Below, piece after piece: positions 1 through 45,421 of a DNA stretch of 45,421 nt. The DNA lies in assembly GCA_027307195.1 (NCBI GenBank), contig DAHUXL010000172.1, positions 1-45,421 of the forward strand, in the 5' to 3' direction. The stretch's first letter is position 1. Each line of letters opens with the position of its first letter. Position numbers and translations under genes: made by a program. This stretch comes from Rhodanobacter sp. (GTDB lineage Bacteria > Pseudomonadota > Gammaproteobacteria > Xanthomonadales > Rhodanobacteraceae). The notes under the pieces are model-generated. The model saw nothing but the letters and a program-made list of their open reading frames with translations, did no database searches and was not told where the DNA came from.

Positions 1-148
1 CTCCCTGGCCGGCGGCATGCTCGCCCGCGCCACCGGGCACGCGCGTGCGCTGATGGAATTGGCGATGGCCGAGCTTTGCGAATTCGAAAAGATCGATATC
101 AAGCAGCTCTCACACCGCGAAGAAGTCGCGCCAGCGAACGAGGTGTAG
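1..148 (+). CDS. C-terminal end of an unidentified protein, possibly a transposon AAA ATPase
   Basis: The window opens inside this gene. The reading frame starts at base 2 and ends with TAG at 146-148, giving 48 visible residues. They form a helical stretch with HARALMELA and a later KIDIKQL, then a charged tail. Helices of this kind close the small AAA+ ATPases that accompany Mu/Tn7/IS21-type transposases, and the TGTCA-starting repeat just downstream would fit a transposon end. That is inference from a short piece; the family is not certain, and the upstream sequence is needed to name it. Confidence 0.4.
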   Translation, partial: SLAGGMLARATGHARALMELAMAELCEFEKIDIKQLSHREEVAPANEV

Positions 149-155
149 AAAAAAA

Positions 156-211
156 GGTGTCAGGGACAATTTCGGGGCGGCAACGCGAGTCGTCAAATTG
201 TCCCTGACACC
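156..211. repeat. 55-bp inverted-repeat unit, copy 1
   Basis: The left arm GGTGTCAGGGACAATTT (156-172) is the exact reverse complement of the right arm at 195-211, with a GC-rich spacer. A transcript would fold into a long hairpin. The same unit, in the same orientation, recurs at 438-492, and degenerate pieces occur elsewhere in the window. It could be a MITE-like or REP-like element, or paired transposon ends; it follows directly after a possible transposon gene. Confidence 0.85.
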
Positions 212-437
212 AATCTTTCGCCTTCGCCAGCTGGCTTGCCGGCCTCGCCTGCGAGGCGCTCGACATCGTGCACGGGCTCTCTGCCTCGACGAGCAACGCG
301 CAAGCGCTATTTGCTACTCGGTCCTTCGCCTCGGACGCGAAGCGTTGGTCGGATCGTGGGCCATTGAGCCGATATCACGATGGCTGGAACGTATGATATT
401 CCTGCCGCCGACGACACTTACTCAGATGCAGGAAAAA

Positions 438-492
438 GGTGTCAGGGGCAATTTCGGGCCGCCAAAGGGCTCGTCAAATTGTCCCTGACACC
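438..492. repeat. 55-bp inverted-repeat unit, copy 2
   Basis: This copy has the same architecture as the unit at 156-211. The left arm differs from copy 1 by one base (GGGG for GGGA), the right arm is identical, and the spacer is related (TCGGGCCGCCAA against TCGGGGCGGCAA). It lies 48 bp upstream of the porin start, so it may form a hairpin in any leader transcribed through it. Confidence 0.85.
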
Positions 493-539
493 ATTGTTCG
501 GACGCCTATACTTCGCGCATCTCTCCGCGAACCTCCTCC

Positions 540-1769
540 ATGCAACAGCGCATCGCCATCGCACTGGGCACCCTGCTGGCGCTGGCGGCGATTCGCGCAC
601 ACGCCGACGACACCGGCTGGGTCACCACCACGCTCACCTATGACGGCGCCGCCATCGGCAACCTCGATGGCGGCGCGGCGCGCTCGTCCACCTACGTCGG
701 CAACGCGCACCTGCGCAGCCTGCTCGACCTGGACCGCGCGCTTGGCTGGACCGGCACCCACGCCTACGTCGACGCACTGTGGATCCACGGCGGCCAGCCC
801 GATGCCTTTGTCGGCGACGCCATCGGCGTCAGCAACCTCAGCGCACCGCCGAACCTTCAGCTGGAAGAAGCCTGGATCGAGCACAACCTTGCTCGGGCGA
901 ACGTCTCGGTGCTGGCCGGGCTGTACGACGTCAACAGCGAGTTCGACCGCACGCAGTCCGGCGGACTGTTACTGAACAGCGCGTTCGGCATCGGCCCGGA
1001 GTTCGCGCAGACCGGCGTCGACGGGCCGTCGATCTTTCCGCGCACGGCGCTGGGCGCACGCGTTGCCTTCAAGCCGGCCGAAGGCGTGGTGCTGCGCGCG
1101 GCGGTGCTCGACGGCGTGCCGCTGATCCGCGCTGGGGACCGACTGCGCGCCTGTCAGTCCCACGATGGCCGTCTCTACGTGGCCGAGCTGGCCCTGCTCG
1201 ACCGCGCGGGCGCGCGCCCGCCCGGCGATGCGCGCCTGCGCATCGGCCGCAACGCGATGCTGCCGATGTACGCCGGCAAGCTCGCCATCGGCGCGTGGCA
1301 CTACACCACCACGTTCGACCGGCTCGCACCCGCCTCCGGCACAGCGCGCCAGCACGGCGCTACCGGCTATTACGCGGTGGCCGACCGCACCGTGGCACGC
1401 GACGCGCATGACAGCCGCCACAGCCTCTCGCTGTTCGCGCAGTTCGGCGCGGGCGATCCGGCAGTGGCCCGCTTCGGCCGTTATCTCGGCGCCGGCGCCG
1501 TGCTGGCTGGCCCGTTCGAGCAGCGCCGCCAGGACGAGCTGGGTCTGGCCATCGCGGTGGCGCGCAACGGACGCCCCTACCGACAGCAAGAGGCCCCACG
1601 GCCGACCACTGCCACCGAGCGCTCGATCGAGCTGAGCTACCTGGCCCAGGCGAACGACTGGCTCGCCGTGCAACCCGACCTGCAGTACGTGATCCACCCG
1701 GACACCGACCCCACTGTGCGCAACGCCCTGGTGTTCACCCTGCGCTTCGAACTGTCCACCGACCTCTGA
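540..1769 (+). CDS. OprB-like carbohydrate porin
   Basis: The protein has 409 residues. A signal peptide covers about residues 1-22, with a hydrophobic core and cleavage after AHA. The rest shows the alternating aromatic and polar pattern of an outer-membrane beta barrel and the layout of OprB-family porins: an early T-L-T-Y-D-G strand, an EEAWIEH region, a GLYDVN strand, a small Gly/Asn-rich turn, and a C-terminal segment on expected export partners (tandem P-D-L-Q-Y-V-I-H-P). It ends with a phenylalanine-containing final strand (FTLRFEL). OprB proteins let sugars diffuse through the outer membrane. No sugar-uptake or sugar-catabolic genes flank it, so the substrate is unknown. The first in-frame ATG is used because it is followed directly by the signal peptide. 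Confidence 0.85.
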   Translation: MQQRIAIALGTLLALAAIRAHADDTGWVTTTLTYDGAAIGNLDGGAARSSTYVGNAHLRSLLDLDRALGWTGTHAYVDALWIHGGQPDAFVGDAIGVSNLSAPPNLQLEEAWIEHNLARANVSVLAGLYDVNSEFDRTQSGGLLLNSAFGIGPEFAQTGVDGPSIFPRTALGARVAFKPAEGVVLRAAVLDGVPLIRAGDRLRACQSHDGRLYVAELALLDRAGARPPGDARLRIGRNAMLPMYAGKLAIGAWHYTTTFDRLAPASGTARQHGATGYYAVADRTVARDAHDSRHSLSLFAQFGAGDPAVARFGRYLGAGAVLAGPFEQRRQDELGLAIAVARNGRPYRQQEAPRPTTATERSIELSYLAQANDWLAVQPDLQYVIHPDTDPTVRNALVFTLRFELSTDL

Positions 1770-1845
1770 ACCGCCCGCCCGACCAACCCCCTGCAGGAGC
1801 CTGCGCGTGGTGTGCGAACCGAACGGGGTCAGGTCGAGCTGGCCG

Positions 1846-2187
1846 CTACTTGACCCGGCGAACCTCCTGCGGCCAGCCGCAGGCTTCGGCCAGTTTGCCG
1901 GCCCATTGCCTTGCCGCCTGCTCGTCGGCCACGTCGATCACGGCGAATCCGCCCAGGTACTGGGGGTTCCGCACGTACGGCCCTTCGGTGAACGTCAGCG
2001 TGCCGCTGGTGGCATCCGCGCTGAAGGCATCCTCCGGGTCTTCCTCCAGACCCCCGGCGAACACGTAGGCGCCAGCCGCCTTCATGTCGTCCACGACCGC
2101 GCGTGCAAGCGGACCGCGCGCGGCGAACCACGTCTCGGTGTGCTCGCCGACCCACGCCTGGTTGAAGTAGATGATGTACTTGCTCAT
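1846..2187 (-). CDS. YCII/DGPF-domain protein 1
   Basis: A 113-residue protein of the YCII (YciI-like, DGPF) family. The fold is a small dimeric ferredoxin-like barrel; members are often encoded beside ECF sigma factors, and most have no known reaction. The family signature is changed here to TEGPY (residues 67-71), followed by LGGFAVIDV. The start at 2187 is chosen over an upstream in-frame ATG at 2262 because family members begin with M-x-K/Y-Y-I/L-I and because GGAG lies 8 bases in front of this ATG. It is followed, reading on the minus strand, only by the end of the porin gene (convergent). Confidence 0.85.
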   Translation of the reverse strand: MSKYIIYFNQAWVGEHTETWFAARGPLARAVVDDMKAAGAYVFAGGLEEDPEDAFSADATSGTLTFTEGPYVRNPQYLGGFAVIDVADEQAARQWAGKLAEACGWPQEVRRVK

Positions 2188-2291
2188 GCCTTGCTCCGCG
2201 GCTGCGCAGCCCCAGCGACTGCCACTCTCCTCACGACGAACGGGCAAATCGCGATTCGACACAAGTGGGCAAAGCCGAAGGAAAAGGTGTC

Positions 2292-2389
2292 AAGGAAAAG
2301 GTGGGGACGTGTCCAATCAAGTTGGTCGACCCGTCGTGGTCAGCAAAGACCGCTGACGCGATTGGATTTGTCCACGTCCCCTTTTTCCG
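2292..2389. repeat. Imperfect inverted repeat with GGGGACGTG arms
   Basis: The left arm reads GGAAAAGGTGGGGACGTG followed by TCCAAT. The right arm, read on the other strand, is GGAAAAAGGGGACGTG followed, after GACAAA, by TCCAAT. The arms enclose about 45 bp and sit between two YCII genes read on the minus strand. The element is AT-poor apart from the A/T runs at its edges. It may act as a bidirectional terminator-like hairpin or be a dispersed mobile repeat; it seems a different family from the GGTGTCAGGGACA units, although a piece of that motif (GGTGTCAAGGA) adjoins it. Confidence 0.6.
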
Positions 2390-2395
2390 TTTCCT

Positions 2396-2752
2396 TTATT
2401 CCTGCAGTGGACGAACCTCGGACTCGCCCTCGAACTCGGGCCAGTGGGTGCGGTGCAGCTCCATGAACTTCGTCGCGAGCGTGACGGCATCCGCGTGCGT
2501 GGGGGCTTCGATCAGGGAATACCCGCCCACGACCTCCTTGGCTTCGCTGAACGGACCGTCAGTTACGGTCACCTTGCCGCCGGCGAGGCGCACGCGCGTT
2601 CCCTTCGCGAGGGGTTGCAGCCCAGCCCCGTCGATGAACATGCCCTTTTGCGCGTACTCCGCGATGAATCCGCCCATCGCCTCGAACAGCGCGGGTGGGA
2701 CCTCGCTGAAGTCATAGTCCTTGGGGTGTTTGATGAACATCATGTACCGCAT
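2396..2752 (-). CDS. YCII/DGPF-domain protein 2
   Basis: A 118-residue YCII-family protein with the classical signature TDGPF at residues 64-68, followed by SEAKEVVGGY, and an N-terminal MRYMMFIKHP strand with the conserved histidine region. The start at 2752 is preferred to the upstream ATG at 2824 because an AGGAG sequence lies 9 bases in front of it and the family begins with this strand. It is the upstream neighbour of the YCII gene ending at 1846, but the inverted repeat between them makes a single transcript uncertain. No ECF sigma gene accompanies it, which is unusual for this subfamily. Confidence 0.88.
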   Translation of the reverse strand: MRYMMFIKHPKDYDFSEVPPALFEAMGGFIAEYAQKGMFIDGAGLQPLAKGTRVRLAGGKVTVTDGPFSEAKEVVGGYSLIEAPTHADAVTLATKFMELHRTHWPEFEGESEVRPLQE

Positions 2753-2878
2753 CGCGTATGGCTCCTGAAGGATGAGGGTTTGGCTGATACCGGCAGGTCT
2801 TTCCGGCCGGGTTGGCGGCCACATCGAGGCGCGCCACTGTCATGACGAATGATGCCTGCTGAAATCGACATCGTGTCC

Positions 2879-2990
2879 GGAAACCGGGACGGAGGAAGTT
2901 GAGTCGTGACAAGACGGCGCAGAAAGGATGTCAGGGACAAATCCCGTGGCGCGCAACCCGAAAGAGAAAAAGGTGTCCGTCAAATCCGGG
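2879..2990. repeat. Degenerate repeat, GAAACCGGGACG ... TGTCAGGGACA
   Basis: Bases 2880-2942 read GAAACCGGGACG, then GGAAGTTGAG, then GGATGTCAGGGACAAAT. A shorter, more eroded form of the same order of blocks is present at 3430-3480 (GAAACCGGGACG, GGAAGTTAA, AAGGTGTCGGGGA). The pieces contain the core of the GGTGTCAGGGACA family. The remainder of the 315-bp gap between the genes ending at 2752 and 3068 shows no gene I can support. Confidence 0.5.
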
Positions 2991-3067
2991 CAACCTCACT
3001 GCCTTGCCTCGACTGTCCGCAAAAACTGGGCAGAACCCGCCCGGCGGGCAGCCGGCCAGGATCGGCG

Positions 3068-3307
3068 TCATCCAGAGCAGCCGCCGCAACATATGCTCGG
3101 CAACTGCACCACCTGTTCCGGCGTCACCGCCCAGCCGGTTCGCCGCAGCAACTCGATCAGGTCGCTTACCGGCACGTAGGAGGATATCCGCATCACCAGG
3201 CCACTCATGTCGAGATCGACTACCGCGTTCGGATCGACATCGAACATGACGTCCTGGATGGCGTCGGCGCTTGGGCAGGCATCGGTAAGCGCGATATGGA
3301 ATTCCAT
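3068..3307 (-). CDS. Small HMA-like protein with a C-terminal CCGGC motif
   Basis: A 79-residue protein with the size and beta-alpha-beta-beta-alpha-beta pattern of a heavy-metal-associated (HMA) domain. The usual metal-binding CxxC of the first loop is missing: the corresponding region reads TDACPSADAI with a single cysteine. Instead the protein ends in a cysteine cluster, ICCGGCSG. The start at 3307 is preferred to an upstream ATG at 3355 because it is preceded by GAGG and gives a domain that begins directly with the first strand. It stands alone on the minus strand. A metal or thiol role is inference; it may also be a non-metal HMA fold protein. Confidence 0.7.
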   Translation of the reverse strand: MEFHIALTDACPSADAIQDVMFDVDPNAVVDLDMSGLVMRISSYVPVSDLIELLRRTGWAVTPEQVVQLPSICCGGCSG

Positions 3308-3798
3308 CGTATGGCCTCGTTTCATGCATATCGTTGTGGTGTCGCGATATCGCATGTTCCCCGAGCAGCGCGGTTGCCGTCTTGATCCTGGTCAGGTGAA
3401 ACAGGGGTCAGGAGCCTGACGAAACCGTCGAAACCGGGACGTGGGAAGTTAAACCGCGTCTACGGAAAGGTGTCGGGGAACGCGCTGCTGCGCGCCCGCG
3501 AAAGCAGGATCGATGTTGAGCGCGGTCACGACTACCCGGATGCCTGTGACGAAGGTCGCCGCCAGCACCGGAACTTCCTGATGTCGAAGCCTGCCTGCTC
3601 GATTCATGGCCGCGATTCGGCGTGGACGGACAACGTTTCCCGCACGCATTCGTCCCGTCATCCCCTCATTCGTCCCTTGCAGCCCACCATCCATCACTTG
3701 GCGCGTGCATCGGGTGCACTACTTGGCAAGCATGACATGCTGACCGGAAACCGCCGTGAATCGCCACTGCGGTACGCAGGCACCACACAGGAACATGT
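3308..3798. other. Intergenic region, mostly unassigned
   Basis: This 491-bp gap holds a degenerate repeat at 3430-3480 related to that at 2880-2942. A 13-bp odd palindrome AGCATGACATGCT is at 3729-3741. The open frames seen here have no recognisable domain. An AGGA sequence at about 3789 serves as ribosome binding site for the gene starting at 3799. Confidence 0.5.
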
Positions 3799-4377
3799 AT
3801 GCCACCGTTTTTTGACCATGCGCTTCGCATCACCTGGATCGCAGTTCTTGGCTATTGGCTCTGGGCGGCGCGCTCGGCCAAGCCTGTCCAGCAGCAGGAG
3901 CTTTTCGCCAAGCGCCTGTTGGCTTATTGGCTGCCGCTGCTGCTGGCCGCATTACTCCTGGGCTCAGGGGAGTGGTTCGGCCATTCCCTGCTGCGCGAGC
4001 AGTTCGTTCCCCACACGACGCTCGTGTATTCGCTGGGCCTTGCCGTGGCCGTATGCGGTGCAGCGCTTGCCATCCTCTCCCGGGTGCTGCTCGGTCGGAA
4101 CTGGAGCGCCACCGTCCAGCTCAAGCAGGAGCACGAGCTCATTACCATCGGTCCGTATCGTGTTGTCAGGCACCCCATCTACACGGGCCTGTTGCTCCTC
4201 TTTCTGGGTAACGCCGTGATGGTGGGTGACTGGCGCGGCCTGCTGGCTGTCGCCATCGTGCTTGCATCGTTCTGGCGAAAGCTTCGGCTTGAGGAGGTAT
4301 GGCTGACTGAGCACTTTGGAGAGCCTTATCGACGCTACCAGGCCCGCACAAAGGCGCTCATTCCCGGGGTGCTATGA
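3799..4377 (+). CDS. Isoprenylcysteine carboxyl methyltransferase (ICMT)-family membrane protein
   Basis: A 192-residue integral membrane protein with hydrophobic segments at about 8-25, 40-58, 74-97 and 127-157. The C-terminal half carries the ICMT/PEMT signature: GPYRVVRHPIYTG at 118-130, then EEVWLTEHFG at 165-174 and a Y-x-x-Y-x-x-x-T-K-x-L-I-P ending. These residues bind S-adenosylmethionine and the methyl acceptor in the family. Bacterial members methylate unknown, probably lipidic or small, substrates, since bacteria lack prenylated CaaX proteins. The ATG is preceded by AGGAACATGT. It appears to be a single-gene unit. Confidence 0.85.
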   Translation: MPPFFDHALRITWIAVLGYWLWAARSAKPVQQQELFAKRLLAYWLPLLLAALLLGSGEWFGHSLLREQFVPHTTLVYSLGLAVAVCGAALAILSRVLLGRNWSATVQLKQEHELITIGPYRVVRHPIYTGLLLLFLGNAVMVGDWRGLLAVAIVLASFWRKLRLEEVWLTEHFGEPYRRYQARTKALIPGVL

Positions 4378-4824
4378 GGTGGCGCCCGACAAGTACGCCA
4401 CCAGGCAGCGTGGCTTGGTTTGAGGGCTGGATGGTGCCCGAATATAAGGGGCCGAAGGAAATCAATTCCGGATGAGCACCGCTGACTCCCTCGTCCGTGC
4501 CGTCGCGCATTTTCCGCGTAGCGTCCAGGGGTGCCTGCCATGCGACGAACGGCATTCGACGTTTTCGAGATGGATGAACGGATGTTCGGATAAGCAGGGG
4601 GGCGGGGTGATGGAATCGGGCAATGACCGCTGTTTCCTTTTGGGGAGCCGCGAAACAGACTCCCTTCAGTCCACCCGCGTGTATTGCAGGCTGACAGCGA
4701 GGGCTTCCTTGCTGTCGCGGGTCGAACCAGGATTATCGGGCGGTTGTCGAAATCGGCGCCGGCTGTTCGTCGTTGTACTGAAGGCCGGCGACCAGCCGAC
4801 AAGCCGATGATGGGAGAAGCACAC
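4378..4824. other. Intergenic region with no recognised feature
   Basis: I see no gene, strong hairpin or promoter pair that I can support in these 447 bp. Short open frames on both strands lack ribosome binding sites and recognisable domains. The last 25 bases contain GGGAGAAG, the ribosome binding site of the YCII gene that starts at 4825. Confidence 0.5.
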
Positions 4825-5178
4825 ATGCCGCAATATCTGGTGGCGATCCACCACCCCGACAACTACGATCCGTCGCTTGAAGACGATGCGATGATCCGCG
4901 ACATCCAGGCGCTGAATGACGAGATGGCGGCTGCCGGTGCCTGGTTCTTCGCCGGCGGCCTGCAATCGGCGCCCCTCGCGAAGTCACTGCGCAAGCAGCC
5001 CGATGGAAAGGTGGTCATTACCGATGGACCGTACATCGAGGCCAAGGAACACATTGGCGGCTTCTGGATACTCGACGCAGCGAACATGGACGTGGCGCTG
5101 GCATGGGGTCGCAAGGCCGTGGTCGCCTGCCGCGCACCGGTCGAGGTGCGCGAGTTCCTCGTCATGCCAGCGGAATAG
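4825..5178 (+). CDS. YCII/DGPF-domain protein 3
   Basis: A 117-residue YCII-family protein. It has the family signature as TDGPY at residues 66-70 followed by IEAKEHIGGF, an N-terminal strand MPQYLVAIHHPDNY with the conserved histidines, and an AGAWFFAGGL segment at 37-46. The ATG at 4825 has GGGAGAAG 6-13 bases upstream; two earlier in-frame ATGs would add a proline-poor tail not found in the family. The RibD/DHFR-like gene follows after 30 bp, so the two are very likely one operon. Such pairs are commonly driven by an ECF sigma factor, but none is present nearby. Confidence 0.88.
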   Translation: MPQYLVAIHHPDNYDPSLEDDAMIRDIQALNDEMAAAGAWFFAGGLQSAPLAKSLRKQPDGKVVITDGPYIEAKEHIGGFWILDAANMDVALAWGRKAVVACRAPVEVREFLVMPAE

Positions 5179-5208
5179 AAACGCCAGCCCCGGAACAAGG
5201 AGAGTCAC

Positions 5209-5790
5209 ATGAGAAAGCTCAGGATCATCGAACACATCTCGCTGGACGGCGTGATCCAGCATTCCGCCGATGACGACCATTTCCCCTACAGCGACTGGAC
5301 CGCGCCGTATCGGACCCCCGCTGGCCGGGATGCCGTGATGGCCGCGCACGGCGAGCGCTTCGATCTGCTGCTGGGCCGTCGCACCTACGATGCGTGGTCG
5401 GGCTTCTGGCCCAGGGCACCGAGCAGTCCGATGGCGGACGGCCTCAATACGGCAACAAAATATGTCGCCACCCATCGTCCGGAGAGTCTGGAATGGGGCC
5501 CGGTCGAGTGCGTTGGGCCGGACCTCGTCGAGGGCATTCGCCGGATCAAGTCGCAGGACGGCCCGGACCTCGTCCTCTCGGGCAGCTCCACGCTGACCTC
5601 GACGCTGCTCGAACACGGGCTTGCGGATGAAGTCGTGCTGATCGTCTATCCGGTCCTGCTGGGTACGGGGAAGCGCTTCTTTGCGGAGGGAACCCCGCCA
5701 CGCTCATTCGAGCTCGTCAGCACGCAAGCAACGCCGACTGGCGTCATCCTCAATACGTACAAGGTTACCGGGCCGTTGAAGGCGGCCTAG
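5209..5790 (+). CDS. RibD C-terminal/dihydrofolate reductase-family protein
   Basis: A 193-residue protein of the RibD-C/DHFR-like family, NADPH-dependent reductases that mostly lack a proven substrate. Diagnostic parts are the opening KLRIIEHISLDGVIQ, the FDLLLGRRTYDAW segment after the first third, the VEGIRRIKSQDGPDLVLSG block (dinucleotide binding) and LADEVVLIVYPVLLGTGKRFF near the end. AAGGAGAG lies 7 bases before the ATG. It is the second gene of an operon with the YCII gene 30 bp upstream. A decayed copy of its last 26 codons and the following hairpin occurs at 17657-17780. Confidence 0.88.
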   Translation: MRKLRIIEHISLDGVIQHSADDDHFPYSDWTAPYRTPAGRDAVMAAHGERFDLLLGRRTYDAWSGFWPRAPSSPMADGLNTATKYVATHRPESLEWGPVECVGPDLVEGIRRIKSQDGPDLVLSGSSTLTSTLLEHGLADEVVLIVYPVLLGTGKRFFAEGTPPRSFELVSTQATPTGVILNTYKVTGPLKAA

Positions 5791-5793
5791 CTC

Positions 5794-5823
5794 GACGGCG
5801 CGACATCGTCAGTGAGCGCCGTC
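5794..5823 (+). terminator. Stem-loop after the DHFR-like gene
   Basis: GACGGCGC at 5794-5801 pairs with GCGCCGTC at 5816-5823 around a 14-base loop, starting 3 bases after the stop codon. No T-run follows, so it may not be an intrinsic terminator on its own. A related hairpin follows the decayed copy near 17740-17778, which suggests that gene end and hairpin were duplicated together. Confidence 0.4.
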
Positions 5824-5950
5824 ATCAAGCTATCAAGCCAGCCGGGTCGGCATTTCGCCGCCCGGATCAACAAGAACCCGCTGGTTCTTCCTCGGCGAAA
5901 TGGTGACCCGGTTACGACCTGGCGCCTGCTTGCGCGACACCTTCGTTGTC

Positions 5951-6958
5951 TCAGCCGGCGACGTCCACCACGACCTTGCCGGTGGCTGCGGCGTTCTCGA
6001 TCAGCTGATAGGCCTGTTCCGCCTCGGCGAGTGCAAAACGGTGCGGGTCGAGGTGGGTGCGCAGCAGACCGAGGTCGGCCAGCCGGGTTGCCTCGCGCAG
6101 GATCTCGCCGTGATGCGCCCGGCCTTGCCCGGTCAGCAGCGGGCGAAGGGTGAACACGCCGGAATAGGTCGCAGCGCGGAACGACAGCGGTGCCAGCGCG
6201 TGCGTGCCCCAGCCCAGCGCGCTGACCACGTGGCCGTGGTACGGCCGCACCGCTTCGAACGAAGCATCCAGTGTGGCGCCGCCGACGGTGTCGTAGATGA
6301 CGTCGAAACCTTCGCCGCCGGTGTGCGCCTGCACGTAGTCCGCCACCGGCGTGGTGCCGTAGTCGATCGCGGTGGCGCCGTAGCCTTCGATCATCGTTTT
6401 CTGCCTGGCACTGCCGGTGGCGAATACCTGGGCGCCATTGGCGCGGGCAAGCTGCACGGCAAGATGGCCCACGCCGCCGGCGCCGCCGTGCACCAGTACG
6501 CGCTGCCCCGCATGCACGTGCGCCCGATCGACCAGCCCTTCGTACGCGGTGATGAAGCCCAGCGGCAGCGCGGCGGCTTCGCGCATCGATAGATCGGCCG
6601 GCTTCGGCGCCAGCAGCGCCGCGTCCACCGCCGCGTATTCGGCCAGCGAACCCTGCACGCCGCCGACGCCGCCGGTCATGCCGTACACGGCGTCGCCAAT
6701 GCGGAAACTGTCCACGTCAGGCCCCAGTGCCACCACGGTGCCGGCCAGATCGATGCCCAGCACCGCCGGCAGCGGATGGCGCGCATGGCCGGCGCTGCCG
6801 GCACGGATCTTGGTGTCCAGCGGATTGAGGCCGGCCGCGGCCACGCGCACCAGCACCTGGCCCGGGCCCGGTACTGGCAGCGCGAGTTCGGTGATGCGAA
6901 GTGGCGCGCCGACCTGCTCCAGTACGGCGGCTTTCATGGTGGCGGGAAGGGTGTTCAT
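5951..6958 (-). CDS. Zinc-independent quinone-oxidoreductase-like MDR dehydrogenase
   Basis: A 335-residue medium-chain dehydrogenase/reductase of the NADPH:quinone oxidoreductase type. It has the GroES-like N-terminal domain (MKAAVLEQVGAPL; PGPGQVLVRVAAAGLNPLD at about 30-48; LGIDLAGTV at 67-75) and a Rossmann domain with HGGAGGVGHLAVQLA at 157-171. No catalytic zinc cysteines are seen, typical of quinone/crotonyl reductase-like members. The start at 6958 is chosen from the family N terminus; the open frame runs far upstream through the divergent gene. The LysR gene is divergent, with a palindromic operator between them, so the enzyme is the likely target of that regulator. Confidence 0.88.
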   Translation of the reverse strand: MNTLPATMKAAVLEQVGAPLRITELALPVPGPGQVLVRVAAAGLNPLDTKIRAGSAGHARHPLPAVLGIDLAGTVVALGPDVDSFRIGDAVYGMTGGVGGVQGSLAEYAAVDAALLAPKPADLSMREAAALPLGFITAYEGLVDRAHVHAGQRVLVHGGAGGVGHLAVQLARANGAQVFATGSARQKTMIEGYGATAIDYGTTPVADYVQAHTGGEGFDVIYDTVGGATLDASFEAVRPYHGHVVSALGWGTHALAPLSFRAATYSGVFTLRPLLTGQGRAHHGEILREATRLADLGLLRTHLDPHRFALAEAEQAYQLIENAAATGKVVVDVAG

Positions 6959-7007
6959 GGCGAGGTGTCCAGCAGGGAAGGTGCGTCCACCATAGACCCG
7001 GTTGCAA

Positions 7008-7059
7008 TGCATGGAAATCGACGTTTTCGTTTTCTTTCCATGCAAAAATGCATGGAAAG
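7008..7059. promoter_or_regulatory. LysR-type operator: three TGCATGGAAA half-sites
   Basis: CTTTCCATGCA (7034-7044) and TGCATGGAAAG (7049-7059) form a perfect inverted repeat with 11-bp arms and a four-A spacer. A third half-site, TGCATGGAAA, lies at 7008-7017 in the same orientation as the right arm. All three are in the 120-bp region between the divergent oxidoreductase and lysR genes. The palindrome ends 19 bp before the lysR start, a place suited to autorepression; the additional half-site would face the oxidoreductase promoter. Binding by the adjacent LysR protein is inference from position and symmetry. Confidence 0.75.
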
Positions 7060-7078
7060 GAACAACGGGAGCAAATCT

Positions 7079-7927
7079 ATGGAGTGGAGCGACGTACGCA
7101 TCTTTCTCGCCATCGCGCGCGAGGGTTCGCTTGGCGCCGCCGCGCGCGCGGTCGGGCAGACCCAGCCGACGATGGGCCGGCGCTTGCGCGCGCTGGAGGC
7201 CGCACTTGGCCAGGCATTGTTCCAGCGCACCGCCGATGGCTTCGTGCTCACCGACGAAGGCGCGGCCGTGATGGCCAGCGCCGAACGCATGGAGGAGGAA
7301 GCGCTCGCCTTCGAGCGCCGGCTCGCCGGCCACGAGAGTGCGCTCAGCGGTCAGCTGCGGCTGGCCGCCTCGGACTGGTTCGGCAGCTACGTGCTCACGC
7401 CGGTGCTGGCCGAGTTCGCCCGTCGGCATCCTTCGGTCACCGTGGAACTGCTTACCGATGCACGCCTCTACAGCCTGGCGCGCCGCGAGGCCGATCTGGC
7501 GTTCCGCATCAAGGCGTTCGACGAACCGGACGTGATCTCGCGCCGCCTGCTGCGCATGCCTTATGCGCTCTATGCCCGCCGCGGCGATCCACGCCCGCGC
7601 AAGGACGGCCGCGGCACCCGCCTGGTCACCATGAACGCCGCCTACGGCGGCATGCCCGACGTGACCTGGCTGAAAAAGCACTTGCCGCAGGCCAGCGTCG
7701 CGTTCACCAGCAACAACCGCGAAGCGCAGGCGCGCATGTGCGCCGAAGGCATCGGCGTGGCCGTGCTGCCGGTGGCGCTCGGCGATGCCTTTCCCGAGCT
7801 CAGGCGGGTCGACCTCGGTGATCCACCGCCGTCACGCGACACCTGGCTCGGGTATCACAAGGATCTGAAGCGGCTGAGCCGGCTGCGCAGCCTGCTGGAG
7901 TTGCTGGCTGAACGCTTTGCCGAATGA
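7079..7927 (+). CDS. LysR-family transcriptional regulator
   Basis: A 282-residue LysR-type regulator. The winged helix-turn-helix is at about residues 4-62: W-S-D-V-R-I-F-L-A-I-A-R, GSLGAAARAVGQTQPTMGRRLRALE (in two overlapping pieces), then a long linker helix and the substrate-binding domain from about residue 88 (LSGQLRLAASDWFG). The ATG at 7079 is preceded by GGGAG at 7068-7072; earlier in-frame starts would extend across the operator. It is transcribed away from the oxidoreductase gene and is its likely regulator. The effector cannot be told from sequence; LysR proteins next to quinone-type reductases often respond to electrophiles or aromatic compounds. Confidence 0.9.
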   Translation: MEWSDVRIFLAIAREGSLGAAARAVGQTQPTMGRRLRALEAALGQALFQRTADGFVLTDEGAAVMASAERMEEEALAFERRLAGHESALSGQLRLAASDWFGSYVLTPVLAEFARRHPSVTVELLTDARLYSLARREADLAFRIKAFDEPDVISRRLLRMPYALYARRGDPRPRKDGRGTRLVTMNAAYGGMPDVTWLKKHLPQASVAFTSNNREAQARMCAEGIGVAVLPVALGDAFPELRRVDLGDPPPSRDTWLGYHKDLKRLSRLRSLLELLAERFAE

Positions 7928-8050
7928 GCTTCGCCCGTTCGCGGCATGGGCCATCGTGGGATGACTGGCCGCGACGCATGAAGACCTTCCGGATCGTGCT
8001 GCGCGATTCCGGGATGACAGCGAGGCGAGCCGAAGCGGCACGGACGAGGG

Positions 8051-8515
8051 TTAAAACCCCAGTTCGCTCAGTCCCGGGTGATCGTCCGGGCGCCTTCCCT
8101 GGGGCCAGTGGTACTTGCGGTCGGCTTCCCTGATCGGCGCATCGTTGATGCTGGCGATGCGCAAACGCATCAGGCCGTTCTCGTCGAACTCCCAGTTCTC
8201 GTTGCCGTAGCTGCGGTACCACTGGCCGCCGTCGTCGTGGAACTCGTAGGCGAAGCGCACGGCGATGCGGTTGTCGCGGAAGGCCCACAGTTCCTTGATC
8301 AGCCGATACTCCCGCTCGCGCTGCCACTTGCGGGTGAGGAAGGCCTCGATCGCCTCGCGCCCCTGCAGGAACTCGGCGCGGTTGCGCCAGCGGCTGTCGG
8401 GCGAATACGCCAGCGCCACCCTGGCCGGGTCGCGGCTGTTCCAGGCATCCTCGGCGAGGCGCACTTTCTGCGTCGCGGTGTCTTCGGTGAACGGGGGCAG
8501 CGGCGGACGTTGCAT
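8051..8515 (-). CDS. DUF1348 (NTF2-like) protein
   Basis: A 154-residue protein of the DUF1348 family, which has a nuclear-transport-factor-2-like cone fold. Recognisable blocks are [30 protein letters not shown], the aromatic stretch [20 protein letters not shown] (here quoted in part), [21 protein letters not shown] and the final P-L-S-E-L-G-F-like tail. The function is unknown; the residue conservation and size match small-molecule-binding members. AGGAGATCCACC precedes the ATG. The AraC gene lies 70 bp upstream on the same strand, so a shared transcript is possible. Confidence 0.85.
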
Positions 8516-8585
8516 GGTGGATCTCCTGGGGACGGGACGGCCCGAAAGTGTGCGCGTCGCGTGCGGGTGCTGCCAGCGGCGCGGG

Positions 8586-9518
8586 CTAGACCTTGGTCAC
8601 GGACGCCGTCTCGCTGGTCTGGCGACGGAACGCCGCGGGGCTGGTGCCATGCACGCGCTTGAACGCCTGCCCGAAGGCCGCGCGCGAGGTGTAGCCGCAG
8701 GCCTCGCCGATCAACTCGATCGAACGCGGCGTCTCGCGCAGCAGGCGCGCGGCCAGATCCATGCGCAAGGCGGTGACCACGTCCATCGGGGTGACGGGCG
8801 ACAGCTCGGCGAAGTGCCGCGCAAAGCTGGCGCGCGACATGCGGCTGACCCCGGCCAGCCGTTCCAGCGTCCACGGCTCGGCCGGTGCGGCGATCACCGC
8901 GGCCAGCGCGGGCGCCACGCGGGCATCCATCAGCAAGGCGAGCAGGCCTTGTTGCAGATCGCCCTCGTCCATCAACGTGCGCACGACCAGGGTGAACAGG
9001 GCGGCGGACAGGTGCGCGATCACCGCGTCGCCGCCGGGCGAGGCCTGCAGGCTCTCGTGGCGAAGGGTGTGCATCAGCGCGTGCAGGCCGGTGTAGTCGT
9101 CGCGGCCGTGCGTGTGCAGGTGCACCACCTCGGGCAGCGCCTGCAGCAGCAGCGCGTGGTGCTGGCCCAGCTCGAACGTGCCGCAGAGCACGTCGAAATC
9201 GCTGCGCGGCGCCTCGCTCGCCACCTCGACGAGGCGGCCCAATGGACGGCGCACCTCGGCAAACGTCAGCGTGGCACCGTCGGCGTGCCGCATGGTGTGC
9301 GCGGCGCCACGCGGAAACAGCACCAGGTCGCCCGCCACGAACGGGTGCCGCACGCGGCCCACTTCCAGCACGGCCGCACCGGCCAGCACCACGTGGTACG
9401 GCACCTGGCCCGGCGGCGCTTGCGGTTGCGGCACCGACCACGCGCCAGCGAAGCGGCACAGCAGGTCCACTCGCCCGCGCAGGCCCATCGAGGCCATCAG
9501 CGCACTCAAGCTGTCCAA
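8586..9518 (-). CDS. AraC-family regulator with cupin sensor domain
   Basis: A 310-residue regulator with an N-terminal AraC_binding/cupin_6-type domain (residues ~10-190: [23 protein letters not shown]) and a C-terminal double helix-turn-helix (~205-305: [19 protein letters not shown] and [20 protein letters not shown]). The start is TTG at 9516-9518: GGAGG lies 6-10 bases in front of it, and the reading frame before it is closed soon after; the first ATG would be 24 bases further in. It is divergent from the carboxymuconolactone-decarboxylase-like gene, 133 bp away, the arrangement typical of an AraC regulator and its target. Confidence 0.88.
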
Positions 9519-9651
9519 CAGTCACCTCCAGACGAACGAAACCAAGATTGAGACGCGCGGAACACGACGGCGGGGGCGCGACGCCCAGCATTGTCACCAC
9601 CGGCCGATGCCCAAGGCAACGCCGCCTCTTTCTTCCACAGGAGTAACCGCC

Positions 9652-10188
9652 ATGACCCGTTTGCACACTCTCGCCCACGACCAGGCCGACCAGGAAACCG
9701 CCGAGCTGTTCGGCATCATCAAGCGCAGCCTCGGCAAGCTGCCGAACCTCTACGCCACCATCGGGAGCAATGCACCGGCCGTGCTTGCCCACGTGCTCGG
9801 CACCGGCGCCACGCTGGCGAAGAGTTCGCTCACCAGGCGCGAGCAGGAAGCGATCAACCTCGCTGTGAGCGAGGCCACCGGCTGTGACTACTGCGTGGCC
9901 GCCCACACCATGACCGGCAAGCTGGCCGGCTACTCGGCGGAGCAGACGCGCGAACTGCGCACCGGCTCGTTCGCGGAGGATGCGCGCATCGACGCACTGG
10001 TGAAGTTCGCCCTGCACCTGGTGCAGCAGCGCGGCACGCTGGATGCCGCCACGGTCGACGCGCTGAAGGCCGCCGGCTTCGACGATCGCCAACTGGTGGA
10101 GATCCCGCTGGCGGTGAGCGCGATCCTGTTCACCAACATGGTCAACCGCATCAACGACACCACGCTGGATTTCCCCAAGGTGGCGTGA
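9652..10188 (+). CDS. Carboxymuconolactone decarboxylase/AhpD-family protein
   Basis: A 178-residue all-helical protein of the CMD/AhpD family with the redox motif C78-D-Y-C81-V-A-A-H85, the pattern of alkylhydroperoxidase members that act as thiol-dependent peroxidases. Other family parts are LGKLPNLYATIG before it and VEIPLAVSAILFTNMVNRIN near the end. The ATG is preceded by CACAGGAGTAACCGCC. It is divergent from the AraC gene and probably controlled by it. A weak GC hairpin (ACACGG...CCGTGT, 10206-10231) follows the stop and could end transcription, without a T-run. Confidence 0.9.
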   Translation: MTRLHTLAHDQADQETAELFGIIKRSLGKLPNLYATIGSNAPAVLAHVLGTGATLAKSSLTRREQEAINLAVSEATGCDYCVAAHTMTGKLAGYSAEQTRELRTGSFAEDARIDALVKFALHLVQQRGTLDAATVDALKAAGFDDRQLVEIPLAVSAILFTNMVNRINDTTLDFPKVA

Positions 10189-10248
10189 GCCGGTTCGCGA
10201 CAGCGACACGGGCGCCGGAGGGCGTCCGTGTTCGGGCGTGCCGATAGG

Positions 10249-10387
10249 GACTGTACGCGGCGCCGTCACCGGCGAGTCGTACCTGGCGATCAGCGATGTG
10301 GGCCGGGTCATCGCCGGGCTGCTGTCGGACGACCAGGCCTGGGTCAACGCACAGTCCATTGAAGTGGCTGGCGGCTACATCATCTGA
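10249..10387 (+). pseudogene. C-terminal remnant of a short-chain dehydrogenase
   Basis: In one frame ending with TGA at 10385-10387 the sequence reads ...ISDVGRVIAGLLSDDQAW, then VNAQSIEVAGGYII. This is the usual end of an SDR enzyme: the D-V-A-x-x-V/L-x-x-L-x-S-D-D helix followed by the G-Q-x-I-x-V-x-G-G-Y strand. No start codon, cofactor motif or catalytic Tyr/Lys precedes it, so only about the last 45 codons remain. It lies between the AhpD-like gene and an NTF2-like gene. Confidence 0.65.
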
Positions 10388-10410
10388 TCACGCACCACCG
10401 GAGCAAGACC

Positions 10411-10548
10411 ATGCTGGATCCCGTGTTTCTGTCTGTCCGCGAGCCCTCGCGATGGGCCGCTTTTCCGCACCGCGGCGGTGGTGCCGTCGGGCATCTGCAG
10501 CCGGCAGTTCGTCTGCACAGGCCGGCAGCGCGGGAGTTGACCGCATGA
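10411..10548 (+). CDS. Possible 45-residue ORF coupled to the NTF2-like gene
   Basis: ATG at 10411 has GGAGCAAGACC directly in front, a good ribosome binding site. The frame runs 45 codons and its TGA (10546-10548) overlaps the ATG of the next gene in an ATGA arrangement, as in translationally coupled genes. The peptide (MLDPVFLSVREPSRWAAF at the start) is Arg/Pro-rich and shows no domain I recognise. It may be a real leader peptide, the fossil start of a lost gene, or a chance frame. Confidence 0.35.
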   Translation: MLDPVFLSVREPSRWAAFPHRGGGAVGHLQPAVRLHRPAARELTA

Positions 10549-10889
10549 CCGGACACAACCTCCTGCGCGCGGTGGCTGATGCATTCATCGCGGCGACCAA
10601 TGCCTTCGATGTCGAGGCGGCCCTGGCACTGTTCACACCAGATGCCGTGATCGATGACCCGTCGACCGGCCAGCGCTTCGAAGCCCATGCGGGAATCCGC
10701 GATTACCTGGAGCGCTATTTCCTGGGCTATCGCACGGTGACCCGCTTTCTGTCGATCAAGCGCCTCGGCGAAGGCCGGGCGCGTGTCCGCGTCGATTTCA
10801 GCGGCGACTTCGGACACGAGATCGGTCTGCTCGTGCTATCCGTCGATGCCGACGGACTGATCGACCGCATCGATGCCGAGCTCGAATGA
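10545..10889 (+). CDS. SnoaL/NTF2-like protein
   Basis: A 114-residue protein with the SnoaL-like NTF2 pattern: helix AVADAFIAATNAFDVEAALA, then LFTPDAVIDDPSTG, then G-I-R-D-Y-L-E-R-Y and three to four strands ending with IDRIDAELE. These small cone-shaped proteins act as cyclases, isomerases or ligand binders; nothing here points to a specific reaction. The ATG at 10545 has CGGGAG 8-13 bases upstream. It follows the short ORF at 10411 with an ATGA overlap. Confidence 0.82.
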   Translation: MTGHNLLRAVADAFIAATNAFDVEAALALFTPDAVIDDPSTGQRFEAHAGIRDYLERYFLGYRTVTRFLSIKRLGEGRARVRVDFSGDFGHEIGLLVLSVDADGLIDRIDAELE

Positions 10890-10931
10890 AACCTGCGGGG
10901 AACGACAGCGCCGCCGCCGCGGGCGAACGCA

Positions 10932-11543
10932 TCAGTGGCCGACCTCGGCAAACACGATGTCGGCGAAGCCTGGCGCAGTGCTCTCGCGGTTCCAGTCGCG
11001 CTGAAGCTCGCAGGCCAGCTGGATCCAGCTGATCGGAATGCCGCCGGCCTGGGTGATGCGCTGCAGTCCGGCGCGATGGGCTTCCCGTGACGTGCCACCC
11101 ACGGCATCGACCACCACGTAGACGTCGAATCCTTCCTGCAGGGCATCGAGTGCGGGAAAGACCAGGCAGACCTCCGTCCACAGGGCGATCATGATCAGCT
11201 TTTTCCGGCCCGTCGCCTTGACGGCGGCGACGAAGTCGTCGTCTTCCCAGGCGTTGATCGAGGTGCGATCGACAATGGATGCATTGCCCAGCAGGTCGGT
11301 GATGGGACGGATCATGGGCTGGTTGAGCCCTGTCGACACGTTGACCGTGGAGAGCACGGTCGGGACGCCATAGAGCTTGGCGGTGCGTGCCACCGCCACC
11401 ACGTTGGCGACCAGGAGACGCTTGTTCATCGAGGCGATGGAGGCGACCTGGACAGGCTGGAAGTCGATGATCAGGAGGGCCGCATTCTGTGCGGTGAGCA
11501 TGTGATCGGTGACGGGATCACGTGGTGTGGTCGGTGAGGTCAT
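10932..11543 (-). CDS. Isochorismatase-family (YcaC-like) hydrolase
   Basis: A 203-residue cysteine-hydrolase fold protein. The nucleophile region is LWTEVCLVFPALDAL with Cys126, and the catalytic aspartate is Asp27 in LLIIDFQ. INAWEDDDFVAAVKATGRKK (residues ~96-115) resembles the YcaC branch, whose physiological substrate is unknown. I cannot place the third catalytic residue, normally lysine, with confidence; Arg93 stands near that position. The start at 11543 overlaps the stop of the upstream cupin gene by 4 bases, so it is the last gene of a three-gene operon. Reactions typical for the family are hydrolysis of amides or isochorismate-like enol ethers. Confidence 0.87.
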   Translation of the reverse strand: MTSPTTPRDPVTDHMLTAQNAALLIIDFQPVQVASIASMNKRLLVANVVAVARTAKLYGVPTVLSTVNVSTGLNQPMIRPITDLLGNASIVDRTSINAWEDDDFVAAVKATGRKKLIMIALWTEVCLVFPALDALQEGFDVYVVVDAVGGTSREAHRAGLQRITQAGGIPISWIQLACELQRDWNRESTAPGFADIVFAEVGH

Positions 11544-12058
11544 GGCTTTCTCTCGCTGGGTGTTGCGCTGGTCTGGGGCCGAGTCTCGTAGCGCGTGTCG
11601 GTGGGGCCGTAGCCGGTGATGATGACGGCGACAGGCTCGCCCTCCGTGCGGGCGAAGTGCGGCATGTTGGCGGGCTCCGTGTAGAAGCTGCCGGGGCCGA
11701 GCGACGTGGACCCGGTGTCGTCCGCCGTGCGGCCATAGCCGAAATGCCACGTGCCCGACACGACCACCGCCGAGCGGTCGTCGCGATGCTCATGGGCGGC
11801 GATGCGCGTGTGTGCAGGCACCAGCAACTCGATGGCGTACATGCCGGGACGCGTCGGGTCACCCGCAAGCACGAGGGTGCGGATACCGGCCAGACCCGAG
11901 GTGCCGGCGATGGCCCCGAGCGCCGGGTGCTGCGCTATCTCGCTGGCGGTCATCCGCCGGGCCGGCAGGGGAGCTCGCGTGTCCATGTCCTTGCCGCAGG
12001 CCGCGCAGGCGACCAGGGCAATCTGGCAGGCCATGCATGTCTTGAGGAGCGGGCTCAT
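11540..12058 (-). CDS. Secreted cupin-domain protein, probable lipoprotein
   Basis: A 172-residue protein. The N terminus has a hydrophobic stretch (residues ~8-20) ending in L-V-A-C, which fits a lipoprotein cleavage site. The rest is a single cupin: PAHTRIAAHEHRDDRSAVVVSG carries metal-type histidines, followed by GSFYTEPANMPHFA with a further histidine. Small cupins of this type bind a metal and may act as sensors or as dioxygenases. It overlaps the downstream isochorismatase gene and the upstream hydrolase gene, each by 4 bases (ATGA), so the three are co-translated. Confidence 0.83.
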   Translation of the reverse strand: MSPLLKTCMACQIALVACAACGKDMDTRAPLPARRMTASEIAQHPALGAIAGTSGLAGIRTLVLAGDPTRPGMYAIELLVPAHTRIAAHEHRDDRSAVVVSGTWHFGYGRTADDTGSTSLGPGSFYTEPANMPHFARTEGEPVAVIITGYGPTDTRYETRPQTSATPSERKP

Positions 12059-12978
12059 GGTGCTGCGTCCACAAAGTCGCGCACCGCCGCGATCGTGGCC
12101 TTGGGCTGTTCTTCCATCAACCAGTGGCCCGCATCGGGAATCACCAGCCCGCTCACGTTGGTGGCTGTTGCGCGCGCCACCACCGCCATCGTAGGCCCGA
12201 ACGATTTTTCGCCACCGATCGCCAGTATCGGCATCGTCAGCTTGCCTTGCGCGAGGAATGCCTGGTTGTCCTTGGCATCCTGGTCGAAGGCGGCGAACTG
12301 GGCGAAGCCGTCGTGCATGGCACCGGGCAAGGCATAGAGCCGGGCGTAGTGCTGGCGATCCTCCTCGGTGAAGCGGCGCGGGTCGGCCGAGAATTCGTTC
12401 CAGAACCGGTCGAGGTAGATGCGCTCGCGGCCGGCCACCAGGCGCTCCATATCCGGTCCACCAAAATGGAAATGCCAAAGCATCGGGCTCTTCAGGATCT
12501 CGTCCCAGGGGCCGATCCCCGGAAGGGGCGCGTCCATGAGAACGAAACGCCGGACCCGATCGCGATGCTCGGCAACGAAGGCGTAACCGACCATGTTGCC
12601 GATGTCGTGGGCGACCACGTCGACTTTGTCCACGTGCAGCGCGTCCAGCACCGCGGAGATGTCGCGACCCTGGTTCTTCTTGTCGTAGCCACCGGGCGGA
12701 TGGTCGGAGAGTCCCATGCCCCGAAGGTCGGGCACGATGACGGTGTGGTTACGGACCAGGGCGACTGCAAGCGGCTGCCACATGTCACCGGTCTCGCCAT
12801 AGCCGTGCAGCAAGACCACCGCCGGGCCTTGACCGCCGACACGGACGAAGATCCGCGTTCCGTTGGCGGCGATCGTCTCGGTCTTGAAGTCGGCAGGATA
12901 CGGTTTGACGCTCGCGATGCACGCACATGCAACAAGCAACATGCTGCATGCGATGAAAAACCTGCTGGTTCGATTCAT
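12055..12978 (-). CDS. Secreted alpha/beta hydrolase, epoxide-hydrolase-like
   Basis: A 307-residue protein with a signal peptide (residues ~1-22). The alpha/beta-hydrolase fold shows the oxyanion loop HGYGETG at 58-64, PDLRGMGLSD at 83-92, the nucleophile elbow A-H-D125-I-G-N, and the catalytic histidine in DAGHW (His285). An aspartate rather than serine at the elbow is the mark of the epoxide hydrolase/haloalkane dehalogenase branch. GAGGTGACGCGTC precedes the ATG. It is the first gene of an operon with a cupin and an isochorismatase-like enzyme; the three products span envelope (hydrolase, cupin) and cytoplasm (isochorismatase). Confidence 0.9.
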   Translation of the reverse strand: MNRTSRFFIACSMLLVACACIASVKPYPADFKTETIAANGTRIFVRVGGQGPAVVLLHGYGETGDMWQPLAVALVRNHTVIVPDLRGMGLSDHPPGGYDKKNQGRDISAVLDALHVDKVDVVAHDIGNMVGYAFVAEHRDRVRRFVLMDAPLPGIGPWDEILKSPMLWHFHFGGPDMERLVAGRERIYLDRFWNEFSADPRRFTEEDRQHYARLYALPGAMHDGFAQFAAFDQDAKDNQAFLAQGKLTMPILAIGGEKSFGPTMAVVARATATNVSGLVIPDAGHWLMEEQPKATIAAVRDFVDAAP

Positions 12979-13509
12979 GACGCGTCACCTCTGGCTTTGC
13001 TGGTGCGGCGAACTTAGGCGCCAGAGGGATTCGCGGCTTGATCGAACATGCCGAATTTGTCGATCACTGCTGCGAGGTATGTTTGCCGGTTGATGATCGC
13101 TGCGATACGGCCCCCGCTGTACCTTGTTCGATGGCTCGCGGGGGAACCACCGGGTGCCGTGGCCCAAAGCAGGCTTTTCGTCTTTCCAGAAAGACCTGGG
13201 ACGCGTGCTTCAAGCGGTTGAATAAAGAGCACGAGGGCCGGCTTCCACGGGCATTGGCCGTTGCCGGAGCACGCGGATATGATGATCGCAGGGTGGGGTG
13301 ACCCGGGTCATTGGACGATGTGCGTGCGGGATTGCCATCCCATCGTGTCTATCGCCGGGTGGCAACTATCTGCGCGATGCGCGGGTCAGGTGGGGATGAA
13401 TGGCACAGCAGCGAAAACCGACGCAGATCGCCGAGATTTCCGTGGTACCTGTCGCCGCGAATGCGCCGGCTGGGCGATCGATCTGCGCCCCGACTGAAAG
13501 AGTCGTGCG
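12979..13509. other. Intergenic region between hydrolase operon and sensor kinase
   Basis: These 531 bp separate divergent units and should contain both promoters, but I find no convincing -35/-10 pair or operator. Several short open frames on both strands have neither a ribosome binding site nor a known domain. The low similarity of codon use to the neighbouring genes suggests old, decayed sequence. Confidence 0.45.
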
Positions 13510-15132
13510 ATGAACGAGCGTCCTGATCACATGGCGGACCATGCGAGCGCAACGCTCGACGGCGATCTTCAATCCTGGGAAGACAGCTTCCGTATCGCGA
13601 TCGACACCATCCCCGGGCTGGCCTGGTTCGGCAGTGCCGATGGGCCGGTCGAGTTCGTGAACAAGCAATGGTGCGATTACACCGGAATATCGATGGATGA
13701 TGCGCTGGGCTGGGGTTGGACAGCCACCATCCATCCGGACGACATGTCGCGCCTCCAGACACAATGGCAGGAGGCTCTGGTGCAAGGCGTGCCGGGTGAA
13801 CTGGAGGCACGGGTTCGACGTTTCGACGGTGAATACCGCTGGTTTCTCTTTCGCTATGCCCCGCTGCGGGACAGCGCGGGCCGGGTTCTGAAGTGGTACG
13901 GATCCAACACCGATATCGAGGCGCGCAAACGTGCCGAGGATGCCTTGCTGGCGTCCGAGCAGCTGATCCGGGGACAGGTCAACGCCCTCAAGAGCTCGCT
14001 GGACGCGCTGGCCAATGAAGCGGAACCCAGCCTGCTGGTCACGCACACCCTGAGCACGCTCACCACACAGTTCGGCGCGCATAGCGCCAGTGTCTGGCGC
14101 CGGAGATTCGCCGACAACACGATAGGGGTCGAGTTCGTTTTCGAGGACGGCCGCGTCGTGCCAAACACCGATCCCCGTTTCGCGGGGCTCGACCTCACGC
14201 TGCCGATGGAAGACATCTGGCCCTGGCCTGAAGTGTTTTGCTCCGGGAAACCGAGTGTCATCGAGGACATCCGGGTCGTTCCGCCTTTCGCCTTGCGCGA
14301 TCGGCTGCTCCCTTTGGGCATCATCACCGTTCTTTTGCTGCCCCTGTTTGTCGCCGGGCAGCTGGAAGGCGCCATTGGACTTCGCTTCCAACGCAAGCGC
14401 ATGTTCCAGGCCGAGCAGGTCGAGCTGGCCCAGGCCCTTGCCAACCAGGCCATGCTCATGATCCGCCTGGCCGAGTTGTCGGCGAAGGGGCGCGAAGCCG
14501 CCGTGGCAGGAGAACGCAATCGCATCGCACGCGACATTCATGACACCCTGGCGCAGGGATTTACCGGAATCATCGTCCAGCTCGAAGCGGCCGAGGATGC
14601 CAGTCGGCGCGGCCTTGGGCTCGCCGCAGAGCAACACGTCGTAACGGCGCGAAACCTGGCGCGCGAGAGTCTCAGCGAGGCCCGGCGCTCCCTGCAGGCT
14701 CTGCGGCCTCAATCCCTGGACGAGGGTGGCATCACCCATGCCCTGCGCGCACTGTTCGGCAAAATGACCGAGGGCGTGTCGCTCAGCAGCAACTTCCGGG
14801 TGCTGGGTGAACCCAGGGCCTTGCCGTCCGATTGGGAGGAAAATCTGTTCCGGATTGCCCAGGAGTGCCTGACCAACGTGCTTCGCCACGCCCAGGCATC
14901 CAGCGTCAACGCCACCATCAGGTTCGGCGACGAGAAAGTCTGGCTTCAGTTCGACGATGACGGCCGAGGATTTGACCCTGCCGCACGAAGCGAAGGTTAT
15001 GGCCTTCTTGGCATGCGCGAACGGGTGGGCGCCATGGGCGGGCAGATGGAGGTTGAAAGCTCAATAGGTCTCGGTACGACGGTTTCGATCGGCTTGCCGT
15101 TGACCATCATTCCTGCATCGGAACCAAACTGA
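13510..15132 (+). CDS. PAS-GAF sensor histidine kinase, NarX type
   Basis: A 540-residue cytoplasmic kinase without membrane segments. Domains in order: PAS fold at ~25-140 (FVNKQWCDYTGIS and IHPDDMSRLQ), GAF-like domain at ~165-320, HisKA_3 dimerisation domain with the phosphorylated His344 in ARDIHDTLAQGF, and a HATPase domain with N-box RIAQECLTNVLRHAQ (Asn456), G1 DDDGRGFD and G2 GYGLLGMRERV. The family senses a ligand or redox state through PAS/GAF and phosphorylates a NarL-type partner. The response regulator gene overlaps its stop by one base (TGATG). A few bases with AAAGAG precede the ATG; the ribosome binding site is weak. Confidence 0.92.
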   Translation: MNERPDHMADHASATLDGDLQSWEDSFRIAIDTIPGLAWFGSADGPVEFVNKQWCDYTGISMDDALGWGWTATIHPDDMSRLQTQWQEALVQGVPGELEARVRRFDGEYRWFLFRYAPLRDSAGRVLKWYGSNTDIEARKRAEDALLASEQLIRGQVNALKSSLDALANEAEPSLLVTHTLSTLTTQFGAHSASVWRRRFADNTIGVEFVFEDGRVVPNTDPRFAGLDLTLPMEDIWPWPEVFCSGKPSVIEDIRVVPPFALRDRLLPLGIITVLLLPLFVAGQLEGAIGLRFQRKRMFQAEQVELAQALANQAMLMIRLAELSAKGREAAVAGERNRIARDIHDTLAQGFTGIIVQLEAAEDASRRGLGLAAEQHVVTARNLARESLSEARRSLQALRPQSLDEGGITHALRALFGKMTEGVSLSSNFRVLGEPRALPSDWEENLFRIAQECLTNVLRHAQASSVNATIRFGDEKVWLQFDDDGRGFDPAARSEGYGLLGMRERVGAMGGQMEVESSIGLGTTVSIGLPLTIIPASEPN

Positions 15133-15788
15133 TGGAGTTGTCGACATCCGATACCAATGTGCAGGCGAAAGCACGCATACGTGTCCTGATCGCCGACGAT
15201 CACGTTACGGTCCGGGAGGGCCTGGCGGCGATTATCGGGCGGCAGCCGGACATGGTCGTGATCGGTGCAGCCGCCAACGGCAAGGAATGCGTTGATCGCT
15301 GGCTGCAGTACCGTCCCGACGTGACCCTGCTCGACTTGCGCATGCCGGTTCTGGACGGAATCGGTGCCATCGAGGCGATCCGTCGCGATGCCCCCTCCGC
15401 GCTGCTCATCGTCTTGACCACGTTCGGCACCGACCACGACATATGCGCGGCCATCAAGGCAGGGGCGAAGGCGTACATGCTCAAGGATGCCCAGAGGGAG
15501 GAACTGCTGGATTGCATCCGCGCCGTCCACGCCGGCGAAACCCGCATTCCGCCATTGCTTGTGGCCAAGCTCGCCGCAGAGGTCAGCGGCGAGATACTCA
15601 CCAGGCGTGAGCTGGAAGTCCTGGCCTTGCTGGCGCGGGGGCGCAGCAACAAGAACATTGCGCTGCGGTTGAGCATCAGCGAGACCACCGTCAAGTCGCA
15701 TCTGCACAGCGTCTTCAACAAACTTCGGGTCTTGAGCCGCACCGAGGCCATCGCGGTGGCAAGCCAGCGAGGCCTCATTCGTCTTTAG
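15132..15788 (+). CDS. NarL/LuxR-family response regulator
   Basis: A 218-residue regulator. The receiver domain (~16-132) has the acidic pair D22-D23, the phosphorylation site Asp68 in LLDLRMP, the switch threonine at 96-97 and Lys118 in MLKDA. The LuxR-type helix-turn-helix is at ~155-215: LTRRELEVLALLARG, then ISETTVKSHLHSVFNKL. It is translated with the kinase gene through a one-base overlap and should be its phosphorylation partner. Target genes are not evident from sequence; the AraC gene begins 155 bp downstream. Confidence 0.93.
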   Translation: MELSTSDTNVQAKARIRVLIADDHVTVREGLAAIIGRQPDMVVIGAAANGKECVDRWLQYRPDVTLLDLRMPVLDGIGAIEAIRRDAPSALLIVLTTFGTDHDICAAIKAGAKAYMLKDAQREELLDCIRAVHAGETRIPPLLVAKLAAEVSGEILTRRELEVLALLARGRSNKNIALRLSISETTVKSHLHSVFNKLRVLSRTEAIAVASQRGLIRL

Positions 15789-15814
15789 GCGCCGTGTTGG
15801 CGGTCAAGCCCTCC

Positions 15815-15842
15815 GAAAGGAGGAGCCTCCACTCCTCCTTTC
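15815..15842. terminator. Perfect stem-loop after the two-component operon
   Basis: GAAAGGAGGAG (15815-15825) pairs perfectly with CTCCTCCTTTC (15832-15842) around a 6-base loop, 26 bases after the response-regulator stop. No T-run follows, so termination by this hairpin alone is uncertain. The left arm is an ideal Shine-Dalgarno sequence hidden in the stem, but no start codon follows it at a suitable distance. Confidence 0.5.
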
Positions 15843-15943
15843 GCACCGTGCAAAGATGGCCCAACGGACCAATGGATGGTAAGTGCCATTGACGATAGCT
15901 TGTGTCCCGAGCGAAAGCTGAAATCCGGCATCGGGAGTTCAAG

Positions 15944-16558
15944 ATGATGTACGAGCCAGAGCAAAGGGAAGAGTCAGTTCCCATTGCCGTGAAACTTCTC
16001 CGGCGCGCATGTCTGGCTCTCGACAAGGATGCAAACGTCGCGAAGCGCGAAATCCGCAGGGCGCTTGAACTGCTTCTGGATTCCGTGGTCCGGACGCCGA
16101 TGAATCAACCTGTCCCTGGACTCGCACCCTGGCAGGCCCGAAGGGTGGTCGACCACATTCTGGCCAATCTCGAGGCGCCCATTCGAGTCGAAGATCTGGC
16201 CGCCGTGACGCGGCTGAGTGCGAGCCATTTCTCCCGGGCTTTCAAGCTCAGCTTCCGCGTGTCTCCCCACGCCTACATCGTGGCACTCCGGCTTTCGCAT
16301 GCGCGCGCCTTGTTGTCGGACAGCAATGAGCAGATCAGCCAGATCGCCGCGGCGTGCGGCTTTGCGGACCAGGCGCATTTCTCCAGAGTCTTTCACCGCA
16401 GCATCGGATGCGCTCCCGGCCTTTGGCGACGCGAGCGCCGCAGCCATCCGATCAATGACCCTGCCACTTCCATCGAAAACCCTCCAGGAACGGAGGCCTC
16501 GCAGCACCATCGTTTCGAATTTCCGCACCTTGCGGGAGCCGATGATGTTGCGGCATGA
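15944..16558 (+). CDS. AraC-family transcriptional regulator
   Basis: A 204-residue regulator. An N-terminal helical part (~1-65) precedes the double helix-turn-helix domain at ~70-170: IRVEDLAAVTRLSASHFSRAF, then ISQIAAACGFADQAHFSRVF. This is AraC-type, but it has no recognisable sugar-binding cupin domain, so the effector, if any, is unknown. The ATG at 15944 has GGGAG 7 bases in front; a GTG at 15902 in the same frame would lengthen it by 14 residues but lacks a ribosome binding site. It may act with the adjacent two-component system or on the SDR gene that follows. Confidence 0.87.
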   Translation: MMYEPEQREESVPIAVKLLRRACLALDKDANVAKREIRRALELLLDSVVRTPMNQPVPGLAPWQARRVVDHILANLEAPIRVEDLAAVTRLSASHFSRAFKLSFRVSPHAYIVALRLSHARALLSDSNEQISQIAAACGFADQAHFSRVFHRSIGCAPGLWRRERRSHPINDPATSIENPPGTEASQHHRFEFPHLAGADDVAA

Positions 16559-16561
16559 AAG

Positions 16562-16612
16562 CAGGCGCCAGCGAGTCGAGCCGCTTAGCCGGTCGTGCAA
16601 GGCTGGCGCCTG
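16562..16612. terminator. Stem-loop downstream of the AraC gene
   Basis: CAGGCGCCAGC (16562-16572) pairs perfectly with GCTGGCGCCTG (16602-16612); the loop is 29 bases. It begins a few bases after the AraC stop codon. No T-run follows. It could be a Rho-related stop or a binding-site palindrome; the self-symmetric GGCGCC core also allows other foldings. Confidence 0.4.
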
Positions 16613-16734
16613 TCTCCGGCATCAAAGCCAGCGCAGCGTTCTGACTCGCTGCGGGTGGAATAACCGTATCCGCGGCCCCAAGTCGTCCCGATCCGCCTCA
16701 CCGTTGAGGGGCGATCTTCAGTCGAGGAAATCCC

Positions 16735-17529
16735 ATGCATATCAATTTGAGTAAACGCCATGCCATCGTCACCGGTTCCACTGCGGGCATCGGTCTGGCA
16801 ATTGCCAGCGGACTGGCCGCTGCCGGGGCCGAAGTCGTCATCACCGGACGCACGCAGGCGCGAGTCGACGCCGCCATGGCCAGCATCGGCAAGCAGGTGG
16901 CCGGCGCAAGGCTGCGAGGCCTGGCCGCCGACCTGGGCACGCGCGAAGGTGCGGAGCAGCTGATCGCCGTGGTACCTGAAACCGACATTCTGGTGAACAA
17001 CCTTGGCATCTTCGAGCCCAAGCCTTTCTTCGACATCCCCGACGAAGACTGGATGCGGTTCTTCGAAGTCAACGTGATGAGCGGCGTGCGCCTCTCGCGC
17101 CATTACGCGCAAGGCATGGCAAGACGCGGCTGGGGTCGCGTGCAATTCGTCTCCAGCGAATCGGCGGTGCAGATTCCCCCAGAGATGGTGCATTACGGGA
17201 TGACCAAGACGGCGGAACTGGCGATCTCGCGCGGACTGGCCGAGACGCTGGCCGGCACCGGCGTTACCGTCAACGCGATCCTGCCGGGGCCGACGCGTTC
17301 GGAAGGCGTCGGCGATTTCTTCGGCAAGATTGCTGCAGAACAGGGCGTGTCACTGGAACAGGTGGAACGCGATTTCATTGCCACGCATCGACCCTCGTCA
17401 CTGATCAAGCGACTGGCCAGCGTGGAAGAGGTGGCCAACCTGGCCGTCTATCTGGCCTCGGAACAAGCTTCAGCCACCACCGGTGCGGCGATGCGTGTCG
17501 ATGGCGGCGTCGTACGTTCGGTGATCTGA
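16735..17529 (+). CDS. Short-chain dehydrogenase/reductase
   Basis: A 264-residue classical-type SDR. The cofactor loop TGSTAGIG is at 13-20, NNLG at 88-91, and the catalytic set is Ser141 (region VSSES), Tyr154 and Lys158 in HYGMTK. The end VDGGVVRSVI resembles the usual V-x-G-G strand. The Arg40/Thr40 region GRTQAR suggests NADP preference but this is not certain. GAGGAAATCCC lies in front of the ATG. It follows the AraC gene with 176 bp between, which contain the hairpin at 16562-16612. Substrate unknown. Confidence 0.9.
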   Translation: MHINLSKRHAIVTGSTAGIGLAIASGLAAAGAEVVITGRTQARVDAAMASIGKQVAGARLRGLAADLGTREGAEQLIAVVPETDILVNNLGIFEPKPFFDIPDEDWMRFFEVNVMSGVRLSRHYAQGMARRGWGRVQFVSSESAVQIPPEMVHYGMTKTAELAISRGLAETLAGTGVTVNAILPGPTRSEGVGDFFGKIAAEQGVSLEQVERDFIATHRPSSLIKRLASVEEVANLAVYLASEQASATTGAAMRVDGGVVRSVI

Positions 17530-17561
17530 GCCGCGACACCTGTTGCGGAACCCACTCCCGG

Positions 17562-17634
17562 AACGGGTGTCAGGGACAAATCAGGGGCTGCCATCCTGAT
17601 CGAAAAGGTCGCTGCTCAAATCGTTCATGACACC
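17562..17634. repeat. Eroded GGTGTCAGGGACA inverted-repeat unit
   Basis: The left arm GGGTGTCAGGGACAAAT (17564-17581 region) is close to that of the units at 156 and 438. The right arm, CAAATCGTTCATGACACC (17617-17634), keeps AAAT and GACACC but has changed in the middle. The spacer AGGGGCTGCCATC also occurs, slightly changed, at about 18900. It begins 33 bases after the SDR stop codon. Confidence 0.65.
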
Positions 17635-17656
17635 ATTCCTCGCGTGGGGGAGCCCG

Positions 17657-17737
17657 GCAATCGTCGGCACGCAGGCGTTTCCGCCGGGCATCATCTTCAG
17701 TACTTGCAAGGTCGGCGGGCTTTTGAATACTGGCTAG
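17657..17737 (+). pseudogene. 3' remnant of a second DHFR-like gene
   Basis: Read in frame to TAG at 17735-17737, the 26 codons give IVGTQAFPPGIIFSTCKVGG followed by LLNTG. They align without gaps to the last 26 codons of the intact DHFR-like gene at 5209-5790 (VSTQATPTGVILNTYKV...), with about half the residues identical. The similarity continues past the stop through CTAGTTCGACGGCGCGACATC and a GACGGCG...CGCCGTC hairpin also present at the other copy. The rest of the gene is missing. Confidence 0.7.
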
Positions 17738-17789
17738 TTCGACGGCGCGACATCATCAGTGACTACCGGAACGCCGTCATCCGGCAGGC

Positions 17790-17933
17790 ATGAAAGATGT
17801 GCCTGAGGCGATCGAGGGCGTGCGGAAGATCGAGTCCACGCGGCTCATCGCTGCCATTGCCAGAATCACCGTGAATGCTGTTGGCAGGTGTGGCGAGGGT
17901 TTGGTTTGCCTCATCGCGCAAGAGTGCAGTTGA
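17790..17933 (+). pseudogene. Possible N-terminal remnant of an ECF sigma factor
   Basis: ATG at 17790 opens 47 codons ending at TGA 17931-17933. The first part, PEAIEGVRKIESTRLIAAIA, recalls the N terminus of ECF41/ECF42-type sigma factors (A-V-W-R-I-E-S-A-R-L-I-A-x-L-A-R), which are usually encoded with YCII proteins and DHFR-like enzymes. Similarity ends at about residue 30; the remainder looks frame-shifted. The remnant of a DHFR-like gene lies just upstream. The assignment rests on memory of the family and a short match. Confidence 0.4.
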
Positions 17934-17964
17934 ACTTCTGCCGGGTGTCACCGTATTTTGTGGC

Positions 17965-18006
17965 GTGTCCGCTGTGTCCGATGTCCGCGCGAAGTGTCCG
18001 CGGACG
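17965..18006. promoter_or_regulatory. Cluster of TGTCCG half-sites ending in GTCCGCGGAC
   Basis: Four TGTCCG half-sites start at 17966, 17975, 17982 and 17995; the last is part of the palindrome GTCCGCGGAC (17996-18005). The identical 10-bp palindrome occurs at 37160-37169, in both cases about 67-69 bp upstream of a sigma-54 -24 element. This is the place and spacing of an enhancer-binding protein site. The protein that binds it is not encoded in the window. Confidence 0.6.
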
Positions 18007-18070
18007 GATGTTCTCTTTCGACAGGCAACGGGAAATGGCGCGGGAACGCGGTTTTCACGGCGTGGTGGCA

Positions 18071-18086
18071 TTGGCACGACGTTTGC
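18071..18086 (+). promoter_or_regulatory. Sigma-54 (-24/-12) promoter, copy 1
   Basis: TTGGCACGACGTTTGC matches the sigma-54 consensus TTGGCACG-N4-TTGCA: GG at 18073-18074, exactly ten bases, then GC at 18085-18086. Transcription should start near 18098, leaving a leader of about 36 bases before the ATG at 18134. The same element, GG-N10-GC with the same CACG and GTTTGCC, is found at 37237-37252 in front of a paralogous gene. Confidence 0.78.
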
Positions 18087-18133
18087 CTTGTCCCTCTCGA
18101 AAACCTCGTTTCCTCATTCGATGGAGAGCCGTC

Positions 18134-18229
18134 ATGAAATTCAAATACGAAACCCTGCTGCTGCGGAGCCTGTTCGGCGCCTGCGTGGCGATTTGCGCGA
18201 TGACCGTCGGCAGCATGTTGCTGGCCTAG
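18134..18229 (+). CDS. 31-residue membrane peptide (paralogue of 37299)
   Basis: A 31-residue peptide with a charged start (MKFKYETLLLR) and a hydrophobic segment (residues 11-31) containing SLFGAC and the small-residue stretch MTVGS. GGAGAGCCGTC precedes the ATG. The paralogue at 37299-37448 begins MKFESLMLHSLFGAC and shares the sigma-54 promoter, the leader and the ribosome binding region. Conservation of peptide plus promoter argues strongly for a real gene. The function is unknown; one transmembrane helix in the inner membrane is likely. Confidence 0.72.
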   Translation: MKFKYETLLLRSLFGACVAICAMTVGSMLLA

Positions 18230-18357
18230 GTGGTCGATCGCGCGAAGTACCGGCGACACGCCGGTTTGGGGCGGCGTCGGCCGCCTCGATGCGCGGGCAG
18301 CAGCCAAACCCCTGGTCTGCCCGTGCGTTTCCCCTCCACAAACCAAGGAAGTGACTC

Positions 18358-18744
18358 ATGAACAACATTCTCTCGCCCCGCTCTGTCTCGCGTCGTATCG
18401 CCCGTGGTCTGGCTTTGGCCGGTGTCATGGGCGCGTTCGCCGTGGCGGGTATCTCCACGGCCAGTGCGCAGGCTACTGCGGGCACAGTGTTCGGCAAGGC
18501 ACCAGCGGGTTACAGCATCGCTGTGCGCAGCGACACGACGGGGGCTGGCCGAACGGTGACGGTGGATTCAGCCGGCCGCTACTCCGCACCCCACCTGCCG
18601 CCGGGCATCTACACGGTCATGCTGAAGCGGGGCGATCAGGATGTCGCCAAGCATCTCAACGTGCCGGTAGCCGTGAGTCGCGGCGTCGAAGTGGATTTCA
18701 ACTGCAGCGAGATCAAGTGCGACGAGGCCGCCAACGCGAAGTGA
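18358..18744 (+). CDS. Secreted carboxypeptidase-regulatory-like domain protein
   Basis: A 128-residue protein. A signal peptide (residues 1-37, cleavage after ASA) is followed by one carboxypeptidase-regulatory/CNA-B-like beta sandwich, recognisable by VDSAGRYSAPHLPPGIYTV (residues ~69-87) and the V-x-V-x-x-G-x-E-V-D-F close. Two cysteines, C116 and C121, near the end may pair. Such domains form the plug-side extension of TonB receptors or stand alone in the periplasm. AAGGAAGTGACTC precedes the ATG. It lies 128 bp behind the 31-residue peptide and ends in a good terminator, so both are probably transcribed from the sigma-54 promoter. Confidence 0.8.
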   Translation: MNNILSPRSVSRRIARGLALAGVMGAFAVAGISTASAQATAGTVFGKAPAGYSIAVRSDTTGAGRTVTVDSAGRYSAPHLPPGIYTVMLKRGDQDVAKHLNVPVAVSRGVEVDFNCSEIKCDEAANAK

Positions 18745-18780
18745 GCCTTGGCGCACTGATGCACGCATGGTGAAGAAGGG

Positions 18781-18810
18781 AGGCCCGGCAAGGAAACTGC
18801 CGGGCCTTTT
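18781..18810 (+). terminator. Rho-independent terminator
   Basis: AGGCCCGGCA (18781-18790) pairs perfectly with TGCCGGGCCT (18798-18807), with a 7-base loop, and is followed by TTTTCTCC. It lies 37 bases after the stop of the carboxypeptidase-regulatory-like gene and is the clearest intrinsic terminator in the window. Confidence 0.9.
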
Positions 18811-18875
18811 CTCCATGCGGGGGCGCAACAGGCGTGTCTGCGGGCAGGAGAGCCAGCGCATCCCGCAGATCGTCA

Positions 18876-18913
18876 AAGGGGGCGTCAGAGACAATCCGGG
18901 GGCAGCCATCGTC
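18876..18913. repeat. Fragment of the GGTGTCAGGGACA repeat family
   Basis: GGGCGTCAGAGACAATCCGG followed by GGGCAGCCATCG matches the left half of the repeat at 17562-17596 (GGTGTCAGGGACAAATCAGG, GGCTGCCATCC) with several changes. The other half is not seen. It lies between the terminator at 18810 and the end of the GST gene. Confidence 0.5.
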
Positions 18914-18926
18914 GGGTGTAACTTCA

Positions 18927-19580
18927 TCAGCCGGTCGGATGCCTGGCAGTGAACACCGCCAATTGATCTGCGAAAGCACGCTGGAAGCCGGGTCGCGCTT
19001 CGCCACGGGCGACATAGGCGTCGAGGTTGGGATATTCGCCCAGTATTCCCGTTGGCTTCGATCGGAACAGTACCCCGATCATCATCAGATCGCCCGCGCT
19101 GAACGCACCATCGAGCCACTCGGCATCACCAAGACGATTGGAAAGTTCGCCCAGCGTTTTACGGGCGCGACCCTCGAGCATGGGCTGACGCTGCTCGTAC
19201 CAGGGTTTGTCGCGCTCGAAGATCAGGGCCATGCTGCGTTCAACCAGCGGCGGTTCCACCGTGCTGAGCGCGGCGAACATCCAGGTGATCGCACGCGCGC
19301 GTGCATCCGGTTCGTCCGGCAGCAGGCCTGCACGACTCTGCGCAAGGTGGAAGATGATGGATCCCGACTCGAACAGGACGAGGTCGCCTTCTTCATAGGT
19401 GGGGATCTGCCCGAAGGGTTGCAGCGCAAGATGCGCGGGTTCCTTCATCGCCTTGAATGACACAAGGCGAACGTCGTAAGGCTGGCCGACCTCTTCAAGC
19501 GCCCAGCGAACGCGCAAGTCACGTGCAAGTCCTCTGCCGCGGTCGGGCGAATCTTCGAAGGCAGTAATGGTGGGGATCAT
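18927..19580 (-). CDS. Glutathione S-transferase family protein 1
   Basis: A 217-residue GST. The N-terminal thioredoxin fold contains ARDLRVRWALEEVG and FGQIPTYEEGDLVLFESGSI (the cis-proline and ES glutathione site); the C-terminal helical domain has DGAFSAGDLMMIGVL. It closely resembles the GST at 24901-25554: both are 217 residues and share RDLRVRWALEE. The start at 19580 gives the family N terminus; a TTG four codons upstream is possible. No clear ribosome binding site precedes either. It conjugates or reduces with glutathione; substrate unknown. Confidence 0.87.
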   Translation of the reverse strand: MIPTITAFEDSPDRGRGLARDLRVRWALEEVGQPYDVRLVSFKAMKEPAHLALQPFGQIPTYEEGDLVLFESGSIIFHLAQSRAGLLPDEPDARARAITWMFAALSTVEPPLVERSMALIFERDKPWYEQRQPMLEGRARKTLGELSNRLGDAEWLDGAFSAGDLMMIGVLFRSKPTGILGEYPNLDAYVARGEARPGFQRAFADQLAVFTARHPTG

Positions 19581-19647
19581 GGGAAGGCTCAAGTGATGGA
19601 AAGACAGGGGCAGCGTGAGCTGGTCGAACCGGGAACTCCGAATACCG

Positions 19648-20367
19648 TCAGTTCTTCGGCACCAGCTCGCCGGTCACCTTGCCGTTGCCATCCAGCATCT
19701 GCAGTGACGGCTCGCCGTCCCTGGCGACCTTCATCACGATGCGCGGGTGGCCCTGAAGGTCGTTCATGGCGAGCTGCACGCTGCCATCGATGTTGCGGCC
19801 TAGCACCATGCGCCGGGTCGGGCCGCCGTGCTTGGCGAAGAATGCTTCCATCCTCGCTTTCTGCTGGTCCGCCGGCAGATCCTTGATGGAGGCCATCAGC
19901 TGGATTTCCTCCAGAATCGAATAGTCCGGGTAGTCATTGAACTGCAGCCTGGTGTAGCGGCCTTCCTTTTCCTGGTGGGAATCCAGCGCCATGGTCTGGT
20001 CCTGCTCGTAGGCGTCGAAAGACAGGTGGCCATGTGATTCCCTGGTGCCGTCCTTGTCCTTTTCGCCGCCGAAGATCAGCCCGCCGTTCTCGCTGCCTTC
20101 GTCGTTGTAGAAGATCATGCCGGCGGCTTTGCGGTTGGGGTGCGGGTATTCCTTGCCCTTGATGATGATGCCCGGCGCCGTGGCGGCATCGGAGATCACC
20201 AGTCGCAACGTGCCGTCGGGTTCGCGCACGTTGATGCGTTGCACGTCCAGCTGGTCGAGCGACAGCTTCTTTGGCGCCTGCGCAAAGCCGCTCAGGGCCG
20301 TCACGGCAAATACGGCGGTGAGTACGCCGGCATAAATCATCAGGAAACGCTGACCGATGGGTTTCAT
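19648..20367 (-). CDS. Secreted protein of unknown function
   Basis: A 239-residue protein with a signal peptide (residues ~1-30, ending in GFAQA). The mature part contains repeated beta strands with polar turns, including VQRINVREPDGTLRLVIS, PGIIIKGKEYPHP, NGGLIFGGEKDKDG and a final DGNGKVTGELVPKN. Similar proteins of this length are, from memory, widespread as uncharacterised in Lysobacterales and Acidobacteria. I cannot name a domain. GAGGCAAGCCC precedes the ATG. It is read in the same direction as the GST gene 67 bp further on and may share its transcript. Confidence 0.75.
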   Translation of the reverse strand: MKPIGQRFLMIYAGVLTAVFAVTALSGFAQAPKKLSLDQLDVQRINVREPDGTLRLVISDAATAPGIIIKGKEYPHPNRKAAGMIFYNDEGSENGGLIFGGEKDKDGTRESHGHLSFDAYEQDQTMALDSHQEKEGRYTRLQFNDYPDYSILEEIQLMASIKDLPADQQKARMEAFFAKHGGPTRRMVLGRNIDGSVQLAMNDLQGHPRIVMKVARDGEPSLQMLDGNGKVTGELVPKN

Positions 20368-20506
20368 GGGCTTGCCTCTTCACTGTCGGGGTGGATGTCC
20401 CGGCATGGTCACACGGCCGCCTAAACGGCGACACCGGGTCGAAACAAAAACAGGTCGGCGCGCTTTTCGAACAGACGATCCTGACCTTTGCGTTGCGTTG
20501 CAAGCG

Positions 20507-20986
20507 TCAACCGCGCCGCGCGGCTTCGATCGCGGCGACGTCGATCTTCGACATCGTCATCATCGCGTCGAACGCGCGCTTGGCGACGGCGGGGTCAGGA
20601 TCGGTGAACGCGGCCGTCAGAACGCGCGGGGTGATCTGCCACGACAGACCCCACTTGTCCTTGCACCAGCCGCAGGCGCTGGCCTGGCCGTCGTTGCCGA
20701 TGATCGCGTCCCACAGGCGGTCGGTTTCGGCCTGGTCGTCGGTCGCCACCTGGAACGAAAACGCATCGGTGTGCGGAACCCCGGGACCACCGTTCAATCC
20801 CAGGCACGGGATGCCCATGACACTGAATTCTACGGTCAGGACATCGCCCTGTTTGCCGGCGGGATAGTCGCCCGGCGCACGATGGACCGCGCCCACGGCG
20901 CTATCCGGGAACGTCTTGGCGTAGAACGTCGCGGCATCCAGCGCGGTGCCGTCATACCAAAGGCAAATCGTGTTCTTGCTGACCAT
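20507..20986 (-). CDS. PhnB-like VOC-family protein
   Basis: A 159-residue protein of the vicinal-oxygen-chelate superfamily, PhnB/3-demethylubiquinone methyltransferase-like branch. Typical blocks: ATFYAKTFPDSAVG, VMGIPCLGLNGGP, FSFQVATDDQAETDRLWDAI, and WGLSWQITPRVL. AGGAGAACCCCC precedes the ATG. The metal-binding residues typical of VOC enzymes are not clearly conserved, so it may be a binding protein rather than an enzyme. It is transcribed towards the secreted protein ending at 19648 but 139 bp separate them. Confidence 0.88.
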   Translation of the reverse strand: MVSKNTICLWYDGTALDAATFYAKTFPDSAVGAVHRAPGDYPAGKQGDVLTVEFSVMGIPCLGLNGGPGVPHTDAFSFQVATDDQAETDRLWDAIIGNDGQASACGWCKDKWGLSWQITPRVLTAAFTDPDPAVAKRAFDAMMTMSKIDVAAIEAARRG

Positions 20987-21200
20987 GGGGGTTCTCCTGA
21001 TTCAGGGCGGTGAGGATGCCCTTCATTCTCTTCGACGAACGACGTGCGCGCAGATCGACACGCAAAAAACCGGGTCATGGCGCACCTCCCATCCTTCTCG
21101 CCATGTACGAAGGTAGTGACTTCGCGAGAGGAAACCATGGCACGCCGCCTGATCCGTTCTGCTGGATCGACACGGGACGGAGCGAGCCGTCCCACTTCGG

Positions 21201-21557
21201 TCAGGTCGGCAAGCTGATCACCGGCACAAAACCACCGAAGATCATCCGCTTGCCGTCGAACGGCATGTCGCTGGCGGCCGCCATGCGCGGATCCTTCATG
21301 AATTTCTCCATGCCGGCATCGCGGGTGGCCTTGTCGGGCCATTCGACCCAGGAGAACACCACGGATTCGTCTTTCTCCGCCTGCACGGCGCGACGGAAAT
21401 CGGTGAGCTTGCCGTCGGGCACGTCGTCGCCCCAGCACTCCATCACGCGCGTGGCGCCGAACTCCAGAAAGATCGCGTCAAAGGTTTTGGCGTGCCCGAT
21501 GAACTTCTCGCGGTTGGCATTGGGTACGGCGATCACGAAACCATCGATATAGGACAT
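21201..21557 (-). CDS. DUF1428-family protein (YbaA-like)
   Basis: A 118-residue protein of the DUF1428/YbaA family, dimeric alpha-beta barrel fold. It contains the family start MSYIDGFVIAVPNANR, then CWGDDVPDGKLTDF, SWVEWPDKATRDAGMEKF and the closing FDGKRMIFGGFVP. Function unknown; members are often near general stress genes. GGAGACAACC precedes the ATG at 21557. The frame continues upstream to 21917 but that extension has no family similarity. Confidence 0.9.
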   Translation of the reverse strand: MSYIDGFVIAVPNANREKFIGHAKTFDAIFLEFGATRVMECWGDDVPDGKLTDFRRAVQAEKDESVVFSWVEWPDKATRDAGMEKFMKDPRMAAASDMPFDGKRMIFGGFVPVISLPT

Positions 21558-21795
21558 GGTTGTCTCCTTGGCGGGAACGGCGGCCGGTATGGTCACCTTC
21601 TCGTATGCGACGAACGAGTGCGCGAGGGATCGACATGGGGCCTTGCTGCCGTCGAACTCCCATGCATGAGGTTGGAGTCGGCCCATTCCAGCCAGTCGTA
21701 CCCAGCAGCCAGCGGTGATGGTTGGCTGAGACGGACAACCGAGTGTTGCTCCGCGCCGCCACTGCGCGGATGCTACTTGCCGGGGGTACGATGGC

Positions 21796-22791
21796 ATGGC
21801 CGCCCGGGCACCGATACCAGCTGGACTGACGCACATGGCACGCGGTCGCGATCCATTGTCATCTCTGTCTGAGCGGGAAGCGCTCCTGATCCGTATTTTC
21901 GACAAGCTGCCGGGCATGGTCGGCTATTGGGATACCGAGCAGCGGTGCCGGTTTGCGAACGCCGACTATGAACGGTGGTTCGGCATCAAGCCGGAAGAGT
22001 TGATCGGCAAGACGCTGAGCGAGCTGCTCGGGCCCATCTACCAGAAAAATCTCCCCCACATACTGGCGGCGTTGCGCGGAGAGGAGCAATTGTTCGATCG
22101 CGAGATTCCCGACCCTCAGGGTGGACCTCCCAGATACAGCCAGGCGCACTACATACCCGACGTGCTGGACGGCGTCGTGCAAGGATTTGTCGTATTGGTC
22201 TCCGACATAAGCAGCCGGAGGAAGCTTGAGCTTCAGCTCCGCGAGGCACAGGAGCGGGCAAACACCATGGCCATGCATGACGCTCTCACGGGGCTGCCCA
22301 ATCGTGCGCTGCTCGAAGATCGTTTGCAGGAGGCCATCGAGATGTCGAAGCGGCACTCCAGTCGATGTGCTGTTCTTTTTCTCGACCTCGATGGATTCAA
22401 GAACGTCAACGACGTTCTCGGCCATGGGGCGGGAGACAAGGTGCTTTGCGAGGTGGCGAGGCGCCTCGTCGACGAGCTGAGAGAGGTGGATACCGTGGCT
22501 CGATTGGGTGGAGATGAGTTTCTTGTCCTGTTGCCCGAGGTCAATGGCCGGGATCAGGCTGGCGTCGTTGCTGGCCATCTGCTTGCGATGATGCAGCGAG
22601 AGCCATTCGTGGTGGAAAATCAGTCGTTCGTGTTGTCCTTCAGCATCGGCATCGCCTTTTGTCCGGATGATGGCTTGGCGGTGCATGAACTGCTTGGGCA
22701 CGCAGACAGTGCCCTGTACGCGGCAAAACGCGCCGGCAGGAACCGGTTCGCATTTTTCACAGCCGAAGCGAGTGGTTCCGGGAACCCATAG
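21796..22791 (+). CDS. PAS-GGDEF diguanylate cyclase 1
   Basis: A 331-residue soluble protein. PAS domain at ~28-140 (GYWDTEQRCRFANADYERWF; GPIYQKNLP) and GGDEF domain at ~155-322. The active-site GGDEF is at 238-242 and the inhibitory I-site RxxD is present at 229-232 (REVD). It should make cyclic di-GMP and be subject to product inhibition. ATG at 21796 has a run of five G bases about 10 bases upstream; ATG at 21835 is an alternative 13 codons in. It stands alone between two minus-strand genes. No phosphodiesterase (EAL/HD-GYP) gene is in the window. Confidence 0.9.
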   Translation: MAARAPIPAGLTHMARGRDPLSSLSEREALLIRIFDKLPGMVGYWDTEQRCRFANADYERWFGIKPEELIGKTLSELLGPIYQKNLPHILAALRGEEQLFDREIPDPQGGPPRYSQAHYIPDVLDGVVQGFVVLVSDISSRRKLELQLREAQERANTMAMHDALTGLPNRALLEDRLQEAIEMSKRHSSRCAVLFLDLDGFKNVNDVLGHGAGDKVLCEVARRLVDELREVDTVARLGGDEFLVLLPEVNGRDQAGVVAGHLLAMMQREPFVVENQSFVLSFSIGIAFCPDDGLAVHELLGHADSALYAAKRAGRNRFAFFTAEASGSGNP

Positions 22792-22883
22792 TCGCCGGCC
22801 AGCCCCGCTGCCCGGTTTCCGGTGCATGCCGACTTCCGCCAATTCATCATGGAACGTCTCTGATCCTTCAGGACCGGGAAACC

Positions 22884-23531
22884 TCAGACTCCAGCCCGGG
22901 TTCTGGGCCGGCGGATGGCGGTGATCTTGCCGTTGCGTCCGCCGCCGCAGAAGAAGCGGTCGCCGCCGTCGGACTCGAGTCCCGACACGCCGACGCCGGC
23001 TGGCATCTGCAGGCTCTCGAGTACTTCGCCGGTGGCAGGGTCGATGTGTCGCACATCGCTTTCGTCGCCTTCCCAGGTGCCGTGCCACAGCTCGCCGTCG
23101 ACCCAGGTGACGCCGGTGACGAAACGGTCGCACGCGATGGTGCGAAGAATCGCGCCCGTGTCGGGATCGACCTGGTGGATCTTGCGCTCGCGGTATTGCC
23201 CGACCCAGAGCGCGCCCTCGGCCCACGCGAGTCCGGAGTCGCCACCAGCGCCCGGCGCCGGGATGGTGGCGAGCACGTGGCCGGTGGTCGGGTCGATCTT
23301 CTGGATCTGGTTCTCGACGATCTGGAACAAATGCCGTCCGTCGAACGCCGTACCTGCGTGCGCGACGACATCGATCATGTGCGGTGCTTCCTTGCTGGCC
23401 GGATCGAACGCAGCCAGTGCACCGCCGGTGGCAAACCAGACGCGCTTGCCGTCATAGGTGACGCCATGCACCTCGTCGATACCGGGGAAGGGGCCGTACT
23501 CGCGGATGATTTCGGCGTTTGATCGTTTCAT
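22884..23531 (-). CDS. Glutaminyl-cyclotransferase-like beta-propeller protein
   Basis: A 215-residue protein built of repeated blades of the form ...G-x-x-L-W-x-G-x-x...I-x-x-V-D-P-x-T-G, for example VDPDTGAILRTIACDRFVTG, VRHIDPATGEVLESL and IDPTTGHVLATI. These blades and the length match the glutamine-cyclotransferase/PF05096-type propellers and Vgb-like proteins. No signal peptide is seen, so it is probably cytoplasmic. The start codon is 9 bases after the stop of the HTH-TPR gene, so the two form an operon. Enzymatic activity is not proven by the sequence. Confidence 0.8.
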   Translation of the reverse strand: MKRSNAEIIREYGPFPGIDEVHGVTYDGKRVWFATGGALAAFDPASKEAPHMIDVVAHAGTAFDGRHLFQIVENQIQKIDPTTGHVLATIPAPGAGGDSGLAWAEGALWVGQYRERKIHQVDPDTGAILRTIACDRFVTGVTWVDGELWHGTWEGDESDVRHIDPATGEVLESLQMPAGVGVSGLESDGGDRFFCGGGRNGKITAIRRPRTRAGV

Positions 23532-23540
23532 GCAGCCATC

Positions 23541-24761
23541 CTAATCGCCGGGGAAGGGCGTGGGGAGTAACAAGCTTGTCGGGAATCCCGGCACGGGCGG
23601 GGTCAGCCAGCGGCGCGCCCGGCCGCGACCGAACGAGTCCACCTTGTGTGCGGCCGCCAGCGCATCGAGGGCGCGCTGCACGCTGCGCTGGCTGGTGCCA
23701 AGCACCAGCGCCAGCGCCGAGCTCGACCATGATTCCCCGTCAGCGAGCAGGGCAAGCACGGCCGCATGCGCGTCGTCGACGGGACGGGCCAGCACGACGA
23801 CCTCGCCGGCATGGCGCGGCGCCAGCGCGAAGCCCTGCTTGGTTGCGTTGATGTCGGCCATCGGTCGAAGCAACGTGCGCAGGCGCCCGACTTCGACCCG
23901 CAAGCGGGCGCGGTGCGACTCATCGGCGTGTTTCGTGCGGAAGGCACGCGTGATGAGCGTGGCCCTCGACACATCGCCGGGCCACGCTTCACCCAGGGTT
24001 CGTGCCAGCGCGAACAACACCGGGCGCCGCTCCAGCGAGATGGCCGAACGCGCGTCGCGCACGGCGTAACGGCATGCATCCACGACGAGCGCGGTGGAGG
24101 CCAGCAAGGCCTCGACCTCGTCGAGCTGCAGGAGTCGCTCATCACCGTGGGCGATCAGGCGCGCGGCGGGCAGGTTCAGCGCGAGGAAAGCATGTTGGAC
24201 TTCCGCCATCAGCGCCGGAATGGCGGCTTGGCGCGCTGCCAGCTCCGCCCGCGTGAGTGCGGCGCGCGCTGTCGCCGTACGCAGGCGACGTATCGCGATA
24301 CCGGCGACGACCAGCTCGCAGGAGGCCCGCGACGCAGGCGGCAACGCGGCCGGATCGAGTTCGGCAAGCGTGCGCTCGGCGTCGTCGAGATGCCCGGTCA
24401 GCAGCAGGCGACGAGCCTGCAGATAGCGCGCATACGCGGCGTTCGCGTGGTCGCCGTGCGCTTCCAGCGTGGCCCGCGCGGTGTCGAGCGCTTTCGTGGA
24501 CTCGCCGAGATCGCGCGAGACGAGCGCGATCTCGGCCTCGGCGACGGCGCAGCGCGCGCGGGCCATCGATTCGTGCGGGCCGAAGGCGCGCGCAGCGCGA
24601 CGCAGCAGCATCTTCGCCCGCACGAAATCGCCGAGCTGGGCCATCGCGATGCCGCGCAGCGCGAGCGCCGGCGCGTCGTCGCGCAAGGCGACCCGCTTCA
24701 ATGCGCCCAGGGGGTCACCCGCCGCGAGTGCGCGCGCCGCGGCTGTGATCAGGGAATCCAT
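23541..24761 (-). CDS. TPR-like protein with C-terminal helix-turn-helix
   Basis: A 406-residue mainly helical protein. The N-terminal ~250 residues resemble TPR repeats (LGDFVRAKMLLRRAARAFG; LLTGHLDDAERTLAELDP). A winged-helix region near 295-310 (ARLRVEVGRLRTLLRP) resembles the DNA-binding part of large transcriptional regulators, and the end has a helix-turn-helix ALALVLGTSQRSVQRALDAL (residues ~349-368). It appears to be a transcriptional regulator. It forms an operon with the propeller gene and is divergent from the GST gene at 24901, which may be its target. The ribosome binding site is weak. Confidence 0.72.
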   Translation of the reverse strand: MDSLITAAARALAAGDPLGALKRVALRDDAPALALRGIAMAQLGDFVRAKMLLRRAARAFGPHESMARARCAVAEAEIALVSRDLGESTKALDTARATLEAHGDHANAAYARYLQARRLLLTGHLDDAERTLAELDPAALPPASRASCELVVAGIAIRRLRTATARAALTRAELAARQAAIPALMAEVQHAFLALNLPAARLIAHGDERLLQLDEVEALLASTALVVDACRYAVRDARSAISLERRPVLFALARTLGEAWPGDVSRATLITRAFRTKHADESHRARLRVEVGRLRTLLRPMADINATKQGFALAPRHAGEVVVLARPVDDAHAAVLALLADGESWSSSALALVLGTSQRSVQRALDALAAAHKVDSFGRGRARRWLTPPVPGFPTSLLLPTPFPGD

Positions 24762-24900
24762 TCGGAGGAGCTCATTGTCAATCGCGCCACACTTGTCACT
24801 CCCACCCTTCGATGGACCGGCCGCAGTCTATCTCACGCTCAACAACCAAGGCGCCGGCGCCAACCGGCACCGACAACACGTGGATGCGAGGAGAGACGAG

Positions 24901-25554
24901 ATGGAAAAGATCGCTGTGTGGGGCTTCAGCTGGGTGCCGCCGTTTGCCCAGGGTCTGGTGCGCGACCTGCGCGTGCGCTGGGCGCTCGAAGAGGCGGGGC
25001 TTGCCTATGAAAGCCGGTGGATCGACACAGAGGACCGAAATTCCGATGCCTACCGGCGCAGGCATCCGTTCGGCATGGTGCCCGTGCTCGAATCCGGCGA
25101 CGCAACATGGATCGAGTCGGGCGCCATCGTCCATGCCATTGCCGAACATTGCGAAGCGCTCATGCCTGCCGACCGACGCACCGAAACGCTCACCTGGATG
25201 TTCACGGCCCTCAATACCGTCGAGCCGCCGCTGTGGAATCTGTTCGTGATGGATGTGCTGCACCGTGACGAAGCATGGGTGCCACTGCGGCGTCCTGGCG
25301 CCGTTGACGAGGTGCAGGCTCGATTGGCCGCGCTTTCCGGATGCCTCGACGGTCGCGATTACCTGCTTGGCCGCTTCACGGTGGCCGACATTCTGATGGC
25401 CACCGTGCTGAGGTTCATTCGGCATACGGATCTGGTAGCCGGATTCCCGCTGCTCGTTGCCTACGTCAAGCGCTGCGAGGCGCGGCCGGCTTTCCAGGCT
25501 GCCTTGCGCAACCAGACGGTTGGCTACGCACGCAACGCACCAGTTGCAGCCTGA
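24901..25554 (+). CDS. Glutathione S-transferase family protein 2
   Basis: A 217-residue GST, paralogue of the protein at 18927-19580. Shared features include VRDLRVRWALEEAGLAYESR at ~20-39, FGMVPVLESGDATWIESGAI (cis-Pro and ES glutathione-binding residues) and the C-terminal RFTVADILMATVL helix. GGAGAGACGAG precedes the ATG. The DUF899 gene follows after 19 bp, so both form an operon, divergent from the HTH-TPR regulator 139 bp upstream. It may detoxify electrophiles; the partner thioredoxin-like DUF899 protein fits a thiol-based role. Confidence 0.88.
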   Translation: MEKIAVWGFSWVPPFAQGLVRDLRVRWALEEAGLAYESRWIDTEDRNSDAYRRRHPFGMVPVLESGDATWIESGAIVHAIAEHCEALMPADRRTETLTWMFTALNTVEPPLWNLFVMDVLHRDEAWVPLRRPGAVDEVQARLAALSGCLDGRDYLLGRFTVADILMATVLRFIRHTDLVAGFPLLVAYVKRCEARPAFQAALRNQTVGYARNAPVAA

Positions 25555-25573
25555 GTTGAAAGGGAGAGCAGCG

Positions 25574-26341
25574 ATGACTGACGACAAGACTGGAACACGC
25601 GAAGAGTGGCTGGCAGCGCGGCTTGAGCTGCTTCATGCCGAGAAGGAGCTCACGCGACGCAGCGATGAGGTGGCGCGGCAGCGGCAGGAACTGCCGTGGG
25701 TACGGATCGACAAGCCGTATCGGTTCGAGACCGACGAGGGCAGCGCTTCGCTGGCGGACCTTTTCCGGGGGCGCTCGCAGCTGCTCGTCTATCACTTCAT
25801 GTTCGGGCCCGACTACAAGGCCGGTTGCCCGTCGTGCTCGTCCATCGCGGATGGGTTCAACGGCTCCATCGTCCACCTGGAAAACCACGACGTGGCCTTC
25901 ACGGCAGTGTCGCGTGCGCCGCTTGCGAAGCTGCAGGCGTTCAAGCAGCGGATGGACTGGACGTTCCCCTGGGCGTCGGCGCCCAATGGAGAGTTCAACT
26001 TCGACTTCAACGTCGTGTTCACCGAGGAGCAACTGTGCAGCGGCCCGGTGAATTACAACTACCAGCCGATGGACGTGAGGCAGGCCGTGAAAGCCGGAGA
26101 GGATGGTTTCGTCGGCCGGATGGCGGCCATGACGGAGACAAACGTGGCGACCTATCTGCGCGAGATGCCGGGCATGAGCGCGTTCGTGCTGGAGGCCGGC
26201 GTCGTCTACCACACGTATTCCACCTATGCGCGCGGGCTGGACGGTCTTTGGGGCATGTACCAGTGGCTCGATCGCGCCCCCAAGGGGCGCAACGAGAACG
26301 GCGTTTGGTGGCGCCACCATGACAAGTACGACCAGCGTTGA
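25574..26341 (+). CDS. DUF899 thioredoxin-like protein
   Basis: A 255-residue protein of the DUF899 family, thioredoxin-like fold. Signature segments are LTRRSDEVARQRQELPWV, YHFMFGPDYKAGCPSCSS with the pair C85-x-x-C88, DVAFTAVSRAPLAKLQAFKQ, and TYSTYARGLDGLWGMYQWLD near the end. The CxxC places it among redox-active members. The start at 25574 has AGGGAGAGCAGCG in front; the frame extends upstream into the GST gene. It is co-transcribed with that GST. Confidence 0.92.
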   Translation: MTDDKTGTREEWLAARLELLHAEKELTRRSDEVARQRQELPWVRIDKPYRFETDEGSASLADLFRGRSQLLVYHFMFGPDYKAGCPSCSSIADGFNGSIVHLENHDVAFTAVSRAPLAKLQAFKQRMDWTFPWASAPNGEFNFDFNVVFTEEQLCSGPVNYNYQPMDVRQAVKAGEDGFVGRMAAMTETNVATYLREMPGMSAFVLEAGVVYHTYSTYARGLDGLWGMYQWLDRAPKGRNENGVWWRHHDKYDQR

Positions 26342-26390
26342 GCCATGTCGTGGCGACAGCGCCACGGTGCTTCCTGACAGGAGGGATGAC

Positions 26391-27371
26391 ATGAGTGACG
26401 TGCATGTCGGTGCAGATGTAGGCGCTGCCATCGGTCATGGAAGCGGCGATACGGCATCTCTCCGTGGGGCCCGTCGGCTTGGCCTCGCCGCCGCCCCGAC
26501 GTTCGCCTTCATGGCGTTGCTGACCGGCGTCTTTGGCGCAAGTCCGACGGACACACTTTGCTCAGCCGCGCACGGTGCGTTGCCACTGAGCAGCATGGTG
26601 CTGATGTATGGGCTGATGAGCGTCTTCCATCTGGCGCCCTGGCTGAAGTGGATTGCCCAGCGTCGACGCGGTATCCGCCGCCAACTCTCCACTTCAGAAG
26701 CACACGAGTCAGAGATAGCTGAGCCACCAGTCCTTGCGCCGCCGCTTCAGGCCGGCGTACCAGCGGCAGAGCGGATAGAACGCCAGCACCACGCATGTCC
26801 ACAGCAGGTAGATCGCCGGCAGGCCGACGTCCCATCCGGGCGGGGCGGTGAACGGGAAGTGGCCCAGGTCCGGCGAGCGGAACATGCCGCTGACATCGCC
26901 GTAGCGCAGGTAGCAGGCGGCGACCGCGAGCAGATGAATCAGGTAGAAATGCAGAACATAGAAGAACAACGGCACCTTGCCGTAGACCAGCGCGGGCCGC
27001 AGCCGCTGCGGCGTGTGTGCGTCGAAGGCACGCAGCAGGAGCAGCGCCGGTCCCAGTGTCATCAGCAGGAACAGCAGCGAGGGCGGATACTTCTGGGTGT
27101 TGAGGAAGGACAGCAGTGTCCACAACGGCGAGCGCTGCGTGGACCATGGCTGCGGATCGCCATACACGTTGAGCAGGCGCAACAGCACGAAGCCGAGGGT
27201 GAGGCCCAGACCGAGCCGCAGCAGCAGCGTGCGGCGGCGCTCCGCGCTCCAGCCGTAGCTGTGCCCCAGCGCATAACCCAGCGCGGTGACACCAAGCCAG
27301 GGCACCAGCGGATAGGCGACGAACACCGCATGCGCCCCGGTGTGGACGAAGCCGGGGGCGTGCAGCACTGA
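26391..27371 (+). CDS. Small membrane protein with a long antisense tail
   Basis: ATG at 26391 has ACAGGAGGGATGAC in front, the best ribosome binding site nearby. Residues ~32-80 contain two hydrophobic segments (AAPTFAFMALLTGVFG; LSSMVLMYGLMSVFHLAPWL), matching small uncharacterised membrane proteins of about 90-100 residues that I recall from related bacteria. From residue ~107 on, the frame is antisense to the acyltransferase gene and reads as Arg/Gln-rich sequence with no family. The frame is open for 326 residues, apparently because the original stop was lost. The functional part is probably 26391-26700. Confidence 0.55.
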   Translation: MSDVHVGADVGAAIGHGSGDTASLRGARRLGLAAAPTFAFMALLTGVFGASPTDTLCSAAHGALPLSSMVLMYGLMSVFHLAPWLKWIAQRRRGIRRQLSTSEAHESEIAEPPVLAPPLQAGVPAAERIERQHHACPQQVDRRQADVPSGRGGEREVAQVRRAEHAADIAVAQVAGGDREQMNQVEMQNIEEQRHLAVDQRGPQPLRRVCVEGTQQEQRRSQCHQQEQQRGRILLGVEEGQQCPQRRALRGPWLRIAIHVEQAQQHEAEGEAQTEPQQQRAAALRAPAVAVPQRITQRGDTKPGHQRIGDEHRMRPGVDEAGGVQH

Positions 27372-27926
27372 CCACAGCGGCGCGAGCGGGCCGAACGCAT
27401 CGGCCTGGATGCCGTCCAGCAGGTTGTGGCCGGCGACCATCGTCACGCCCAGCGCAATCAGCGCACGCGTCGGCAAATAGATCAGTCCGGCCAGCACGAT
27501 CATCGCCCAGCCCAGCGCCCACAGCACGGTGAGCAGGGTGATCTGGTAGTCGACGTTGAACTGCAGCGCAAAGCGCATCACCACCACTTCCAGCACGATC
27601 AGCCACAGCCCGCGCGTGAGCAGGAAGCGCGACAGTTGGCCCTTGGACATGCGCTGCAGCGTCAGGCAGGCACTGGTGCCGGTGAGCAGGAAGAACACCG
27701 GCGCGCAGAAGTGGGTGATCCAGCGGGTGAAGAACAGCCCCGCCGTGGTGGTGGCGAGGTTGGTCGGGCTGGCATCGAGTGCGCCGAAGAAATCGTGCAC
27801 GTGATCGAGCGCCATGATCACGATGATGATGCCGCGGAGCAGGTCGATCGATTCGATGCGGACGCGGGAGGGCGACACGTCATCGGTTGCTGCACGAACT
27901 GCGGGAAAGGGTGTTGCGGTATCCAT
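26709..27926 (-). CDS. DUF1624 acyltransferase-like membrane protein
   Basis: A 405-residue polytopic protein with about ten transmembrane segments. The N-terminal motif S-I-D-L-L-R-G-I-I-I-V-I-M-A-L-D-H-V-H (quoted in parts: RIESIDLLRGIIIVIMALDH) is the signature of DUF1624/heparan-alpha-glucosaminide acetyltransferase-like proteins. VPLFFYVLHFYLIHLLAV is the usual late helix. They are thought to transfer acetyl groups across membranes to sugars. The start at 27926 has GGGGAGCAAACGAC in front. Its 3' end is convergent with, and overlapped by, the open tail of the gene at 26391. Confidence 0.85.
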   Translation of the reverse strand: MDTATPFPAVRAATDDVSPSRVRIESIDLLRGIIIVIMALDHVHDFFGALDASPTNLATTTAGLFFTRWITHFCAPVFFLLTGTSACLTLQRMSKGQLSRFLLTRGLWLIVLEVVVMRFALQFNVDYQITLLTVLWALGWAMIVLAGLIYLPTRALIALGVTMVAGHNLLDGIQADAFGPLAPLWSVLHAPGFVHTGAHAVFVAYPLVPWLGVTALGYALGHSYGWSAERRRTLLLRLGLGLTLGFVLLRLLNVYGDPQPWSTQRSPLWTLLSFLNTQKYPPSLLFLLMTLGPALLLLRAFDAHTPQRLRPALVYGKVPLFFYVLHFYLIHLLAVAACYLRYGDVSGMFRSPDLGHFPFTAPPGWDVGLPAIYLLWTCVVLAFYPLCRWYAGLKRRRKDWWLSYL

Positions 27927-28095
27927 GTCGTTTGCTCCCCAGGGGCGGCCGGTCAAGCGTTGTGCGCGGACCGGCACCAGACAAGTGACGATGGTAACGC
28001 GGCGATGTCACGGCATCCGCTGGCTTCCCGGTTCCCCTCGCGCCGACCGCGAAACATGCGCCGCAGTGTTCCTCCGCGCGGCTGATCGCCGCAGC

Positions 28096-28458
28096 GTCGG
28101 TCAGCCCGGAATTTCCGGCTCCGCCAGCTTGCCCAGCAATACCAGCGATTCCTGCCAGGCGGAGATTGCCATCCCGGTCAGCGTGCAGGCACTGCAGTGC
28201 GGCGGTGACCCACGCCAGCCCGGCGTGCCGTTCACGCTGCGGCTGGAGAACGGTACGGACATGCGTGCGCGCAGCGTGGTGGTGGCCTCGGGTGCACGCT
28301 ATCGGCAGATCGATATCGAGAACCTCGCCATGTTCGAGGGCGCCGGCGTGTCCTAGTGGATGTCGCCGCTGGAGGCGAAGCTCTGCAAAGGCGAGGAGAT
28401 CGCCCAAGTCGTTGCCGCGCTGCATCGGATCCTTGCGCAGGAGCAGCAGCGCAACTGA
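28096..28458 (+). pseudogene. Decayed thioredoxin-reductase-like gene
   Basis: In one frame: QPGISGSASLPSN, AEIAIPVSVQALQCGGDP, VVVASGARYRQIDIENL, AMFEGAGV, then TAG at 28354-28356, then SPLEAKLCKGEE directly followed by AQVVAALHRILAQ and TGA. These are recognisable parts of FAD/NAD(P)-binding thioredoxin-reductase-like proteins (often fused to a cyclic-nucleotide domain). The gene has lost its N-terminal part, has an in-frame stop, and jumps from the K-L-C-K-G-E-E block to the C-terminal helix, so the NADPH-binding segment between them has been deleted. No start codon fits. Confidence 0.75.
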
Positions 28459-28503
28459 CACGGTGCGCGAGTGGATGGATCACAGCCCGGCAATGACAGG
28501 AGG

Positions 28504-29397
28504 TCAGGCGTCCGCGGCGATGCCGCACGTCGGGTCGGCGTCACCACGCCGCGATCGTTGGCGTTTATCCACATACATGGCGCGGTCGGCGTGCGACAGC
28601 AGGACGTCCGGGTCGCTTCCGTCTGCCGGAAAACAGGCGATACCAATGCTGGCATCCAGCCGGAACAAACCATCGGGCAGCGCGTAGAGCGGGCTCAGGC
28701 GGTCGCGGATGCCGTCGGCGACGGTCTGAGCTGCTTCTATATTGCAGCAGCCTGGCAGCAGCGCGACAAACTCGTCACCGCCGACGCGGGCCACCAGGTC
28801 ACCTTGCCGAAGGCCCTGCTGCAGGCGTTGTGCGACCTCGCGCAGCAGGCGGTCGCCGGCGTCGTGGCCGCCCCGATCGTTGACCTCCTTGAAGCCGTCA
28901 AGATCCATGTAGAGCACGGCCAGGCCGTCACCGGTCTGCACCGCGTGCGCGATGGCGTATTGCAGTTCGCACTGCAACCGGTGGCGGTTGGGCAATCCAG
29001 TCAACGGATCGTGGCTGGCACGGTACTCGAGTTCGCGCTCGGCTTGGCGCAGCTCGGTCACCTCGCGACCCACTCCGATGCGCATACCGTAGTCGGGCAG
29101 CGAGCGGGCCGACCATTGGATGTCCACGCTGTGTCCTTCCTTGTGGACGTAGCGATTGCGGAAGTGGCGCTGCAGCGTGCCGGCCATCACATGTTCGGCC
29201 TGCCGCATGGTCGCCGCGCGGTCGTCCGGATGAACCAGTTCGAATATTCGCCGGCCCAGCACCTCGGCGGGGGCATAGCCGAAGATGCGCTCGAAGCTTG
29301 CATTGACATACAGCAAGCATCCCTCGGTATCGACGACGCAGACAGCGTCGGGTACCAGGTCGAGCACTTCGGTGAGGGGCGGCAGTTTCGGGATCAT
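28504..29397 (-). CDS. PAS-GGDEF diguanylate cyclase 2
   Basis: A protein of 297 residues. PAS domain at ~9-115 (VPDAVCVVDTEGCLLYVNAS; FGYAPAEVLG; VHPDDR) and GGDEF domain at ~125-290. The active site GGDEF is at 206-210 and the RxxD I-site at 197-200 (RQGD). It should be an active cyclic-di-GMP synthase with feedback inhibition. ATG at 29397 is used; a GTG at 29421 would add eight residues. Neither has a clear ribosome binding site. It is the second stand-alone cyclase in the window. Confidence 0.88.
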   Translation of the reverse strand: MIPKLPPLTEVLDLVPDAVCVVDTEGCLLYVNASFERIFGYAPAEVLGRRIFELVHPDDRAATMRQAEHVMAGTLQRHFRNRYVHKEGHSVDIQWSARSLPDYGMRIGVGREVTELRQAERELEYRASHDPLTGLPNRHRLQCELQYAIAHAVQTGDGLAVLYMDLDGFKEVNDRGGHDAGDRLLREVAQRLQQGLRQGDLVARVGGDEFVALLPGCCNIEAAQTVADGIRDRLSPLYALPDGLFRLDASIGIACFPADGSDPDVLLSHADRAMYVDKRQRSRRGDADPTCGIAADA

Positions 29398-29508
29398 GAT
29401 TGCTGGATTCGTAATGAACACTAAAAGTCAGAGACAGCTTCCCAACGGAATTTCTCCCATGTGGACCGACGTCGCTCCAAGGCTTCGGCGCGCTGCGTTG
29501 AGCAGTCC

Positions 29509-29784
29509 TCAGCTACTGGATGGTGGTGCGGACCGTTCCTTGAGGCAGACCTTGCAGCCTTCGGTGAACGCGGCGGAGCTGGAATCGCAGGCGGCCGGAT
29601 CAGTCACCTTGTTCTCCGACGCCCAGGCATGGCCGGCGGCCTCGCAGTCCAGCGTGCAGGTGCTGGCGACGCGGTCGTTCTTGATGCTGGATTTGGTCTT
29701 GATCTTCTGGTCGGCAGAAGCGGGCAGTGCAACGAGCAGCAGCAACAGGCCTGCGACAACGAGAGTGGTGGGGCGTACGTGCAT
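29509..29784 (-). CDS. Small secreted cysteine-rich protein
   Basis: A 91-residue protein with a typical signal peptide (residues 1-24: TLVVAGLLLLLVALPASA). The mature part has five cysteines, in TCTLDCEAAG, AACDSS and GCKVCLKER, a pattern that could form two disulfides or bind a metal. I recognise no family. The start at 29784 is chosen because GGAAGA lies 7-12 bases upstream and a signal peptide follows at once. The frame extends upstream to 30291 but that part opposes the Dyp remnant. Confidence 0.72.
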   Translation of the reverse strand: MHVRPTTLVVAGLLLLLVALPASADQKIKTKSSIKNDRVASTCTLDCEAAGHAWASENKVTDPAACDSSSAAFTEGCKVCLKERSAPPSSS

Positions 29785-29934
29785 TTGGATTCTTCCGAGG
29801 ACGGGTCGATGGTCTGCCCGGGAGCGCAGGGCGTCAAGCAAGCATGCGGCCATGGGGAGCGGATGAAAGCGAGCAGGAAAATACGGATCAGAGCTGGACA
29901 AGCAGATGGGGGAGGATTCGAACGCTGGCAGGGC

Positions 29935-30240
29935 GACACCTCGCATATCGAGCGGGCCGATGCCGCGAAGGCTCCCGGCACGCGCAGCGTCCTGACCAAC
30001 ATCGAGAAGGATGGCGAGCCGCTGCAGATCGTGCGCGACAACATGCCGTTCGGCGATGTGAGCAAGGGCGAGTTCGACACCTATTTCATCGGTTATGCGC
30101 GATCCCCGGCCCGGACCGGGCACATGCTCGCCCACATGTTGGTCGGTAACCCGCCGGGCAACTGCGACCGCCTGCTTGACTTCAGCAAGGCTGTCACCGA
30201 CACGCTGTTTTTCGTCCCATCCGCGACGTTTCTGGACCAT
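29935..30240 (+). pseudogene. Decayed Dyp-type peroxidase fragment
   Basis: The frame reads DTSHIERADAAKAPGTRSVL, then TNIEKDGEPLQIVRDNMPFG, then GEFDTYFIGYARSPA, PPGNCDRLLDFSKAVTDTLFF, VPSATFLD. This matches the C-terminal half of Dyp-type (YfeX-like) haem peroxidases: the R-x-N-M-P-x-G motif, the F-I-G-Y-x-R strand, and the N-Y-D-R-L-L-D-F-S block. The N-terminal half is missing, and the position of the haem-ligand histidine, normally N-S-H before this block, reads T-R-S. After FLD the frame runs into unrelated sequence. No function is expected. Confidence 0.75.
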
Positions 30241-30358
30241 GTCCGGGGGAAGGGCGCCAGAGGCAATGTTGCTGGACCTTCTCCTTGGCAATCATGCCTG
30301 GAGCCGGCTGGCGCGGTAGCGCGATCCATCGAAGGCGATCTTGCCGCTTGGCTGCCTG

Positions 30359-30380
30359 AAATGTGACGTAAATCACATTT
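30359..30380. promoter_or_regulatory. Perfect CRP/Clp-type binding site
   Basis: AAATGTGA (30359-30366), six bases CGTAAA, then TCACATTT (30373-30380): a perfect palindrome containing the CRP-family consensus TGTGA-N6-TCACA. It lies 117 bp before the TIR gene start, with no other open gene between, so it should control the TIR-SLOG operon. In xanthomonad relatives Clp is the CRP homologue and responds to cyclic di-GMP as well as, in some species, nucleotides; that this site binds Clp is inference. Confidence 0.8.
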
Positions 30381-30496
30381 TTGATGCTATCGTCGACAAG
30401 TCAGGCGGCTGGTCGGGGGCGACTGCCTGGGTCCGATTCGAGTGGAAGGGATATCCGGCAAGGAGTGCACGACCTCCGACGGGAGTGCGACGCGCC

Positions 30497-32704
30497 ATGA
30501 CGCAGGCCTCCACGATGCCGGATTTCCGGTACCGCGCCTTCATCAGCTACAGCCACCGGGACAAGGCCTGGGCTGGCTGGTTGCACAAGGCGCTGGAAGC
30601 CTATGCGATTCCGAAACGTCTGGTCGGTCAGGCCACGGTGACGGGACCGATTCCGAAACGACTCGCGCCGATTTTCCGCGATCGCGAGGAGCTGGCCAGC
30701 GCCACCGATCTTGGCCGCAAGATCAATGAAGCGCTGGCGCAGTCGGCGAATCTCATTGTCATCTGCTCGCCGCATTCGGCGACGTCGCGCTGGGTCAACG
30801 AGGAAGTGCTGGCGTTCAAGCGGTTGGGGCGCAGCGAGCGTGTCTTCTGCCTGATCGTCGATGGTGAACCCAACGCCAGCGATCTGGCCGGCCGCGAGAT
30901 CGAGGAATGTTTCGCACCAGCGTTGCGTCACCGGCTGGGTGACGACGGCAGCTTGAGCGCACTGCGCGCCGAGCCGATCGCGGCCGATGCGCGAGCCGGC
31001 AAGGACAGCAAGACCGGCGCCAAGCTGAAGTTGATCGCCGGCATGCTCGATGTCGGCTTCGATGCGTTGAAGCAGCGTGAGTTGCAGCGACGCACCCGGC
31101 GGCTGGCCACGCTGGCCACGCTGGCCCTGATCGTGATGGGGGTGACCACCACGCTGGCGATCTTTGCTGTCATTTCCCGCCATGCGGCGGTGGTGGCCAG
31201 TCATGCGGCCGAACGCCGGCAGAAGCAGGCCGAAGACCTGGTCGACTTCATGCTTGGCGACCTATACGACAAGCTGGCGCCGGTGCAGCGGCTCGACATT
31301 CTCGAAGCGGTGGACGATCAGGCGATGCGCTATTTCCAGTCCTTGCCGACTACCGACGTCACCGACGCTGCACTGGGGCAGCGAGCCAAGGCGCTGGAAA
31401 AGATCGGCAGCATCCGGATGGATCAGGGGCACCTGCCGACGGCGCTGGCGTCCTATCAGGCTGCACTGACGCTCACGGCCAGACTGGCCGATGCGGCGCC
31501 GGACGACGTGGCACGACAACTTGCCTATGCCGACGTACAGACATTCATCGGCATGGGGCACTGGCGCCAGGGCGAGCTGGACAAGGCCGAACAGAGTTTC
31601 GTGGCTGCGCAGGGGATTCTGCGGCGCGCCGAAAACCGCTCGGCCAACAATCCGCAGCTGCAATTCCAGCTGGCCACGCTCGACAACAATATCGGCCACG
31701 TGATGGAAGCACGTGGCCAGCTCGATCAGGCCACGTCGACCTATCAGAACATGCTGGAACTGAGCCAGAAGCTGGTGGCCACCCAGCCGACCAACGGCGA
31801 ATGGCGCGTGCAGCTGGGCATGGCGCACAACAACCTTGGCAAGATGGCCCTGTTGCGCGGCGATCTTGCGACGGCCGTCGAGCAGTACGTGGCCGATGAC
31901 ACGATCGAGTCCGCCCTGGCGGCGCGCGATCCCAAGGACAACAACCAGCAGCAGAACATGCTGGCCGTGCGCGCGATCCTCGGTCGCACGCTGGCTCTCA
32001 CCGGTGATGTCAGCACGGGGATGCGTGACCTGCAGCAGGCGATCGACATCGCCACACGCATGCGCTCGATCGATCCGAATGATGCCGAGGTGCAGGGCCA
32101 GGTCGTGCTCTATTCGATCCAGCTCGCGCGGCTGCAGCGGCTCAACGGAAACCTGGCTGCTGCGCAGGCGGCAACGGCATCATCGATCCCCGTGTTTCTC
32201 GCGCTGGTGAAGAAAGACCCCACGAATGCGCGCTGGCAGCGTGAACTGGTCGAAGCGCAGCTCGAACAGGTTGCCCAGTGGCGCGTCACCGGCCACGCCG
32301 ATGCAGCACGCGAACAGGCGCAGGCGACGCTGCCGCGACTGCGCGAGCTGCGCAGCGCACAGCCCGATGACCGGGCCATCCTGCTGGCCTTGGTGGACGC
32401 GAAATTGCAGATCGCCAATCTGAGTGCCGATGCGCAGCTCGCGCAATCGCTGCGTCTTGAAGCACTGCATGCCATGCAGGCAGTGACCAGCGGTGCCGGC
32501 GATCCGCGCCTGCTGGCGTTGCAGGTCGAGGCACTGGTGGATATGGATCGAACCGCCGAGGCGCAGCCGCTGATCCGGCAACTGTGGACCAGCGGTTACC
32601 GCGATGGCGCGCTGCTCGCCGTCCTGCAGCGCAAACAGATCGCCTATCCGGTCAATGCCGATGCGCAGCGAAAGTTGCTGGCGGCGGCCGGCGCCATTCA
32701 TTGA
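30497..32704 (+). CDS. TIR-transmembrane-TPR protein
   Basis: A 735-residue protein. TIR domain at ~10-150: RAFISYSHRDKAWAGWLHKA, FRDREELASATDLG, and SPHSATSRWVNEEV with a glutamate (102/103) at the place of the NADase catalytic residue. One transmembrane helix at ~203-228. Then a helical linker LVDFMLGDLYDKLAPVQR, known from several large TPR proteins, and about ten TPR-like helix pairs at ~280-680 (for example QGHLPTALASYQAALTL; RGQLDQATSTYQNMLELSQK). The start at 30497 has GGGAG but at a spacing of 11. A membrane-anchored TIR with a TPR sensor arm suggests NAD+ cleavage or signalling triggered by binding to the TPRs; this is inference. It begins the TIR-SLOG operon. Confidence 0.88.
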   Translation: MTQASTMPDFRYRAFISYSHRDKAWAGWLHKALEAYAIPKRLVGQATVTGPIPKRLAPIFRDREELASATDLGRKINEALAQSANLIVICSPHSATSRWVNEEVLAFKRLGRSERVFCLIVDGEPNASDLAGREIEECFAPALRHRLGDDGSLSALRAEPIAADARAGKDSKTGAKLKLIAGMLDVGFDALKQRELQRRTRRLATLATLALIVMGVTTTLAIFAVISRHAAVVASHAAERRQKQAEDLVDFMLGDLYDKLAPVQRLDILEAVDDQAMRYFQSLPTTDVTDAALGQRAKALEKIGSIRMDQGHLPTALASYQAALTLTARLADAAPDDVARQLAYADVQTFIGMGHWRQGELDKAEQSFVAAQGILRRAENRSANNPQLQFQLATLDNNIGHVMEARGQLDQATSTYQNMLELSQKLVATQPTNGEWRVQLGMAHNNLGKMALLRGDLATAVEQYVADDTIESALAARDPKDNNQQQNMLAVRAILGRTLALTGDVSTGMRDLQQAIDIATRMRSIDPNDAEVQGQVVLYSIQLARLQRLNGNLAAAQAATASSIPVFLALVKKDPTNARWQRELVEAQLEQVAQWRVTGHADAAREQAQATLPRLRELRSAQPDDRAILLALVDAKLQIANLSADAQLAQSLRLEALHAMQAVTSGAGDPRLLALQVEALVDMDRTAEAQPLIRQLWTSGYRDGALLAVLQRKQIAYPVNADAQRKLLAAAGAIH

Positions 32705-32806
32705 CGGATAAGTCGCCGCGCTTTCAGGAGTGTTCAAGCAGAGGGCTTCAGTGCATGGAGGCAGGTATCCACCGCAGTCATTGCTTCAACGAGCCGGGAG
32801 AAGATC

Positions 32807-32965
32807 ATGCCCACCAACAAACTCGACAATCAGAACGCCAACCAGCAGCCGCCCACGGACGAAGAAGAAAACAATGAAGCCAACGCCGCGCCCGACAAGG
32901 AAGCCGACGCGAAGCTTGCCCCCACGCCCCAGGTGACCACCAATCCGGGGATCAAGAACTACTAG
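32807..32965 (+). CDS. 52-residue acidic disordered protein
   Basis: ATG at 32807, with GGGAG 9-13 bases upstream, opens 52 codons to TAG at 32963. The product is hydrophilic and rich in Asn, Glu, Asp, Pro and Ala (NKLDNQNANQQPPTDEEENN at the start), with almost no hydrophobic residues except a short tail PGIKNY. It is probably disordered. It lies between the TIR and SLOG genes, reading the same way, and is followed by a hairpin. No family is recognised; a regulatory or antitoxin-like partner role is speculation. Confidence 0.65.
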   Translation: MPTNKLDNQNANQQPPTDEEENNEANAAPDKEADAKLAPTPQVTTNPGIKNY

Positions 32966-32979
32966 TTCGCGTCGGCGAA

Positions 32980-33017
32980 AAGGCCGAGTCGCCATCCTTC
33001 GAGGCTGACTCGGCCTT
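32980..33017 (+). terminator. Stem-loop between the small acidic gene and the SLOG gene
   Basis: AAGGCCGAGTC (32980-32990) pairs perfectly with GACTCGGCCTT (33007-33017) around a 16-base loop, starting 15 bases after the stop codon. No T-run follows. It may attenuate read-through into the SLOG gene, stabilise the upstream message, or be a processing site. Confidence 0.5.
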
Positions 33018-33095
33018 GCATGCAGGCGGCCGGCGACGGCTGCCTGCAGGTGGTCGGTGTGCGCAGTCACGTGTCCTCAACCTCTGGAAGCTGCC

Positions 33096-34787
33096 ATGAC
33101 TCCCCTGGTTGTCGGTGTCACCAGCCATCGCGATATACCCGTACACGAGATCGAGCCGATCCGGCAACGCGTGCGGGATTTTTTCGCGCAGCTCCAGCGT
33201 GATTTTCCCCACCTGCCGCTGGTCGTGCTTTCGGCGCTCGCGGAAGGGGGCGACCAGCTCGTGGCTGAGGAAGCGCTCGCCGTCGGCGCGCGACTGATCG
33301 CGCCGCTGCCGCTGCCGCGTGACCTGTATGCCGAGGACTTCGTCGATCCGGCCGTACGCGCCCGCTTCGATACCTTGTGCAGTCAGGCCGAGATCGTGCT
33401 GCTGCCAAAGTTGATGGCTACGCCGCGCCATGCGATCGGATCGCCCGGTGGAGCACGCGACCGCCAGTACGCCAAGGTCGGCGTATACATCGCCAGTCAC
33501 AGTCATGTGCTGCTGGCGATCTGGAACGGCAAGGCGGAGGGTCGTCTCGGCGGCACCGCGCAGATCGTGAACTACCACCTGACCGGCACGTTGCCAGGTG
33601 TGATCGACCGGCATCGGTTGACGCGCCATGTCCTTGGCGGTGGCGACGAAAGCCTGCTCTATCACATCGTGTGTTCGCGATCGGGCGACGATGGCGGGCC
33701 CGCGGCGGACCTGCGTCCACTGCAGGTGGGGTGGCGCAGCGCCGAGACCACGATGCTTCACGACAAGCTGCCAGCGGATTTCCAGCTGATGTTCGCGCAC
33801 ATGCAGGAGCTCAATGCCGACAGCGAGAAATATGCCGCCGACATCGAGGCCGCACCGCAGGCACCCCATGGCGTGCCGTCAGCCGCCACGGCCAGCATCG
33901 ATCGTCTGTTCCACGACGTCGACTGGCTGGCGGTGCATTTCCGCAAGCGCGTGCTGCTGGCGATGCGCCTGATCTACACGCTGGCGGCGCTGATGGGTAT
34001 CGCCTTTGCGTTCTACGCGCATCTGCCGGCGAAGGATTATCTGATCTACGTGTTCCTGCTGATGTTCGCCAGCGGCGGTTATCTGGCGATGCTCGCGCGG
34101 CGCCGCGGCTGGCACCGCAAGTATCTCGACTACCGCGCGCTGGCCGAAGGTCTGCGCATCCAGTCGTGCTGGTGGCGTGCCGGCATCTCGGCCAGTGCCG
34201 ACCACGAATTCGCGCACGACAACTTCCTGCAGAAGCAGAACATCGAGCTGGGCTGGATCCGCAACGTGATGCGCGCCGCCAGCCTGTATCCGTCGTCGCA
34301 TGTCGAGGAAGTCACGCCCGCGGCGCTGGCCGATGTCATCGAGGAGTGGGTCGGGCGCTCCGGCGTGTCCGGGCAGCTGCATTACTACGAATGCAAGACG
34401 ATCGAGCGCACCGGCGTGCACCATGTCACCGAGATGATCGGATCGATCAGTCTGTGGGGCGGTATCGCGATCAGCGTGTATCTCGCCGTGTTCGCGCTGG
34501 TGCTGTCGGAGGGCACCAAGATTTCCCTGGTGATGATCATGGCCGTGCTGTCGATCGTTGCTGCCGTGCGCGAGTCCTATGCCTATCGCAAGGCCGACCG
34601 CGAACTGATCCGGCAGTATCGCTTCATGCAACGCATTTTCAGCAGCGCCCGCGCGGCCCTGGATCGTACGCAGGACCCGGTCGAGCAACGCGAGATCCTG
34701 CTCTCGCTCGGCGATGCCGCGTTGACCGAGCATGCCGAATGGACACTGATGCAGCGCGAGCGGCAAGTGGAGCACGGCAAGCTGTAG
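33096..34787 (+). CDS. SLOG-like Rossmann protein with SLATT-like transmembrane region
   Basis: A 563-residue protein. The N-terminal ~110 residues have the SLOG (DprA/LOG-like) nucleotide-binding pattern: VVGVTSHRDI at 5-14, VVLSALAEGGDQLVAEEAL at 43-61 (the G-x-A-x-G-A-D helix), and IAPLPLPRDLY at 68-78. Four hydrophobic segments follow: ~286-307, ~315-334, ~452-470 and ~476-495. Between the second and third is WHRKYLDYRALAEGLRIQ (339-356), which matches the Y-R-x-x-A-E-x-L-R core of SLATT effector domains. In such systems SLOG is thought to sense or make a nucleotide signal that lets the membrane part form a pore. GGAAG lies 8 bases before the ATG. It is probably co-transcribed with the TIR gene. 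Confidence 0.82.
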   Translation: MTPLVVGVTSHRDIPVHEIEPIRQRVRDFFAQLQRDFPHLPLVVLSALAEGGDQLVAEEALAVGARLIAPLPLPRDLYAEDFVDPAVRARFDTLCSQAEIVLLPKLMATPRHAIGSPGGARDRQYAKVGVYIASHSHVLLAIWNGKAEGRLGGTAQIVNYHLTGTLPGVIDRHRLTRHVLGGGDESLLYHIVCSRSGDDGGPAADLRPLQVGWRSAETTMLHDKLPADFQLMFAHMQELNADSEKYAADIEAAPQAPHGVPSAATASIDRLFHDVDWLAVHFRKRVLLAMRLIYTLAALMGIAFAFYAHLPAKDYLIYVFLLMFASGGYLAMLARRRGWHRKYLDYRALAEGLRIQSCWWRAGISASADHEFAHDNFLQKQNIELGWIRNVMRAASLYPSSHVEEVTPAALADVIEEWVGRSGVSGQLHYYECKTIERTGVHHVTEMIGSISLWGGIAISVYLAVFALVLSEGTKISLVMIMAVLSIVAAVRESYAYRKADRELIRQYRFMQRIFSSARAALDRTQDPVEQREILLSLGDAALTEHAEWTLMQRERQVEHGKL

Positions 34788-34915
34788 GGAGTGGCGCTGC
34801 GGTGTCCATGGCGTGGCAGCAATTGCGGATAAAGGAAGTCTCGGTTCGGGCAGATTGAATGCACGGACTCCTCCGGCACATGGATTGGCGATCAGGAAGC
34901 GGCGATGATCCGGTC

Positions 34916-35126
34916 ATGCAGATAGCGACCCACCGCCGGATTTTTGCTCACGACGAGTTTCTATGGCAGTACGAGATGCGCTTGTCTGCCGGCGGTTTCG
35001 TGGTGGCGCGGCGCGTGCCGACGGTTCCCGAACATGAGGTCGAGGAGCACACGCATACTGCAGGATCTTGTGGCCAAATACATCATCCCCACGGTGGCAA
35101 AGCCTCCGCGCGATCAAGAGCCATAA
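34916..35126 (+). pseudogene. AraC N-terminal remnant joined to an unrelated C-terminal piece
   Basis: From ATG at 34916 the frame reads EFLWQYEMRLSAGGFVVARR, then VPTVPEHEVEEHTHT, which looks like the start of an AraC-family cupin domain (the E-H-T-H metal/ligand motif). Similarity ends at 35059. In another frame the next bases read ILQDLVAKYIIPTVAKPPRD and stop at 35124, which looks like the genuine C-terminal tail of a different protein. No DNA-binding domain is present. It marks a deletion or rearrangement just downstream of the SLOG gene. Confidence 0.55.
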
Positions 35127-35186
35127 GGCGGCAGGGATGTGTTCCCTGCATGTCATACGACATCACACATCACATCGGAGTGCATC

Positions 35187-35666
35187 ATGATGAGCAGGCG
35201 CCTTTTTATCGGACTCATGTTCCTGCTGGTGGTGGCCTTGGGCAATGCCGGTTCGGGCATGGCGGCGACGGCAACGGCCGATGACGCCGCTGCCATCCGG
35301 CAGGTAATGGATCAGCAACAGCTGGCGTGGAACCGTGGCGATGTCGCGGACTTCATGCGCGGCTACAAGGACGCGCCCGATACCACCTTCGTCGGGACCA
35401 GCGTGCGCAAGGGTTATCAGGCGATTCTTGAAAGCTATCGCAAGCACTACGCCAGCAAGGCTCAGATGGGCCGGCTCGCGTTCTCCGACTTCGACGTGCG
35501 CCTGCTGCCTGATGCACATGGCGAAGTGCGTTATGCCGCCGTGACCGGCCGCTTCCATCTTGACCGCACGGCTCACGGCGAAGCCGCCAAGGACGACGGC
35601 GTGTTCTCGTTGTTGTGGGAAAAGACGGCCGACGGCTGGAAGATCATTCTCGACCACAGCAGTTGA
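35187..35666 (+). CDS. Secreted DUF4440/SnoaL-like protein
   Basis: A 159-residue protein with a signal peptide (residues ~1-27, hydrophobic LFIGLMFLLVVALG). The mature part is a DUF4440-type NTF2-like domain: IRQVMDQQQLAWNRGDVADF, then TTFVG, GYQAILESYRKHYASKAQMG and a final DGWKIILDHSS. These bind small ligands or act on them in the periplasm. The start at 35187 has GGAG with a spacing of 6. A second ATG directly follows. It appears to begin a unit with the TMEM175-like gene 75 bp on. Confidence 0.83.
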   Translation: MMSRRLFIGLMFLLVVALGNAGSGMAATATADDAAAIRQVMDQQQLAWNRGDVADFMRGYKDAPDTTFVGTSVRKGYQAILESYRKHYASKAQMGRLAFSDFDVRLLPDAHGEVRYAAVTGRFHLDRTAHGEAAKDDGVFSLLWEKTADGWKIILDHSS

Positions 35667-35740
35667 GGCTTTCTCCACCGACGCCCGCATGCAAGGATAT
35701 TCACTTGCCGGATCAATGGCTGTCGACCTGGAGACGTGGC

Positions 35741-36316
<576 letters not shown>

Positions 36317-36376
36317 ATCCGGGAAACCGAAAAGTAGCCCTTGAGGAAAAGCTGATCCGGGCAAGGCCCAATGGGG

Positions 36377-37078
36377 TCAGTCATGCGGCAACGGCTCGAT
36401 CGCCAGGCTGTGCTCGCTGTCGCCGGTGGCGCCGGTAAGCATGTTCGGCGGCAGGTGGCCAACGTCGCCGACGGCGACGACCTTGAAGCTGCCATCGGCC
36501 TCGATGCGGATCCGCGTGATGCTGGCATTGCCGACCGACATCTCCAGCCACGCGGCGGTGTCGACGCCGAGCGCGCGGGTGACCAGGTAACGGATCACGT
36601 TGCCATGGCAGACGAACAGTTCGGTGCGTTCGCTGCCTTGGGCGGGCTTGAAGTATTTGACGAAGACGCGATCGAGCTGGGCCTTGCATGCAGCGAGATC
36701 TTCGGGCTTCTCGCCTTTCATGGCCTCGATCCGGCGGCTCGGCGGCATGCACTCGGCGAGGTCGTCGAGCACGCTGAACTTGCGGCCAGGAAGATCTTCG
36801 GCGATGACCGCCGCGGTATCGCGCGCGCGTTGCAGCGGGCTGACGTACAGCGCATCGAACCGCGTCGGCAGGCCTGCCAGTCGGGCGCCCACCAGGTGCG
36901 CCTGGGCGACTCCGATCGGCGACAGGTGAGGCCCCAATCGTGGGTCGGCTGCAGGGTCGGGCAGATAATTCCCGTGACGCACCAGCACGATGATGCGTGC
37001 CGCAGGCGTCGGCTTTTCGGTGGCCTGTGCGGACGCTGCGAGGAACAGAAAAAGCACGCCGAGCAGTAGTTTGTTCAT
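36377..37078 (-). CDS. Secreted histidine phosphatase
   Basis: A 233-residue protein with a signal peptide (residues ~1-19, ASAQA). Histidine-phosphatase (phosphoglycerate-mutase-like) features are the nucleophile motif VLVRHGNY at 31-38, SPIGVAQAHLVGARLAG, YVSPLQRARDTAAVI and the second histidine motif VCHGNVIRYL. The substrate is an unknown phosphate monoester in the periplasm. The start at 37078 is used because a signal peptide begins there; the ribosome binding site is poor. Divergent from the sigma-54-controlled small gene at 37299. Confidence 0.88.
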   Translation of the reverse strand: MNKLLLGVLFLFLAASAQATEKPTPAARIIVLVRHGNYLPDPAADPRLGPHLSPIGVAQAHLVGARLAGLPTRFDALYVSPLQRARDTAAVIAEDLPGRKFSVLDDLAECMPPSRRIEAMKGEKPEDLAACKAQLDRVFVKYFKPAQGSERTELFVCHGNVIRYLVTRALGVDTAAWLEMSVGNASITRIRIEADGSFKVVAVGDVGHLPPNMLTGATGDSEHSLAIEPLPHD

Positions 37079-37139
37079 GGGTGGATTATTGCGCAAGCAG
37101 GCGACGGCGGCGGCCGGCTATATCGCTTCTGTCCGTGTT

Positions 37140-37169
37140 GTCCGGACACCGGCAGGATCGTCCGCGGAC
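37140..37169. promoter_or_regulatory. Paired GTCCG palindromes upstream of the sigma-54 promoter
   Basis: GTCCGGAC (37140-37147) with flanking TGTT and ACC, and GTCCGCGGAC (37160-37169), lie about 70-100 bp upstream of the sigma-54 element at 37237. The second is identical to the palindrome at 17996-18005, in the same position relative to the -24 element. They are the likely binding sites of an enhancer-binding protein shared by the two promoters. Confidence 0.6.
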
Positions 37170-37236
37170 ACTCGGGCTTTTCCGGATGCGCAGAAGGAAA
37201 TGGCTTGGCAATGCGCTCCCCCGAGCTATGAGGCGG

Positions 37237-37252
37237 TTGGCACGGCGTTTGC
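37237..37252 (+). promoter_or_regulatory. Sigma-54 (-24/-12) promoter, copy 2
   Basis: TTGGCACGGCGTTTGC has GG at 37239-37240, ten bases, and GC at 37251-37252, the sigma-54 layout. It differs from the copy at 18071 by one base in this 16-mer. The GC is 47 bases before the ATG at 37299, as against 48 in the other copy. Confidence 0.78.
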
Positions 37253-37298
37253 CATCCAACTCTCGAAAGCTTCATTTCATCACTCGAGGAGAACTGCC

Positions 37299-37448
37299 AT
37301 GAAATTCGAATCCCTGATGTTGCACAGCCTTTTCGGTGCCTGCCTGCTGATCTGCGTACTGGTTCTGGGCGCCATGCTCACCGCGCCGACGAGCGTGCCC
37401 AGCGCGGTGGCCAGCCATGCCCAGGTGGGCGCGAGCTCGGCCAGCTGA
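37299..37448 (+). CDS. 49-residue membrane peptide (paralogue of 18134)
   Basis: A 49-residue peptide starting MKFESLMLHSLFGAC, with one hydrophobic segment (residues ~5-28, LLICVLVLGAML) and a Ser/Ala/Val-rich tail (APTSVPSAVASHAQ). It is a paralogue of the 31-residue peptide at 18134, with the shared motif S-L-F-G-A-C and the same sigma-54 promoter. GAGGAGAACTGCC precedes the ATG. It may be an inner-membrane or exported stress peptide; no function is known. It is read towards the M23 peptidase gene 85 bp on. Confidence 0.78.
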   Translation: MKFESLMLHSLFGACLLICVLVLGAMLTAPTSVPSAVASHAQVGASSAS

Positions 37449-37533
37449 TCCCGCGATCTCCGACGGTCGCTTCGGAGGTCCGCGTTGAATTACGCTGGCG
37501 TGCCGCCGTTCCGATTCGTGCCAGGAGCTCGAT

Positions 37534-38709
37534 GTGTCGATGGATAGAAACCTTGCTTGCTGGCTGTTCCTACTGTTGTTCTGCTGGACTTCGCTGGCCA
37601 CAGCGCAACAGGCGCTGGCGCCAGTGGAGGCGCGCGTACCGTTTGCTCCGACCGCGTTTGTCGGTAGCGACGGCCTGACGCATCTGGCGTATGAGCTGCA
37701 TGTCACGAGCATCTACCGCGACACCGGTCCGCTGATGCCGCAGGGGCTGGACGTCTACGCGGACGATGGAAGCACGCCACTTGCCAGCTTCAGCGCCGTC
37801 GAGCTGACAGCGATGAGTCGACCGGCACCGGCCGAACATGTGCCGGTGACCCTCGAGGCCGGCAAGCGCGTGGTGATCTTTGTCTGGCTGACGCTGCCGG
37901 CAGGAAGGGTGGTGCCACATGCCTTGCGTCACCGGATGGCCTTCGCCACGGCGAAGCACACGACCGAGCTGCTCGATGGCGTGCGCGTGCCGTCGAACAG
38001 CGAGGCGCCCATGCTGATCGGGCCGCCGTTGCGGGGTGGGCTCTGGCTGGCGCACGAAGGACCCGGCAACGTGCATTCGCATCACTGGGGCAGCCTGGTG
38101 GCGGTGAACGGGCAGGTGACGATTCCGCAGCGTTACGCGCTGGATCTGGTGGGCATTGATCCGCAGGGCCATGCGCTGCATGCGGGCGTGAAGGATATCG
38201 GCAAGACGCGCCATGCCGACTGGATCGGCTACGGCGCGGATGTGCTCGCGGTTGCCGATGGCGTGATACGCGACACGCGCGACGGACAGGCGGAACATCC
38301 GCCGCTCAGTTCGCAGTCCGAACCCGAATCACTGACAGCGCATGGCCTGTTCGGCAACTATGTCGTGCTGGAGCTCAAGCCGGGCGTGTACGCCAGTTAT
38401 GCGCACCTGCAGCGCGGCAGTGTGAAGGTGCATGTGGGCGAACGTGTTCGTCGTGGACAGTTGCTGGGACAGCTGGGTCAGTCCGGCAATTCCGACGCCC
38501 CACATCTGCACTTCCAGCTTTCCAGTGCCGCGACATTCGAAGGTTCGGAAGGCCTGCCGTTCCTGTTCGATCGCTTTGACCTGCTCGGGCCGGAAACCGA
38601 GGCACAGCTGTTTGACCAGGGCGAGCCATGGAAGCCGGCGACTCCCCGGCATCGTCAGGCGCAGCTGCCGTTGAACGATGCGGTGATTGGATTTCCCGCA
38701 TCTCGCTGA
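37534..38709 (+). CDS. Secreted M23-family metallopeptidase
   Basis: A 391-residue protein with a signal peptide (residues ~1-24). The N-terminal ~190 residues are a beta-rich domain of unknown type. The M23 (LytM/lysostaphin-type) domain occupies ~195-345: RYALDLVG with Asp204 as a metal ligand, GADVLAVADGVI at 234-245, YASYAHLQ with His291, and DAPHLHFQL with His324 and His326. These zinc enzymes cut peptide cross-links in peptidoglycan. GTG at 37534 has AGGAG six bases upstream; the ATG two codons on has a less suitable spacing. It may belong to the sigma-54 unit. Confidence 0.85.
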   Translation: MSMDRNLACWLFLLLFCWTSLATAQQALAPVEARVPFAPTAFVGSDGLTHLAYELHVTSIYRDTGPLMPQGLDVYADDGSTPLASFSAVELTAMSRPAPAEHVPVTLEAGKRVVIFVWLTLPAGRVVPHALRHRMAFATAKHTTELLDGVRVPSNSEAPMLIGPPLRGGLWLAHEGPGNVHSHHWGSLVAVNGQVTIPQRYALDLVGIDPQGHALHAGVKDIGKTRHADWIGYGADVLAVADGVIRDTRDGQAEHPPLSSQSEPESLTAHGLFGNYVVLELKPGVYASYAHLQRGSVKVHVGERVRRGQLLGQLGQSGNSDAPHLHFQLSSAATFEGSEGLPFLFDRFDLLGPETEAQLFDQGEPWKPATPRHRQAQLPLNDAVIGFPASR

Positions 38710-38814
38710 TATGACTGCAGGGGCTGAAACGGCGCAGGGAAAAGTCGTGACAACTGTGGCCTTCCTGTCCATGGCAAACTTTTCCACCAGCATCTGATCG
38801 GACAGCATTGCGAG

Positions 38815-39492
38815 ATGACCGCTACCGAACTCGACAATCCCTTCTGGTCGTCACTGCGCAGCCGACATCGGGCACTGGCGCGTAGCCATGGCGATGCGGC
38901 GCGTTACCCGGCGGAGTTCGCGCCATTCCTGGGCGTGGCGAGTGCGCAGACGGATGTGGCTGAGGCGATCGCGTCGCTGCTCGATCCAGGTGAATCCGTC
39001 TACCTGCTTGGCGTGGCGCCCAGGCCGTCGGATGGCTGGAATATCGAGGCTTATGACCCGCTGGCGCAGATGATCTGCAACGCGTCGATTCCGGTGCTCG
39101 ACGGGCCGGAAGTGATCGAGTTGTCCGAGGCACATCGCGCCGATGTGCTGGCGCTGACTGCGCTGGTGTATCCGCATTATTTCCGTCCGCGCACGATGGA
39201 GCTGGGTCGCTACTTCGGGATCTATCAGGGCGGCCGACTGGCAGCGATCATCGGCGAGCGTCTTGGCATGGATGCGTACCAGGAAATCAGCGCCGTCTGC
39301 ACGCACCCGGACTTCAACGGCCGCGGCTATGCGCGCCGTCTGCTGGCGTTGCTGTCGAACGACAATCTCGAACGCGGCCGCACGCCGTTCCTGCATGTGA
39401 GCCACCAGAACCAGCGCGCGAAGCTGCTGTACGAACAGGCCGGCTATCGCCTCCGCCGCGACATCGGATTCTGGTCGCTGAGCCGGACCTAG
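38815..39492 (+). CDS. GNAT-family N-acetyltransferase (FR47-like)
   Basis: A 225-residue protein with a C-terminal GNAT domain: HRADVLALTALVYPHYF, YFGIYQGGRLAAIIGERLG, the acetyl-CoA-binding segment VCTHPDFNGRGYARRLLALL (residues ~161-180), and HVSHQNQRAKLLYEQAGY. It belongs to the FR47-like group. The N-terminal ~100 residues are less typical. It transfers an acetyl group from acetyl-CoA to an unknown amine. The ATG at 38815 has only a weak GCGAG in front. Confidence 0.87.
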   Translation: MTATELDNPFWSSLRSRHRALARSHGDAARYPAEFAPFLGVASAQTDVAEAIASLLDPGESVYLLGVAPRPSDGWNIEAYDPLAQMICNASIPVLDGPEVIELSEAHRADVLALTALVYPHYFRPRTMELGRYFGIYQGGRLAAIIGERLGMDAYQEISAVCTHPDFNGRGYARRLLALLSNDNLERGRTPFLHVSHQNQRAKLLYEQAGYRLRRDIGFWSLSRT

Positions 39493-39570
39493 AATTGCCC
39501 GCGTGCAAACAATGGGCGCCATTTCGCCGCCCGGGTCGTGCAGCCGGTTCTGCGATTCGTTCCGGTCGGC

Positions 39571-39610
39571 TTGACATGTAACGAACGTTACATGTAACGT
39601 TCGTTACATG
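39571..39610 (+). promoter_or_regulatory. Autoregulatory promoter-operator of the TetR gene
   Basis: Bases 39575-39610 form a 36-bp perfect palindrome made of two overlapping 20-bp sites, CATGTAACG-AA-CGTTACATG (39575-39594) and CATGTAACG-TT-CGTTACATG (39591-39610). The last three bases are the tetR start codon. TTGACA, a perfect -35 box, is at 39571-39576; TAACGT at 39595-39600 is a possible -10 at 18-bp spacing, which would put the transcription start at or next to the ATG, without room for a ribosome binding site. Confidence 0.75.
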
Positions 39611-40213
39611 CAGACACGAAAAGAAATCCTGACTGACGAGCTCGTCGGCTACCTGCTCGAACATGGCCTGTCGGATCTCTCGCTGAGGCCGCTGGCCGAT
39701 GCGCTGGGCACCAGTGCGCGCCTGCTCATTTATCACTTCGAATCCAAGGAAGGCTTGCTGACCGAAGTGCTGGACAGCCTGCAGACGCGTCTGCGGCAGT
39801 CCTTCGGCAACCTGGTCGAACGGCGAGAAGGGCGGTCGACGGAGCGGCCGTTGAAACTGTTCTGGGACTGGGCGATCGCGGACGAAAACTATCCGTACTT
39901 CAAGCTGCTCTACGAGCTGCAGATCCTCGCCGTGCAAAACCCTGCCGTTTACGGGCCATACCTGCAGCGCAATGCCTCGAACTGGTCGGAGCTGATCGGG
40001 ACGGCGCTGCCGGAAGCGGAGCGGACTCCGGCCATGGTTACCTTGCTGGGGGCAGTGTTCGATGGACTGTTTCTGGAGTTGATGAGCACCGGCGACAGGA
40101 GGCGGACCACCCAGGCTATCCAGCAGTTCATCCGGCTGGTTGACGAGGCGCGCGGGAAGCGCCCAGTCGCCCAGAAGAAAACCACGAAAGCATCGAATAC
40201 GAGGGGAGGCTGA
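39608..40213 (+). CDS. TetR-family repressor
   Basis: A 201-residue TetR-type regulator. The helix-turn-helix is at ~10-50: LVGYLLEHGLSDLSLRPLAD, ALGTSARLLIYHFESKEGLL. The remainder is the helical ligand-binding and dimerisation domain, with a Lys-rich end (QKKTTKASNTRGG). The start codon lies inside the 36-bp operator and there is no ribosome binding site, so a leaderless message is likely. No other start is plausible because the domain begins within ten codons. It should repress itself and the CPBP gene that follows after 4 bp. Confidence 0.9.
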   Translation: MQTRKEILTDELVGYLLEHGLSDLSLRPLADALGTSARLLIYHFESKEGLLTEVLDSLQTRLRQSFGNLVERREGRSTERPLKLFWDWAIADENYPYFKLLYELQILAVQNPAVYGPYLQRNASNWSELIGTALPEAERTPAMVTLLGAVFDGLFLELMSTGDRRRTTQAIQQFIRLVDEARGKRPVAQKKTTKASNTRGG

Positions 40214-40217
40214 GTTC

Positions 40218-40886
40218 ATGTCGACGACTGCTGCACAAATGATGGGTGGGCGCCGGAAGCCGTGGCTGCTCGGTATGGCCGGACTGCTGCTGGCACTCGG
40301 CGGTATCAGTCTGCCGTTTGGGACGTGGGATCACGCGTTTGCCAGCGTCGGTCGCATGGCTGCCAACGAGCTGGTCTACTGGGGCCTGGTCGCGGCGGTC
40401 CTGCTGTATGTCGTACTGATCGAGCGCCGTCCGTTGGCGTCCATCGGATTGCGCAAACCGGATGGCAGAGACATCCTTGCAGCGCTGGCCACGGGCGTGT
40501 TGATAGTCGCCGTGCTGGCGGTGATGTACCTCGTCGTGTTTCCGGCGCTGCACTGGGACGAGACGCAACAGCTGCAGACGTTGACGGCGGTGCCGTTTTG
40601 GCTGAGATTCATGTCGGTCGTGCGCGCGGCTGTATCCGAAGAGGTCTTGTTTCGCGGGTACGCGCTTGAACGGGTGCAGGAACTGACCGGCAGTCGCAGT
40701 GTGGCAGGCGTGTTCACCTGGGCGGTTTTCACGCTTGAACATCTCAGCTACTGGGGTTGGCATCACTTGCTGATCGCAGGCATGGCCGGCGCACTGCTCA
40801 CGCTGCTTTACCTATGGCGCCGCAACCTGTGGGCCAACATGCTGGCCCACTTCATGGTCGATGCCGTCGGCTTTCTGCTGGGATAA
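40218..40886 (+). CDS. CPBP-family intramembrane protease
   Basis: A 222-residue polytopic protein of the CPBP/Abi (CAAX protease-like) family. The active-site motifs are S-E-E-V-L-F-R at 140-146 (Glu141, Glu142, Arg146), FTLEHLSYW with His175, and HFMVDAVGF with His211 and Asp215. Bacterial members cleave or bind within membranes and are often involved in bacteriocin self-immunity or stress. GGGAGG lies in front of the ATG at 40218, 4 bp after the TetR stop, so the two form an operon. Confidence 0.9.
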   Translation: MSTTAAQMMGGRRKPWLLGMAGLLLALGGISLPFGTWDHAFASVGRMAANELVYWGLVAAVLLYVVLIERRPLASIGLRKPDGRDILAALATGVLIVAVLAVMYLVVFPALHWDETQQLQTLTAVPFWLRFMSVVRAAVSEEVLFRGYALERVQELTGSRSVAGVFTWAVFTLEHLSYWGWHHLLIAGMAGALLTLLYLWRRNLWANMLAHFMVDAVGFLLG

Positions 40887-41026
40887 GCCGGGCGCCATGA
40901 TTCCGCCGTTGGCGATTGCACCCTGCGGTGTGCCGTAATGCGAACGGGGAGCAGATCAGTTCACTTGATCTTGCCATGCAAGAGCTCAATCTGGTTGGTT
41001 TGTCACCTCATCATCAGGAGCAAGCC

Positions 41027-41731
41027 ATGCCCGACCTCTCCAGCTTCCCGATCGCGACGCGCTGGCCGGCGCAGCATCCGGATCGCATCCAGCTGTATTC
41101 GCTCAACACGCCGAACGGGGTGAAGGTGTCGATCATGCTGGAGGAGACGGGGCTGCCGTACGAACCGCATCTCGTCGACATCATGAAGGACGAGAGCCAC
41201 ACGCCGGAGTTCCTGTCGCTCAATCCGAACGGCAAGATTCCCGCGATCATCGATCCGGCTGGCCCCGGCGGTCAGCCACTCGGCCTGTTCGAGTCGGGTG
41301 CGATCCTGATGTACCTGGCAGACAAGACCGGCAAGTTCATTCCGGCCGATCCAGCGCTGCGCTGGGAAACCATCCAGTGGGTGTTCTTCCAGATGGCCTC
41401 GATCGGCCCGATGTTCGGCCAGGTGGGTTTCTTCAACAAGTTCGCCGGCAAGGCGTACGAGGACAAGCGCCCGCTGGAACGCTATGTCGCCGAATCGAAG
41501 CGGCTGCTCGGCGTGCTCGATACCCGGCTGGCTGGCCGCGACTGGATCATTGGCGACGACTACTCCATCGCCGACATCGCCACGCTCGGCTGGGTCAACA
41601 ACCTCATCACGTTTTACGAAGCGCGCGACATCGTGGCGTACGACAGTTTCAGCAACGTTGTCGCATGGCTCGAGCGTGGGCTGGCTCGCCCGGCAGTGCA
41701 GCGCGGGTTGAAGATCCCGAGCAGGGACTGA
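41027..41731 (+). CDS. YfcG/GstB-like glutathione transferase
   Basis: A 234-residue GST of the YfcG-like (nu-class/disulfide-bond oxidoreductase) type, marked by YSLNTPNGVKVSIMLEETGL (residues ~24-43), NPNGKIPAIIDP with the cis-proline, and LFESGAILMYLADK. CAGGAGCAAGCC precedes the ATG; an upstream frame has no family similarity. YfcG-like proteins reduce disulfides with glutathione rather than conjugate. It is not closely related to the two GSTs at 18927 and 24901. Confidence 0.92.
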   Translation: MPDLSSFPIATRWPAQHPDRIQLYSLNTPNGVKVSIMLEETGLPYEPHLVDIMKDESHTPEFLSLNPNGKIPAIIDPAGPGGQPLGLFESGAILMYLADKTGKFIPADPALRWETIQWVFFQMASIGPMFGQVGFFNKFAGKAYEDKRPLERYVAESKRLLGVLDTRLAGRDWIIGDDYSIADIATLGWVNNLITFYEARDIVAYDSFSNVVAWLERGLARPAVQRGLKIPSRD

Positions 41732-41848
41732 CGCCGTCGTTTGACGTGGTTGCCCCGGGATTGCCTCATCGCCAGCCACAAAAAGTCCGCACTGGTGGCT
41801 AGGGTGAGCGCACGTTGCGCCATCTTCCGTTTGCCTAGAGGTGATCCC

Positions 41849-42724
41849 ATGAACCGTCGAAACCTGCTCAAAGGCGCCCTGATCGGCGCCTCGACACTAG
41901 CTCTTCGTCCCTCGTTTTCGCTGGCTGCCGGCAGCCAGGATGCTGCGCAGGCAAGGCTGGCCGAACTGGAACGCCGCCAAGGAGGGCGGTTGGGTGTGGC
42001 CATTCTCGATACCGGCAACGGGCGCCGCATCATGCATCGCGCCGACGAGCGATTCCTGATGTGCAGCACGTTCAAGCTGCTGGCCGTGGCCACGGTGCTG
42101 GTGCGCGTCGATCGCGGCGCGGAGCGGCTGGATCGGCGCATCGTGTTCGGCAAGGAAGCTGTGCTGGCCTACGCGCCGGTGACCAGTCATCGCGTGGGCG
42201 AGCCCGGCATGACGGTGGCTGAACTGTGCGAGGCGGCAATTACCGTGAGCGACAACACGGCTGCGAATCTGCTGCTGGCCAGCATGGGCGGACCTGCCGC
42301 AGTTACGGCTTGCGCGCGAAGTCTGGGTGATCCCGTGACCCGGCTCGATCGGATCGAGCCCGAACTCAACATCGCCAGTCCGGGTGATGAGCGTGACACC
42401 ACCACGCCGGCTGCGATGCTGGCAGACTTGCACGCGCTACTGCTGGGCGATGCACTTTCCCATGTATCGCGTGGACAATTGCTCGAGTGGCTGCGCGCCA
42501 CCAGCACCGGCACCGAACAGCTGCGAGCCGGCCTGCCAGCAGGCTGGCAGGCCGGCGACAAGACCGGCAGCGGCGCGCAGCGCGAAACCAACGACATTGC
42601 CATTATCTGGCCGCCGCAACGCAAACCGCTGCTGGTGGCGGCCTACTACGCCGGGTCGACCGCGGCCACCGACGAACGCCATGCCGTATTGGCCGCTGTA
42701 GGTCGCATCGCTGCATCGATCTAG
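41849..42724 (+). CDS. Class A beta-lactamase, L2-like
   Basis: A 291-residue serine beta-lactamase. The catalytic motifs are all present: Ser73-T-F-Lys76 (in MCSTFK), S134-D-N136, Glu170 in EPELN, and the K238-T-G triad (DKTGSG). Cys72 before the serine is as in L2 and CTX-M enzymes; no second cysteine is in the position needed for the carbapenemase-type disulfide. The N terminus MNRRNLLKGA is a twin-arginine signal, so export is probably through Tat. GAGGTG precedes the ATG. No AmpR-type regulator adjoins. It hydrolyses beta-lactams in the periplasm; the spectrum cannot be read from sequence. Confidence 0.94.
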   Translation: MNRRNLLKGALIGASTLALRPSFSLAAGSQDAAQARLAELERRQGGRLGVAILDTGNGRRIMHRADERFLMCSTFKLLAVATVLVRVDRGAERLDRRIVFGKEAVLAYAPVTSHRVGEPGMTVAELCEAAITVSDNTAANLLLASMGGPAAVTACARSLGDPVTRLDRIEPELNIASPGDERDTTTPAAMLADLHALLLGDALSHVSRGQLLEWLRATSTGTEQLRAGLPAGWQAGDKTGSGAQRETNDIAIIWPPQRKPLLVAAYYAGSTAATDERHAVLAAVGRIAASI

Positions 42725-42976
42725 CTGCCGTCCTGCCATCGGCCACGACACGGTGCGGGGAATGGCGCCAGGACTTTCGTTCCGTGCGGCGCGCCTTTCG
42801 AGGATGGTTGCCGCTCAGCGCAACGACAGGCATATGCCAGCAAGCCATTGAGACGAGAAGCATTCCGCACATCGTCTGCCAAGCCGTACACAATGCTCGC
42901 AATGACGCTGGTAAGCATCGCATAAGCCGCCAGTCCTATTCTCGATTCTTGATGATTCCCTTGCAGGACATATTTC
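42725..42976. other. Intergenic region
   Basis: I find no gene, strong hairpin or operator in these 252 bp. The open frames here on either strand are short or extend from neighbouring genes in the wrong frame. AGGACATATTTC before 42977 serves as ribosome binding site for the cytochrome gene. Confidence 0.5.
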
Positions 42977-43519
42977 ATGGCATCGATCGAACCGCCGTCG
43001 CGCTACGCAGCTTCTGTCCGCTGGATGCACTGGACGATATTTGCACTGGTCCTGCTGGCTTACGTCTTCATCAATCTGTTCGAGCTGTTTCCCAAGGGCA
43101 GCGCTACCCGCGGCAACGTGCTGGCGGCGCATTACACCGCGGGACTGGCGGTGCTGCTGTTGGTGCTGCCGCGTTTGCTGCTGCGCCTGCGCAACGGGCA
43201 GCCGCCGATCACGCCGCCGCCACCGCGCTGGACCGAGCTGCTGGGCAAGATCACCCACGTGGCGCTGTACCTGTTCCTGCTGATCCAGCCGATCCTCGGC
43301 ATCATCACTCTGCAGGTCGGTGGCAAACCGGTGACCCTGTTCGGCGTGACCCTGCTGCCTTCGTTCGTCAGCCTGCCGGACCGGACGCTGTCGCATCAGC
43401 TGGAAGACATCCACGGCACCATCGGCACGGTCTTCTACTACGTGATCGGGCTGCATATCCTGGCTGCGCTGTGGCATCACTTCGGTCGGCGCGACAACAC
43501 GCTGAAGCGGATGCTCTGA
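42977..43519 (+). CDS. Cytochrome b561-type membrane protein
   Basis: A 180-residue protein with four transmembrane segments and the histidines of the cytochrome b561 family (bacterial type, CybB-like): His18 in RWMHW, His52 in AAHY, His146 in EDIHG and His160 in GLHIL. These bind two haems b across the inner membrane. It would transfer electrons from quinol to an unknown acceptor. AGGACATATTTC precedes the ATG. The VIT gene follows after 63 bp; a joint transcript is possible. Confidence 0.9.
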   Translation: MASIEPPSRYAASVRWMHWTIFALVLLAYVFINLFELFPKGSATRGNVLAAHYTAGLAVLLLVLPRLLLRLRNGQPPITPPPPRWTELLGKITHVALYLFLLIQPILGIITLQVGGKPVTLFGVTLLPSFVSLPDRTLSHQLEDIHGTIGTVFYYVIGLHILAALWHHFGRRDNTLKRML

Positions 43520-43582
43520 ACGCAACACGACACAGTTTTCGCAATTCTTCTTGATGCCCCGACCCTTGCGGAGATCGCCAGC

Positions 43583-44278
43583 GTGCCCCGACACCATTAC
43601 GAAAGACACCGCACTGGCCGCATAGGCTGGTTGCGCGCATCCGTGCTGGGCGCGAACGACGGCATCGTCTCCACCGCCAGCCTGGTGCTGGGCGTGGCGG
43701 CGGCGCATGCCAGCGGGCAGAACATCCTGATCGCCGGCATCGCCGGGCTGGTGGCCGGTTCGATGTCGATGGCCGCCGGCGAGTACGTGTCGGTGCATTC
43801 GCAGGCCGACAGCGAGCGCGCAGAACTCGAACGCGAGCACCACGAACTGCAGACCGATGTGGAGGGCGAGCACAAGGAGCTGGCGTCGATTTACGTAAGC
43901 CGCGGACTCGATCCTGCACTGGCGAAGCAGGTGGCCAGGCAACTGATGGCGCACGACGCGCTCGATGCCCATGCGCGCGACGAGCTCGGCATCACCGAAG
44001 CGTTCAAGGCTCAACCGCTGCAGGCTGCGGGCGCATCCGCACTGAGTTTCGCGGTGGGCTCCGCGCTGCCGCTGCTGGTGGTGGCGTTGACGCCGATCAC
44101 CATGTTGTTGCCGCTGGTGTTCGTCACGTCGCTGGTGTTTCTTGCCGCGCTCGGCGCGCTGGCGGCACGGGCCGGCGGCGCACCGATGCGTATCGGCGCC
44201 ATGCGCATCACGTTCTGGGGTGCGTTGGCGATGGCTATCACCGCCGGCGTCGGCATGCTGTTCGGCGTCAGCGGCTGA
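43583..44278 (+). CDS. VIT-family metal transporter
   Basis: A 231-residue protein of the VIT1/CCC1 (vacuolar iron transporter-like) family. The signature is LRASVLGANDGIVSTASLVLG (quoted in part: GANDGIVSTASLVLGVAAAH) and the MSMAAGEYVSVHSQADSERA segment, with a cytoplasmic Glu-rich metal-binding stretch ELEREHHELQTDVEGEHKEL. Bacterial members export or store iron or manganese. The start is GTG at 43583 with GGAGA in front; there is no earlier ATG in frame. It is convergent with the penicillin-acylase gene, 14 bp apart. Confidence 0.92.
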   Translation: MPRHHYERHRTGRIGWLRASVLGANDGIVSTASLVLGVAAAHASGQNILIAGIAGLVAGSMSMAAGEYVSVHSQADSERAELEREHHELQTDVEGEHKELASIYVSRGLDPALAKQVARQLMAHDALDAHARDELGITEAFKAQPLQAAGASALSFAVGSALPLLVVALTPITMLLPLVFVTSLVFLAALGALAARAGGAPMRIGAMRITFWGALAMAITAGVGMLFGVSG

Positions 44279-44292
44279 CGCCATGTGGAGAC

Positions 44293-45421
44293 TTACTGTC
44301 CCGGGTGATAGACCCGCTCGGTATGTCCCGTGAGCTGCTCGGGCCAGAAGTAGACCGTGCGCAGGTTGCCGGTGGTGTAGCGTTCGGCCTCGTCGTTGAA
44401 ATGCCTTGAATCCGGGTGGCCACTCTCGCCGCCGGCGGTGATCGCGCGGGCGCGGACCTTGTCGCCGAACTCGACCACGGCGACGAAGCTGTTGCCGCCG
44501 GTGCCGTAGTAGCGCCTGGTGCCGGGCCAGCGATGCGCACCGAACGACGCGAGCGAACCCCAGCGTGACGAAGTGAACGGAACCGGGAGGCTCGGTTTGG
44601 CATCGTCGAACGGTTGCACCAGGGCACCGTTGATGCGCTGGTAGCGATTGATCTCGCCCCATGGCACGCCCCAGCTGCCGAAGTCCTTCTGCAGACGGTC
44701 GGACGCTTCGACCAGTGCCCCCAGCCGCGCCTTCGCACCGGCCTTCTCGGCCATGACGTCATAGATCGACAGGCCTTCGGCGGTATCGGCCTTGTCGACC
44801 TTGTCCCACAGGATGTCGCCCCAGAACACCGCGAGCGAGGTCGGCATCGAGGCGATGCCCCAGCGGTAGTCCCAGTGGCGCAGCAACGCGATCTGGCCGG
44901 CCAGCTTGTGCTTCAGCGGATCGTTGGCCGGCAGCGCATCGTAGTCGGCGACGAGCACGGGTATCTGTCGCGCAAAGGCCGGCAGGTAGGAATCGAACGC
45001 GGCGGTGATCAGCGACGAAAGCGTGAAGTCGCGCTGGCCGGTCAGCACGCGGGTGGCGTGCAGTCCGCGCGGATTCTCGCCGAAGGTATCCATGTAGCGT
45101 GGGTAATCCGCGCGCTTCGGACTGTAGGGACCGGCCGCGGAGTAGGGCCAGTTGTTGGTGTTCATGATCCAGCCGTTCGGCGGATTGAGCAGATGCGGCG
45201 CGGCGCTGAGTGGGAGCAGGCCCTGCCAGTCGGTGGCCGGATTGCTGCCGTCGACCGGCTTGGTATAGTCGAAGCGGTCGTCGCGCTTGGGGATGAACTG
45301 CGGATGCAGATAGGCGATCTCGCCCTTGTCGTCGGCGAAGATCGTGTTGTTCGACGAGTTCGCCTTCAGCTCGGCGACCTTCATGTAGCTGGCGTAATCG
45401 CTGGCCCTGGTGCGCAGCCAG
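44293..45421 (-). CDS. Penicillin acylase-family protein, 3' part
   Basis: The window ends inside this gene. The 375 visible codons are its C-terminal portion and belong to the beta chain of penicillin acylase/acyl-homoserine-lactone acylase-type Ntn hydrolases: NPPNGWIMNTNNWPYSAAGP and RGLHATRVL, with WGEINRYQRI and SFVAVVEFGDKVRARAITAGG near the end and HFNDEAERYTTG before the stop. The catalytic N-terminal serine of the beta chain lies outside. These periplasmic enzymes hydrolyse amides, in several cases N-acyl-homoserine lactones. The frame continues beyond the internal ATG at 45384, so that is not the start. Confidence 0.9.
   Translation of the reverse strand, partial: WLRTRASDYASYMKVAELKANSSNNTIFADDKGEIAYLHPQFIPKRDDRFDYTKPVDGSNPATDWQGLLPLSAAPHLLNPPNGWIMNTNNWPYSAAGPYSPKRADYPRYMDTFGENPRGLHATRVLTGQRDFTLSSLITAAFDSYLPAFARQIPVLVADYDALPANDPLKHKLAGQIALLRHWDYRWGIASMPTSLAVFWGDILWDKVDKADTAEGLSIYDVMAEKAGAKARLGALVEASDRLQKDFGSWGVPWGEINRYQRINGALVQPFDDAKPSLPVPFTSSRWGSLASFGAHRWPGTRRYYGTGGNSFVAVVEFGDKVRARAITAGGESGHPDSRHFNDEAERYTTGNLRTVYFWPEQLTGHTERVYHPGQ

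What the first reader, a model, noticed from the sequence alone, without database searches (positions are those of the whole stretch)
39571..39610. 36-bp perfect palindrome overlapping a TetR start codon, apparent leaderless gene
Two 20-bp operators overlap by four bases and create a perfect 36-bp palindrome whose last triplet is the tetR ATG. TTGACA lies directly before it and a -10-like TAACGT would set the transcription start at the ATG. The repressor would therefore block promoter, start site and start codon together, and the message would lack a ribosome binding site.
Basis: partly seen in the sequence, partly recalled or inferred. Interest (0 to 1): 0.6.

Follow-up and report, generated by a model that had tools for sequence, protein, structure and literature searches.

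The report
Self-repressing gene switch without a leader
A bacterial repressor gene starts exactly where its own control site ends, so one 40-base stretch seems to hold the promoter, two repressor binding sites and the start codon; relatives keep this layout, and the same principle is already proven for another repressor, AcuR.

Summary
In detail: 39575-39610 is a perfect 36-bp palindrome, twice as long as the next in the window, ending in the ATG of a TetR-family gene (39608-40213). The orthologue occurs in 27 of 233 genomes of the family (Rhodanobacteraceae); in 26 of 27 a TTG of a -35-like hexamer and the ATG lie 36 or 37 nt apart, and in 25 of these both overlapping GTAAC-N4-GTTAC operators fill the gap. 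Five Burkholderiales, a Novosphingobium and one MAG share it (33 elements). An in-frame TGA inside the -35 excludes a longer N terminus in 22 of 33. No tetR start has a Shine-Dalgarno site; the next gene, a CPBP membrane protease, usually does. New points: the perfect dyad is rare (5 of 33), operators and spacing are the conserved unit; the last T of the -10 is kept (30 of 33, against 1 of 33 in the sister operator); the site is nearly private to this operon; an HTH change accompanies a half-site change. Best reading: a leaderless, autorepressed tetR-CPBP operon, probably bound by two dimers, a new variant of the AcuR kind. No transcript or binding data were available.

The parts
39571..39576 (+). 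-35 hexamer TTGACA; its TGA (39572-39574) is an in-frame stop 36 nt before the ATG
   Evidence: TTG at 36 or 37 nt before the ATG in 32 of 33 elements; TGA at -36 in 22 of 33
39575..39594 (.). operator 1 (core 39577-39592 TGTAACGAACGTTACA), in the -35/-10 spacer
   Evidence: inverted repeat; outer and inner half-sites conserved in relatives
39591..39610 (.). operator 2 (core 39593-39608 TGTAACGTTCGTTACA), over the -10, predicted start site and ATG; centre 16 bp from operator 1
   Evidence: inverted repeat; conserved except in L100, where it has decayed
39595..39600 (+). -10-like TAACGT, 18 bp after TTGACA
   Evidence: TAACGT in 25 of 33 elements; last base T in 30 of 33 against 1 of 33 at the same place of operator 1; weak consensus match
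39608..39610 (+). tetR start codon and predicted transcription start (leaderless)
   Evidence: ATG in 33 of 33 elements, mirror triplet CAT in 16 of 33; transcription start is inferred
39608..40213 (+). TetR-family repressor, 201 aa
   Evidence: Pfam TetR_N 33.5 bits, cut-off 24; AlphaFold2 mean pLDDT 85.6, all-helical, first helix at residues 4-19
40205..40209 (+). Shine-Dalgarno site GGAGG of the CPBP gene, inside the end of tetR
   Evidence: anti-SD energy -11.2
40218..40886 (+). CPBP (Rce1-like) membrane protease, presumed second gene of the operon
   Evidence: Pfam Rce1-like 59.9 bits, cut-off 22.4; CPBP homologue beside tetR in 25 of 27 family loci

Best explanation
39571-39610 is the complete control region of an autorepressed tetR-CPBP operon. 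A sigma70-type promoter (-35 TTGACA, -10 TAACGT) starts the message at, or within about two bases of, the tetR ATG, so the repressor is translated from a leaderless mRNA. TetR dimers bind GTAAC-N4-GTTAC. Two such sites, centres 16 bp apart and sharing CATG, place one dimer in the -35/-10 spacer and one over the -10, start site and start codon, so that repressor and RNA polymerase exclude each other; an unknown ligand releases the repressor. As tetR has no ribosome binding site and the CPBP gene has one, the message should yield little repressor and more protease. Shown here: sequence, conservation, fixed spacing, lack of SD, near absence of other sites. Inferred: transcription start, binding by this TetR, two dimers, ligand, co-transcription and low repressor translation.
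For: Element at fixed spacing before the orthologue in 26 of 27 family genomes that have it, and in 7 further loci. TTG-to-TAnnnT spacer 18 bp in 23 and 17 bp in 9 of 33; T at -8 in 30 of 33 against 1 of 33 in operator 1. TGA at -36 in 22 of 33. No anti-SD pairing before tetR in 34 of 34 loci, CPBP start at or below -4.5 in 26 of 30. In 27 genomes 42 exact core sites: 40 at this tetR, 1 at a scaffold duplicate, 1 elsewhere. SSRLL instead of SARLL in the HTH in L042 and L045, the only two of 33 with GAAGC half-sites. G179 has a second promoter TTGACT-operator-TAGCAT with the same spacing. CPBP next to tetR in 25 of 27 family loci. AcuR precedent with mapped 5' end (PMC3017554).
Against: No RNA or binding data. 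-10 matches the consensus in 3 of 6 and the promoter scan found none. Three of 33 lack T at -8. One of 27 family orthologues (L101) has no element, and L100 has lost operator 2. In 9 of 33 a TTG at -36 is open as a start. Most -10 letters are also operator letters. Relatedness was not removed from the counts. The reversed control pattern gave 10 sites in the 27 genomes, so the single extra site in G179 is within chance by number. ATG positions in 6 of 33 were moved by 3 to 9 nt from the alignment-derived place.
Confidence: 0.77

Rival explanations
1. The message starts upstream and carries the palindrome as an RNA hairpin that hides the start codon or acts on stability or termination.
For: The window's 36-mer folds with -21.1 kcal/mol as RNA.
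Against: The whole dyad is perfect in 5 of 33 and the folding energy falls to -7.2 in relatives. No terminator-like site; Rfam hits are far below gathering scores. The -35-like TTG is fixed while information from -60 to -41 is at most 0.4 bits per position in the 26 family elements.
Confidence: 0.05
2. Autorepressed operator pair as described, but the transcript has a short leader or translation starts elsewhere (for example at the TTG at -36), so it is not leaderless.
For: Weak -10; TTG at -36 open in 9 of 33, one with an anti-SD energy of -7.1.
Against: TGA at -36 in 22 of 33, including the window; no SD before the ATG in 34 of 34 loci; no promoter-like site further upstream in 39300-39570.
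Confidence: 0.12
3. The palindrome is the target of another regulator, not of the adjacent TetR.
For: No binding data; position next to a gene is circumstantial.
Against: The site accompanies this orthologue and almost nothing else in 27 genomes; HTH change with half-site change in 2 of 2.
Confidence: 0.04
4. Each element binds one dimer only (either operator, or the central GTTAC-AT-GTAAC), and the second repeat serves the promoter.
For: L100 keeps operator 1 only, and the second promoter of G179 has one operator.
Against: Both operators keep their half-sites in the other 32 of 33 elements, with constant 16-bp spacing.
Confidence: 0.2

Closest known systems
acuR-acuI-dddL operon of Rhodobacter sphaeroides (AcuR, TetR family; PMC3017554: abstract, passages and one section seen)
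   Same: TetR-family regulator first in its operon; 10 of 10 sequenced clones begin at the AUG; no SD; inverted-repeat operator over the promoter; autorepression; next gene has an SD; similar layouts proposed in other bacteria
   Different: Other TetR subfamily; operator TAATAGAC-n6-GTCTATTA, one inverted repeat; -10 TATTAT; partner is an oxidoreductase and a lyase; ligand acrylate known. Here two overlapping operators run into the ATG, the partner is CPBP and there are no experiments
Tn1721 tetR (Baumeister 1991: title seen in a reference list; paper not held) and lambda cI (named in PMC3017554)
   Same: Leaderless messages of repressor genes
   Different: Other operators and arrangements (recalled); not homologous control regions
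TetR-family regulators that bind as two dimers: QacR, CgmR, SlmA, Ms6564, CprB (PMC4150764, passages seen)
   Same: Long operator of 22-32 bp with room for two dimers; CprB is a likely autoregulator
   Different: Here each unit is a clear inverted repeat and centres are 16 bp apart; two-dimer binding is not shown

Membership tests
TetR family of transcription regulators | N-terminal TetR_N helix-turn-helix domain | tested here: met
   33.5 bits, cut-off 24
TetR family of transcription regulators | All-helical fold with ligand-binding C-terminal domain | tested here: met
   nine helices, mean pLDDT 85.6; nearest solved structures are TetR-family proteins, EbrR first, query TM 0.60. Ligand binding not tested
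AcuR (NF051457) | Match to the curated AcuR protein model | tested here: not met
   not among the window protein's matches; 1 of 15 relatives matches weakly, E 8.5e-4
BetI (TIGR03384) | Score above curated cut-off | tested here: not met
   27.2 bits against 201.3, HTH region only
Leaderless autorepressed TetR operon (as acuR) | No SD before the regulator's start codon | tested here: met
   0 of 34 loci show anti-SD pairing in -18 to -5
Leaderless autorepressed TetR operon (as acuR) | 5' end of the mRNA at the AUG | not testable with these tools
   predicted from -35/-10 spacing only
Leaderless autorepressed TetR operon (as acuR) | Inverted-repeat operator over the promoter | tested here: met
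   repression itself not tested
Leaderless autorepressed TetR operon (as acuR) | Downstream gene on the same transcript, with its own SD | tested here: inconclusive
   CPBP start 4 nt after the tetR stop with SD -11.2; 26 of 30 relatives at or below -4.5, best start chosen; co-transcription not tested
Two-dimer operators (QacR, CprB kind) | Two dimers on one operator stretch | tested here: inconclusive
   two operators in 32 of 33 elements; mirrored cores in 5 of 20 distinct combinations against 1.0 in shuffles, p 0.001; by letters p 0.048

The most novel reading that the evidence does not exclude
A conserved start-codon operator: one two-fold symmetric site for two repressor dimers that is at once promoter spacer, -10, transcription start and initiation codon, kept in alpha-, beta- and gammaproteobacterial lineages, so that promoter occlusion and leaderless translation of the repressor are locked together and set the repressor-to-protease ratio.
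Probability: 0.45. Interest if true: 0.5.

Novelty: new variant of a known kind. Interest (0 to 1): 0.4.

Why it matters
It is a compact natural case of leaderless autoregulation in Gram-negative bacteria, with comparative support for each part, and it extends the AcuR principle to a different TetR subfamily paired with a membrane protease. The 33 aligned elements give a pattern for recognising leaderless repressor genes from sequence, and a 40-bp switch whose promoter, operators and start codon can be tested by single-base changes.

Tried and rejected
RNA hairpin or terminator: no terminator-like site; Rfam best hits 18-21 bits against gathering 56; dyad not conserved.

Longer N terminus: stopped by TGA at -36 in 22 of 33. 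Of the other 11, nine have TTG at -36 (anti-SD 0 to -2.4 in eight, -7.1 in L100), one TGC and one GCG. L091 is open for 471 nt upstream. So the extension is excluded for the window and most relatives, not for all.

Wider regulon: one further exact site, in G179. Looser sites or half-sites were not searched genome-wide. The second double site of G016 is a duplicate that ends in a run of N.

More orthologues: the class sample gave 1 of 369 genomes (the window's own) and the phylum sample 3 of 398, two of them weak and without the element.

Ligand from structure: 3 PDB matches at E 0.001 or less, query TM 0.58-0.62, too weak to name a ligand. Plasmids: 6 records, at most 33.7% identity.

Papers: the eight searches cover an open-access library only. 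For a TetR-CPBP module I saw listings and abstract starts, with 15 of 689, 2 of 2 and 12 of 22 papers listed; none was about such a module by title. That is not proof of absence in print.

Rows dropped: L101 (orthologue without the element), L047 (37% identity, no element), L048-L052 (26-37%) and L102-L103 (32%, no element) are not among the 33. L030-L037, L039 and L040 are the same loci as genomes in the family search and were counted once. The Geothrix label of L038 may be a binning error, as it is 63% identical to the window's protein.

Full report
What was claimed and what is there. All of this is in the sequence at the stated coordinates. It is the longest perfect palindrome of the window (next 18 bp) and not a chance product (2.7e-6 expected).

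Setting. The window lies in a Rhodanobacter-like genome: four Rhodanobacter contigs hold orthologues of 83-89% identity. The gene encodes a TetR-family protein of 201 aa. Four bases after its stop a CPBP (Rce1-like) membrane protease gene begins, with a strong SD inside the end of tetR. A GNAT gene lies upstream on the same strand.

Orthologue comparison. A profile of 15 relatives found the orthologue in 27 of 233 genomes of the family. In 26 of 27 the TTG, operator 1 and the ATG have the same arrangement; in 25 of these operator 2 is recognisable, in L100 it has decayed; L101 has no element. Seven more come from named contigs: a MAG labelled Geothrix, five Burkholderiales and one Novosphingobium. 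That makes 33 elements, 27 of them distinct. The start codon is ATG in 33 of 33; in 6 of these (all outside the family) the place was moved 3 to 9 nt from the alignment-derived one to reach it. Its mirror image at the other end is CAT in 16 of 33, so the ATG is kept as a start codon, and the full dyad, perfect in 5 of 33, is partly incidental. What is conserved is TTG, GTAAC-N4-GTTAC-AT-GTAAC-N4-GTTAC, ATG. From -60 to -41 no position carries more than 0.4 bits in the 26 family elements.

Promoter. TTG stands 36 or 37 nt before the ATG in 32 of 33; the spacer to TAnnnT is 18 bp in 23 and 17 bp in 9, a range that sigma70 tolerates (established knowledge). Most -10 letters are also operator letters and prove little. 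One letter separates the two roles: the second base of N4 is T in operator 2, where it ends the -10, in 30 of 33, but T in operator 1 in 1 of 33 (distinct elements: 24 against 1 of 27; relatedness not removed). The weak point is the low consensus match: the scan found no promoter. In genome G179 a second promoter 7.3 kb from tetR repeats TTGACT, one operator and TAGCAT with the same spacing; one extra site is within chance by number (control pattern 10 sites in 27 genomes), so only its register speaks for it.

Leaderless start. If this is the promoter, transcription begins about 7 nt after the -10, at the A of ATG. Supporting: no anti-SD pairing in 34 of 34 loci (one of them, L101, has no ATG there), while the CPBP start reaches -4.5 or better in 26 of 30; for CPBP the best of several starts was taken, in some loci an internal one, so this figure is biased upwards. 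The -35 supplies an in-frame TGA in 22 of 33; in 9 of the other 11 a TTG at -36 stays open. The first helix begins at residue 4. No RNA data exist here, so this remains an inference.

Who binds. In the 27 genomes with the orthologue 42 exact core sites were found: 40 at this tetR, one at an assembly duplicate in G016, one in G179; the reversed control pattern gave 10. Half-sites GAAGC in place of GTAAC (three of four) occur in L042 and L045, and these are the only two of 33 with SSRLL in place of SARLL in the HTH. By my own alignment from recall that residue corresponds to Gln38 of classical TetR, which contacts DNA bases. Both facts point to the adjacent TetR; two cases from one order are not many.

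One or two dimers. Operator centres are 16 bp apart. Known two-dimer operators of the family span 22-32 bp (PMC4150764 passages). The variable cores mirror each other in 5 of 20 distinct combinations against 1.0 in shuffles (p 0.001); counted by letters p is 0.048. This is suggestive only.

The operon partner. A CPBP homologue lies beside tetR in 25 of 27 family loci; L096 has a DUF2141 gene instead and no CPBP in 6.7 kb, and L101 has none in the stretch held. In the five Burkholderiales it is present in four by tblastn (E about 1e-6 to 1e-7) and in the fifth, L042, by Pfam (74.4 bits). In the Novosphingobium the next ORF matches no Pfam family. The link suggests a membrane-related role, which is a guess.

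Comparison with the known. AcuR of R. sphaeroides shows the same working principle with experimental proof: regulator first in its operon, RNA starting at the AUG, no SD, operator over the promoter, and translation at about 7.5% of the next gene (PMC3017554). The present case differs in protein subfamily, operator, its doubling up to the start codon and the CPBP partner. It is a new variant of a known kind; what the protease does and what the repressor senses remain unknown.

Noticed in passing
window 41741-42724 (+): Chromosomal class A beta-lactamase gene (NCBIfam bla_class_A 328.8 bits, cut-off 200) a short way downstream of the tetR-CPBP pair.
   Followed up: no
window 41027-41728 (+): Glutathione S-transferase-like gene related to disulfide-bond oxidoreductases (below the curated cut-offs); it stays near the pair in close relatives.
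   Followed up: no
L128 8743-8806 (genome G179): Second TTGACT-operator-TAGCAT promoter before an ORF that starts at 8806, with a leader of some tens of bases; a possible extra target of the repressor.
   Followed up: partly
L046 (Novosphingobium), just before tetR: A perfect 36-bp palindrome of different letters at the same place, followed by an ORF without a Pfam match and not by CPBP.
   Followed up: partly
L048, L049 (Inquilinus, Mycobacterium-labelled), before other TetR genes: Unrelated TACCGAC-type inverted repeats with TATAGT about 7 nt before an ATG, seen by eye; leaderless starts may be common among TetR genes.
   Followed up: no
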